Below are positions 1 to 41,676 of a stretch of 41,676 bases of DNA, piece by piece. The stretch is from Candidatus Dormiibacterota bacterium (GTDB lineage: Bacteria > Chloroflexota > Dormibacteria > Aeolococcales > Aeolococcaceae). Location: positions 1-41,676 of the forward strand of contig DASXNK010000185.1 of assembly GCA_036495095.1 (NCBI GenBank), written 5' to 3'. The translations under genes and the position numbers were made by a program. Under the pieces are notes generated by a model. It saw only the letters and a program-made list of their open reading frames with translations, was not told the DNA's origin and did not search any database. Within the stretch, counting starts at the first letter, position 1. Each line of letters opens with the position of its first letter.

Positions 1-614
1 ATCTGGTCGCCGAGCACGCTCTTCATCCCCTCGAGGTCGAGGAGCAGGTCCTTGATGCTGCCGAAGATCTCGTCACCGGGCAGCGGGATGCTGATGAAGG
101 GCTGCACCATCGGGCGCGCCACCTTCATCACCCGTCGCTCGATCGGGAAGATGCGATTCAGGTACCAGCGGGCCACGTCGGGGAATGCGAGCAGCTGCAG
201 GGTCTCGCCGGTGGGCGCGCAGTCGACCACCAGGACGTCGTAGTCGCCGCTGCGCTGGTGGTGCTTGATCCACATCAGGCTTGCCACCTCCTCCATCCCC
301 GGCGGCGAGGCCAGCTCCTCGGCGACGATCTCGTCCACGCCCTGGGACGCGAAGAGGGTGCTGAGGTAGCGGTGCACCTTCTCCCAGTTGTCCTCGAGCT
401 CGTGGAGGGCGTTGACCTCCTGCGCCCAGAGGTTGGGCTCGATCTCGGTGGGACGGTCGCCGAGCTGGACGTCGAGGCTGTCGCCGAGGCTGTGGGCGGC
501 GTCGGTGCTGATCACCAGCGTGCGGTGTCCGAGACGCGCGCAGGCAACCGCGGTGGCGGCGGCGACGGTGGTCTTTCCGACCCCGCCCTTGCCGGTGTAG
601 AGGATGACTCGCAT
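1..614 (-). CDS. ArsA/GET3-family ATPase, 3' end cut by window edge
   Basis: The start is ATG at 614 on the minus strand. About 204 codons are visible and the C-terminus lies outside the window. The N-terminus reads MRVILYTGKGGVGKTTVAAA, a deviant (signature-lysine) Walker A loop of the SIMIBI class. It is followed by STDAAHSLGD (switch I-like) and DCAPTGETL (switch II-like), the ArsA/GET3 signatures. Family members are soluble dimeric ATPases linked to arsenite export or to client-protein handling. No arsB, arsC or arsR gene is visible beside it, so arsenic resistance should not be assumed; many single-domain bacterial ArsA homologs have no known client. A TAGACT -10-like box lies about 36 nt upstream. 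The family call is firm; the function is open. Confidence 0.9.
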   Translation of the reverse strand, partial: MRVILYTGKGGVGKTTVAAATAVACARLGHRTLVISTDAAHSLGDSLDVQLGDRPTEIEPNLWAQEVNALHELEDNWEKVHRYLSTLFASQGVDEIVAEELASPPGMEEVASLMWIKHHQRSGDYDVLVVDCAPTGETLQLLAFPDVARWYLNRIFPIERRVMKVARPMVQPFISIPLPGDEIFGSIKDLLLDLEGMKSVLGDQ

Positions 615-649
615 GGGGATTCGCCACCGGTGTGGGCGGTGGCCGCTGC

Positions 650-655
650 AGTCTA
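650..655 (-). promoter_or_regulatory. Candidate -10 box upstream of the ArsA-type gene
   Basis: TAGACT read on the minus strand would start transcription roughly 28 nt before the ATG at 614. I see no good -35 element, so this rests on the hexamer and its spacing only. Confidence 0.35.
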
Positions 656-683
656 CCTGCCCCGCCTGACGGCTCAGTCGCCG

Positions 684-1130
684 CTAGCCGACGGTGTGGG
701 TCACCACCACGGCGGCCACGATGATCAGCAGCACCATGAACCCGGCCATGATCGCGACCCGCCGGAGGTCGGCGGGCACGTAGGGGACACGGTCGAAGGG
801 GATCGCCGGGTCCTCGGGGTCGAGCGGGGCGAACGACGACTGCTGCTTCTGCTGGGCCTTGGTGGTCCTGCGGCCCGCCGCGGAGGCGGGGTCGAGGCGG
901 CCGACCCGGCGGGCGCCGGCGGGCGTCGCGGCCGGCCTGGGGACGGCGGGGGCGGCGCTGCCTCCCTGGACCGTGGCGCCCCCGTTCGGGGTCGTGTCGT
1001 CACCGGCGGGCGTCCCTCCGACGCCTCCGCTCGGCGATCCCGGCATCGCACCCCCGGGGGTGCCGGGGCGGGGCTGCGGGCGGCGGCGCGCCGGCGGCTG
1101 CTGGCGGCTGGTGCGGGTTCTCTTGGTCAT
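684..1130 (-). CDS. Small Pro/Arg-rich protein with C-terminal membrane anchor
   Basis: This encodes 148 residues, start ATG at 1130. Residues 1-110 are low in complexity and rich in Pro, Gly, Ala and Arg, with a basic N-terminus (MTKRTRTSRQQPPARRR); they look disordered. The last 24 residues form one hydrophobic segment ending in VVVTHTVG, so the protein is probably tail-anchored with the disordered part in the cytoplasm. A short motif PFDRVPYVPADLRR just before the membrane segment is the only ordered-looking soluble stretch. I do not recognise a family. It sits between the ArsA-type ATPase and lipM on the same strand. Since GET3/ArsA proteins elsewhere handle tail-anchored clients, a link is tempting, but that is speculation. 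Confidence 0.7.
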   Translation of the reverse strand: MTKRTRTSRQQPPARRRPQPRPGTPGGAMPGSPSGGVGGTPAGDDTTPNGGATVQGGSAAPAVPRPAATPAGARRVGRLDPASAAGRRTTKAQQKQQSSFAPLDPEDPAIPFDRVPYVPADLRRVAIMAGFMVLLIIVAAVVVTHTVG

Positions 1131-1180
1131 CGCGAAGTCGACAGGGTAGCAGGGCGGTGGCGGTGTGGCGGGCGGTGTGG

Positions 1181-1936
1181 TCAGCCCGTGACCACCCCCG
1201 CACCGGCGCGGGCGAGGGTCTGGCGGAAGCCCTCGGCCAGAGCATCGGCGAGCTCCTCGCGGCTGACCCGCCGGCCCAGCAGCTCGCGCACCCCGGCGCC
1301 CCGGCGCTCGCCGGACGGGGGCCGGCGGAGATAGGCGGCGGCCCGGGGCGGCTCCAGCAGGACGCTGCCGTGCTGGAGCAGCGCCCCTCCCCGCCGCGCC
1401 TGGGCGCTGCCCACCAGCTTCCGCCCGTCCCCGCTCAGCAGCTCGTGGGAGGCGGGACGGGCGAAGCAGTCGGCGACCGCGGCCCGCTCCCGGGCGGCGG
1501 CGCGCTCGTCGGCGGCGGCGCCGTGGGGGTGGACGGCCACCCCCAACCCGGCCAGGCCCAGGGTCACGGCGGCGTGGATCCGCGCGCAGGAGGTGAGCAC
1601 GTCGCCGCCGAAGACGGGGTGGTCGGAGGCGCAGACCACCGCGTAGGTGACCTCCTCGTCGTGGAGCACGGCGACCCCGCCGGTGGGGCGCCGCACCACC
1701 TCGACGCCGTCCCGGGCGCAGGCGCCGGTGTCGACGTCGGCGGGGTCCTGCAGGCGTCCGATGCTGAGGCAGGGGGGTGAGAACCCGTAGAGGCGGATCG
1801 CCCCGGCGCCGCCGGCGGCCACCGCGGCAAGCCGCTCGGCGTCGAGGCGCATGTTCTCGTGCCCCGGGCGGGGGGAGTCCAGGACAAGGTTCAGGGGCGG
1901 CACCTCGGGCATCGCGGACATTGTCCGCGACACCAC
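1181..1936 (-). CDS. lipM: Lipoate/octanoate transferase, LipM type
   Basis: This encodes 251 residues of the biotin/lipoate protein ligase fold. RRPTGGVAVLHDEEVTYAV near residue 82 and GRKLVGSAQARRGGALLQHG from residue 171 match the LplA/LipM core, with the conserved Lys at about 173. Cys157, in ADCFARP, sits where LipM octanoyltransferases carry their acyl-thioester cysteine. That favours transfer of octanoate from ACP to GcvH or an E2 domain over ATP-dependent lipoate ligation. No LipA is visible nearby. The start is uncertain: GTG 1936, GTG 1933, ATG 1921 and ATG 1912 are in frame, and a perfect inverted repeat lies across them. The gene begins 35 nt after the stop of the Ig-repeat gene. 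Confidence 0.85.
   Translation of the reverse strand: MVSRTMSAMPEVPPLNLVLDSPRPGHENMRLDAERLAAVAAGGAGAIRLYGFSPPCLSIGRLQDPADVDTGACARDGVEVVRRPTGGVAVLHDEEVTYAVVCASDHPVFGGDVLTSCARIHAAVTLGLAGLGVAVHPHGAAADERAAARERAAVADCFARPASHELLSGDGRKLVGSAQARRGGALLQHGSVLLEPPRAAAYLRRPPSGERRGAGVRELLGRRVSREELADALAEGFRQTLARAGAGVVTG
1912..1930. promoter_or_regulatory. Perfect 9-bp inverted repeat over the lipM start region
   Basis: The sequence tcgcggaca-t-tgtccgcga is a perfect palindrome with a single central base. It covers the in-frame ATG codons at 1921 and 1912 of lipM. The form, 9-bp arms and a 1-bp centre, suits a homodimeric repressor operator. It could equally act as an RNA hairpin masking translation. No regulator gene is adjacent. 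Confidence 0.45.
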
Positions 1937-1971
1937 CCGGTGCCGCCCCTGCTGTCAGGGAAGGAGAGTGA

Positions 1972-4900
1972 TCAGTGGATGTTGCCGTAGTACTCCGGCG
2001 AGCCGACGAAGAGGTTGACGATGGTCTCGTCGCGGGCGCCGTTGCGGAGCTGACCCGCCCAGTAGGCGAGGTCGCCGGTCGGGGCGGTGCGGCCGAGGAC
2101 GTCCTGGTAGATCCCGTTCACCAGGTGCTCGCGACCCTCCTCGCTGTAGAGGATGCTCGCCGCCAGCTGGCTGAAGCTCAGCTGGTGGCTGTCGAGCTGC
2201 TGGACCCAGTACTGCTCACCGCCGGCGTCGACCGAGCGCCCGAGCACGTCCTGGTAGAGGGCGTCGACCGCCCCCCTGCTGGTGCCGCCGTGGACCTGGA
2301 AGTACTCCGGGGAGCCGATGAAGGAGAGCCGCACCTGCTCGATGGTCGCCCCGTTGGCGATCTGACCGGTCCAGTAGTTGACGCCGGCGCTGTCGGAGCC
2401 GCGGTGCAGGTAGGGCCGGTACATCCGGCTGACCAGGTTGCTGCGGTACTCGTTGCTGGAGGTGATGGTGGCGGCGAACTGGGGCCGCGACATCCCGCCG
2501 CGGATGGCGTTCGACCAGTAGGCGAGGCCGTTGGCGTCGACGGTACGGCCGAGCAGGGTCTGGTAGGCGGCCTTGACGAAGCCCGCCACCCTGTCCTGGT
2601 CGGAGAGGGTGAGGGTGACGCCGCCGCTCACCGCGCCGGCGGTGGCGGTGACGGTCTCGGTGCCGGTGGTGGTCCGGGCCCGGGCGGTGGTGGCGGCGGT
2701 GCCGGAGGCGTCCGCGACCGCGCCGGCGGGGCTGAGGGTGACCAGGTTGCCGGCGACCGAGAAGGTCACCTGCGCGCCGGGGACGGGGTTGCCGTTGGCG
2801 TCCCTGACCACGGCGCTGACCGCGACGGTGCTCCTCCCGTCGTCGGTGAGGTTGGAGCTGGGAACCGTGACCGAGATCGAGGCGGCGGGGCCGGCGTTCT
2901 CGGTGAGCGTGGCCACGCCCTGGACGTGGGTGCTGCCGTCGGTGGCGGTGATCGTCTCCCTGCCCGCCGTCCTCGAGGCGGTGACCAGGGTGCTGGCGGT
3001 GCCGTCGGCGGCGGTGGTGAGGCTGGTGCTCGCGAAGCTGGCGGCGCCGCTCGCGAAGAGGCCGACCGGCTCGCCCGACACCGGGTTGCCGTTGGCGTCG
3101 GTCACGGTGACGGTGACGGTGCGCTGATCGCTGCCGTTGGCGGTGACCGTCGAGTTGGCGGTGAGCGCCACGGCGACGCTCGCCGCGGGCCCCGCGACCT
3201 GGGTGATGGTCGCGCTCGCGGTGGTGCTCGGGGTGGCGGTGGTGCCGGCGCCGGGCCCGCCGTCGGTGACGGTGACGGTCTCGATGTCCGCCCTGGTGCC
3301 GCTGGTGAGGGTCACCGTGTAGGTGCCGTCGTGGTTGTCGGTGACCGCGCTCCGGATGCCGGCGGTGCCGCCGCCGTTCACCGCGGCGGTGACGCCGAGG
3401 GTGCGGCCGGGCACGCCGTTGTGGTTCCGGTCGGCGACGGTCGCGGTCAGGGTCGTGGTGGAGGTGCCGTCGGCGATCATCCGGCCCGCGCTCTGGGCGA
3501 GGGTCAGGGTGGCCGGCGCGCCCGGGGTCTCGGTGAGGGTGGCCTGGCCGGCGACCACCGCGGTCGTCACCGACGCGTCGGTGGCGGTGATGGTCTTGGT
3601 GCCGGCGGTGGTGCCCGGGGTGGCGGTGGCGGTGTAGGTGCCGTCGCCCACCGCCGTGGTGGTGCCGGGGAAGGTGACGCCGCCGTCGCCGGTGAAGTGG
3701 ATGCTGTCGCCCTTCACGGCGTTGCCGTTGGCGTCGGTCACCGTGGCGGTGAAGCCGACGCCGGTGGTCTGGTCGGCGGGGATGCTCGCGGTGGGGGTGC
3801 TCACCGTGACCTTCGCGGCGGGGCCGGGGTTCTCGGTGACCAGCACCGAGCCGCTGAGGCTGCCGTCGGCGACGGTGATCGTCTCGGTGTCGGCGGTCGT
3901 CGAGGCGGTGAGGGTGACGGTGCAGGTGCCGTCGCCGTTGTCGACCACCGCCGAGCCGAGGTCGGCGGCGCCGGTGGCGCCCTGGGCGAGGGCGTCGCCC
4001 ACGGTGAGGTGCTCACCGTAGACGCCGTTGGCGTGGGCGTCCTCGATGCGGACGCCGACGGTGGTGGTGGAGTGCCCGTCGGCGACCAGGCTGGCCGCGC
4101 CGGGGGTGACGGCGAGGTGGGTGGGGGCGCCGGGGACCAGCTTCAGCGAGGCGGTCCCGCTGATCGGCTGCGCAGGGGTGCTGTCGGTCGCGGTGACCGT
4201 CTCGGTGCCGGCGATCGTCGACGCGTGCGCCGTCGCCACGTAGGTGCCCGGGGCGGCGCCGGCGGTGACGCTGCCGAAGCTCGCGTGCCCGCTGGTCGTG
4301 AAGCCGACGTGCTCGCCGCCGACCGGGTTGCCGTTGACATCCCGCACGGTGGCGGTGAGGACCTGGGTGGCCGCGCCGTCCGCGGTCATGCTCGCCGGGT
4401 TCGGGGACACGGTCACGGTGGCCGCGGGGCCGGCGACCTCGATGAAGGTCGTGGTCGCGGTCAGCGCCGCCGAGGCGTCGTTGACGTTCACGGTCTCGGT
4501 CTGGGCGGTCTTGGAGGAGACGACGACGGCGCGGTAGGTGCCGTCACCCTCGTCGACCGCGGGGAACAGCGTCCCGTTGCCGGTGCGCGTCATCGTGAAG
4601 GTCTGCCCGGGGACGCCGTTGCCGCCCGCGTCGGTGACCGTGACCACCGCGGTCGCGGCGGTGCCGACGTTGCCGTCCGCGGTGATCGTCGAGGGCGACA
4701 CGGTCACGTGCATTGCGGTGGGGTGGTCGTACTCGGTGAGCACGGCCATCGTGGTGATGTTGCCAGCGGACGCGAAGACCTTCTGCGGACCGGCGTAGGC
4801 GGCGCCGTTGACCTGGACGTGGGCGCTGCCGGTGGCGTCGGTGGTGCCGGTGCCGCTGTTGCTGAAGTTCACATCACCGGTGTCGTTGCCGAAGGTCACG

Positions 4901-6321
4901 GTGACCCCGGGCAGGTTGTCGCCGGCGCTGTCCTGCACGTTGGCGGTGGCGATGCTGGAGTTGTTGACGCCCATGTGGATGTGGCTGGGCGCCAGGCCGA
5001 GATGGACCGCCGCCGGCGGACCCAGGCTGGTGACCGACGCGGTCCTGGTGACCGGACCGGTCTGGGCGCCGCCCGCGGGGTAGGCCACGCTCGGGTCGGC
5101 CGCGGTCAGCACGGTGATGCCGGGGGTGGAGCTGGCGGTGACGGTCACGGTGTAGGTGCCGTCGTGGTTGTCGCTCACCGCGCCCAGGTGCGCAGGGCCC
5201 TGGCCGGTGATGGCGACGTGCTCATTCGGGACCGGGTTGCCGTGGGCGTCGGTGATCGTCGCCTTCGCGACCGTCGAGGCCGGCGGGTTGGCGGTCGTCG
5301 AGATCGTCGAGGCGGCGACGCTGAACGCGATGCCCGCGGCCGGCCCGGGGTTCACGGTGAGCGCCACGGCGGCAGAGGTGGCACCCGCGTCGGTGGCGGT
5401 GATGTGCTCGACGCCGGAGACGGTGGAGGCGTGGAACGTGGTGGTGTAGGTGCCGTCCGTCGCCGGGGTCGCCGGGTCGATGGCGACGTGGCCGTCGGTG
5501 TGGAAGACCACGGTATCGGCGCCACGTGCGTTGCCGAAGGCGTCGGTGACGCTCACCTTGCCGGTGGTGGTGGAGGCGCCGTCGGCGGTGATCGCGGTGG
5601 GGGCCGTCACCCAGGCGATGTGGCTGGGCGGCCCGGGGATCTCGGCGAGGGTGGTCGTCGCGGTCAGCGCCGTGGCCGGCGTGCTGTCGGTGGCGGTGAG
5701 CGTCTCCATGTCGGCGACGGTGCCCGCGGTGACGGTGGCCGAGTAGGTGCCGTCCTGGTTGTTGGCGACCGCGCCGATCGTGACCCTGCCCGCCCCGCTG
5801 CTCCTGGCGGCCAGGCCGATGGAGTCGACGGGGACGCCGACCCCTGCGGAGTCGGTGGTGGTCATGGTGGCGACCACGCTGCTCTTCCCGTCGGCGACCA
5901 CCTGCGGCTGGCTGAGGCTGATGGCGAGGCCGGTGGCGGTGCCGTACTGGTTGATGGTCGCGGTGCCGACCACCGACGACTGGGTGTCGATGACCGTGAT
6001 CTGCGGCCGCCCCGGTGTGCTGCCCGCGACGAAGGTCGCCTGGGCGCTGTCGAAGAGCCCGGTGTCGGTGGGGGGCGGGCTGGCGAAGTGGCCGGAGCCG
6101 GTGATGCCCCAGCGGATCTGACGGAAGGACTGGCTGGTGTTCCCGGCGCGGACATTGGCGGTGACGGTGATCGTGCTGGTGCCGTTGGCGGGCACAAACG
6201 CCGAGGAGAGGGTCAGGTTGACGGTGATCTGCGACGCCGCCTGCGAGGACGCGATCGTCAGTCCACCGAAGAGGGTGGCGAGCAGACCCGCCCCCAGGAT
6301 CAACCACTTCCGCGCAAACAT
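1972..6321 (-). CDS. Giant secreted Ig-repeat (Big_1/invasin-like) protein with C-terminal DUF4214
   Basis: This encodes 1449 residues from ATG 6321, with a GAGGAGA ribosome site upstream. Residues 1-30 (MFARKWLILGAGLLATLFGG then an Ala-rich stretch) form a signal peptide. From about 30 to 1240 there are roughly twelve Ig-like repeats of 95-105 residues, each with a TxTVTDAxGNPVPGxxV core, a DGTYTxTxTAST strand and an ETxTATD strand; this is the invasin/intimin Big_1 pattern. The last 200 residues hold four copies of a YQxxLGRxxDxxGxxYWxxQL unit with SPEYF motifs, typical of DUF4214. There is no LPXTG motif, and I did not see a C-terminal membrane anchor. Likely role: a long surface or matrix stalk with DUF4214 as its functional or attachment tip. 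An equally long plus-strand reading frame lies opposite and is taken as a composition artefact. Confidence 0.9.
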   Translation of the reverse strand: MFARKWLILGAGLLATLFGGLTIASSQAASQITVNLTLSSAFVPANGTSTITVTANVRAGNTSQSFRQIRWGITGSGHFASPPPTDTGLFDSAQATFVAGSTPGRPQITVIDTQSSVVGTATINQYGTATGLAISLSQPQVVADGKSSVVATMTTTDSAGVGVPVDSIGLAARSSGAGRVTIGAVANNQDGTYSATVTAGTVADMETLTATDSTPATALTATTTLAEIPGPPSHIAWVTAPTAITADGASTTTGKVSVTDAFGNARGADTVVFHTDGHVAIDPATPATDGTYTTTFHASTVSGVEHITATDAGATSAAVALTVNPGPAAGIAFSVAASTISTTANPPASTVAKATITDAHGNPVPNEHVAITGQGPAHLGAVSDNHDGTYTVTVTASSTPGITVLTAADPSVAYPAGGAQTGPVTRTASVTSLGPPAAVHLGLAPSHIHMGVNNSSIATANVQDSAGDNLPGVTVTFGNDTGDVNFSNSGTGTTDATGSAHVQVNGAAYAGPQKVFASAGNITTMAVLTEYDHPTAMHVTVSPSTITADGNVGTAATAVVTVTDAGGNGVPGQTFTMTRTGNGTLFPAVDEGDGTYRAVVVSSKTAQTETVNVNDASAALTATTTFIEVAGPAATVTVSPNPASMTADGAATQVLTATVRDVNGNPVGGEHVGFTTSGHASFGSVTAGAAPGTYVATAHASTIAGTETVTATDSTPAQPISGTASLKLVPGAPTHLAVTPGAASLVADGHSTTTVGVRIEDAHANGVYGEHLTVGDALAQGATGAADLGSAVVDNGDGTCTVTLTASTTADTETITVADGSLSGSVLVTENPGPAAKVTVSTPTASIPADQTTGVGFTATVTDANGNAVKGDSIHFTGDGGVTFPGTTTAVGDGTYTATATPGTTAGTKTITATDASVTTAVVAGQATLTETPGAPATLTLAQSAGRMIADGTSTTTLTATVADRNHNGVPGRTLGVTAAVNGGGTAGIRSAVTDNHDGTYTVTLTSGTRADIETVTVTDGGPGAGTTATPSTTASATITQVAGPAASVAVALTANSTVTANGSDQRTVTVTVTDANGNPVSGEPVGLFASGAASFASTSLTTAADGTASTLVTASRTAGRETITATDGSTHVQGVATLTENAGPAASISVTVPSSNLTDDGRSTVAVSAVVRDANGNPVPGAQVTFSVAGNLVTLSPAGAVADASGTAATTARARTTTGTETVTATAGAVSGGVTLTLSDQDRVAGFVKAAYQTLLGRTVDANGLAYWSNAIRGGMSRPQFAATITSSNEYRSNLVSRMYRPYLHRGSDSAGVNYWTGQIANGATIEQVRLSFIGSPEYFQVHGGTSRGAVDALYQDVLGRSVDAGGEQYWVQQLDSHQLSFSQLAASILYSEEGREHLVNGIYQDVLGRTAPTGDLAYWAGQLRNGARDETIVNLFVGSPEYYGNIH

Positions 6322-6520
6322 GTGTTCTCCTCATTGCGCGGGAATGCATGACTGACGGGGCGGCGGTGCCCTGTGAGAAGGAATCGGCCGGCTACTCCCG
6401 CGGCTGTTTCCAGCGAGGGAACGACACGAACGCCTCAAATCCTGCGATCACAGCACGCAGGTCGAGGCTGGTCGCCGCCACGGGGCGGCCCCGGCCGACC
6501 TCCCGGTCAGGAGGAGGAGG
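6322..6520. other. 199-nt leader between aldolase and Ig-repeat genes
   Basis: No gene is seen here. On the minus strand it forms the 5' leader of the Ig-repeat gene, ending with a GAGGAGA ribosome site. Near the aldolase stop there is a 5-bp cgggg/ccccg hairpin (6481-6493) that may help end aldolase transcription. I compared the leader with c-di-GMP and c-di-AMP riboswitch cores from memory and found no convincing match. Confidence 0.3.
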
Positions 6521-7537
6521 TCAGGCGGCCTCCATCTCCGGGGTGTAGCCCGCGTCGCGCGCCGCGCCGTTGTTCCGGGCGCGCCGGGACAGCTGCTCGC
6601 GGCCGGCGGCGACGTTCGCCGGGTTGCCCGCCCACGCCTTGAGGGCGGGGTCCTGCAGGGCACGTCCGTAGGAGAAGGAGAGGGCCCACGGGAGCGGGCC
6701 GGAGGCGTTCATCGCCTGCAGGTGCCGGGTGGCCAGCTCCGCACTCTGCCCGCCGGAGAGGAAGGCGATGCCCGGGACCGCCGGGGGGACGCAGCGGCGC
6801 AGCACCGCGAGGGTGCGCTCGGCCACCTCCTCGACGCTCGCCTGGCGGGGCGCGCCCTTGCCGGCGACCACCATGCTCGGCTTCAGCACGATGCCCTCGA
6901 GGGCGACGTCCTGGCCGTAGAGCTCGTCGAAGACGGTGTGCAGGGTGTCCTGGGTGACCTGCTCGCAGCGCTCGATGGAGTGGTCGCCGTCCATCAGCAC
7001 CTCGGGCTCGACGATCGGCACCAGCCCGCCCTCCTGGCAGAGGGCGGCGTAGCGAGCGAGGGCGTGCCCGTTGGCGACCAGGCAGGCCCGGCTGGGGATG
7101 CCCTCGCCGATGGTGATCACCGCCCGCCACTTGGCAAACCGCGCCCCCAGGCGGTGGTACTCGGCGATCCGCTCACGGAGCCCGTCGAGCCCCTCGGTGA
7201 CCTTCTCGCCGGGATGCAGCGCCAGGTCCTTGGCGCCGGTGTCGACCTTGATCCCGGGGATGATCCCGTACTTCATCAGCAGCTCGGGGAAGGGGGTGCC
7301 GTCGAGGGCCTGCTGGCGGATGGTCTCGTCGTAGAGGATGACCCCGCTGATGTGCTCGCCGAGGTCGGGGGTGCCGAAGAGCATGTCGCGGTAGGCCCGC
7401 CGGTTGGCCTCGGTGCTCTCGATGCCCAGGGCTGCGAACCGCTTGCCGATCGTCCCGGTGCTCTCGTCCGCCGCGAGAATGCCCTTGTGAGGGGCCACCA
7501 TCGCCCGGGCGACGGCCTCCAGATCCTGCACGCCCAT
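6521..7537 (-). CDS. Fructose-bisphosphate aldolase, class I
   Basis: This encodes 338 residues and catalyses fructose-1,6-bisphosphate to DHAP plus glyceraldehyde-3-phosphate by Schiff-base chemistry. The Schiff-base lysine is Lys219 in EGIVLKPSMV. Asp24 in LAADESTG, Lys136 in AKWRAV and Glu177 in IVEPEV match the other active-site residues of the eukaryotic-type enzyme. Length fits the family. ATG 7537 is chosen because the protein then begins MGVQDLEAVARAMVAPHKG like its relatives and AGGAGG sits 7 nt upstream; the frame stays open 50 codons further but those residues look non-coding. The usual C-terminal Tyr of vertebrate aldolases is absent. TACACT about 30 nt upstream is a possible -10 box. 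Confidence 0.95.
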   Translation of the reverse strand: MGVQDLEAVARAMVAPHKGILAADESTGTIGKRFAALGIESTEANRRAYRDMLFGTPDLGEHISGVILYDETIRQQALDGTPFPELLMKYGIIPGIKVDTGAKDLALHPGEKVTEGLDGLRERIAEYHRLGARFAKWRAVITIGEGIPSRACLVANGHALARYAALCQEGGLVPIVEPEVLMDGDHSIERCEQVTQDTLHTVFDELYGQDVALEGIVLKPSMVVAGKGAPRQASVEEVAERTLAVLRRCVPPAVPGIAFLSGGQSAELATRHLQAMNASGPLPWALSFSYGRALQDPALKAWAGNPANVAAGREQLSRRARNNGAARDAGYTPEMEAA

Positions 7538-7567
7538 ACCGCATCCTCCTGATCCCGTAGCGCGCCC

Positions 7568-7573
7568 AGTGTA
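7568..7573 (-). promoter_or_regulatory. Candidate -10 box of the aldolase gene
   Basis: TACACT on the minus strand is placed to give a leader of about 25 nt containing the AGGAGG site. No clear -35 element is seen. Confidence 0.3.
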
Positions 7574-7620
7574 CGGATCGCGGCCGGACGAGGCGAGGGG
7601 GACCGCGGCCTCACTCTGCA

Positions 7621-7644
7621 GGGGGAGGGTGGGTGGGATGGGGG
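7621..7644 (+). other. Strong G-quadruplex motif in a divergent promoter region
   Basis: The plus strand carries five G-runs in 24 nt: G5, A, G3, T, G3, T, G3, AT, G5. Three consecutive single-base loops give the most stable class of parallel quadruplex. The motif lies between the divergent aldolase and Thr/Val-repeat genes, outside both coding regions, about 84 nt upstream of each start. Confidence 0.7.
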
Positions 7645-7660
7645 CAAGCCTTCTCGGGTT

Positions 7661-7678
7661 CTGACGTTGACCCGTCAG
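7661..7678. promoter_or_regulatory. 6-bp inverted repeat upstream of the secreted small protein
   Basis: ctgacg-ttgacc-cgtcag: two 6-bp arms around a 6-bp centre, 39 nt before the ATG at 7717. The centre resembles a -35 hexamer (TTGACC), but no -10 box follows at the right distance. It is a weak operator candidate. Confidence 0.25.
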
Positions 7679-7716
7679 GCGGCCCATCGGCGCGCCAGGA
7701 AGGGGAGAAGACCGCC

Positions 7717-8142
7717 ATGACTCGACTGCGCCCTCGGGAGCGGCGTCCGCTGCTGACCCTCGGACTGACCACCGCGGTGGTCGGCCTCGGCTTCGCCGGC
7801 TTCGTCGCCGTCGGCGGCGGCGACACCGTCGCCGTCGCGAAGACCACCAAGAGCACCCCTGTCGCCACCGCTCTCGACAAGAGCACGAAGGGCGACACCA
7901 GCGACAAGTGCAAGGACGACGACAGCAAGGACGGCGACAGGAAGAACGACGACAAGGACGACCAGGAGGAGTGCACGGTCACCAAGACCACGACCGTCAC
8001 CGTCTCCGTCCCCGTCACCCAGACCGTCACGGCGACGGTGACCTCGAACGTCACCCAGACGGTCACGGCCATATCCACGGCGACCGTGACGTCGACGGTG
8101 ACGTCCACCGCCACGACGACGGTCTTCTTCAACACCCCGTAG
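7717..8142 (+). CDS. Small secreted protein: charged linker plus Thr/Val repeat
   Basis: This encodes 141 residues. ATG 7717 is chosen over upstream in-frame codons because AGGAAGGGGAG precedes it and the product then starts MTRLRPRERRPLLTLGLTTA, a basic stretch followed by a hydrophobic segment (about residues 13-33). That segment is a signal peptide or N-terminal anchor. Next comes a highly charged Asp/Lys linker (DKCKDDDSKDGDRKNDDKDD) bounded by the only two cysteines, which could pair. The last 55 residues alternate Thr and Val (TVTVSVPVTQTVTATVT) and end VFFNTP. The alternating pattern favours beta strands and possible stacking or wall association. No known family. It is divergent from aldolase and convergent with ychF. 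Confidence 0.75.
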   Translation: MTRLRPRERRPLLTLGLTTAVVGLGFAGFVAVGGGDTVAVAKTTKSTPVATALDKSTKGDTSDKCKDDDSKDGDRKNDDKDDQEECTVTKTTTVTVSVPVTQTVTATVTSNVTQTVTAISTATVTSTVTSTATTTVFFNTP

Positions 8143-8157
8143 GCGAGCGACACCCGC

Positions 8158-8185
8158 GGCCCGGGGGCGTCGACGCCCCCGGGCC
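8158..8185. terminator. Bidirectional hairpin between convergent genes
   Basis: A perfect 28-nt palindrome with 14-nt arms, centred at 8171/8172 on gtcgac. It lies 16 nt after the small secreted gene and 10 nt before the end of ychF on the other strand. No T-run follows, which is common in high-GC genomes. Confidence 0.65.
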
Positions 8186-8194
8186 CGCACCGGC

Positions 8195-9286
8195 TCAGAC
8201 GTTGAAGCGGAAGTGCACCACGTCGCCGTCCTGCATCACGTAGTCCCTGCCCTCCAGCCGGAGCCGGCCGAGCTTGCTGACCGCGGCATACGAGCCCGCC
8301 TCGATCAGGGTGGGAGCGCCCACCACCTCGGCGCGGATGAAGCCGCGGGCGAAGTCGGTGTGGATCGTCCCGGCGGCGTCGAGGGCGGTCTCGCCGGTGC
8401 GCAGGGTCCAGGCCCGCACCTCCTTCTCGCCCGCGGTGAAGAAGGAGATGAGGTGGAGCAGGCCGTAGGCGGAGCGGGCGAGGCGGTTGAGCCCGGGCTC
8501 GGCGAGGCCGAGGGTGGCGAGGAACTCGGCCTGGTCGGCGGGGTCGAGCTCGACGATCTCGGACTCGATCCGGGCGGACAGCCGCATCGCCTCGCCACCG
8601 CTCTCGCGGGCGCGCGCCTCGATGGCGGCGGCGCCCTCGGTGCTGACGGCGCTGTCCTCGTCGACGTTGACAACCACCAGCAGCGGCTTCAGCGTGAGCG
8701 GGAAGAGCTCGCGGAGGTGGTCGCGCTCCTCGGCGGTGAAGCCGGCGGTGCGCAGCGGGCGTCCGGTGTCGAGGTGCTCGCGGGCGCGCTGCAGCGTGGC
8801 GATCACGTCCAGCTCCTTCTCCTTCGCCAGCCGGGCGGTGCGCTCGGTGCGGTCGAGGCGGCGGGTCACGGTGTCGAGGTCGGCGAGCACCAGCTCGAGC
8901 TCGAGCAGGTCGACGTCGCGCCCGGGGTCGACCGAGCCCTCGACGTGGGTCACGTCGGGGTCGTCGAAGGCGCGCACCACCAGGGCGATGGCGTCGGTCT
9001 CGCGGATGTGGCCGAGGAACTGGTTGCCGAGGCCCTCGCCCCGGCTGGCGCCGCGCACCAGCCCGGCGATGTCGGTGAACGTGACCGTGGCGGGGATGAT
9101 CTTCGGGGGCGAGAAGATCGCCGCCAGCGCCTCGAGACGGGGGTCGGGAACCGGGACCACCCCGGTGTTCGGCTCGATGGTGGTGAACGGATAGTTCCCC
9201 ACCGCCGCGCCCGCCTGGGTGAGGGCGTTGAAGAGGGTGGACTTGCCCGCGTTGGGGAGGCCGACGATGCCGACGCTCAGCGCCAC
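8195..9286 (-). CDS. ychF: Redox-regulated ATPase/GTPase YchF (OLA1 family)
   Basis: This encodes 363 residues, the usual YchF length. The G1 loop GLPNAGKST spans residues 9-17. IAGLVRGASRGEGLGNQFLGH is the G3 region, and NVDEDS stands in for NKxD, the change that shifts YchF toward ATP. The C-terminus (about 280-363) is a TGS domain ending DGDVVHFRFNV. YchF binds ribosomes and acts in translation and stress responses. The start is GTG at 9286, read as MALSVGIVG. It begins 4 nt after the DUF951 stop, a pairing seen widely in bacteria, and is the last gene of the threonine operon run. Confidence 0.96.
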   Translation of the reverse strand: MALSVGIVGLPNAGKSTLFNALTQAGAAVGNYPFTTIEPNTGVVPVPDPRLEALAAIFSPPKIIPATVTFTDIAGLVRGASRGEGLGNQFLGHIRETDAIALVVRAFDDPDVTHVEGSVDPGRDVDLLELELVLADLDTVTRRLDRTERTARLAKEKELDVIATLQRAREHLDTGRPLRTAGFTAEERDHLRELFPLTLKPLLVVVNVDEDSAVSTEGAAAIEARARESGGEAMRLSARIESEIVELDPADQAEFLATLGLAEPGLNRLARSAYGLLHLISFFTAGEKEVRAWTLRTGETALDAAGTIHTDFARGFIRAEVVGAPTLIEAGSYAAVSKLGRLRLEGRDYVMQDGDVVHFRFNV

Positions 9287-9290
9287 CGGC

Positions 9291-9542
9291 TCAGCCCTCC
9301 TGCTCGCCGACGCCGCCGAGCAGCTCGCGCACCCGGCCGCGCAGCCGCTCGCGGCTGAGCACCACCCGGCCGCCGCAGCCGGCGCAGGCGAGGCGCACGT
9401 CGAGCCCCACCTGGGTCACCACCATGCGCTCGGAGCCGCAGACGTGAGCGGAGCGGAGCGCGATCAGGTCGCCCACCTCGGGCGAGTAGCGGAGCCGGCC
9501 GTCGGAACCCCGCTCGGCACGCTCCGGCGATGGCCCAGGCAT
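9291..9542 (-). CDS. DUF951 zinc-ribbon-like small protein
   Basis: This encodes 83 residues. VGDLIALRSAHVCGSERMVV then GLDVRLACAGCGGRVVLSRE matches DUF951 (YyzM-type), with cysteines in CG...CAGCGG that could bind a metal. Family members lie next to ychF in many Firmicutes and relatives; their function is not known, though the setting suggests nucleic acid or ribosome work. The product has an N-terminal extension of about 20 charged residues. The ATG at 9542 lies 1 nt from the lysC stop, so it is translationally coupled to the amino-acid genes. Confidence 0.85.
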   Translation of the reverse strand: MPGPSPERAERGSDGRLRYSPEVGDLIALRSAHVCGSERMVVTQVGLDVRLACAGCGGRVVLSRERLRGRVRELLGGVGEQEG

Positions 9543-9543
9543 G

Positions 9544-10761
9544 TCACAGCTCGTCGAGCTGGTAGGCGCGGTGGAGGGCGCGCACCGCGTCGCCGACCTG
9601 CTCGCGGGCGACCAGGCAGGTGATCCGGATCTCGCTGGTGCTGATCATCTTGATGTTGATGCCGCTGTCGGCGAGGGTGCGGAACATGGTGGCGGCGATG
9701 CCCGGGTAGTTCAGCATCCCGGTGCCGACGATCGACACCTTGGCGACGTCGCTGGCGGTGTCGAAACCCTCGGCGCCCACCGCCGCGGCGACGTCGGCCA
9801 CCACCTTCGCCGCGTCGCGCAGCTCGGACTCGGCGATGGTGAAGGAGAGGTCGGTGCTGCCGTCGTGGCCGACGTTCTGGACGATGACGTCGACGCTGAC
9901 GTGCTGGTCGGCGAGCGGGCCGAAGATCGCGGCCGCCACCCCCGGCCGGTCGGGGACGCGCAGCAGCGTGATCTTGGCGACGTCGGTCTCGTGGGCGATC
10001 CCGCGGACCTTCTGGCGATCTTCCAACTGGGGATGCCTGCAGATGACCGTGCCGGGGCTCTCGTCGAACGAGGATCGTACCCAGATCGGTGTCTCGTACG
10101 CCTCGCCGATCTCCACCGCTCGCGGGTGCATGACCTTGGCGCCCACCGCCGCGAACTCGAGCATCTCCTCGTACGAGATCTCCGTGATCGGCCGGGCCTC
10201 GGGGACCAGCCGGGGGTCGGCGGTGTAGACCCCGCGCACGTCGGTGTAGATCTCGCAGTGGTCGGCGCGGAGCGCGGCGGCCAGCGCCACCGCGGTCGTG
10301 TCGGAGCCGCCGCGCCCGAGGGTGGCGATGTCGAGCACCTCGTTCACCCCCTGGAAGCCGGCCACCACCACCACCCGGCCGCGGCCGAGCTCGTCGACGA
10401 TGCGCTCGGGGACGATGTCGAGGATCCGCGCCTTGCGGTGCGCGGCGCTCGCCCGGATGCCCGCCTGGGGCCCGGTCAGGGAGATCGCGTCGACGCCCAT
10501 GCCGATCAGGGTCATCGCCAGCAGCGGCGCGGTCACGGTCTCGCCGGTGGCGAGCAGCTGGTCCATCTCCCGCGAGGGCGGCTCGTCGTTGAGCGCGTGG
10601 GCGAGGGCGACCAGCTGGTCGGTGGTCTTGCCCATGGCGCTGACCACCACCACCACTCCCTCGCCGCGCTGGTGGGAGCGGCGCACCCGCTCGGCGACCG
10701 CCCGGATCCGCTCGGGGGTGGCGACGCTGCTGCCCCCGTACTTCTGGACGACGTTGCTCAT
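9544..10761 (-). CDS. lysC: Aspartate kinase
   Basis: This encodes 405 residues and phosphorylates L-aspartate, the first step toward lysine, threonine and methionine. KYGGSSVA near the N-terminus and GRGGSDTTAVALAAAL plus CEIYTDVRGVYTADPR are the kinase signatures. Two ACT domains follow: ITLLRVPDRPGVAAAIFG and the segment around SIVGTGMLNYPGIAATMFRT. Together they form the feedback-binding module of monofunctional Actinobacteria/Firmicutes-type enzymes. The ATG at 10761 overlaps the thrB stop as ATGA and gives the standard MSNVVQKYGG start; about 100 further upstream codons in frame are thrB in another frame. Position inside a threonine operon suggests threonine (or lysine plus threonine) feedback. 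Confidence 0.96.
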   Translation of the reverse strand: MSNVVQKYGGSSVATPERIRAVAERVRRSHQRGEGVVVVVSAMGKTTDQLVALAHALNDEPPSREMDQLLATGETVTAPLLAMTLIGMGVDAISLTGPQAGIRASAAHRKARILDIVPERIVDELGRGRVVVVAGFQGVNEVLDIATLGRGGSDTTAVALAAALRADHCEIYTDVRGVYTADPRLVPEARPITEISYEEMLEFAAVGAKVMHPRAVEIGEAYETPIWVRSSFDESPGTVICRHPQLEDRQKVRGIAHETDVAKITLLRVPDRPGVAAAIFGPLADQHVSVDVIVQNVGHDGSTDLSFTIAESELRDAAKVVADVAAAVGAEGFDTASDVAKVSIVGTGMLNYPGIAATMFRTLADSGINIKMISTSEIRITCLVAREQVGDAVRALHRAYQLDEL

Positions 10762-11657
10762 GCGGAGACGTCCACCCGGGCCCCGAAGTTGCGCACCCGG
10801 CTCACGATGCTGCGCCCGCGCAGGCCGCAGCGGCCCGCGGCGCGCATGAAGCCCTCCTGCACCGCCTCCGGCGCGCCCGCGACCAGGGCGATCACCGCCG
10901 GGCCAGCCCCGCTCAGGGCGGCCCCGCAGGCGCCCCCCTCGAGGGCCCCGGCGATCAGCTCGGGCATCGCCGGGTAGAGCGCCGAGCGCGGCGGCTGGTG
11001 CCAGCGGTCCTCCATCGCCCAGCGCAGGGTGGGCCAGTCGCGGGTCGCCATCGCGCGGATGAAGAGGGCGCACCGCGACGCGTTGTGGACCGCGTCGGCG
11101 CGGGTGAACGCCCCCGCCACCACCCGGCGGGCGAGCGCGGTCTCGAGCTCGAGGTCGGGGATGAAGACCACCGCGCAGAGCTCCTCGGGCACGTCCATCG
11201 TCACCGACGGCGCCCCCGGGGTGACCACGACCAGGCCGCCGAGCAGGGCCGCGGCGGCGTTGTCGGGGTGGCCCTCCAGCCCGGAGACGAACTCGATGAT
11301 CGACTGCTCGTCCCAGGGCGCGCCGTTCAGAGCGGTGGCCACGAGCGTGCCCCCCAGCGCCGCCGCCGCGCTCGACCCGAGCCCGCGGCGGAAGGGGATG
11401 CGGTTGACGCAGCGGATGTGCACCCCGTCGGCGGGGGCGCCGAGCTCGGCGCAGGCGGCGGTGTAGGCGCGCACCACCAGGTTGCGGGCGGGGTCGTGGA
11501 GCTCCTCGGGGGCGCCGGGCCCGGGGTCGACCGAGATCCCGGTCTCGCCGGTGCGCTCCGCCTCCACCTCGTTCTGGAGCTCGAGGGCGAGGGCGAGCAC
11601 GTCGAACCCGGGGCCGAGGTTGGCCGCGGTTGCGGGCACGGCGATGCGAACGCGCAC
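10758..11657 (-). CDS. thrB: Homoserine kinase (GHMP family)
   Basis: This encodes 299 residues with a GTG start at 11657 (MRVRIAVPATAANLGPGFD, the usual ThrB opening). The GHMP phosphate loop is PFRRGLGSSAAAALGG. GGACGAALSGAGPAVIAL near the C-terminus is the third GHMP motif. It makes O-phospho-L-homoserine, the substrate of ThrC. It starts 14 nt after the thrC stop and overlaps lysC by 4 nt. Confidence 0.96.
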   Translation of the reverse strand: MRVRIAVPATAANLGPGFDVLALALELQNEVEAERTGETGISVDPGPGAPEELHDPARNLVVRAYTAACAELGAPADGVHIRCVNRIPFRRGLGSSAAAALGGTLVATALNGAPWDEQSIIEFVSGLEGHPDNAAAALLGGLVVVTPGAPSVTMDVPEELCAVVFIPDLELETALARRVVAGAFTRADAVHNASRCALFIRAMATRDWPTLRWAMEDRWHQPPRSALYPAMPELIAGALEGGACGAALSGAGPAVIALVAGAPEAVQEGFMRAAGRCGLRGRSIVSRVRNFGARVDVSA

Positions 11658-11671
11658 GGGATCGGGGTCCT

Positions 11672-12793
11672 CTACAGCTTCAGCAGCCGGGCGATGTTCT
11701 CGACGTCCTCGTCGACCGGGATCGGTGCGGCGAGGTCGCGGCGGGCCGCGTCCGGGTCCTTGAGGCCGTTGCCGGTGAGCACGCAGACGGCCCGCGCCCC
11801 GGGGGCCACCTGGCCTGCGCGCACCGCCTTGGCGAGCACCGCGAGCGACGCCGCCGAGGCGGGCTCGGCGAAGATCCCCTCCGAGGAGGCCAGCCAGCGC
11901 TGCGCGGTGATGATCTCCCCGTCGGTCACCGAGTCGATCAGCCCCTCGGACTCGTCGCGGGCTCGCACCGCCTGCTCCCAGCTGGCGGGGTTGCCGATGC
12001 GGATCGCCGAGGCCACCGTCCGGGGCCGCTCGACCACCCGGCCGAGCACGATCGGTGCGGAGCCCTCGGCCTGGCCGCCGATCATCCGCGGCAGCCGGCT
12101 GCAGAGGCCGTCGGCGTGGTACTCGCGGAAGCCACGCCAGTAGGCGGTGATGTTGCCGGCGTTGCCGACCGGGATCGCGAGCACCTCGGGGGCGTCGCCG
12201 AGCTGGTCGACGATCTCGAAGGCGGCGGTCTTCTGCCCCTCGATGCGGTAGGGATTGACGCTGTTGACCAGGGTCACCGGATAGCGGTCGCAGAGCTCGC
12301 GCACCGCCCGCAGCGCCCGGTCGAAGTTGCCCTTGATGGCGAGGACCTTGGCGCCGTAGATCTGGGCCTGGAGCAGCTTGCCCTGGGCGATCTTGCCGCT
12401 GGGCACCACCACGATGGCGCGCAGCCCGAAGCGCGCCGCGTAGGCCGCCGCCGAGGCGCTGGTGTTCCCGGTCGAGGCGCAGATGATCGCCTGGCTGCCC
12501 GCCTCCATCGCCTTGGCCACGGCCATCACCATGCCGCGGTCCTTGAAGGAGCCGGTGGGGTTGAGGCCCTCGAACTTGAAATGCAGCGAGCCCAGCCCCA
12601 GGGTCGAGGCGATGGTGTGGGACTCGATGCAGGGAGTGCTGCCCTCGTTGAGGGTGATCCGCGGGGTGTGCTCGGTGAGCGGGAGCCGGTCGCCGTAGCG
12701 GTGGATCACCCCCTGGCGGCGGCGGTCGTCGCCGTAGCCTCCCCGGGAGCGCTCGCTCCCCGCCGTCGCGCTCGCCGCCTGCAGCTCGGTCAC
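11672..12793 (-). CDS. thrC: Threonine synthase
   Basis: This encodes 373 residues, PLP-dependent, fold type II. It converts O-phosphohomoserine to threonine. [11 protein letters not shown] carries the PLP lysine, [17 protein letters not shown] binds the phosphate, and [17 protein letters not shown] is the glycine-rich loop. The length and lack of a large N-terminal domain place it with the short bacterial class that resembles B. subtilis ThrC. The first 35 residues (Ser/Arg/Gly-rich) are extra and may mark a later true start, but the GTG at 12793 overlaps the hom stop as GTGA, which supports it. Confidence 0.96.
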
Positions 12794-14094
12794 ATCGCCT
12801 CCTCGGGGGTCAGGGCACGCAGGAAGGCGGGGATGCCGTACACGGTCTCGAGCGCGGCCAGCCGCTCCCGGGCGGTGCGCAGGTCCCCCTCTCGCGCCGG
12901 ATGGGTCAGGATCACCAGCTCGGCGGCAGCGTGCTCCACGATCAGCTGCTTCTGCAGCACCGCGGAGATGCTGATGCCGAGGTCGCCGAGGATCGTCGCC
13001 ACCTCGGCGAGCACGCCGGAGCGGTCGGCGACGTGGAGCCGCAGGTAGGCGGCGGTGCGCACCTCCTCGAGGGGGCGCACCCGGCGGGGGCGGGTGACGT
13101 CGACGGAGATCCGGTTGTCGATGCCCTTGCGCATCGACAGCACCAGGTCGATGACGTCGCCCACCACCGCGCTCGCGGTCGGGCGTCCGCCCGCACCCTG
13201 CCCGTAGAGGAGCACGGTGCCCACCAGGTCACCCTCGATCACCACCGCGTTGTAGGCGTCGTGGACGGCGGCGAGCAGGTGGCTCTGGGGGATGCACGCG
13301 GGATGCACGCGCAGTTCCACCTCCTCGCCATGGTCGACCGCATAGGCGAGCAGGCGGATGGTGTAGCCCATGTCCGCGGCGTAGCGGAAGTCGACCGGGT
13401 CGAGACCGCGGATGCCCTCCCGGTAGACCGCCGCGGGGTCGATGCGGCCGTGGAACGCGATCGAGGACATGATCGTCAGCTTGAAGGCGGCATCCCAGCC
13501 CTCGACGTCGTAGGTGGGGTCGGCCTCGGCGAACCCCAGCCGCTGGGCCTCGGCGAGCGCGTCGTCGAAGGCGGCGCCGTCGCGTGCCATCCGGTCGATG
13601 ATGAAGTTGGTGGTGCCGTTGATGACCGCCTGGATCCGCGAGATGTGGTTGGCGAGGAGGTCGATCTTGAAGGTGCTGATCAGCGGGATCCCACCGCCCA
13701 CCGCGGCCTCGTAGTAGACGTCGACGCCGCGCCGCTTGGCCAGCTCGAGGAGCTCGGGCCCGTGATGGGCCATCACCTCCTTGTTCGCCGTCACCACCGG
13801 CTTGCCGGCGTCGATGGCCCGCTCGATGTAGGTGCGGGCCGGCTCCATGCCACCCATCAGCTCGATGACCACGCCGATGCCCGGGTCCTCGAGGATCTCC
13901 GCCGCATCGGTGGTGAGCTGCGCCCCCGAGGGCACGTAGCGGCGCTCCTTGGCGGGGTCGCGCACCAGCACCCGGGCGAGCTCGACCGGCCCCCCGGTGC
14001 GCTCGGTCACCAGCTCACGCTGGCACTCCAGCCGCTCCGCGACCTGGGAGCCGACGATCCCCAGCCCGAGCAAGCCCACACGTACCGTCTCCAT
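12790..14094 (-). CDS. hom: Homoserine dehydrogenase
   Basis: This encodes 434 residues. [18 protein letters not shown] is the Rossmann NAD(P) site. [31 protein letters not shown] and NGTTNFII are the catalytic-domain signatures. Residues from about 350 ([20 protein letters not shown]) form a C-terminal ACT domain, which in this family gives threonine inhibition. ATG at 14094 is supported by the standard [12 protein letters not shown] start. It is the first gene of the run hom-thrC-thrB-lysC-DUF951-ychF. It lies 46 nt after the kelch gene, with a 9-bp hairpin between them. I see no leader peptide rich in Thr or Ile codons in that space. Confidence 0.97.
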
Positions 14095-14113
14095 CTCGGC
14101 CGGGAAGTCTACC

Positions 14114-14137
14114 CGGGGGGAGCTTCGCCTCCCCCCG
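14114..14137 (-). terminator. Hairpin between kelch gene and hom operon
   Basis: A perfect 9-bp stem (cggggggag/ctccccccg) with a 6-nt loop cttcgc, 3 nt after the kelch stop and 20 nt before the hom ATG. No T-run. It may end or dampen read-through into the hom operon. Confidence 0.5.
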
Positions 14138-14139
14138 AG

Positions 14140-16173
14140 TCACAGCCTGAGGGTCCAGGTGTCCCCGAGCAGCTGGACGAAGTCGGTGCCTCCGAAGAGC
14201 ACCAGCCCGCCGCCAGGGTCAGGGGCCATCACCGCGCCGCTGCGGGGAGGTGGGGAGGTGCGGGGGTGGAGCTGGGTCCAGGCGTGGCCGTCGAAGCTCC
14301 AGGTGGCGTCGCCGGGGCAGCGGCCGGCGGGGCAGTCGCCGCCGAAGAGCACGACCCGGTGCGCCGACGCCTCGTCGGCGATCGCCGGGCCGCTCAGCGC
14401 CGGGGTGCCGGAGACCCCGAGGTGGTGCCAGTCGCCGCCGCCCCAGCTCCAGGTCGAGGCCTGGCCGTCCGCGCCGGTGGGGCTGACCAGGAGCAGGCCG
14501 CCGAGGTCCGGCGCGGTCACCAGGGCCCCGAAGGGCGGCGTGGTGTGGGGATGGAGCTGGGTCCAGGCGGAGCCGTCCCAACTCCAGGTCTGGGCCGACT
14601 GGGTCGACGCCCCGGTCACCAGGATCACGGTGCGGCCGTTCGGATCCCAGGCCATGGCGGCGTTGCGGAGGCCGGGCGGGTTCTTGGTCTTCTGGCGCTT
14701 CCAGGCCGAGCCGTTCCAGGTCCAGGTGGCGTCGAAGGGCACCGCGGCGCCCCTGTCGTCGAGGCCCTGCCCGCCGAAGAGCACCACCACCGAATGGGCG
14801 GTGTCGTAGGCCACGACCCCGCCGCTGCGCGCCGGCGGCGCGGGGTCGGGATGGCGCTCCGCCCAGACCGCGCCGTCCCACACCCAGGTGTCGCCGAGCA
14901 CCGGGGGCACCGAGCCGAGCGGCGAGGCCGAACCGCCGAAGAGCAGCACCTGGTGGCGGGCCTCGTCGGTGACCATCGCCGCCCCGGTGCGCGCCGGCGG
15001 GCACGTCGAGGGGGCCCGCTCCACCCAGGGGGTGGGCGCCAGCCCGCCCCTCGGTGCCGCCGCCGCCTCGCCCAGCTCCCAGGCGGAGCCGGTCCAGCGC
15101 CAGGTCTCGCCCCCGGGGGTGAGCAGCAGCAGGCTGCCGTCGGTGGGGTCGGTGGCGGCGGGGCCGGCCGCGGGCGGCGAGACCGGGGGCACGCGCGGGC
15201 TCCAGGCGGAGCCGTCCCAGGTCCAGGTGATCCGGGCGGCGCAGCTGCGGGTGGGGTCCGGCTCCGCGGAGAAGAGCACCAGGTGGCCGGCCGCCGCGCC
15301 GAGCGCGGGATGGTCGTGGGCGGGCGGCGACGCCGCCGGGTGGAGCTGGGCCCAGTCGCGCCCGTCCCAGCTCCAGGTGGCCCCGGCGACGCTCGCGGGG
15401 CAGGAGCGGCCGGTCACCAGCACCACCCGGCGGGTGGCCGGGTCGGCGGCCATCACCGCGGCGCAGGACGGCGGCGCCGCGGTCGTGGTGCGCCGCGCCC
15501 AGTCGTTCCCGTCCCAGCTCCAGGTCGACACCGCCGCGGCCGGGGAGGCGTCCGGCACCACCAGCAGGGTGCGGTGTGCCGCCGGGTCCTCGGCCATCAG
15601 CGCGGCCGCGCTCGGTGGCGGCGAGCTGCGCGGCCGCTGCAGCGACCAGGCCCGGCCGTCCCACCGCCAGGTGTCGCCGAGCAGCCCCACCGGGCCGGCG
15701 CCGCCGAAGAGCACCACCCCTCCGGGGTCGGCCGCCATCGCCGCCGAGGCCCGGGGGGCGGGGCTGCCGGGGAGGATCTCGTGGGCCCAGCGGTGCCCGT
15801 CCCAGCTCCAGGTGTCGCCGAGCAGGCCCCCGGGGCCGTGACCGCCGAACAGCAGCACCCGCCGGTGGACCGGGTCGGATGCCATCGCTGCGTCGGAGCG
15901 CCCCGGCGGCATCCCCGGGACCACCGCGGTGACGATCGCCGGGCTGCTGCCCCGGTGGCGGGGAAGGATCACGCCGAGGCCGGCACCGACGACCCCCACC
16001 AGGACGGCCACGGCGAGGGCGAAGGCAAGCGGCCGGGCCCGGCCGCGCCGCCGGGGCGGGGCGGGGGCGGGCCCGACCGCGGGCGGGGGAGGCTCGTCGA
16101 GCGACGCCGGCGCCGGGATCGAGGCGAGGAGGTGGGCGAACCAGCGCTCGTCGGTGTCGAGCGGGTCGGTCAC
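14140..16173 (-). CDS. Membrane-anchored twelve-repeat kelch-like protein
   Basis: This encodes 677 residues with a GTG start at 16173. Residues 1-47 are a Pro-rich cytoplasmic tail (MTDPLDTDERWFAHLLASIP), 48-70 a membrane segment, and the rest is outside. From about residue 85 a 45-55 residue unit recurs: AMAxDPxxxxVVLFGGxxxxxxxGDTWxWDGxxWxxxxPxxxPPxRS. I count eleven complete TWxWxG...W copies plus a final GDTWTLRL strand, enough for two six-bladed propellers. The start overlaps the stop of a sigma-like gene as GTGA, and that position plus topology is what an anti-sigma factor would have. The cytoplasmic tail is short and has no HxxxCxxC zinc motif, so the anti-sigma role is inference. Confidence 0.8.
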   Translation of the reverse strand: MTDPLDTDERWFAHLLASIPAPASLDEPPPPAVGPAPAPPRRRGRARPLAFALAVAVLVGVVGAGLGVILPRHRGSSPAIVTAVVPGMPPGRSDAAMASDPVHRRVLLFGGHGPGGLLGDTWSWDGHRWAHEILPGSPAPRASAAMAADPGGVVLFGGAGPVGLLGDTWRWDGRAWSLQRPRSSPPPSAAALMAEDPAAHRTLLVVPDASPAAAVSTWSWDGNDWARRTTTAAPPSCAAVMAADPATRRVVLVTGRSCPASVAGATWSWDGRDWAQLHPAASPPAHDHPALGAAAGHLVLFSAEPDPTRSCAARITWTWDGSAWSPRVPPVSPPAAGPAATDPTDGSLLLLTPGGETWRWTGSAWELGEAAAAPRGGLAPTPWVERAPSTCPPARTGAAMVTDEARHQVLLFGGSASPLGSVPPVLGDTWVWDGAVWAERHPDPAPPARSGGVVAYDTAHSVVVLFGGQGLDDRGAAVPFDATWTWNGSAWKRQKTKNPPGLRNAAMAWDPNGRTVILVTGASTQSAQTWSWDGSAWTQLHPHTTPPFGALVTAPDLGGLLLVSPTGADGQASTWSWGGGDWHHLGVSGTPALSGPAIADEASAHRVVLFGGDCPAGRCPGDATWSFDGHAWTQLHPRTSPPPRSGAVMAPDPGGGLVLFGGTDFVQLLGDTWTLRL

Positions 16174-16655
16174 CGGACCCGTCCGCCGGCGGGCCGGATG
16201 CGCTGCAGCCCCCGGGCGCAGGCCGACTGGGCCGCGTCGGCGCGGAGGCCGAGGATCTCGCCGATCTCTCCGTACCCGAGCCCGGCGGCGCAGCGCAGCC
16301 CGGTGGCGAGGCGCTCCCGGCTCCCCAGCGCGGCGGCACGGACCAGCGCCTCGTCGACCTCCCGGCCCCAGCCGGTGACCACCGCCCCCGGGGCGCGGCG
16401 GCCGCGCCGGGCCGGCGGGAGCTCGCCGAGCACCTCGCAGGCCACACCGAAGAGCCAGCGGAGCACCCCTGCCGGGGCGGGCCGGTCGATCGGATGGCGC
16501 TGCTGCGCGGTGGCGAGGATCTGTCCTGTGGCCGCCTCCGCCGCCGCCGGGTGGCCGAGCGCGACCACGCAGAAGCGGTGGACGGTGGCGCCGTGGAGCC
16601 GCCGCATCTCGTCGAAGGACAGGCTCGCCGGGGTCGCCGAGGTCACCGTGGCCAT
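16170..16655 (-). CDS. Degenerate ECF sigma-factor-like protein
   Basis: This encodes 161 residues from ATG 16655 (AGGGGTGGAGTGAG upstream); in-frame starts up to 16745 would add 30 unconvincing residues. The N-terminal part, SFDEMRRLHGATVHRFCVVA then ALGHPAAAEAATGQILATAQ, follows the sigma region 2 helix pattern. It lacks the usual acidic DAEDxxQ residues that bind core polymerase. WLFGVACEVL matches the region 2 end. The C-terminal GSRERLATGLRCAAGLGYGE plus IGEILGLRADAAQ fits a region 4 helix-turn-helix. It probably recognises DNA, but its core-binding surface looks altered. It is co-translated with the membrane kelch protein through a 4-nt overlap. It may be a diverged sigma factor or a regulator derived from one. 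Confidence 0.65.
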   Translation of the reverse strand: MATVTSATPASLSFDEMRRLHGATVHRFCVVALGHPAAAEAATGQILATAQQRHPIDRPAPAGVLRWLFGVACEVLGELPPARRGRRAPGAVVTGWGREVDEALVRAAALGSRERLATGLRCAAGLGYGEIGEILGLRADAAQSACARGLQRIRPAGGRVR

Positions 16656-16775
16656 GCGCTCACTCCACCCCTCTTGCGCCCCTCCCCCAGCACCGATGCC
16701 CTGGGTGGAACGGAGCAGCACTCCCGATGGTGTCATTCCGACCACGCCTCCGTCGACCGGTGACCCGCCGCGGAG

Positions 16776-17387
16776 TCACGGGATGAGATGCCGCTTCCAG
16801 GCGGTGAGCACCGCACCTGCCCGGTCGCCGCAGCCGAGCTTGGCGAGGATGTTGCTCACGTGGGTCTTCACCGTGTTCTCGCTGACGAACAGCCGCTCCG
16901 CGATCTGAGCGTTGCTCTTCTGGTCCGCCATCAGCCGCAGCACCTCGTGCTCGCGGGGGGTGAGGGCGTCGTGACGTGGAGCGTTGTTCACGGTCTCGGC
17001 GACCTGGGGGTCGAGCAGCGACTCGCCGCGGTGGACGGCGCGCACCGCTGCCGCCAGCTCGGTGCGCGAGGCGTCCTTGAGGAGGTAGCCGCGAGCCCCC
17101 GCCTCGAGCGCCGGGAAGATGTAGTCCTCGTTCCGGTAGGTGGTGAGCACGATCACCCTCGCCTCGGGGTTGGCGGCGCGGATCCGCCGCAGCGCCTCGA
17201 TGCCGTCGACCCTGGGCATCTGGACGTCGAGCAGGACGATGTCGGGGCTGCTCTCGCGGGCCAGCCGCACCGCCTCCTCGCCGTCGGCGGCGCGGCCCAC
17301 CACGACGATGTCGTCCTCGATCTCGAGCATGGTGCAGAGCCCGTGGCGGACCACGGGGTGATCGTCGGCGACCAGGACCCGGATCAT
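16776..17387 (-). CDS. NarL/FixJ-family response regulator
   Basis: This encodes 203 residues. The receiver begins MIRVLVADDHPVVRHG; the acidic pair is Asp8/Asp9, the phospho-acceptor Asp54 (VLLDVQMPRVDG) and the conserved Lys about 104 (YLLKDAS). A LuxR-type HTH follows (LTPREHEVLRLMADQKSNAQ, then ERLFVSENTVKTHVSNILAK). ATG 17387 overlaps the kinase stop as ATGA, so the two are co-translated partners. All switch residues are present, so a normal phosphorylation-controlled DNA-binding role is expected. Targets are not shown, but the divergent peptide importer at 20153 is the nearest candidate. Confidence 0.95.
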   Translation of the reverse strand: MIRVLVADDHPVVRHGLCTMLEIEDDIVVVGRAADGEEAVRLARESSPDIVLLDVQMPRVDGIEALRRIRAANPEARVIVLTTYRNEDYIFPALEAGARGYLLKDASRTELAAAVRAVHRGESLLDPQVAETVNNAPRHDALTPREHEVLRLMADQKSNAQIAERLFVSENTVKTHVSNILAKLGCGDRAGAVLTAWKRHLIP

Positions 17388-19984
17388 GCCGAGGCGGGCA
17401 CGGCGACGTCGGCGAGGGGCAGCCGCACCGTCACCCGGGTGCCCGAGCCGGGGCTGCTCTCGATCTCCAGGGTGGCTCCCGCGAGGCGGGCGCGCTCGGC
17501 CATGCCCACCAGGCCGAACCGGCCCGGGGACCGCTCCCCGGCCTCGAAGCCGTCGCCGTCGTCGCGGACGCCCAGCCGCAGCACCCCGGAGCGCAGCTCC
17601 AGCCGGATGTCGACCCGGCCGGCGTGGCTGTGCCGGGCGACGTTGGCGAGCGCCTCCTGGGCGATCCGGAAGAGGGCCACCTCGGTCTGGGGGTCGAGGG
17701 CGAGGGGCACCGGCAGGCCGTGGGTGCGCACCCGGGCGGCGATGCCGCTGCGCGCCTGCCAGCGCCGTGCCTCGTGGCGCAGCGCCGCCGCCAGGCCGGT
17801 GTGGTCGAGCGGCGCCGGCCGCAGGTCCCAGACCGACCGCCGCGCCTCGGCGAGCGCCGCCCGGGCCTGGTCGCGGGCGCTCACCACCACCTGCCGGGCG
17901 CGGCCGGCGTCGCGGTCGAGGAAGACCTCGGCGGCCTCGAGCTGGAGCACGATCGCGGTGAGCTGCTGGGCCAGGGTGTCGTGGATCTCGCGGGCCAGCC
18001 GGGTGCGCTCCTCGAGCACGGCGAGCTCGCGGCCCTCCGCGCTCAGCCGGGCGGTGCGCAGGGCGAGACCGACCAGGTCGCCGACGCCGCGGAGCAGGGT
18101 GCGGGTCCGGGTCTCGAGCCGGGGACGGCCGGTGGCCAGGGCGAGGGCGCCGAGGGGGCCGTCGCCGGTCTCCAGCGGAAGCCCGACCAGCTGGCCGCCG
18201 GCCACCGGGCGGACCACCAGCCGGTGGGCGTCGGAGGCCTCCTCGGCAACCGCACGGAGCTCGTCCTCGAGGCCGGGCGCGGGCGATCCCCACCCCGCCG
18301 CGGCGGTGAGCCGGTCGCCCTGGTGGAGCCAGCCCCGGCCGGCGCTCAGCGGGAGCAGGGCGCGCATCGTGTCGAGGGCGTCGCCGAGGATGGTGACGGG
18401 GTCGAGCGAGCGGGTCAGCGAGGCCGCCAGGGCGTTGAGCGCGACCAGCTCCTCGTTGCGGTCGCGGAGCTCGGCGGTGCGCTCGGTGACCCGACCCTCC
18501 AGCTCCCGGGCGGCCGCCATGATCGCGTCCCGGGAGGCGTTGATGTCCCGGCGCATCCGCTCCAGCGAGATCGCCAGCTGGCCCACCTCGTCCTCCCCCT
18601 GGGGGGGCACCGGCTCGTCGGTGTTGCCGTCGCCGAGCCGCTCGGCGGCCACGGTGAGGGCACGCACCGGGTCGACGAGGCGGCGGGCGAGCAGGTGGGC
18701 GAGGCCGAAGGCCAGGCCGCAGAGGAGCAGCCCCACCGGGACCACATGGAAGAGGATGCGGCGCACCCCGGTCTCGATGCCCCGGGTCAGGCCCGCCTGC
18801 TCAGGCAGCAGGTCGGTCTTCGGTACCACCGTGGCCAGGACCCACTCCACCCCGGCGATCGGGGCGGTGAAGAGCTCCTTGTCCTCGCCCCCGACCCGCA
18901 CCGGGAGCGCCTGGGGATGGCCGCTGGCCTCGACCGCGGCGAGCCCGCCGCGGAACGCGGGGTCGGCGGGCATCCGGAGCGCGCCGCCGACCTCGCCGAA
19001 CTCGCGGGTGGCAGGGTTGCCGCCGGCGAGCAGGCGGTTGCCGCTGCTCAGCAGCAGGGGGTAGGCGTGGGGCTCGCCGGAGGGATGGAGGTCGATCAGC
19101 CCGGCGGTCAGCTGGGCGGCGCTGACGTCGATGCCGACCCGCAGCCGGCCGCCCATGCCCGCCGCCATCCAGGCGGTGACCCCGGCGCCCGGCGGCGGCT
19201 CCGAGGCGGTTCCGGTGGCGTAGGTCTCGGTCCAGTTCACCGAGGGGTCGGTGGTGCGGGTGGCGTCGGGGCGGGCCGGGTCGCCCGCCCAGCCGGCGGG
19301 CTCGGTGCGGGCGCCGCCGACGGCGGCGATCGCCGAGAAGGGGGTGCCGCCGTCGACGCCGAGCAGCGCATCGCCGGCGATGGCGCGGCGGTCGAGGGCG
19401 GCGCGCACCCCGGGGATGCCGGGCACGGTGCGCACCACGGTGTCGACGGTGTCGGCGACCCAGACGTCCTGGATCACCCCCGGGACGGTCCGGACCAGGT
19501 CCTGCATCTTGCCGATCAGCGCCCGGGTCGCCTCCGCGTCGCGGGCGGCCACCGCCGGGTCGAAGCCGGCGGCGCCGAGGGGCCGGCCGGCGAGCACGGT
19601 GCTGGCGCCGTCGGACACGTAGTGGACTCCGCCGTGCTCGACGAACCCCATCGCCGGGGCGTCGGCCACGGTCGGGCCGGGCGCCTGGCCGGCGAGGTCG
19701 CGGAGCGACCGCAGCGTGGCCCCCACCTCCTCGACCCGCACCCGCAGCGCCTGGGCCTGGTTGCCGACCTCGCGCTGGTGGGCGTCGACCTGGTCCTGGA
19801 GGATGCTGCGGTTGGTCTCCTCCACGGTGCTCCGGCTGACCGAGCCCAGATCGGCGGCCACCACCATCGCGAAGATGCCCAGGGGCACCAGGGCGACCGT
19901 CAGCATCGCCACCAGGACCCGATCGCGGAACCGGCGCGGCGCGACACCCCGACGCCGGTGTGGACGAACTGGACGGTCGATCAT
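17384..19984 (-). CDS. Membrane sensor histidine kinase, NarL-partner type
   Basis: This encodes 866 residues. TM1 lies at about 23-45 (RDRVLVAMLTVALVPLGIFA), followed by an extracytoplasmic sensor of about 360 residues with a PAS/Cache look, and TM2 around 412-435. A HAMP domain (LARRLVDPVRALTVAAERLG) comes next, then a coiled coil (ELEGRVTERTAELRDRNEEL), a GAF-like domain, and HisKA_3 with H-box EIHDTLAQQ (His about 668). The HATPase_c domain has N-box EALANVARHSHAG, G1 DDGDGFE and G2 GRFGLVGMAER. The sensor size is typical of small-molecule-binding double Cache sensors. Start ATG 19984. It is divergent from the peptide importer and sits 168 nt from its binding-protein gene. Confidence 0.93.
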   Translation of the reverse strand: MIDRPVRPHRRRGVAPRRFRDRVLVAMLTVALVPLGIFAMVVAADLGSVSRSTVEETNRSILQDQVDAHQREVGNQAQALRVRVEEVGATLRSLRDLAGQAPGPTVADAPAMGFVEHGGVHYVSDGASTVLAGRPLGAAGFDPAVAARDAEATRALIGKMQDLVRTVPGVIQDVWVADTVDTVVRTVPGIPGVRAALDRRAIAGDALLGVDGGTPFSAIAAVGGARTEPAGWAGDPARPDATRTTDPSVNWTETYATGTASEPPPGAGVTAWMAAGMGGRLRVGIDVSAAQLTAGLIDLHPSGEPHAYPLLLSSGNRLLAGGNPATREFGEVGGALRMPADPAFRGGLAAVEASGHPQALPVRVGGEDKELFTAPIAGVEWVLATVVPKTDLLPEQAGLTRGIETGVRRILFHVVPVGLLLCGLAFGLAHLLARRLVDPVRALTVAAERLGDGNTDEPVPPQGEDEVGQLAISLERMRRDINASRDAIMAAARELEGRVTERTAELRDRNEELVALNALAASLTRSLDPVTILGDALDTMRALLPLSAGRGWLHQGDRLTAAAGWGSPAPGLEDELRAVAEEASDAHRLVVRPVAGGQLVGLPLETGDGPLGALALATGRPRLETRTRTLLRGVGDLVGLALRTARLSAEGRELAVLEERTRLAREIHDTLAQQLTAIVLQLEAAEVFLDRDAGRARQVVVSARDQARAALAEARRSVWDLRPAPLDHTGLAAALRHEARRWQARSGIAARVRTHGLPVPLALDPQTEVALFRIAQEALANVARHSHAGRVDIRLELRSGVLRLGVRDDGDGFEAGERSPGRFGLVGMAERARLAGATLEIESSPGSGTRVTVRLPLADVAVPASA

Positions 19985-20010
19985 CTTCCGAGCTGAGCCC
20001 GACGCTGCCC

Positions 20011-20020
20011 GCCGAGTATA
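20011..20020 (-). promoter_or_regulatory. Candidate -10 region of the sensor kinase operon
   Basis: TATACTCGGC on the minus strand, about 26 nt upstream of the kinase ATG. The same ten bases occur on the plus strand at 22250-22259 upstream of the importer permeases. No consensus -35 is visible. Confidence 0.4.
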
Positions 20021-20141
20021 TGGGCCCGGCGCTCGACAAAATCATCCTGACGGGTGATGTCGCCGCTGCCGCCGCCCCTCCAGAATGGCGCCGGGCGGGT
20101 GGGGAGAGACGGGCCCCCAGTGAGATGTGTGGGCGCATGCC

Positions 20142-20149
20142 AGGAGGAG
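20142..20149 (+). promoter_or_regulatory. Ribosome binding site fixing the binding-protein start
   Basis: AGGAGGAG lies 3 nt before ATG 20153. It decides against the longer in-frame ATG at 20054, which would bury the lipoprotein signal 33 residues into the protein. Confidence 0.8.
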
Positions 20150-20152
20150 TCC

Positions 20153-22132
20153 ATGAAGCGGACACGGATGGGACAGAGAATCGCCGGCGTCCTGGGGGTG
20201 GGCGCGCTGGCGGTGCTCGCCGCCTGCGGAAGCGGCGGGGGCGGCACCACGCCCACCGGGGAGCCCACCCAGACCGGGGCGGTGAACGGCGGCACCCTCA
20301 CCGTGGGCGTGCTCCAGGAGCCCACCTCCTTCCTGGCGGCGGGCATCGTCGACTCCATGACCTACTCGTACGCGGTCGACGCTCCGATCGTCGAGGGGCT
20401 GCTCTGGTACCGGTCGAAGGACGAGACCCAGAACGCCAAGACCCTCGCCGACTTCTGGCGGCCCGACCTGGCCACCGAGGTGCCCACCACCGCCAACGGC
20501 GACGTCAAGACCTCCGGGTGCAAGAACGTCACCTTCGGGGGCAAGGAGCAGACGCCGAAGATGTGCGTCACCTGGAAGCTCCGCGACGGCGTGCTCTGGC
20601 ACGACGGCACCACCTTCTCGTCGAAGGACGTGTGCGACACCTTCGCGTTCTTCTGGCAGAAGTACCAGACCAAGAACCCCACCAACGTGCAGAACCCCAC
20701 CGGCTGGCAGGAGACCATCGGCTGCGACGACAGCAACAAGCTGCAGGCGGTGGTGAGCTACCGGTCCACCTACGGCGGCTACCTGAGCCAGGCCACCGGC
20801 GTGTACGGCATCCTGCCGTCCAAGCTCCTCCAGAACGCCTTCAACGGCGCCGGCGGGGCGGGCGCCGACCTGGAGAAGACGCCGCAGACGGTCAACCTGA
20901 CCCTCGGCTCGGGCAACACCGACGCCTACACCGGCACCGAGACCCTCGACAAGATGATCGACGGCACCGGGCCGTACGTCTTCCAGAAGTACGAGCCGGG
21001 CAAGGACATCATCCTGGTGCGGAACAAGAAGTACTGGGACACCAAGCACCAGCCCCACCTCGACAAGATCATCATGAAGATCGTCTCGGACACCAAGGCG
21101 CAGCTCGACCAGGCGCGGGCGGGTGAGATCCAGTTCGGCATGGACTACCGGCTCGCCCTGCTCAAGGACCTCAACGACACCGCCAAGAACGGCAAGCTGC
21201 GAGTCCAGACCATCCCCGAGTCGGGCGCGGAGAAGATCGACTTCAACCTCTGCGACAACGCCAAGGGACTGTGCGGCGACCAGGCCACCAAGAGCCCGTT
21301 CACCGCGGACATCAAGGTGCGCCAGGCGATGATCAAGGCGATCAACCGTGACCTGATCGTGAAGAGCATCGCCGCCGGCGAGACCGTGGTGCCGCAGGAC
21401 TCCTGGATCTACCTGGGGGCGGAGTTCATCCGCACCACCCCGAGCGAGGACCCGACCACCGGCTACGACCCGGCGGGCGCGATCAAGATCCTCGAGGACG
21501 CCGGCTACAAGCTGAACCCGAGCTGCCACGGCGGCCTCGGCCGCGCCGACTCCTCGGGCCGGTGCATGGATCTCAGCTTCGTCACCACCTCCGGCAACAC
21601 CGCCCGCCAGAACGCCCAGATCGCCGTCCAGGCCGACCTGCAGAAGGTGGGCATCTACACCAACCTCAGCGACGTCAAGTCGGGCAAGCTCTTCGGCAAC
21701 TTCGCCGACGGCGGCCTGCTCTACACCCACCAGTTCCAGCTGGCGATGTACACCAACACGATGTCCTCGCCGGCCGAGCCGGACAGCTGGTACCCGGGCT
21801 ACCACGCCGACTGCGGCGGCAGCTGCCCGGAGTTCAACCAGGTCCCGTCGACGGCGAACAACGGCGTCGGCCAGAACGACACCGGCGAGAACAACCCCAC
21901 CGTCGACAAGCTCTTCGACCAGGCCCGCGCCACCGTCGACCTGAGCCAGCGCGCCAAGGCCTACAAGCAGATCGAGGCGCAGCTCGCCAAGGACCTGCCC
22001 GAGATCCCGCTCTACCAGCAGGTGGTGGTGAACAGCGAGACCACCCGGCTCCACGGGGTCCAGCCGAACGACGTGGTCTGGACCTTCAACATGTACGACT
22101 GGTACTGCGACGCGGGGAACTGCCAGGGCTGA
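20153..22132 (+). CDS. Peptide ABC transporter substrate-binding lipoprotein (SBP family 5)
   Basis: This encodes 659 residues. The signal peptide MKRTRMGQRIAGVLGVGALA ends in the lipobox LAAC with the lipidated Cys25, then a Gly-rich linker. The SBP_bac_5 fold shows in TLTVGVLQEPTSFL, WKLRDGVLWHDGTTFSSKDV, GTGPYVFQKYEPGKDIILVR and the family-typical DSWYPGYHADCGG. It captures oligopeptides or similar ligands outside the membrane and delivers them to the DppBC-type permease. Twelve cysteines besides Cys25 are spread along the mature protein, an unusual number that suggests up to six disulfides. It is about 100 residues longer than typical family members. A strong hairpin follows the gene. Confidence 0.93.
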   Translation: MKRTRMGQRIAGVLGVGALAVLAACGSGGGGTTPTGEPTQTGAVNGGTLTVGVLQEPTSFLAAGIVDSMTYSYAVDAPIVEGLLWYRSKDETQNAKTLADFWRPDLATEVPTTANGDVKTSGCKNVTFGGKEQTPKMCVTWKLRDGVLWHDGTTFSSKDVCDTFAFFWQKYQTKNPTNVQNPTGWQETIGCDDSNKLQAVVSYRSTYGGYLSQATGVYGILPSKLLQNAFNGAGGAGADLEKTPQTVNLTLGSGNTDAYTGTETLDKMIDGTGPYVFQKYEPGKDIILVRNKKYWDTKHQPHLDKIIMKIVSDTKAQLDQARAGEIQFGMDYRLALLKDLNDTAKNGKLRVQTIPESGAEKIDFNLCDNAKGLCGDQATKSPFTADIKVRQAMIKAINRDLIVKSIAAGETVVPQDSWIYLGAEFIRTTPSEDPTTGYDPAGAIKILEDAGYKLNPSCHGGLGRADSSGRCMDLSFVTTSGNTARQNAQIAVQADLQKVGIYTNLSDVKSGKLFGNFADGGLLYTHQFQLAMYTNTMSSPAEPDSWYPGYHADCGGSCPEFNQVPSTANNGVGQNDTGENNPTVDKLFDQARATVDLSQRAKAYKQIEAQLAKDLPEIPLYQQVVVNSETTRLHGVQPNDVVWTFNMYDWYCDAGNCQG

Positions 22133-22147
22133 CCCCGCGTCTCCGGC

Positions 22148-22176
22148 CCCGGGGCGCCCGCCGTGGGCGCCCCGGG
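22148..22176 (+). terminator. 12-bp hairpin after the binding-protein gene
   Basis: A perfect stem pairs 22148-22159 with 22165-22176 around a 5-nt loop gccgt, 15 nt after the stop. There is no T-run. It could protect the binding-protein mRNA or reduce read-through to the permease genes, giving the usual excess of binding protein. Confidence 0.65.
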
Positions 22177-22246
22177 TTCCCCCGGGCCGACAGATATCCG
22201 GACCGCGGTTCGTTCACCCAGTACATGGGGGCCTCCGGAAGGCCGT

Positions 22247-22255
22247 TGCTATACT
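22247..22255 (+). promoter_or_regulatory. Candidate extended -10 promoter for the permease/ATPase genes
   Basis: TGC-TATACT is an extended -10 element 86 nt upstream of the dppB-like ATG and downstream of the 12-bp hairpin, so the transporter core may have its own promoter. No consensus -35 is seen, as expected for extended -10 promoters. Confidence 0.45.
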
Positions 22256-22341
22256 CGGCCCGGCCCGGCGTGGGGAGCCGGGGGCGGGGGCCACCAGAAA
22301 CAGACGTTCGTGCTCAGGCTCCGAGGGTTGGCTCGCCGGCA

Positions 22342-23367
22342 ATGTGGAAGTACATCGTCAAGCGCCTGGCGCTCGGCGCCCTCACGGTCCTGGTCATCAC
22401 CTTCGTCGTCTACGGCTTCCTGTGGCTGCTTCCCGAGAAGCCCTACGCGGCGCTGATCAACCGGCCCAACCAGCCGCTCGCCGCCAAGCTGGCGATCATC
22501 CACCGCTTCGGTGCCGACCAGCCCTTCTTCGTCCAGTACTGGACCTTCCTCAAGAACCTCCTCAAGCCGCTCTGGACCTGGTGGGGGTTCCCGCCCCACG
22601 CCCCCCAGCCGCCCGACCTGGGGGAGTCGATCCCGCTCCACTCCCAGGTCTTCGACGCCATCAGGGTGCGGATGCCGGCGACCGCCGAGCTGATGATCAC
22701 CTCGTACATCCTCACCCTGCTGATCGCGGTGCCGGTCGGCATCATCAGCGCCGTCAAGCAGTACAGCAAGCTCGACAACGCGGTGACCAGCCTGTCGTTC
22801 CTGGGCATCTCGCTGCCCAACTACTGGTTCGGCTCGATCCTCATCTACCTGCTCGCCGACCTGCCCTACCAGCACGGGTTCGGCACCATCTTCCCGGCCA
22901 GCGGCCAGCACACCGGTGAGCAGACCGGCTTCCTCGACCTGGTCTGGCACCTCAGCCTGCCGGTGATGGTGCTCGCGGTGCAGTCGATCGCCGGCTACGC
23001 GCGCTTCATCCGGAGCTCGATGCTCGAGACCCTCAACCAGGACTACGTGCGCACCGCCCGGGCCAAGGGGCTGGCCAACCAGCGGGTGGTGATCCGCCAC
23101 GCCTTCCGCAACTCGCTGCTGCCGTTCATCACCCTGCTCGGGCTCGACATCCCCACCCTCTTCGTGGGCGCGGTGATCACCGAGTTCGTCTTCAGCTGGC
23201 CGGGGATGGGCCAGCTCTTCGTCATCGCCGCCGACGGCAACGACTACTCCACGCTGCTCGGCATCCTGCTGATTCTCAGCACCATGGTGATCGTCTTCAA
23301 CCTGCTCGCGGACATCGCCTACACCTGGGCCGACCCGCGGATCAGCTACGAGCGCACCCGGGGATGA
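22342..23367 (+). CDS. dppB: Peptide ABC transporter permease, DppB type
   Basis: This encodes 341 residues. The start MWKYIVKRLALGALTVLVIT gives the family's TM1. The binding-protein-dependent transport domain follows, with the EAA loop at ETLNQDYVRTARAKGLANQR, and the end [13 protein letters not shown] is the DppB hallmark. About six membrane segments. The periplasmic loop between TM1 and TM2 (Trp- and Pro-rich, WTWWGFPPHAPQPP) is typical of this subfamily. ATG 22342 lacks a strong ribosome site. Its stop overlaps the next ATG as ATGA. The substrate is inferred only from family. Confidence 0.95.
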   Translation: MWKYIVKRLALGALTVLVITFVVYGFLWLLPEKPYAALINRPNQPLAAKLAIIHRFGADQPFFVQYWTFLKNLLKPLWTWWGFPPHAPQPPDLGESIPLHSQVFDAIRVRMPATAELMITSYILTLLIAVPVGIISAVKQYSKLDNAVTSLSFLGISLPNYWFGSILIYLLADLPYQHGFGTIFPASGQHTGEQTGFLDLVWHLSLPVMVLAVQSIAGYARFIRSSMLETLNQDYVRTARAKGLANQRVVIRHAFRNSLLPFITLLGLDIPTLFVGAVITEFVFSWPGMGQLFVIAADGNDYSTLLGILLILSTMVIVFNLLADIAYTWADPRISYERTRG

Positions 23368-24290
23368 CCACCACCAACACCATCCTCACCCCGGGAGGCG
23401 CCGCCGATGCCGCCGCCGTCGACTTCGAGACCACCAAGGAGATCGGCTACTACCGGCTGGTGTGGCGGCGCTTCTGCAGCCGCCGGGTGGCGCTGGTGGG
23501 CGCGGTCGTGCTGGTGGTGCTCGCCCTCGCCTGCTACGTCGGCCCCTTCTTCCTGCCCGCCGAGAGGGTCGATCTGACCATCACCAACCTCGCCCCCTTC
23601 ACCAGCATCCACCACATCCTCGGCACCGACGACACCGGTCGCGACCTGCTGCTCCGCAACCTCACCGGGGGCCGCATCTCGCTGCTGGTGGGGGTGACGG
23701 CGATGCTGCTCACGATCACCATCGCCACCGTCCTGGGGGCGCTCAGCGGGTTCTTCGGCGGCATCATCGACAGCGCGGTGACCGCGCTCACCAACGCCGT
23801 GCTCAGCATCCCCTCGATCCTCATCCTGGTGATGTTCGCCAAGTGGCGGGGGCAGAGCGTGCTCACGATCGTGGTCGGCATCGCCCTGATCGGCTGGCCG
23901 GCCACCGCCCGCATCGTGCGCTCGGTGGTGCTCAGCGTCCGCGAGAAGGAGTTCGTCGAGGCGGCGCGGGCGGTGGGCACGCCGCGGCTGCGGATCATCA
24001 GCCGCCACCTCATCCCCAACGCGCTGGGGCCGATCGTGGTCTCCGCCTCGCTGACCATCGGCGCCGCCGTCCTGCTCGAGTCGGCGCTCTCCTTCCTGGG
24101 GCTGGGCATCAACCCGCCCACCGCCACCTGGGGCAGCCTGCTCAACGAGGGCCGCGACAAGCTCAGCAACCCCAGCGGCATCTTCTACTCGCTCTGGCCG
24201 GGGTTCATGATCCTCATCACCGTGCTCAGCTTCAACTACATCGGCGACGCCCTGCGCGACGCCTTCGACCCTCGGTCGCTGGAGCGCTGA
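23364..24290 (+). CDS. dppC: Peptide ABC transporter permease, DppC type
   Basis: This encodes 308 residues. After a 45-residue cytoplasmic N-terminus, TM1 is [20 protein letters not shown]; then [20 protein letters not shown], the DppC/OppC signature, four more membrane helices, and the EAA loop [20 protein letters not shown]. The C-terminus [20 protein letters not shown] is standard. It overlaps dppB by 4 nt (ATGA) and touches dppD by 1 nt (TGATG). Confidence 0.95.
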
Positions 24291-25357
24291 TGGAGCCGCC
24301 GCCGCTGCTCAGCATCGAGGGGCTGCGCACCCACTTCCTCACCAACGACGGGGTGGTGCGCGCCGTCGACGGGATCAACCTCAGCGTGCGCCAGGGCGAG
24401 ACCCTGGGGCTGGTGGGCGAGTCGGGGTGCGGCAAGAGCATCACCGCGCTCACGGTGATGCGGCTGCTGTCGCGCCCGGGGCGGGCGGTCGCGGGCCGGG
24501 TGACCTTCAACGGCCGCAACCTCCTCGAGATCTCCGAGCACGAGATGGAGGACGTCCGCGGCAACGACATCGCGATGATCTTCCAGGAGCCGATGACCTC
24601 GCTGAACCCGGTGTTCCGGGTCGGCGACCAGATCGCCGAGGGCCTCGAGCGTCACCTCGGGGTGGGCCGCGAGGAGGCCCACGACCGGGTGGTCGAGCTC
24701 TTCACAACCGTCGGCATCCCGTCTCCCGAGCGGCGGCTGCGCGAGTATCCGCACCAGCTGTCCGGGGGGATGCGCCAGCGGGTGATGATCGCGATGGCGC
24801 TGGCCTGCAAACCGAAGCTGCTGATCGCCGACGAGCCCACCACCGCCCTCGACGTCACCATCCAGGCACAGATCCTCGAGCTCATCAAGGAGCTGAAGCG
24901 CACCCAGAACATGGCGGTGATCATGATCACCCACGATCTCGGGGTGATCGCCGAGGTCGCCCAGAACGTGGCGGTGATGTACGCCGGCAAGATCGTCGAG
25001 CGGGCCCAGGTCGAGGAGCTCTTCGCCGCCCCCCAGCACCCCTACACCCAGGGGCTGCTGGGCTCGATCCCGTCACCCGACAAGCTGGGACGCCGCCTCG
25101 ACGTCATCCGCGGGACGGTGCCGCACCCGCTCAACCTCCCCCCCGGCTGCACCTTCGCGCCCCGCTGCCCGCAGAGGATGGACATCTGCGACACCGCCTT
25201 CCCGGCGCTGGACTCGACCGGGCCCTCCCACGACGTCGCCTGCTACCTGTACACCAGCCGGCAGGACGAGGTGCGCTCCACGGGGCCGATGCGGCTCGAG
25301 CCCGGCAGCCCGCTCGCCGACGAGGTGCTCCCCGCCCAGGAGGGGCTGACGGCATGA
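24290..25357 (+). CDS. dppD: Peptide ABC transporter ATPase, DppD type
   Basis: This encodes 355 residues. Walker A is GESGCGKS, the Q-loop [13 protein letters not shown], the signature [15 protein letters not shown], Walker [13 protein letters not shown] and the H-loop MITHDLG. The C-terminal oligopeptide extension shows as [12 protein letters not shown] and the Cys motif [15 protein letters not shown], which in this family can hold a 4Fe-4S cluster. It pairs with the next gene as a heterodimer that powers import. Confidence 0.96.
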
Positions 25358-26415
25358 CCATCGCCCCCCACCAGACCGGCGCCGCCAGCGGCGCGGGCGC
25401 GGCCGGCGCCGGCGTCATCTACCAGGTCCGCGACCTGCGGAAGTGGTTCCCGATCCGCAGCGGGCTGCTCCGCAAGGCGGTGGCCTACGTGCAGGCGGTC
25501 GACGGCCTCAGCTTCGACATCCGGCGCGGCGAGACCGTCGGCCTGGTCGGCGAATCGGGCTGCGGCAAGACCACCACCGGCCGGCTGATGCTGCGCCTGC
25601 TCGAGCCCACCGAGGGCTCGCTGCGCTTCGATGGCGAGGAGCTCACCACCCTGCCCTACGACCGCATGAAGAAGCTGCGCGGCGAGATGCAGATCATCTT
25701 CCAGGACCCCTACGCGTCGCTGAACCCGCGGCTCCCGGTGGGCGACATCATCGGCGAGGGCCTGCGCAACATGGGGGTCCGCGACCGCGACGAGCGCGAG
25801 CAGCGGGTCAGCGACATGCTCGAGCGGGTGGGGCTGCGCAAGTACTACATCAACCGCTATCCGCACGAGTTCAGCGGCGGCCAGCGGCAGCGCATCGGCA
25901 TCGCCCGCGCGCTGGTGCTGCGGCCCCGGTTCGTGGTCGCCGACGAGCCGGTCTCGGCTCTCGACGTCTCCATCCAGTCCCAGGTGCTGAACCTGCTCAA
26001 GGACCTGCAGGAGGAGCTCGGGCTCACCTACCTGTTCATCTCCCACAACCTGCAGGTGGTGCAGCACGTCAGCGACCGCGTCGGGGTCATGTACCTGGGC
26101 AAGCTGGTCGAGCTCGCCCCCGCCGCCGACCTCTACCGGTCGCCCAAGCACCCCTACACCCAGGCGCTGCTCAGCGCCATCCCGCTGGCCGACCCGCGCC
26201 GCAGGCGCGAGCGCATCCTGCTGCGCGGCGACGTGCCCTCGCCGATCGACCCGCCCAGGGGGTGCCGCTTCCACACCCGCTGCCCGATCGCCCAGCAGGT
26301 CTGCCGCGAGGTCGAGCCGGTGTTCGAGCCCAAGGGCGACCCCGCCCATCTCGCCGCCTGCCACTACTCCGGCACCAGCCAGGTCGAGGAGCTGGCCCGC
26401 AAGGTCGCCATCTAG
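25354..26415 (+). CDS. dppF: Peptide ABC transporter ATPase, DppF type
   Basis: This encodes 353 residues. After a 20-residue Ala/Gly-rich tail come [20 protein letters not shown] (DppF start), Walker [13 protein letters not shown]-loop [19 protein letters not shown], signature [19 protein letters not shown], Walker [12 protein letters not shown] and H-loop FISHNLQ. The C-terminus has [12 protein letters not shown] and the Cys cluster [15 protein letters not shown]. The ATG overlaps the dppD stop as ATGA. It is the last gene of the importer; a hairpin follows. Confidence 0.96.
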
Positions 26416-26420
26416 CTCCA

Positions 26421-26437
26421 GCCCGCCGGCGGCGGGC
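26421..26437. terminator. Hairpin between convergent dppF and Clp_N genes
   Basis: A 7-bp stem gcccgcc/ggcgggc with a ggc loop, 5 nt after the dppF stop. No T-run; probably serves both directions. Confidence 0.5.
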
Positions 26438-26468
26438 GCGGCTCAGCGCGCCTCGGCGGCGACGCGAC

Positions 26469-26936
26469 TCAGTCGCCGGTCTCGGCGGCCCCCGCCTCGG
26501 CCAGCCAGGTCAGCGCGTCGCGGACCTCCCCGACGGTCACCCCGCGGTCGCGCAGGAGGTGGGCGGCGAGGCCGTCGGGCTCGAGCAGGAGGCCGACCAG
26601 CATGGTGCCGGTGGTGACCACGGTGAGGTGGGTGCGCACCGCCTCCTCGAAGGCCATCTCGATCGCCCGCTTCAGCCGGGTGGTGGGCACCGCCCCCCCG
26701 ATGGTCTGGTAGCGCGGCGGGGGCGGGGACGGGGCCGCCTCGACGCCGGCGCGGACGGCGGCGGCGTCGAGCCCCAGCCCGGCGAGGGCGGTGGCGCCCA
26801 GGGAGGCGTCGACGCCGAGCACCCCGAGCAGCAGGTGCTCGGTTCCGAGGTGGCGGGCGCCGCCGCGCTCGGCCTCGTCGTAGGCGAGCTTCAGCGCGCG
26901 CTTGGCCTCGGTGGAGAGCCGCTCGAACCTCTGCAC
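26469..26936 (-). CDS. Stand-alone Clp N-terminal (Clp_N) domain protein
   Basis: This encodes 155 residues with a GTG start at 26936. Two Clp_N half-repeats are visible: LSTEAKRALKLAYDEAERGG plus ARHLGTEHLLLGVL, then TRLKRAIEMAFEEAVRTHLT plus GTMLVGLLLEPDGLAAHLL. No AAA+ module follows, so this is only the adaptor/substrate-binding domain of ClpA/ClpC. Solo Clp_N proteins are common in high-GC bacteria; they may bind ClpC adaptors, arginine-phosphorylated clients or damaged proteins. It begins 7 nt after the stop of the Tat-exported phosphoesterase gene and is probably co-transcribed with it, although the two act on opposite sides of the membrane. Confidence 0.85.
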   Translation of the reverse strand: MQRFERLSTEAKRALKLAYDEAERGGARHLGTEHLLLGVLGVDASLGATALAGLGLDAAAVRAGVEAAPSPPPPRYQTIGGAVPTTRLKRAIEMAFEEAVRTHLTVVTTGTMLVGLLLEPDGLAAHLLRDRGVTVGEVRDALTWLAEAGAAETGD

Positions 26937-26943
26937 CCCAGCA

Positions 26944-28527
26944 TCATGCGCCCGGGCCGGCCGCGGCGCAGGCCACCGGCCCGCTCGGCCTGCGGGCCAC
27001 CCCGGGCTCCTGGGCGGGGGGCGCGCTGTTCACCGTCACCGGGTACCGCTGCACCAGCGCCGAGGTCAGCCCCCCGAGACCCGGGATGGTGCCGCCGAGC
27101 AGGCTCAGGGGCGCGCTGACGAGGCAGCTGCCGGTGGTGATCCGCGGGTCGAGGACGGAGGGCCGGGGCAGCGCCGGCACCGACCGGTCGACGGCGGCGA
27201 GGTTGAGGGCGGTGGTGAGGTCGCCGACCGCGCCGCGCCGCCAGGCGGTGAGGTTGGGCACCTCGGCGCCGAAGCGGGTCTCGATGAGGCGCAGCAGGGA
27301 GGTGTGGTCGAAGACGTCGGAGCAGACGAAGCCGCCGCGGCTGAAGGGCGAGACCACCAGCATCGGCACCCGGAAGCCGAGGCCGATGGGACCGGCGATG
27401 CCGCCGGCGCCGGCCGGGAGCGGGCTCACGGTGAGGGCCTCCCCGGCGGTGCCCGGAGGCGGCACCGGCGGTGGCACGTGGTCGAAGAAACCGCCGTTCT
27501 CGTCATAGGTGACCAGAAGTACCGTCCTCGCCCACAGCGCGGGGTTGCCCGTCAGCGCGTTCAGCACCTGCGCGATGGCGAGCTCGCCGAGCTCGACCGG
27601 CGCCGGCGGATGCTCGCTCTGCAGCAGCGGCGCCAGCACCCAGGACACCTGCGGGAGCGTGCCCGCGGCGCAGTCGAGCTCGAAGGTGCCGGGGAAGCTG
27701 GGCACCAGCGCCCGCGCCGCGAGCACCGGGTTGGTGAGGATGTTCCGGAAGTACGGCAGCACGTTGTCGCCGAAGTTGCCGTCGGGGCTCGCGTACACCT
27801 TCCAGCCGATGCCCCGCGCCTGCAGCTGCTCGGGCATGGTGGTGTGGGTGAGGGTGCCGAAGCGCTCGACCCGGGTCGAGCTGGTGCTGAGGACGGGCCC
27901 GCCATGGGCGCCTGCCGGGTCGAGCGACGCCGCCACCGTGTAGAGGCGGTTGGGGTCGGTGGGTCCGAGAACCGAGCAGTGATAGCGGTCGCACACGGTG
28001 AAGGCGTCGGCGAGCGCGTGGTGGAGGGGCAGGTCGGCGCGGGTGTAGTAGCCCATCGTCAGCGGCCCGTCGGCGGCGCCGTCGACGGCGATGTGCCCGC
28101 GCACGAAGCCGTCGAGCCGGCCGCCGTTCCAGTAGCCGTGCTGCGGCCCCCAGCCGTGGTTGATGTCGTTGGTGCACTCGCCGTTGTGGAAGCTGTCCAG
28201 CCGGAATGGATACAGATGGCCGCCGTGCACCCCGCCCGGGTAGCCGGGCTGGGCGAGGATCGACAGCCCGCTGCCGTCGCCGAGCGCCGGCACCGCCGGG
28301 TCGGCGAACCCACGCACCCCGCGCAGCGTGCCCAGGCAGTGATCGAAGGAGCGGTTCTCCTGGACCAGGATGACGATGTGCTCGATGTCGGTCAGGCGGC
28401 CGCAGGCGGGCGCGGCTGCGAGCGCCCGCTCGATCAGCGGGTGGGCGAGCAGTGAGGCGGCCCCGAGGGCGGCACCTCCCACGAGCCCCGCGGCCAGCAC
28501 CTCACGGCGGGTGAGCCCCTGCACCAT
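26944..28527 (-). CDS. Tat-exported phospholipase C / phosphoesterase family protein
   Basis: This encodes 527 residues. The N-terminus MVQGLTRREVLAAGLVGGAA is a twin-arginine signal (TRREVL). The phosphoesterase domain (PF04185 type) opens with IEHIVILVQENRSFDHCLGT, with HCLG where HYFG is usual. It continues through VLGPTDPNRLYT, VTYDENGGFFDHVPPP and FRVPMLVVSPFSRGG, the metal-binding signatures of non-specific phospholipase C and AcpA-type acid phosphatases. It hydrolyses phosphoesters outside the membrane; the substrate cannot be told from sequence. ATG 28527 follows a GAGGAG site. It is divergent from the molybdopterin oxidoreductase at 28627. Confidence 0.92.
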   Translation of the reverse strand: MVQGLTRREVLAAGLVGGAALGAASLLAHPLIERALAAAPACGRLTDIEHIVILVQENRSFDHCLGTLRGVRGFADPAVPALGDGSGLSILAQPGYPGGVHGGHLYPFRLDSFHNGECTNDINHGWGPQHGYWNGGRLDGFVRGHIAVDGAADGPLTMGYYTRADLPLHHALADAFTVCDRYHCSVLGPTDPNRLYTVAASLDPAGAHGGPVLSTSSTRVERFGTLTHTTMPEQLQARGIGWKVYASPDGNFGDNVLPYFRNILTNPVLAARALVPSFPGTFELDCAAGTLPQVSWVLAPLLQSEHPPAPVELGELAIAQVLNALTGNPALWARTVLLVTYDENGGFFDHVPPPVPPPGTAGEALTVSPLPAGAGGIAGPIGLGFRVPMLVVSPFSRGGFVCSDVFDHTSLLRLIETRFGAEVPNLTAWRRGAVGDLTTALNLAAVDRSVPALPRPSVLDPRITTGSCLVSAPLSLLGGTIPGLGGLTSALVQRYPVTVNSAPPAQEPGVARRPSGPVACAAAGPGA

Positions 28528-28614
28528 GGCGCGTCTCCTCGTCCCCAGCGGCGTCGGCGACCAGTGTGGGCGCAGCGACCGGGCGCCGTCATCCCGCGGT
28601 CACACCTCCGGGCG

Positions 28615-28620
28615 TATAAC
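28615..28620 (+). promoter_or_regulatory. -10 box giving a leaderless mRNA
   Basis: TATAAC ends 6 nt before the A of ATG 28627, so transcription would begin at or next to the start codon. No ribosome binding site is present, which agrees. Confidence 0.5.
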
Positions 28621-28626
28621 CAGTGC

Positions 28627-29379
28627 ATGAGCCCCGGTCCCGAGGACGTGCTCCGCGGGCGGCCGGTGGGCCGCCGGCTCTTCCTCGCGCTGCTCGGCGC
28701 CGGCACCGCCGGGCTCGCCCTCACCCGTTTCGCCTACGCGGGTGACGACGCCACCCCGGGCAATGTCGCCACCGCGGTGCCGGTGGGGTCGATGACCCCC
28801 GACGACCGCGAGCCGCTGGAGGGGATCCACCCCAACATCGTCCCGCCGGAGCGCTTCCGCTACTACTCGGTGGGCGACATCCCCAGCTTCACCGAGCGCT
28901 CCTGGCGGCTGACCGTCGACGGGGCCGGGCTCGACGGGTCGATGACCCTGCGGCTCGCCGACCTCAGATCCTTTCCCAACGTCGCGATCCGATCCACCTT
29001 CCGCTGTGTCACCGGCTGGCGGGTGCGCGACTGCATCTGGCGCGGGGTGCGGGTGCGCGACCTCGTCGACGCCAACCGCCCCAACGGCGGCGCCCGGCAC
29101 ATCACCTTCTACGCCGGCGACGGCGTCTACACCGACAGCCTCACCATCGGGCAGGCGCGCAGCGACCACGCGCTGCTCGCCTGGGAGCTGAACGGGCGCC
29201 CGCTGATCCGCGAGCAGGGCGCCCCGCTGCGGCTGATCTATCCCGACATGTACGGCTACAAGAACGTGAAGTGGCTGCGCCGCATCGAGGTGAAGCCGGT
29301 GCACGACCTCGGGTTCTGGGAGCAGCGCGGCTGGGACGACAACGCCTACGTCTACACCCCGCCGCCTGCGCGTGGATGA
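28627..29379 (+). CDS. Molybdopterin-dependent oxidoreductase, sulfite oxidase/MsrP-like
   Basis: This encodes 250 residues. GRRLFLALLGAGTAGLALTR is a Tat-like signal, and the mature part is outside. The Oxidored_molyb fold shows in WRLTVDGAGLDGSMTLRLAD and STFRCVTGW, whose Cys127 is the molybdenum ligand. RHITFYAGDGVYTDSL and GAPLRLIYPDMYGYKNVKWL are further family motifs. It is close in length to MsrP/YedY and lacks the dimerisation domain of sulfite oxidase. The next gene is a b-type cytochrome overlapping by 8 nt, so electrons probably pass to or from the membrane quinone pool. The substrate is unknown; methionine sulfoxide in proteins is the best-known one for MsrP. Confidence 0.92.
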   Translation: MSPGPEDVLRGRPVGRRLFLALLGAGTAGLALTRFAYAGDDATPGNVATAVPVGSMTPDDREPLEGIHPNIVPPERFRYYSVGDIPSFTERSWRLTVDGAGLDGSMTLRLADLRSFPNVAIRSTFRCVTGWRVRDCIWRGVRVRDLVDANRPNGGARHITFYAGDGVYTDSLTIGQARSDHALLAWELNGRPLIREQGAPLRLIYPDMYGYKNVKWLRRIEVKPVHDLGFWEQRGWDDNAYVYTPPPARG

Positions 29380-30034
29380 GCCGCGCCCGCGGCTGGTGGA
29401 ACGGTTCACCAGAGCGGAGCGCACCCTGCACTGGACCTATGCGCTCCTCTTCCTGATCCTGCTGCTCAGCGGCCTCGGGCTCTACCTCGGTCCCGGCGAC
29501 AACCCGGTGCTCGACCGCCGCGAGCTGATGCGCAGCATCCACCTCGACGCCGCGGTCGCGCTCTGCGGGCTCTTCCTGCTGGTCGCCGCCGGCAGCCCGG
29601 GCACGCTGCGACGGCTGTGGCGCGACGTCGAGTGGTTCGACCGCGACGACGCCCGCTGGCTGCTGCGGGTGTGGCTGCCGGCGCGACTGCGCCGCCGCCC
29701 GCTGCCGCCGCAGGGTCGCTTCAACGCGGGGCAGAAGCTCAACACCGTGCTCACCGCCGCCGCCACCGTCGGGCTGACCCTCACCGGGACGCTGATGTTC
29801 GGCGGTGGCCACCTGCCCACCAGCCTCAGCGAGTCCGCGGACACCTGGCACCTGCTGCTGATGAAGGCGATGTACCCGCTGGTGGTCGGCCACCTGGTGA
29901 TCGCCCTGCTGCTGCCCTCGACCCGCGGCGCCCTCCGCGGCATCGTCACCGGGCGGGTGCGCCTCGACTTCGCGCGCCGCCGTCACGCCCGCTGGGCGGA
30001 CCCGGTGGAGAGCTCGGACCGCGAGGCGACCTGA
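29372..30034 (+). CDS. Cytochrome b561-like membrane subunit
   Basis: This encodes 220 residues with a GTG start at 29372, overlapping the oxidoreductase gene. About four membrane helices carry histidines for heme b: ERTLHWTYALLFLILLLSGL, LMRSIHLDAAVALCGLFLLV, a third helix NTVLTAAATVGLTLTGTLMF, and TWHLLLMKAMYPLVVGHLVI. The pattern matches the diheme b-type subunits of formate dehydrogenase and related periplasmic oxidoreductases rather than MsrQ. It is likely the quinone-linked partner of the preceding molybdopterin protein. Confidence 0.88.
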   Translation: MDEPRPRLVERFTRAERTLHWTYALLFLILLLSGLGLYLGPGDNPVLDRRELMRSIHLDAAVALCGLFLLVAAGSPGTLRRLWRDVEWFDRDDARWLLRVWLPARLRRRPLPPQGRFNAGQKLNTVLTAAATVGLTLTGTLMFGGGHLPTSLSESADTWHLLLMKAMYPLVVGHLVIALLLPSTRGALRGIVTGRVRLDFARRRHARWADPVESSDREAT

Positions 30035-30156
30035 GAGTCACGCGACCCGCAAGTATTGCCGGGCCGGCGTCGTTGTTTCAGAGCACCCGTGAACCCTCTC
30101 CCCGGCGGACGGGGAACACCCCGGCGAGCGTGACAGCGCTCTCCGGAGACTGAGAG

Positions 30157-30168
30157 AAGGAGGTGATT
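30157..30168 (+). promoter_or_regulatory. Near-perfect Shine-Dalgarno sequence before a 14-codon ORF
   Basis: AAGGAGGTGATT spans 12 bases fully complementary to the usual 16S rRNA 3' end (AAUCACCUCCUU), 3 nt before ATG 30172. It is the strongest ribosome site noticed in the window. Confidence 0.7.
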
Positions 30169-30171
30169 CTG

Positions 30172-30216
30172 ATGGCGACTTGGACCGGCCACGAGATCCA
30201 CGGAAGCTGGGTCTGA
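30172..30216 (+). CDS. Putative 14-residue peptide MATWTGHEIHGSWV
   Basis: ATG 30172 to TGA 30214-30216 encodes MATWTGHEIHGSWV. Support comes from the near-perfect ribosome site just upstream and its place in a hairpin-rich region. Two of fourteen residues are Trp and two are His, far above average. It could be a leader peptide whose translation controls the genes downstream, a tiny functional or signalling peptide, or a modified-peptide precursor; no modifying enzyme is adjacent. Chance occurrence cannot be excluded because the ORF is so short. The next gene in the same direction is the receiver/degenerate-GGDEF protein, 243 nt downstream. Confidence 0.5.
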   Translation: MATWTGHEIHGSWV

Positions 30217-30341
30217 ATCCTGACCCGCCTTGATTCTCGATGCACAGCGATGACCGCCGGATGGCGGTGCTGTCGCGATGATGTTCCCGCCCGGCCGCTC
30301 GGCGCAGCGGCCTGATGGAGCCGGCCTTAACGATTGCTGGC

Positions 30342-30370
30342 GTCCCCGGCGTGCGGCGCACGCCGGGGAC
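30342..30370 (+). terminator. 13-bp perfect hairpin upstream of the receiver gene
   Basis: 30342-30354 pairs fully with 30358-30370 around a 3-nt loop ggc. No T-run follows. In front of a gene rather than behind one, it may act as an attenuator or as the terminator of the small-ORF transcript. Confidence 0.55.
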
Positions 30371-30459
30371 AGCGGCCACAGCGGGCCTTGGCAAGTCACC
30401 CTCGACAGCGGATACTGCGCGAACGCCCGTTCAGAGCACCGCGCACCCGAGGAGAGGCA

Positions 30460-31359
30460 TTGGCGCACGAGGACCCGATTCCGGCCGCGGCCGCGGCGGA
30501 CGCCGTGCCCGTTCCCGTCGAGGTCGTCCCCGAGGGCACCGGGCGGATCCGGCCCGACCAGGCGATCGGCCCCCGCACCGCCTTCGTGGTCGACGCCTCG
30601 GCGAGCATGCAGCTGATCTCCACCACCCTCCTGCGCATCGCCGGCTTCACCGTCGAGTGCTTCGGCGCTCCCGCCGCGGCGGTGCAGCGCTCCATCGACA
30701 ACTGCCCCGACCTGATGGTGGTGGAGCCGCGCAGCCCCGGCATCGACGCCCTCGCGACCATGCGCGTGCTCCACGAGCTGCACCGCAAGCGCAGGCCGGT
30801 GGTGGTCTGGTGCACCACCGTCGTCCCCGACGCCGACCAGGTGGAGGAGGGCTCGCGGCTGGGGCTGCGCGGGGTGATCATCAAGCCCTTCCGGCTGGAG
30901 GCGCTCACCTCGCTGGTGCTGCGCGTCTGCCGCGACGAGGATCGCGAGCGACGGCTCCGACGGCGCGGGGTCCCCACCGAGCAGCTGGCGGCGCGCAACC
31001 TCGACGCCCGGGCGACGCGGCTGTGGGCGGAGGCGGAGGCCGAGGCCGACCTCGCCGCCGGCGCACCGCGTCCGCTCTCGATGGTACGGGTGTGGGCACC
31101 CGGCGCCGAGATCGGCGCCGCGGTGCGGGGTGCGCTCCGCTCCACCGACACGGTGGGACGCGCCCCCGACGGCAGCCTGGTCGTCCTCCTCCCCGACGTC
31201 GACGCCGCCGGAGCCGCCGCGGTGGCGACCCGCCTGGCCCGGGCGGTCGCTGGGGTCGCGGCGGGGGCGCTGGTGCTCCCGGTCACGCGCCGTCCCGAGG
31301 AGGCACCGATCGAGCTGCTCGATCGCCCGCTTCCGGAGGCCACCCCCCAGGCCGGCTGA
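30460..31359 (+). CDS. Atypical receiver-domain protein with degenerate GGDEF-like C-terminus
   Basis: This encodes 299 residues. The start is TTG 30460, preceded by GAGGAG; the earlier in-frame ATG at 30334 would run through the hairpin region. The receiver (about 38-155) begins TAFVVDASASMQLISTTLLR and keeps Thr119/120 and Lys142 (IIKPFRL). The phospho-acceptor position reads DLMVVEPRSPGID, Glu89 instead of Asp, which in other receivers can mimic phosphorylation. The C-terminal part (STDTVGRAPDGSLVVLLPDV plus AGAAAVATRLARAV) aligns with the GGDEF strand-turn but APDGS replaces GGDEF, so no diguanylate cyclase activity is expected. Likely role: an always-on or phosphorylation-independent regulator, perhaps binding nucleotide or a partner cyclase. 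Confidence 0.75.
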   Translation: MAHEDPIPAAAAADAVPVPVEVVPEGTGRIRPDQAIGPRTAFVVDASASMQLISTTLLRIAGFTVECFGAPAAAVQRSIDNCPDLMVVEPRSPGIDALATMRVLHELHRKRRPVVVWCTTVVPDADQVEEGSRLGLRGVIIKPFRLEALTSLVLRVCRDEDRERRLRRRGVPTEQLAARNLDARATRLWAEAEAEADLAAGAPRPLSMVRVWAPGAEIGAAVRGALRSTDTVGRAPDGSLVVLLPDVDAAGAAAVATRLARAVAGVAAGALVLPVTRRPEEAPIELLDRPLPEATPQAG

Positions 31360-32561
31360 TCCGGGCGGCAGCGGAGGAGGACCCGGCCACGCGTCCCTTT
31401 CCCCGCTACATCACCGCGGCGACGCTGTCCCTCTACGGCGACTGGTTCAGCACCGTGGCCATCGTCGTCCTGCTGCTCGACCTCACCGGGTCGAGCGCGG
31501 CTCCGGCGCTCTACATGCTCGCCCGGGTGGTGCCCCGGCTGGCCGGGGCGGTGATGGGTGGCGAGCTCGCCGACCGGCTCCCGCCCCAGCGGGTGGCCGC
31601 CGCGGTGGCCGCCCTCCAGGGCCTGCTCATGGCCTCGATCATCGTGTCGGCGGGCCGGCACATGGTCTGGCCGATCTACCTGGCGGTGGCGGTCTCGCAG
31701 CTGCTCGGGGCGGTCGCCCGCCCCGCCCTGCTCGCCCTGCTGCCCCGGCTGGTCGTCGAGCACGAGCTGACCCGCGCCAACGCCCTGCTGAGCACGGCGA
31801 TGTCGTCGTCGACGATGGTGGCGCCGGCGCTCTCGGTGCCGCTGCTCGCGCTCTTCGGGCGGCCGGAGGTGCTGATCTACGTCGACGTCGCCAGCTTCGC
31901 GGTCGCCGCACTGCTCCTCGCCTCGCTGCCCGCGGGAGGCCGGGCGGCCGGCGGCGCGCTGCGCGGGGCGCTCGCCGGGGCACGGGTGGTCTGGGGCGAC
32001 GGCCACCTCCGCGCCCTCGCCGGCGCCTACCTCGGCGGCGCGCTGGCGGTCACCACCGCCTCGGCGGTGCTGGTGCTCGCCGCCGCCGAGCGGCTCGGCG
32101 GCGCCGACCGGGTGGGGGCCCTCTACGCCGCGGTCGGCGCCGGCTCGGTGCTCACCAGCGCCCTGGTGATGCGCCGCGGCGCGATCCGGGTGATGAGGAG
32201 CACCCTGGTCGCCGGCGCCCTCGCAGAGATCGTGCTGCTCGCCGTCTTCACCCTCTGCCAGGGGCTGTGGACCGCGGGGCTCGCCCTCGCCGCCAGCTCG
32301 GGGGTGGCCTCGATGTACCAGGTCTGGGGCTCGACCGAGCTCCAGCTGCGCGCCGACCCGGAGGTGCTCGGCCGCGCCGGGGCCGCGCTGGTGGCGGCGC
32401 AGTACACGGGGATGATCCTGGGCGCCCTGCTCGCCACCGTCCTGGTGCCCCTCCTGGGGTGGGACCGCGCCCTCTACGCGGCCTGCTGCCTCGGCCTGGT
32501 GACGGTCGCCGCCACGATCACCGGACCGGAGCGCACCGGCGCCCCCCAGCCGGCCCTGTAA
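31356..32561 (+). CDS. Major facilitator superfamily exporter (EntS-like MFS)
   Basis: This encodes about 401 residues and roughly eleven to twelve membrane helices. TM1 begins YITAATLSLYGDWFSTVAIV; GGELADRLPPQRV between TM2 and TM3 is the MFS loop, and RPALLALLPRLVVEHELTRA is typical of the EntS/MFS_3 branch of drug and siderophore exporters. The frame has no ATG, GTG or TTG between the upstream shadow region and TM1. The only plausible starts are CTG 31356, overlapping the receiver stop as CTGA, or a non-AUG codon near 31387 placed just after a GGAGGAGG run (31372-31379). The first ATG (31516) would delete TM1. The substrate is unknown. Confidence 0.85.
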   Translation: MIRAAAEEDPATRPFPRYITAATLSLYGDWFSTVAIVVLLLDLTGSSAAPALYMLARVVPRLAGAVMGGELADRLPPQRVAAAVAALQGLLMASIIVSAGRHMVWPIYLAVAVSQLLGAVARPALLALLPRLVVEHELTRANALLSTAMSSSTMVAPALSVPLLALFGRPEVLIYVDVASFAVAALLLASLPAGGRAAGGALRGALAGARVVWGDGHLRALAGAYLGGALAVTTASAVLVLAAAERLGGADRVGALYAAVGAGSVLTSALVMRRGAIRVMRSTLVAGALAEIVLLAVFTLCQGLWTAGLALAASSGVASMYQVWGSTELQLRADPEVLGRAGAALVAAQYTGMILGALLATVLVPLLGWDRALYAACCLGLVTVAATITGPERTGAPQPAL

Positions 32562-32642
32562 CGGCCCGGTGGCGGGGCGGTCCTGGCTGCTCCCGTGGGG
32601 TGACAAGGAGGCACCCGCACGGGCGCGGCGCGCGATGCCCCA

Positions 32643-32648
32643 TACGAT
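32643..32648 (+). promoter_or_regulatory. -10 box giving a leaderless mRNA for the GGDEF-EAL gene
   Basis: TACGAT ends 6 nt before GTG 32655, the same spacing as at 28615-28620. No ribosome site lies before the GTG. The -35 is not recognisable. Confidence 0.4.
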
Positions 32649-32654
32649 CCCGGC

Positions 32655-35126
32655 GTGCAGCGTCAGAGGGATGATGCGACCTGGGCTCACCGTGCCCCGT
32701 GGCTGGTCGGCGCCCTGATGCGGGTGATGGGGCCGCAGCCGCCGCCGACCCGGGTGACCTTCAGCCGGCCCCTGGTCGCCTACGTGTCGGCCGTCGGGGT
32801 GGTGGCGCTGCTCGTCACCGCCCGGCTGATGACCAGACCCACCGACCTGATCGGGGTCGCCCTGGTGAGCGCCGCCATCCTCGGCATGTCGCTGGTGAGC
32901 ACCCGGATCGGCTCGCTGCGGATGAGCGTCAGCGCCACCTCCTTCCTCCACCTCGGCCTGGCCATCACCACCGGCCCCTTCGGGGTGGTGGCGGCCTCGC
33001 TGGCGGAGACGGTGGCGGTGGCGGTGCGCTTCCGCAGCGGCTGGTTCCGGAGCATCTTCAACCTCGCCAACAGCCTGCTCTGCGGGGTGACGGCGTGGGC
33101 CACCTACCACGCCCTGCTCCCGATCGGGGGCCCGGTGGCGGTGCGGGACGGCCTCGCCGGCATCGGCGCCGGGGCGGCCCACTACGCCATCAACTACGGG
33201 CTCATCGCCGGGGTGCTGACCCTCGCCACCGGCAAGCCGCTCCGGGTGCACCTGCGCGCCGCGCTCTCCGCCTGCCCGTATCACCTGATGTACGGCTACG
33301 CGGCGGTCGCCTTCGTGGTGCTCCGCGACCACTTCGGGCCGTGGGGCTTCACCTTCGCCCTTGCGCCGGTGGCCGCCCTGCAGCTCAACCTGATGATCCT
33401 CGCCAGCCGCTCCGCCGCCCACGAGCGCGAGCGCGCCGCCGCCGACGAGGCGCTGCGGGTCAGCGAGCGCAGCTTCCGGGTGCTCTTCGCCTCCAACCCG
33501 CACCCGATGTGGGTGGTCGACGCGGTCTCGCTCGGGTTCATCGCCGTCAACGACGCCGCGGTCGCCCAGTACGGCTACTCCAGCGACGAGTTCCTCACCA
33601 GCCGGCTCGAGGACATCACCGACACCCGTGGGATCGTGCGCCACTGGGACCCCTCGACCGAGCGCGACGTCCGCCGGCTGCAGCAGCGCCACCGGCTGCG
33701 CGGCGGCGAGGTCATCGAGGTGGAGGTGAGCGCCCACGCCACCGACTTCGAGGGCCGCGACGCGGTGCTGGTGCTCGCCCAGGACATCACCGAGCGGGTC
33801 CGGCTGGAGGAGCAGCTCCGCGACCAGGCGCTCCACGACCCGCTCACCCGCCTCCCCAACCGCCTGCTGCTCCAGGACCGGATCGACCACGCCCTCGCCC
33901 GCCAGCGCCGTACCCAGCGGCCCTTCGCGCTCCTCCTCCTCGACCTCGACAACTTCAAGACCGTCAACGACAGCCTCGGCCACGCCGCCGGCGACCACCT
34001 CCTCGTCGCCGTGGCGAAGCGGCTCACCGACTGCCTGCGCGCCTCGGACAGCGCCGCCCGGCTGGGCGGCGACGAGTTCGCCATCCTCCTCGAGGACGCC
34101 GGCGGGCCCGACCACGTCGCCCCGGTCGCCGAGCGGCTGGTCGACGCGCTGCGCCAGCCGTTCATCGTCGAGCAGCGGGAGATCTTCCTCGGGGTGAGCA
34201 TCGGCGTCGCCATCAGCGACGCCAGCCGGCTGAGCGCGGACGAGATGCTCCGCGACGCCGACCTCGCCATGTACGCGGCCAAGGCGCAGGGGCGCGGCCG
34301 CCACGTCGTCTTCAGCCCGCGGATGCGCGAGGCGGCGCTCGACCGGGTCGCGCTCGAGCACGACCTCCGCCGCGCGGTCACCGCCGGCGACCTCCACCTC
34401 GTCTATCAGCCGCAGATCGACCTGCGCAGCGGCGAGACCGTGGGCGTCGAGGCGCTGGTGCGCTGGCGCCACCCGGTGCTCGGGATGGTGCCCCCGGACC
34501 GCTTCATCCCCCTCGCCGAGGAGGCGGGGATGATCGGGGCCCTCGACGCCTGGGTGCTGGAGACCGCCTGCGCCCAGACCCGGGCGTGGCGCGAGGCCGG
34601 CGCCGGCGGGCTCCAGGTCGCCGTCAACCTCAGCGGCACCGAGTTCGAGGACGCCGAGCTGGTCGACCGGGTCGCCGAGGTGCTCGCCCGCCACGACCTC
34701 CGGCCCGCCGACCTGGAGCTCGAGATCACCGAGCGGGTGGCGGTGCAGCAGGAGCGCTCCGCCCGCCAGACCCTCGACCGGCTGCGGGCGATGGGGGTGC
34801 GCATCGCCATCGACGACTTCGGCACCGGCTACTCGATGCTCGCCAGCCTGCGCCAGTTCCCCGGCGACAAGCTGAAGATCGACAAGTCGTTCGTCCAGGA
34901 GATCGTCGACACCCAGGACCGCGCCCCGCTGGTCGCGGCGATCGTCGCCATGGGCCACGGGCTCGGCCTGGAGGTGGTCGCCGAGGGGGTGGAGACCGAG
35001 GAGCAGCTCGCCGTGCTCCGCCGGCTCCGCTGCGACGGCGCCCAGGGCTACCTGCTCGGCCGTCCCGCCGACCCGCACGTGGTCGAGCAGCGGGTGCTCG
35101 CCGAGCGGGGGGCGGTGACCGCCTGA
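32655..35126 (+). CDS. Membrane PAS-GGDEF-EAL cyclic-di-GMP protein
   Basis: This encodes 823 residues with a GTG start at 32655. Residues 40-255 form a MASE-like sensor of about six to eight helices (RPLVAYVSAVGVVALLVTAR and following). A PAS domain is next (RSFRVLFASNPHPMWVVDAV to AQDITERVRLEEQL). The GGDEF domain has LDLDNFKTVND and intact Gly471-Phe475 in RLGGDEF, plus an inhibitory site RxxD at 462-465. The EAL domain has Glu599 in VEALVRW, NLSGTEFED, ELEITERV, DDFGTGYS (Asp720/721), KIDKSFV and EGVETEEQ. Both synthesis and hydrolysis of c-di-GMP are therefore possible, with the membrane and PAS parts probably choosing between them. Confidence 0.95.
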   Translation: MQRQRDDATWAHRAPWLVGALMRVMGPQPPPTRVTFSRPLVAYVSAVGVVALLVTARLMTRPTDLIGVALVSAAILGMSLVSTRIGSLRMSVSATSFLHLGLAITTGPFGVVAASLAETVAVAVRFRSGWFRSIFNLANSLLCGVTAWATYHALLPIGGPVAVRDGLAGIGAGAAHYAINYGLIAGVLTLATGKPLRVHLRAALSACPYHLMYGYAAVAFVVLRDHFGPWGFTFALAPVAALQLNLMILASRSAAHERERAAADEALRVSERSFRVLFASNPHPMWVVDAVSLGFIAVNDAAVAQYGYSSDEFLTSRLEDITDTRGIVRHWDPSTERDVRRLQQRHRLRGGEVIEVEVSAHATDFEGRDAVLVLAQDITERVRLEEQLRDQALHDPLTRLPNRLLLQDRIDHALARQRRTQRPFALLLLDLDNFKTVNDSLGHAAGDHLLVAVAKRLTDCLRASDSAARLGGDEFAILLEDAGGPDHVAPVAERLVDALRQPFIVEQREIFLGVSIGVAISDASRLSADEMLRDADLAMYAAKAQGRGRHVVFSPRMREAALDRVALEHDLRRAVTAGDLHLVYQPQIDLRSGETVGVEALVRWRHPVLGMVPPDRFIPLAEEAGMIGALDAWVLETACAQTRAWREAGAGGLQVAVNLSGTEFEDAELVDRVAEVLARHDLRPADLELEITERVAVQQERSARQTLDRLRAMGVRIAIDDFGTGYSMLASLRQFPGDKLKIDKSFVQEIVDTQDRAPLVAAIVAMGHGLGLEVVAEGVETEEQLAVLRRLRCDGAQGYLLGRPADPHVVEQRVLAERGAVTA

Positions 35127-35143
35127 GCCGAGGACGCCGCGTG

Positions 35144-35149
35144 TAGCAT
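35144..35149 (+). promoter_or_regulatory. Candidate -10 box of the tldD-tldE operon
   Basis: TAGCAT, preceded by GTG, 45 nt before the tldD ATG. The leader then holds a 6-bp hairpin gggcgc/gcgccc (35168-35183) directly before the AGAGGAAGAAG ribosome site, where folding could limit translation. Confidence 0.35.
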
Positions 35150-35194
35150 CCCGTCCCCCAGACCGGTGGGCGCCTCAGCGCCCAGAGGAAGAAG

Positions 35195-36634
35195 ATGGAC
35201 GATGTCGCCGAGCGGGCCCTCGACGAGGCGGCGGTCGCCGGCGCCTCGTACGCCGATTGCCGGGTGGTGGTGCGCACCGTCCAGACCGTCGAGGTCAAGA
35301 ACGGCCGGGTGGCGCGGGTCGCCCTCCACGACGACGAGGGCGTGGGGGTGCGGGTCATCGTCGGCGGCGCCTGGGGCTTCGCCGGCCTCGACCGCGTCGA
35401 TGCCCGCGGCGCCGAGGACGCGGTGCGCCGGGCGGTCCGCATCGCCCGCGCGGGCGCCCGGCTGCGCAGCGCCCCGGTGCGGCTGGCTCCGCTCCCCCCG
35501 GCGACCGGCGAGTACCGCACCGCGGTGGCCGTCGACCCCTTCGCGGTCTCGCTCGAGCGCAAGATCGAGGTGCTCCTGGCCGCCGACGCGGCGATGGCCC
35601 GGGTGCCGCGGGTGACGGTGCGCGACAGCTCGCTCGAGTTCGTCCGCGAGCACCGGCTCTTCGCCAGCAGCGAGGGGGCCCGGCTGGAGCAGACCATCGT
35701 CGAGTCCGGCGGGGGCATGGACGCCACCGCGACCAGCGACGACGAGGTGCAGACCCGCAGCCACCCCAACAGCTTCGGCCGCCACCAGCTCTGCGCCGGC
35801 TGGGAGGCGATCGAGGAGATGGCCCTCCCCGACCACGCCGAGCGGATCGCCGGCGAGGCGGCGGCGCTGCTCACCGCCGACCCCTGCCCGGCGGGGCGGA
35901 TGACCCTCATCCTCGACGGCACCCAGGCCGCCCTGCAGGTGCACGAGTCCTGCGGCCACCCCACCGAGCTCGACCGGGTGCTCGGCGACGAGGCGGCCTT
36001 CGCCGGCACCTCCTTCCTCATGCCCGAGCTGCTCGGCAGCTTCCGCTACGGCTCGGAGGCGGTGACCATCGTCGCCGACGCCACCTCCCCGCGCGGCCTC
36101 GGCACCTTCGGCTGGGACGACGAGGGGGTGCCCGCCGAGCGCACCGTGCTCGTCGACCGCGGGCTCTTCACCGGCTACATGTCCTCCCGCGAGACCGCCG
36201 CGCTCTTCGACCGGGAGAGCAGCGGCACGATGCGCGCCGACGGCTGGTCGCGGCTGCCGCTGATCCGGATGACGAACATCAACCTCGAGCCGGGCGGGTC
36301 GTCACTCGAGGAGATGATCGCCACCACCGAGCACGGCGTGTACCTGGAGACCAACCGGTCCTGGAGCATCGACGACCGCCGCCTCAACTTCCAGTTCGGC
36401 TGCCAGAACGGCTGGGAGATCCGCGACGGCCGCCGGGTGCGGCTGGTGCGCAACCCCCTCTACTCGGGCACGACCCCCGAGTTCTGGCGCTCCTGCGACG
36501 CCGTCGCCGGCCCCGACGAGTGGCGGATGTGGGGGGTGGTGAACTGCGGCAAGGGCGAGCCGATCCAGGTGATGCACGTCGGCCACGGCGCCGCCCCCTG
36601 CCGCTTCCGCGACGTGCGGGTCGGTCCCGCCTGA
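35195..36634 (+). CDS. tldD: TldD metalloprotease subunit
   Basis: This encodes 479 residues. The zinc motif HESCGH (His250, Glu251, His255) fits the TldD HExxxH, and Cys451 in VVNCGKGEP matches the third ligand near the C-terminus. ATSPRGLGTFGWDDEGVPAE and GYMSSRETAALF are family signatures. TldD pairs with TldE to cleave unfolded peptides down a closed chamber; in some bacteria the pair matures modified peptides such as microcin B17 or matures CcdA-type antitoxin. Here tldE follows with a 1-nt overlap. ATG 35195 is supported by AGAGGAAGAAG upstream. Confidence 0.96.
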   Translation: MDDVAERALDEAAVAGASYADCRVVVRTVQTVEVKNGRVARVALHDDEGVGVRVIVGGAWGFAGLDRVDARGAEDAVRRAVRIARAGARLRSAPVRLAPLPPATGEYRTAVAVDPFAVSLERKIEVLLAADAAMARVPRVTVRDSSLEFVREHRLFASSEGARLEQTIVESGGGMDATATSDDEVQTRSHPNSFGRHQLCAGWEAIEEMALPDHAERIAGEAAALLTADPCPAGRMTLILDGTQAALQVHESCGHPTELDRVLGDEAAFAGTSFLMPELLGSFRYGSEAVTIVADATSPRGLGTFGWDDEGVPAERTVLVDRGLFTGYMSSRETAALFDRESSGTMRADGWSRLPLIRMTNINLEPGGSSLEEMIATTEHGVYLETNRSWSIDDRRLNFQFGCQNGWEIRDGRRVRLVRNPLYSGTTPEFWRSCDAVAGPDEWRMWGVVNCGKGEPIQVMHVGHGAAPCRFRDVRVGPA

Positions 36635-37962
36635 TGCTGCGCCACTCCGCCGACGAGTGCCTGGCGCTCGCCGACGCGGTGCTCGCCGCCGTGCCCGACG
36701 GCGAGGCCGAGGTGCTGGTCACCGAGGACGACCTGGCGCTGACCCGCTTCGCCCGCAACACCGTCCACCAGAACGTCGCCGAGACCGGCCTCAGCCTCCG
36801 CCTCCGTCTGGTCGCGGCCGGCCGGGTCGGGGTGGCCGAGCTGCGCGGCGGGGGCGCCGACGCGATCGAGCGGCTGGTGCGCAACGCCGAGGAGGCGCGG
36901 CGGCTGGCCCCCGCCCAGGACGACCTCGCGCCCCTGGCCGAGCCCGACGGCGGTGACGGCCCCTGCGGCTGGAGCGACGCCACCGCCGGCGCCACCCCGG
37001 AGCAGCGTGCCGAGGGGGTGGCGACGGTGATCGCCGCGGCGGCGGCGCGGGGGCTCGAGGCCTTCGGCGCCTACAGCACCCGGGCGACCCAGCGCGCCGT
37101 GGTCAACAGCCGCGGCGTCCGCCGCCACGGGCGGGTCACCGCCGCCGGCCTCAGCGCGGTGGTCCGGGGCGACGAGGGGGCGGGGTACGCCGACCGCCAC
37201 GCCGTCGACGCCGGCGACCTCGATCCCGCCGCGGCCGCGGACGAGGTCATCGAGACCGCCGAGCGCAACCAGGGCGCACGGCCGGCCGACCCCGGAGAGT
37301 ACGAGGTGGTGCTGGCCCCGTACGCCGTCCGGGAGCTGGTCGCCCACCTCTCCCACATCGGCTTCAGCGCCCTCGCCGTCCAGGAGCGCCGCAGCTTCAT
37401 GCGCGCCGGCGAGCGGCTGATGAGCCCCGGCGTCGGCATCCGCGACGACGCCGCCGACCCGCTGGCGCGGCCCTTTCCCTTCGACCACGAGGGGGTGAGC
37501 ACCCGCCGGGTGACCTGCATCGAGCAGGGGGTCTGCCGCGACGTGGTCTACGACACCCCGACCGCGCTCCACGACGGGGTCGCCTCCACCGGACACGCCC
37601 TGCCCCAGCCGAACACGATCGGGCCCTGGGCCACCCACCTGGTCATGGACCCGGGCACGGCGAGGGTGCCCGAGCTCGTCGCCGGGGTGCGCCGCGGCCT
37701 CTACGTCACCCGGTTCTGGTACGTGCGGGTGGTCCACCCGCTGCGCACGGTGATCACCGGGATGACCCGCGAGGGCACCTTCCTGATCGAGGACGGCCGG
37801 CTCGGCGCGGCGGTGCGCGACCTGCGCTTCACCCAGTCGATCGTCGAGGCGCTGAGCCGGGTGCTCGGGATCAGCGACGAGCGCCGGCTCGAGCTCGGCG
37901 AGGACGGCAGCGCGGTGCTGGTGCCCTGGGTCCGGCTCGAGGGCTTCCGATTCACCTCGTGA
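36634..37962 (+). CDS. tldE: TldE/PmbA subunit
   Basis: This encodes 442 residues, the inactive but required partner of TldD. It has the same fold (TRFARNTVHQNVAETGLSLR, FGAYSTRATQRAVVNSRGVR) but no HExxxH; the equivalent region reads EVVLAPYAVRELVAHLSHIG. The C-terminus VTRFWYVRVVHPLRTVITGM is typical of PmbA/TldE. It starts at ATG 36634 within the TGATG of the tldD stop, so the two subunits are made together. The only other gene in the run is the cation exchanger 10 nt downstream; no peptide-precursor gene is beside it. Confidence 0.95.
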   Translation: MLRHSADECLALADAVLAAVPDGEAEVLVTEDDLALTRFARNTVHQNVAETGLSLRLRLVAAGRVGVAELRGGGADAIERLVRNAEEARRLAPAQDDLAPLAEPDGGDGPCGWSDATAGATPEQRAEGVATVIAAAAARGLEAFGAYSTRATQRAVVNSRGVRRHGRVTAAGLSAVVRGDEGAGYADRHAVDAGDLDPAAAADEVIETAERNQGARPADPGEYEVVLAPYAVRELVAHLSHIGFSALAVQERRSFMRAGERLMSPGVGIRDDAADPLARPFPFDHEGVSTRRVTCIEQGVCRDVVYDTPTALHDGVASTGHALPQPNTIGPWATHLVMDPGTARVPELVAGVRRGLYVTRFWYVRVVHPLRTVITGMTREGTFLIEDGRLGAAVRDLRFTQSIVEALSRVLGISDERRLELGEDGSAVLVPWVRLEGFRFTS

Positions 37963-37972
37963 GCGCCCACCG

Positions 37973-38962
37973 GTGACCACGGTCGCCCTGTTCGTCGGCG
38001 GCCTCCTCCTGATCGTGGTCGCCGCCGAGCTCTTCACCAACGCGGTGGAGTGGGCGGGGTTCCGCCTCGGGCTCGCCGCCGGCGCCACCGGCAGCCTGCT
38101 CGCCGCCCTGGGGACGGCGCTGCCCGAGACCACCGTCCCCCTGGTCGCGATCATCCGCGGCGGCGCCGACGCCGACGCGGTCGCGGTGGGGGCGATCGTC
38201 GGCGCCCCCTTCCTGCTCCTCACCCTCGGGGTGGCGATCACCGGCGCGGCGGTGGCGGCGCGGCGGCGCGACCCCCACCTCCATCCCGACATGGGCCAGC
38301 TGCGCCGCGACCTCGGCACCTTCCTCGCCGGCTTCGGGGTGCTGCTGATCGCCATCGCCCTGCCCCACGGGGTGCGGATCGCGCTCGCGGTGGGGCTGGT
38401 GCTCCTCTACGCGCGGCACGTCCGCGCCACCCTCTCCGGCAGCGACCCCGCCACCGAGCAGCCCGAGGCGCTCCACATCAGGCGGCGGTCGGAGTGCCCC
38501 TCGGGGCCGGCGATCGCCGTCCAGCTGGGCATCGCGGTGGCGATGCTGATCGCGGGCGCCGAGCTCTTCGTCCGCGCCGTCGAGCAGACCGGCCACGCCT
38601 TCCACATCTCGCCGCTGCTGCTCGCGGTGGTGGTGGTGCCGGTCGCCACCGAGCTGCCGGAGATGTTCAACAGCGTCCTCTGGGTGCGCAGCGGCGACGA
38701 CGGTCTCGCCGCCGGGAACGTGCTCGGCGCGACCGCGTTCCAGGCCTGCCTCCCCGGCGCCCTCGGCCTCGCCTTCACCGACTGGACCCCCGGTCCGCTC
38801 GGGCTGGTCAACGGCATCCTCACCCTGCTCGCCGGCCTCTACACCCTCGGACTGCTCCACGACGGTCGCACCCGGGGCTCGCTGCTGATGCTGAGCGCGC
38901 TGCCGTGGGCGGGCTACCTGGTGCTGGTGCTGGCGGTCGGGTCACGCTTCCAGGCGGCCTGA
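37973..38962 (+). CDS. Sodium/calcium exchanger family (CaCA) membrane protein
   Basis: This encodes 329 residues with a GTG start at 37973. Two inverted alpha-repeats are visible: AAGATGSLLAALGTALPETT (residues 35-54) and AVVVVPVATELPEMFNSVLW with AAGNVLGATAFQACL after it. The PE acidic pair in each lines the ion site in NCX_Mj-type exchangers. About ten membrane helices, with a short cytoplasmic loop (SGSDPATEQPEALHIRRRSE) between halves. It probably exports Ca2+ or another cation against Na+ or H+. GALPE in repeat 1 reads TALPE, a mild change. It follows tldE by 10 nt, probably in the same transcript. Confidence 0.88.
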   Translation: MTTVALFVGGLLLIVVAAELFTNAVEWAGFRLGLAAGATGSLLAALGTALPETTVPLVAIIRGGADADAVAVGAIVGAPFLLLTLGVAITGAAVAARRRDPHLHPDMGQLRRDLGTFLAGFGVLLIAIALPHGVRIALAVGLVLLYARHVRATLSGSDPATEQPEALHIRRRSECPSGPAIAVQLGIAVAMLIAGAELFVRAVEQTGHAFHISPLLLAVVVVPVATELPEMFNSVLWVRSGDDGLAAGNVLGATAFQACLPGALGLAFTDWTPGPLGLVNGILTLLAGLYTLGLLHDGRTRGSLLMLSALPWAGYLVLVLAVGSRFQAA

Positions 38963-39053
38963 CCGGGGATGTCGAAAAATGCCGTCGCCCGATCGATGTC
39001 CAGGTAGGGCCCGGTCCACCGGGCGTCCAACCGGCAGCACGGAGACCACCACG

Positions 39054-39482
39054 ATGCGGTTCATGATCATTCGCAGGGCCGACAGCAGGACCGAGGCCGG
39101 CGTCATGCCGAGCACCGAGGTCCTCGCCTCGATGCAGGCGTACATGGAGGAGCTCGGCAACGCCGGCGTTCTCCTCGACGGCGACGGGCTGCAGCCCAGC
39201 TCCAAGGGCGCGCGCGTCTCCTTCTCGAACGGCACGCCGACGGTGACCGACGGCCCCTTCACCGAGACCAAGGAGCTGATCGCCGGCTACTGCATCCTCC
39301 AGGTGAAGTCGCTGGAGGAGGCGATCGAGTGGGCTCGGCGCTGGCCCGCGAGCGACGGCGACGGGGAGCTCCAGCTCGAGATCCGCGGGTTCTTCGAGGC
39401 CGACGACTTCGGCCCCGAGCTCACCCCGGAGCTCCGCGAGGCCGAGCAGCAGCTGCGCGCCCGGGCCGGCGACCGGGGCTAG
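39054..39482 (+). CDS. YCII/DGPF-domain protein
   Basis: This encodes 142 residues. ATG 39054 gives MRFMIIRRADSRTEAGVMPS, the normal start; the frame is open 25 codons further without homology. TVTDGPFTETKELIAGYCIL is the DGPF signature, and SLEEAIEWARRWP the following helix. Such proteins are usually encoded beside ECF41/ECF42 sigma factors and are thought to serve with them in stress responses, possibly as small enzymes of the YciI type. The C-terminus of an ECF42-like sigma factor lies at 41403-41676, two genes away. It is convergent with nfo, with only 4 nt between the stops. Confidence 0.92.
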   Translation: MRFMIIRRADSRTEAGVMPSTEVLASMQAYMEELGNAGVLLDGDGLQPSSKGARVSFSNGTPTVTDGPFTETKELIAGYCILQVKSLEEAIEWARRWPASDGDGELQLEIRGFFEADDFGPELTPELREAEQQLRARAGDRG

Positions 39483-39486
39483 ACCC

Positions 39487-40362
39487 CTACGGGGCCACCG
39501 GCACCCGGGCCACCGCCCGCGCCATCCCGGCCAGCTCGCGGAGCCGGTTCACGTTGGCGAGGTCGGGGCCGTGGCCGTCGCCGGGCACCTCGAGCACCCA
39601 CGGCACCGAGGCCAGCCGGGGGTCGTTGATCATCAGCCCGAAGCCGGCGGTGCCGATGAAGCCCTCGCCGATGTTGGCGTGGCGGTCACGCATGCCGCCG
39701 AGCTCGACCCGGGAGTCGTTGGCGTGCACCAGCGCGAGCCGGTCGAAGCCGACCGCGGCCTCGAACCCGGCGAGCGCGGCCTCGACGCCGGCCGGGCGGG
39801 CGAGGTCGTAGCCGTGGGCGAACGCGTGGCAGGTGTCGAGGCAGACGCCGAGCCGCGGGTCGTCGCCGGCGACATCGAGGATGGCGCCCACCTCCTCGAA
39901 GCGGCAGCCGACGCAGCCGCCCTGGCCGGCGCTGTTCTCGACCAGCAGCCGGGCCGGGGAGGAGCTGCGGTCCAGCACCTCGCGGAGCGCCGCGCCGAGG
40001 GTGGGCAGCATCCGCTCGAACCCGGCGCCCTTGTGGGAGCCGGGGTGGAAGACCACCCCGTCGGCCCCCAGCCGTTCCGCCAGGTCCATGTAGCGGACCA
40101 GCGAGCCGACCGAGCGCTGGAGCAGCACCTCGTCGGAGGTGGCGAGGTTGATGAGGTAGACGGCGTGGAACCAGTGGCCGCGGAGGCGGGCGGCGGCGGC
40201 CTTCTCGCGGAAGGCCTCCGCCGTCGCCTCGTCGATGACCAGCGAGCGCCAGGTCTGGGGCTGTGACGGGTGGGTCTGGATGACCTCCGCGCCGATGCCC
40301 AGGGCAACGTCGACGGCCCGGTCGATCCCGCCGCGGGTGGAGACGTGGCCGCCGATCAGCAC
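39487..40362 (-). CDS. nfo: Endonuclease IV (AP endonuclease, family 2)
   Basis: This encodes 291 residues with a GTG start at 40362. The fold and metal site show in GGHVSTRGGID, VFHPGSHKGAG, LLVENSAGQGG, GVCLDTCHAFAHGYD, ALVHANDSRVELGG, RHANIGEGFIG and WVLEVPG, which carry the His/Glu/Asp ligands of the three-zinc centre. It cuts DNA 5' of abasic sites in base excision repair and can process 3' blocking ends from oxidation. It begins 28 nt after the SDR stop, with GGGAGG upstream, and is likely co-transcribed with it. Confidence 0.94.
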   Translation of the reverse strand: MLIGGHVSTRGGIDRAVDVALGIGAEVIQTHPSQPQTWRSLVIDEATAEAFREKAAAARLRGHWFHAVYLINLATSDEVLLQRSVGSLVRYMDLAERLGADGVVFHPGSHKGAGFERMLPTLGAALREVLDRSSSPARLLVENSAGQGGCVGCRFEEVGAILDVAGDDPRLGVCLDTCHAFAHGYDLARPAGVEAALAGFEAAVGFDRLALVHANDSRVELGGMRDRHANIGEGFIGTAGFGLMINDPRLASVPWVLEVPGDGHGPDLANVNRLRELAGMARAVARVPVAP

Positions 40363-40390
40363 CTGGATCGAGTCCTCCCGCTGACCGAGA

Positions 40391-41299
40391 CTACTGCTTC
40401 TGGAGGAAGCTGATCCCGTAGGTCTCGGGCTGGAGTCCGACCGCGGTCTGCCAGGCCTCGGCGATCGCCTCCGGGGTCCAGCGGCCCTCGGAATAGGCGA
40501 CGCTGATCTCCTTGGGGTGCGACCAGAGGGCCAGCTTGTCGCCGCCCATGCCGATGCACTGGCCGGTGATGCCGGCGGCCTGGTCGCTGGCGAGGAACAC
40601 CGCCAGTGGGGCGACGTCCTCGGGCAGCCCCATCCCCCAGCCCTTGCGGATGGTGTCGGGGATCGGCTGGCCGTTCTCGGCGGCCTCGACGATCCCGCCC
40701 ATGCCGGGGATGCTCGCCACCATCCGGGTGAGCGCGTTGGGGACGATCGCGTTCGCGGTGATGTTCAGCCGGGCCAGCTCCATCGCCCAGGTGCGCGCGA
40801 ACGCGGCGATGCCCGCCTTGGCGGCGGCGTAGTTGGTCTGGCCGAAGTTGCCGCGCTGGCCGGCGATCGAGGAGACCACGAGGATGCGGCCGCCCTCGCC
40901 CTGCTCCCTCATCCGGTTCACCGCGGCGCGGACGCAGGTGAAGGTGCCGCGGAGGTGGGTGGAGATGACCGAGTCGAAGTCGTCGTCGGTCATCTTCCAG
41001 AGCACCCGGTCGCGGAGGATCCCGGCGTTGGTGCACATGATGTCGAGCCGCCCGAAGGCCTCGACGGCGCGCCCGACGAGCTGGTCGGCGGCCTCGGCGG
41101 TGCCCACCGGAACCACCTCGGCGACGGCGCGGCCGCCGGCGTCGGTGATCGAGGTCACCGCCTCCTGGGCGACGTCGGCGTCGACATCGTTCACCACCAC
41201 CGCCGCGCCGGCGTCGGCGAGTGCCCTGGCGTAGGCCCGGCCGATCCCCCGGCCGCTGCCGGTCACCACCGCCACCTTCCCGTCGAGCGAGATCGTCAT
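40391..41299 (-). CDS. Short-chain dehydrogenase/reductase
   Basis: This encodes 302 residues. TGSGRGIGRAYA binds NAD(P), NAGI follows strand 4, and the catalytic residues are Ser in VVSSIAGQRG and Tyr/Lys in NYAAAKAG. The C-terminal extension to 302 residues, with ALWSHPKEISVAYSEGRWTP after the core, resembles the (R)-3-hydroxyacyl-CoA dehydrogenase/17-beta-HSD type 4 branch. The substrate is therefore possibly an acyl-CoA or steroid-like molecule, which is inference. ATG 41299 has AGGAGA upstream. Confidence 0.92.
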   Translation of the reverse strand: MTISLDGKVAVVTGSGRGIGRAYARALADAGAAVVVNDVDADVAQEAVTSITDAGGRAVAEVVPVGTAEAADQLVGRAVEAFGRLDIMCTNAGILRDRVLWKMTDDDFDSVISTHLRGTFTCVRAAVNRMREQGEGGRILVVSSIAGQRGNFGQTNYAAAKAGIAAFARTWAMELARLNITANAIVPNALTRMVASIPGMGGIVEAAENGQPIPDTIRKGWGMGLPEDVAPLAVFLASDQAAGITGQCIGMGGDKLALWSHPKEISVAYSEGRWTPEAIAEAWQTAVGLQPETYGISFLQKQ

Positions 41300-41402
41300 G
41301 GGATTCCGTGTCTCCTGGTCGAGGGGTCCTGCGGCCGCGGTTCGCCCCTCGGACGCTCGCCACGCCTGGCCGCGGGCACCCCGGAAGGCGGCGCCCGGAC
41401 GA

Positions 41403-41676
41403 TCAGTGTGACGGACTCGGCTCGATGCGTGACTTGGCGCGAGTGGCGCGATCCAGGAGCAGCTCCCGCTCTCGGGCGTTCTGGGTCAGCGACGCCGCGC
41501 GCTCGAACTCGGCCCCCGCCTCGGCGTCCCGGCCGAGCCGGGCGAGCAGGTCACCGCGCACCGCGGGCAGCAGGTGGTACGCCCGGAGGGACGGCTCGGC
41601 GGCCAGCCCGTCGACGATCTCGAGGCCGGCCGCGGGACCGACGGCCATCGCCACCGCGACCCCGCGGTTGAGCTCC
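41403..41676 (-). CDS. C-terminal part of an ECF42/DUF6596-type sigma factor, cut by window edge
   Basis: Only the last 91 codons are inside the window, beginning ELNRGVAVAMAVGPAAGLEI and ending SRIEPSPSH. YHLLPAVRGDLLARLGRDAE plus FERAASLTQNARERELLLDR is the TPR-like C-terminal extension of ECF42 sigma factors, where it is needed for activity. The sigma region 2 and 4 parts lie beyond the right edge. The family link with the YCII/DGPF protein at 39054 supports the call. Confidence 0.8.
   Translation of the reverse strand, partial: ELNRGVAVAMAVGPAAGLEIVDGLAAEPSLRAYHLLPAVRGDLLARLGRDAEAGAEFERAASLTQNARERELLLDRATRAKSRIEPSPSH

What the first reader, a model, noticed from the sequence alone, without database searches (positions are those of the whole stretch)
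30099..30459. Structured leader with a 14-codon Trp/His-rich ORF and a near-perfect ribosome site
The 425-nt gap before the receiver gene holds a micro-ORF, MATWTGHEIHGSWV, behind AAGGAGGTGATT, the best ribosome site I saw in the window. Hairpins lie on both sides, including a 13-bp perfect stem at 30342-30370 between the ORF and the next gene. This is the layout of a translation-sensing leader, or of a tiny peptide gene with its own terminator. The downstream genes are regulatory and export functions, not amino-acid synthesis, so classical attenuation does not explain it. Function is inference; the elements are seen directly.
Basis: partly seen in the sequence, partly recalled or inferred. 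Interest (0 to 1): 0.65.

Follow-up and report, generated by a model that had tools for sequence, protein, structure and literature searches.

The report
Tiny tryptophan peptide gene beside exporter
The 14-codon reading frame is a real, conserved micro-gene for a tryptophan-capped mini-peptide that travels with a membrane exporter and a membrane sensor in one order of Chloroflexota bacteria, and it probably encodes a secreted signal or effector rather than a leader that regulates the next gene.

Summary
The ORF MATWTGHEIHGSWV (30172-30216) has an 11-nt match to the perfect Shine-Dalgarno sequence, the longest in the window. It belongs to a family of about 50 tiny ORFs (6-15 codons, Trp at or near the last codon; main class M-[AGS]-[TSNV]-W...W-x). 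The family recurs in two families of one Chloroflexota order, next to one kind of MFS exporter and a polytopic sensor. The sensor's membrane domain has no Pfam family; its output is GGDEF-EAL (window), HD-GYP, or histidine kinase plus lone receiver. In the sister family the micro-ORF lies on the strand OPPOSITE the MFS (12 of 13 loci), followed by its own hairpin terminators; two rearranged first-family loci also have it opposite. It therefore cannot be a cis leader of the MFS there. In the window a terminator-like hairpin overlaps its stop, and a promoter-like site follows before the receiver gene. Best reading: an independent peptide gene whose product is exported by the MFS and probably sensed by the neighbouring sensor. 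That it is a conserved peptide gene in a cassette is well supported; export and sensing are inferred. Attenuation is disfavoured.

The parts
30157..30168 (+). Extended Shine-Dalgarno AAGGAGGTGATT of the micro-ORF
   Evidence: Seen in sequence; longest SD match in the window; identical core in G002 and G010
30172..30216 (+). Micro-gene: 14 codons MATWTGHEIHGSWV plus TGA
   Evidence: Family of about 50 relatives; shuffle test; third-position excess of changes
30208..30227 (+). Terminator-like hairpin overlapping the micro-ORF stop codon, tail CCTTGATTCT
   Evidence: Consensus scan, 2 found versus 0.1 expected in the region; hairpins at the same place in several relatives
30342..30370 (+).
   Evidence: Self-match, fold; shorter altered stem in G002
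30388..30416 (+). Promoter-like TTGGCA-17-GATACT for the receiver-MFS-GGDEF/EAL genes
   Evidence: Only promoter-like site in 29980-30480, 0.0 expected; same hexamers in G002. Consensus match only
30460..31359 (+). Receiver-domain protein (PF00072), TTG start; present only in the window's genus
   Evidence: Pfam; relatives
31389..32561 (+). MFS exporter, TIGR00900-related; true start codon uncertain
   Evidence: Families; relatives
32655..35126 (+). Polytopic sensor with PAS, GGDEF and EAL domains; membrane domain about 32751-33416
   Evidence: Pfam; shared membrane domain; model

Best explanation
The micro-ORF is an independent gene for a ready-made mini-peptide. It is translated from a near-perfect ribosome site; the initiator Met is probably removed, since residue 2 is always Ala, Ser or Gly in the main class. 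The adjacent MFS exporter carries the peptide out of the cell, and the neighbouring polytopic sensor probably detects it and passes the signal to c-di-GMP enzymes (GGDEF-EAL here, HD-GYP in others) or to a histidine kinase plus lone receiver. Shown by sequence: conserved peptide gene, conserved three-part cassette, independence of strand from the MFS, hairpin terminators in the sister family. Inferred: translation, Met removal, export, sensing and the outcome.
For: Family of W-ended micro-ORFs beside the MFS in f1, above shuffles, with more third-position change. In f2 the micro-ORF is on the opposite strand in 12 of 13 loci and is followed by strong hairpins, one scored as an intrinsic terminator. 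Rearranged loci G025 C136 and G031 C166 also have it opposite to the MFS, on its 3' side. Sensor membrane domain shared across three output types, mostly single copy, and beside an MFS of this family nearly wherever the contig allows. MFS paralogues have their own, different micro-ORFs. Distant sensor relatives in family f3 lack both MFS and micro-ORF. Sensor model most like ECF S-components, a ligand-binding membrane fold (weak). Window: terminator-like hairpin over the stop and promoter-like site downstream.
Against: No expression, export or binding data. MFS specificity cannot be read from sequence: TIGR00900 match is below cut-off. The fold match has E of 0.08 or more. In f1 the micro-ORF precedes the MFS on the same strand and hairpins follow the stop, so an added cis role is not excluded. 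Tandem g6 MFS2 copies have a micro-ORF but no sensor of their own. One f2 locus (G043) has no recognisable micro-ORF.
Confidence: 0.5

Rival explanations
1. Cis-acting leader peptide: ribosome stalling or Trp-codon reading in the micro-ORF changes RNA folding and so controls the downstream exporter genes.
For: In f1 the ORF lies upstream of the MFS on the same strand; hairpins follow the stop in many members; regulatory uORFs before resistance genes are well known (PMC12121999); the MFS is distantly Mef-like; Trp codons are conserved.
Against: Opposite strand to the MFS in 12 f2 and 2 f1 loci; promoter-like site between ORF and downstream genes in the window; no Rfam match; middle residues and length vary between genera.
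Confidence: 0.12
2. Microcin-C-like effector: the peptide is the precursor of a secreted inhibitor, the MFS exports it, and the sensor monitors it.
For: E. coli mccA is a 7-codon gene followed by a terminator, in an operon with an export pump (PMC6495379); the layout here is similar.
Against: No modifying enzyme recurs in the neighbourhood; only MFS, sensor and receiver do. MccB was not searched for by profile.
Confidence: 0.15
3. Intracellular micropeptide: the peptide stays inside and binds the MFS or the sensor to tune it.
For: Each MFS paralogue has its own differing micro-ORF, as expected for a protein-specific partner; tandem g6 MFS2 copies have one without a second sensor.
Against: Only 6-15 residues with a variable middle; the micropeptide subunits of transporters that I know of are longer membrane helices (own knowledge).
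Confidence: 0.13

Closest known systems
Microcin C mccABC (E. coli and relatives)
   Same: Tiny precursor gene read at full peptide size, terminator right behind it, export pump in the cluster (PMC6495379)
   Different: No recurrent adenylating or other modifying enzyme here; conserved Trp; a sensor is part of the cassette; peptide gene can be on the other strand
ComQXPA quorum sensing (Bacillus)
   Same: Short Trp-containing peptide, polytopic membrane sensor; kinase plus receiver in most f1 members
   Different: No ComQ-like modifying gene or long pre-peptide found; sensor output varies (GGDEF-EAL, HD-GYP, kinase); receivers lack a DNA-binding domain; an MFS is constant (comparison from PMC4008528 and PMC5331326 abstracts)
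Regulatory uORFs / leader peptides (trpL, erm, vmlR, toiL)
   Same: Tiny ORF with strong SD and hairpins before an exporter gene in f1
   Different: Opposite strand in f2 and in two f1 loci; promoter-like site between ORF and genes in the window
TIGR00900 'H+ antiporter 2A0121' MFS (Mef / EntS-like)
   Same: Best named match of the exporter in the window, G010 and f2
   Different: 94 bits against a curated cut-off of 319.6: related, not a member

Membership tests
Cis leader peptide / attenuator | Short ORF on the same strand, in the 5' region of the gene it controls | tested here: not met
   Met in most f1 loci; not met in 12 f2 loci and in G025 C136 and G031 C166
Cis leader peptide / attenuator | Mutually exclusive RNA structures switched by ribosome position | tested here: inconclusive
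   Hairpins follow the stop in many members, but arms overlap in only some (single-sequence folds); no formal covariation test
Cis leader peptide / attenuator | Expression induced by a drug or by amino-acid shortage | not testable with these tools
   Needs a reporter assay
Microcin C (mcc) | Precursor gene of about 7 codons followed by a terminator | tested here: met
   6-15 codons; hairpin terminators in f2; terminator-like in the window
Microcin C (mcc) | MccB-type adenylating enzyme in the cluster | tested here: not met
   No third recurrent gene family besides MFS, sensor and receiver in 16 contexts; no profile search for MccB was run
ComQXPA | ComQ isoprenyl transferase beside the peptide gene | tested here: not met
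   No such recurrent neighbour; not searched by profile
ComQXPA | Histidine kinase receptor with polytopic membrane part plus DNA-binding response regulator | tested here: not met
   Kinase in most f1, but GGDEF-EAL in the window and HD-GYP in G010 and f2; receivers end without a DNA-binding domain
TIGR00900 MFS | Score above the curated cut-off | tested here: not met
   94.2 bits versus 319.6
Peptide export-and-sense signalling (general kind) | Peptide gene, exporter and sensor linked across genomes | tested here: met
Peptide export-and-sense signalling (general kind) | Peptide found outside cells and acting through the sensor | not testable with these tools
   Needs mass spectrometry and reporter assays

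The most novel reading that the evidence does not exclude
A new class of bacterial peptide signal: precursor-free, 6-15-residue, Trp-capped peptides made at full size by the ribosome, exported by a dedicated MFS and read by a membrane sensor domain with an ECF S-component-like fold that feeds c-di-GMP turnover or a kinase-receiver pair, in one order of Chloroflexota.
Probability: 0.4. Interest if true: 0.87.

Novelty: new variant of a known kind. Interest (0 to 1): 0.72.

Why it matters
Genes this small are missed by ordinary gene callers, and I know of no described peptide-signalling system in these mostly uncultured Chloroflexota; one literature search for such a system found none. If the peptide is exported and sensed, the cassette gives a genetically minimal, testable peptide-to-c-di-GMP pathway, and the linked sensor and MFS make such peptide genes findable in other genomes.

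Tried and rejected
Known RNA families: none at gathering in the window or in 17 relatives' loci; low-threshold hits are chance. A GTDB-wide scan with an SD+WTGHE pattern gave 7 stretches: only G002 and G010 are genuine; the others (L022-L024, L026, L027, and viral contig L029) are longer frames or chance. A 400-genome phylum scan for the WTGHE form found only the window and G010. Receiver gene as the constant partner: rejected, found only in the window's genus. My first MFS query was in the wrong frame and was redone. Trp attenuation: not excluded in f1, but the strand reversal in f2 argues against it. A hairpin with a TAACGG loop in f1 spacers might instead be a promoter/operator (TTGGRY-N18-TAACGG, by eye); left open. 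MFS against solved structures: no sequence match.

Full report
Observation. The 14-codon ORF, its ribosome site and the 13-bp stem are present as described. The SD is the longest match in the window (11 nt, next 8), and this is the only tiny ORF with SD of 5 nt or more and a terminal Trp in the whole 41.7 kb, both strands. The region folds modestly better than shuffles (z -2.4). Two elements were missed: a terminator-like hairpin whose stem runs over the stop codon (30208-30227, tail CCTTGATTCT) and a promoter-like TTGGCA-17-GATACT at 30388-30416, both above shuffle expectation. The same two hexamers stand in G002, where the aligned region is 71% identical overall.

Conservation of the peptide. 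A DNA search of 60 relatives found the region only in G002 (same genus), and the SD+ORF alone, without alignable flanks, in G010 from another genus and between different genes: MATWTGHEIHGSWV, MATWTGHEIHGNWI, MGTWTGHELNANW. Scanning around homologues of the downstream MFS then uncovered the family in f1: MATWGDTESWG, MATWGDIESWG, MATWGDNDSW, MATWGDLENWG, MANWGDNANW, MANWGDVGGWG, MASWGDNYGWG, MASWDNFGWG, MGTWDNQCSYAGWG, MGTWDTQCTFGFSWG, MATWDTQCQHWSWI, MATWDTQCRHSTWI, and the short forms VFNGWS, VFNGWD, VTNGWS, VYHSCDW. All 22 loci cut around these ORFs carry one at SD>=4 and 20 at SD>=5, against 0.7-8.7% and 0-2.3% of dinucleotide shuffles. In the 26 ORFs that start with ATG and have Trp as codon 4 (the way this class was picked), residue 2 is always Ala, Ser or Gly. 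Among same-length pairs within genera (main class plus the short g12 forms), third codon positions differ about twice as often as first and second (0.22 versus 0.11 and 0.13).

The cassette. Gene context was compared in 16 genomes. Two partners recur: the MFS, and a protein whose N-terminal polytopic domain is shared by the window's GGDEF-EAL protein, an HD-GYP protein in G010 and HisKA_3-type kinases elsewhere (one kinase confirmed by Pfam). The domain has no Pfam match. It is single copy in most genomes, and 41 of 50 genomes of the order have it. Comparing coordinates, nearly every copy not cut by a contig end sits beside an MFS of this family; G017 C32 is a clear exception. In the kinase versions inspected, a stand-alone receiver without a DNA-binding domain lies next to the kinase. 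The receiver gene of the window was found only in its genus. Paralogous MFS copies and second cassettes have their own W-ended micro-ORFs: MNSWNGSEITTSWG, MVDGAAWS, MTAGAGWG, MAEGAGWG, MAAGTGWG, VVLTNSW, VVLTSDWG, MYHTNNW, MSHVDLDWVDW, VRDYFREW, MTNGWG, VASWDNDSW. These forms are less constrained than the main class, so single members among them could be chance; the total of about 50 counts them.

The decisive point. In the sister family f2, whose sensor is HD-GYP, the micro-ORF is again there (MSTWAFSGWG, MSTWAMTGWG, MSTWAMSGWG, MSTWELSEWG, MSTWELSEWA, MSTWDFAEWP, MSTWDSADWG, MSVWEGTGTWG, MSVWEGSGLWG, MSTWDLYEWGGR, MNTWDLWEWTD) but on the strand opposite to the MFS, in 12 of 13 loci. Strong hairpins follow it within about 110 nt in the ten loci folded; that of L150 scores as an intrinsic terminator with a 16-pair stem and T-rich end. 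The hairpin sits at the end of the convergent sensor gene in the loci inspected (by eye). In G025 C136 and G031 C166 the micro-ORF is also opposite to the MFS and lies on its 3' side. A leader of the MFS mRNA cannot lie on the other strand, so the conserved product is most simply the peptide, expressed from its own unit. Outside the order, family f3 has only distant relatives of the sensor domain; in ten loci inspected they lack the MFS and a convincing micro-ORF.

Mechanism. A peptide gene, an exporter and a membrane sensor kept together through changes of orientation and of output domain is what an exported, sensed peptide would look like. The AlphaFold model of the window's sensor domain (pLDDT 74, pTM 0.71, three sequences) is most like S-components of ECF transporters (RibU, NikM, ThiT, CbiM, PanT; probabilities mostly 0.7-0.99 but E 0.08-0.75), a ligand-binding membrane fold; this is suggestive only. 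Export and sensing are inference. A microcin-C-like effector has a similar layout (PMC6495379) but needs a modifying enzyme that does not recur here. A leader role remains possible as a secondary function in f1, where the ORF precedes the MFS and hairpins follow the stop.

Confidence by step (my estimates). Conserved peptide gene: 0.9. Member of an MFS-sensor cassette: 0.9. Not primarily a cis leader: 0.85. Peptide is the MFS substrate: 0.6. Peptide is sensed by the neighbouring sensor: 0.45.

Taxonomy.

Noticed in passing
window 28564-30034: Molybdopterin oxidoreductase (PF00174) and cytochrome b561-type subunit (PF01292) pair upstream of the micro-gene; shared with G002, not beside the cassette elsewhere.
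   Followed up: no
window 32751-33416 and homologues: Sensor membrane domain without a Pfam family whose model resembles ECF S-components; swapped onto GGDEF-EAL, HD-GYP and HisKA_3 outputs.
   Followed up: partly
L138 about 5940-5990 and the f2 relatives: Between the divergent f2 micro-ORF and MFS lies TTGAAG-N17-TAACTA with GTGACGGATCCG in its spacer, by eye in four genomes: a likely shared promoter/operator.
   Followed up: no
about 70-110 nt upstream of micro-ORFs in G007, G011, G012, G016, G020, G026, G030: Near-palindrome GTCTTAAG(AC) recurs, possibly a regulator site.
   Followed up: no
f1 loci, between kinase and neighbouring genes (e.g. G007, G011, G005): The response regulators beside the kinases are receiver-only proteins with NarL-like receivers and no DNA-binding domain.
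   Followed up: no
window 31359-31392 and g6 relatives: No ATG, GTG or TTG stands where the window's MFS should start; a rare start codon or a start inside the preceding gene is possible.
   Followed up: no
32 micro-ORFs tabulated: Stop codons are TGA (22) or TAG (10), never TAA; not compared with genome-wide usage.
   Followed up: no
G016, G007, G026, G028 second MFS: Tandem second MFS genes in genus g6 have short frames ending GWG or AWG close upstream.
   Followed up: partly
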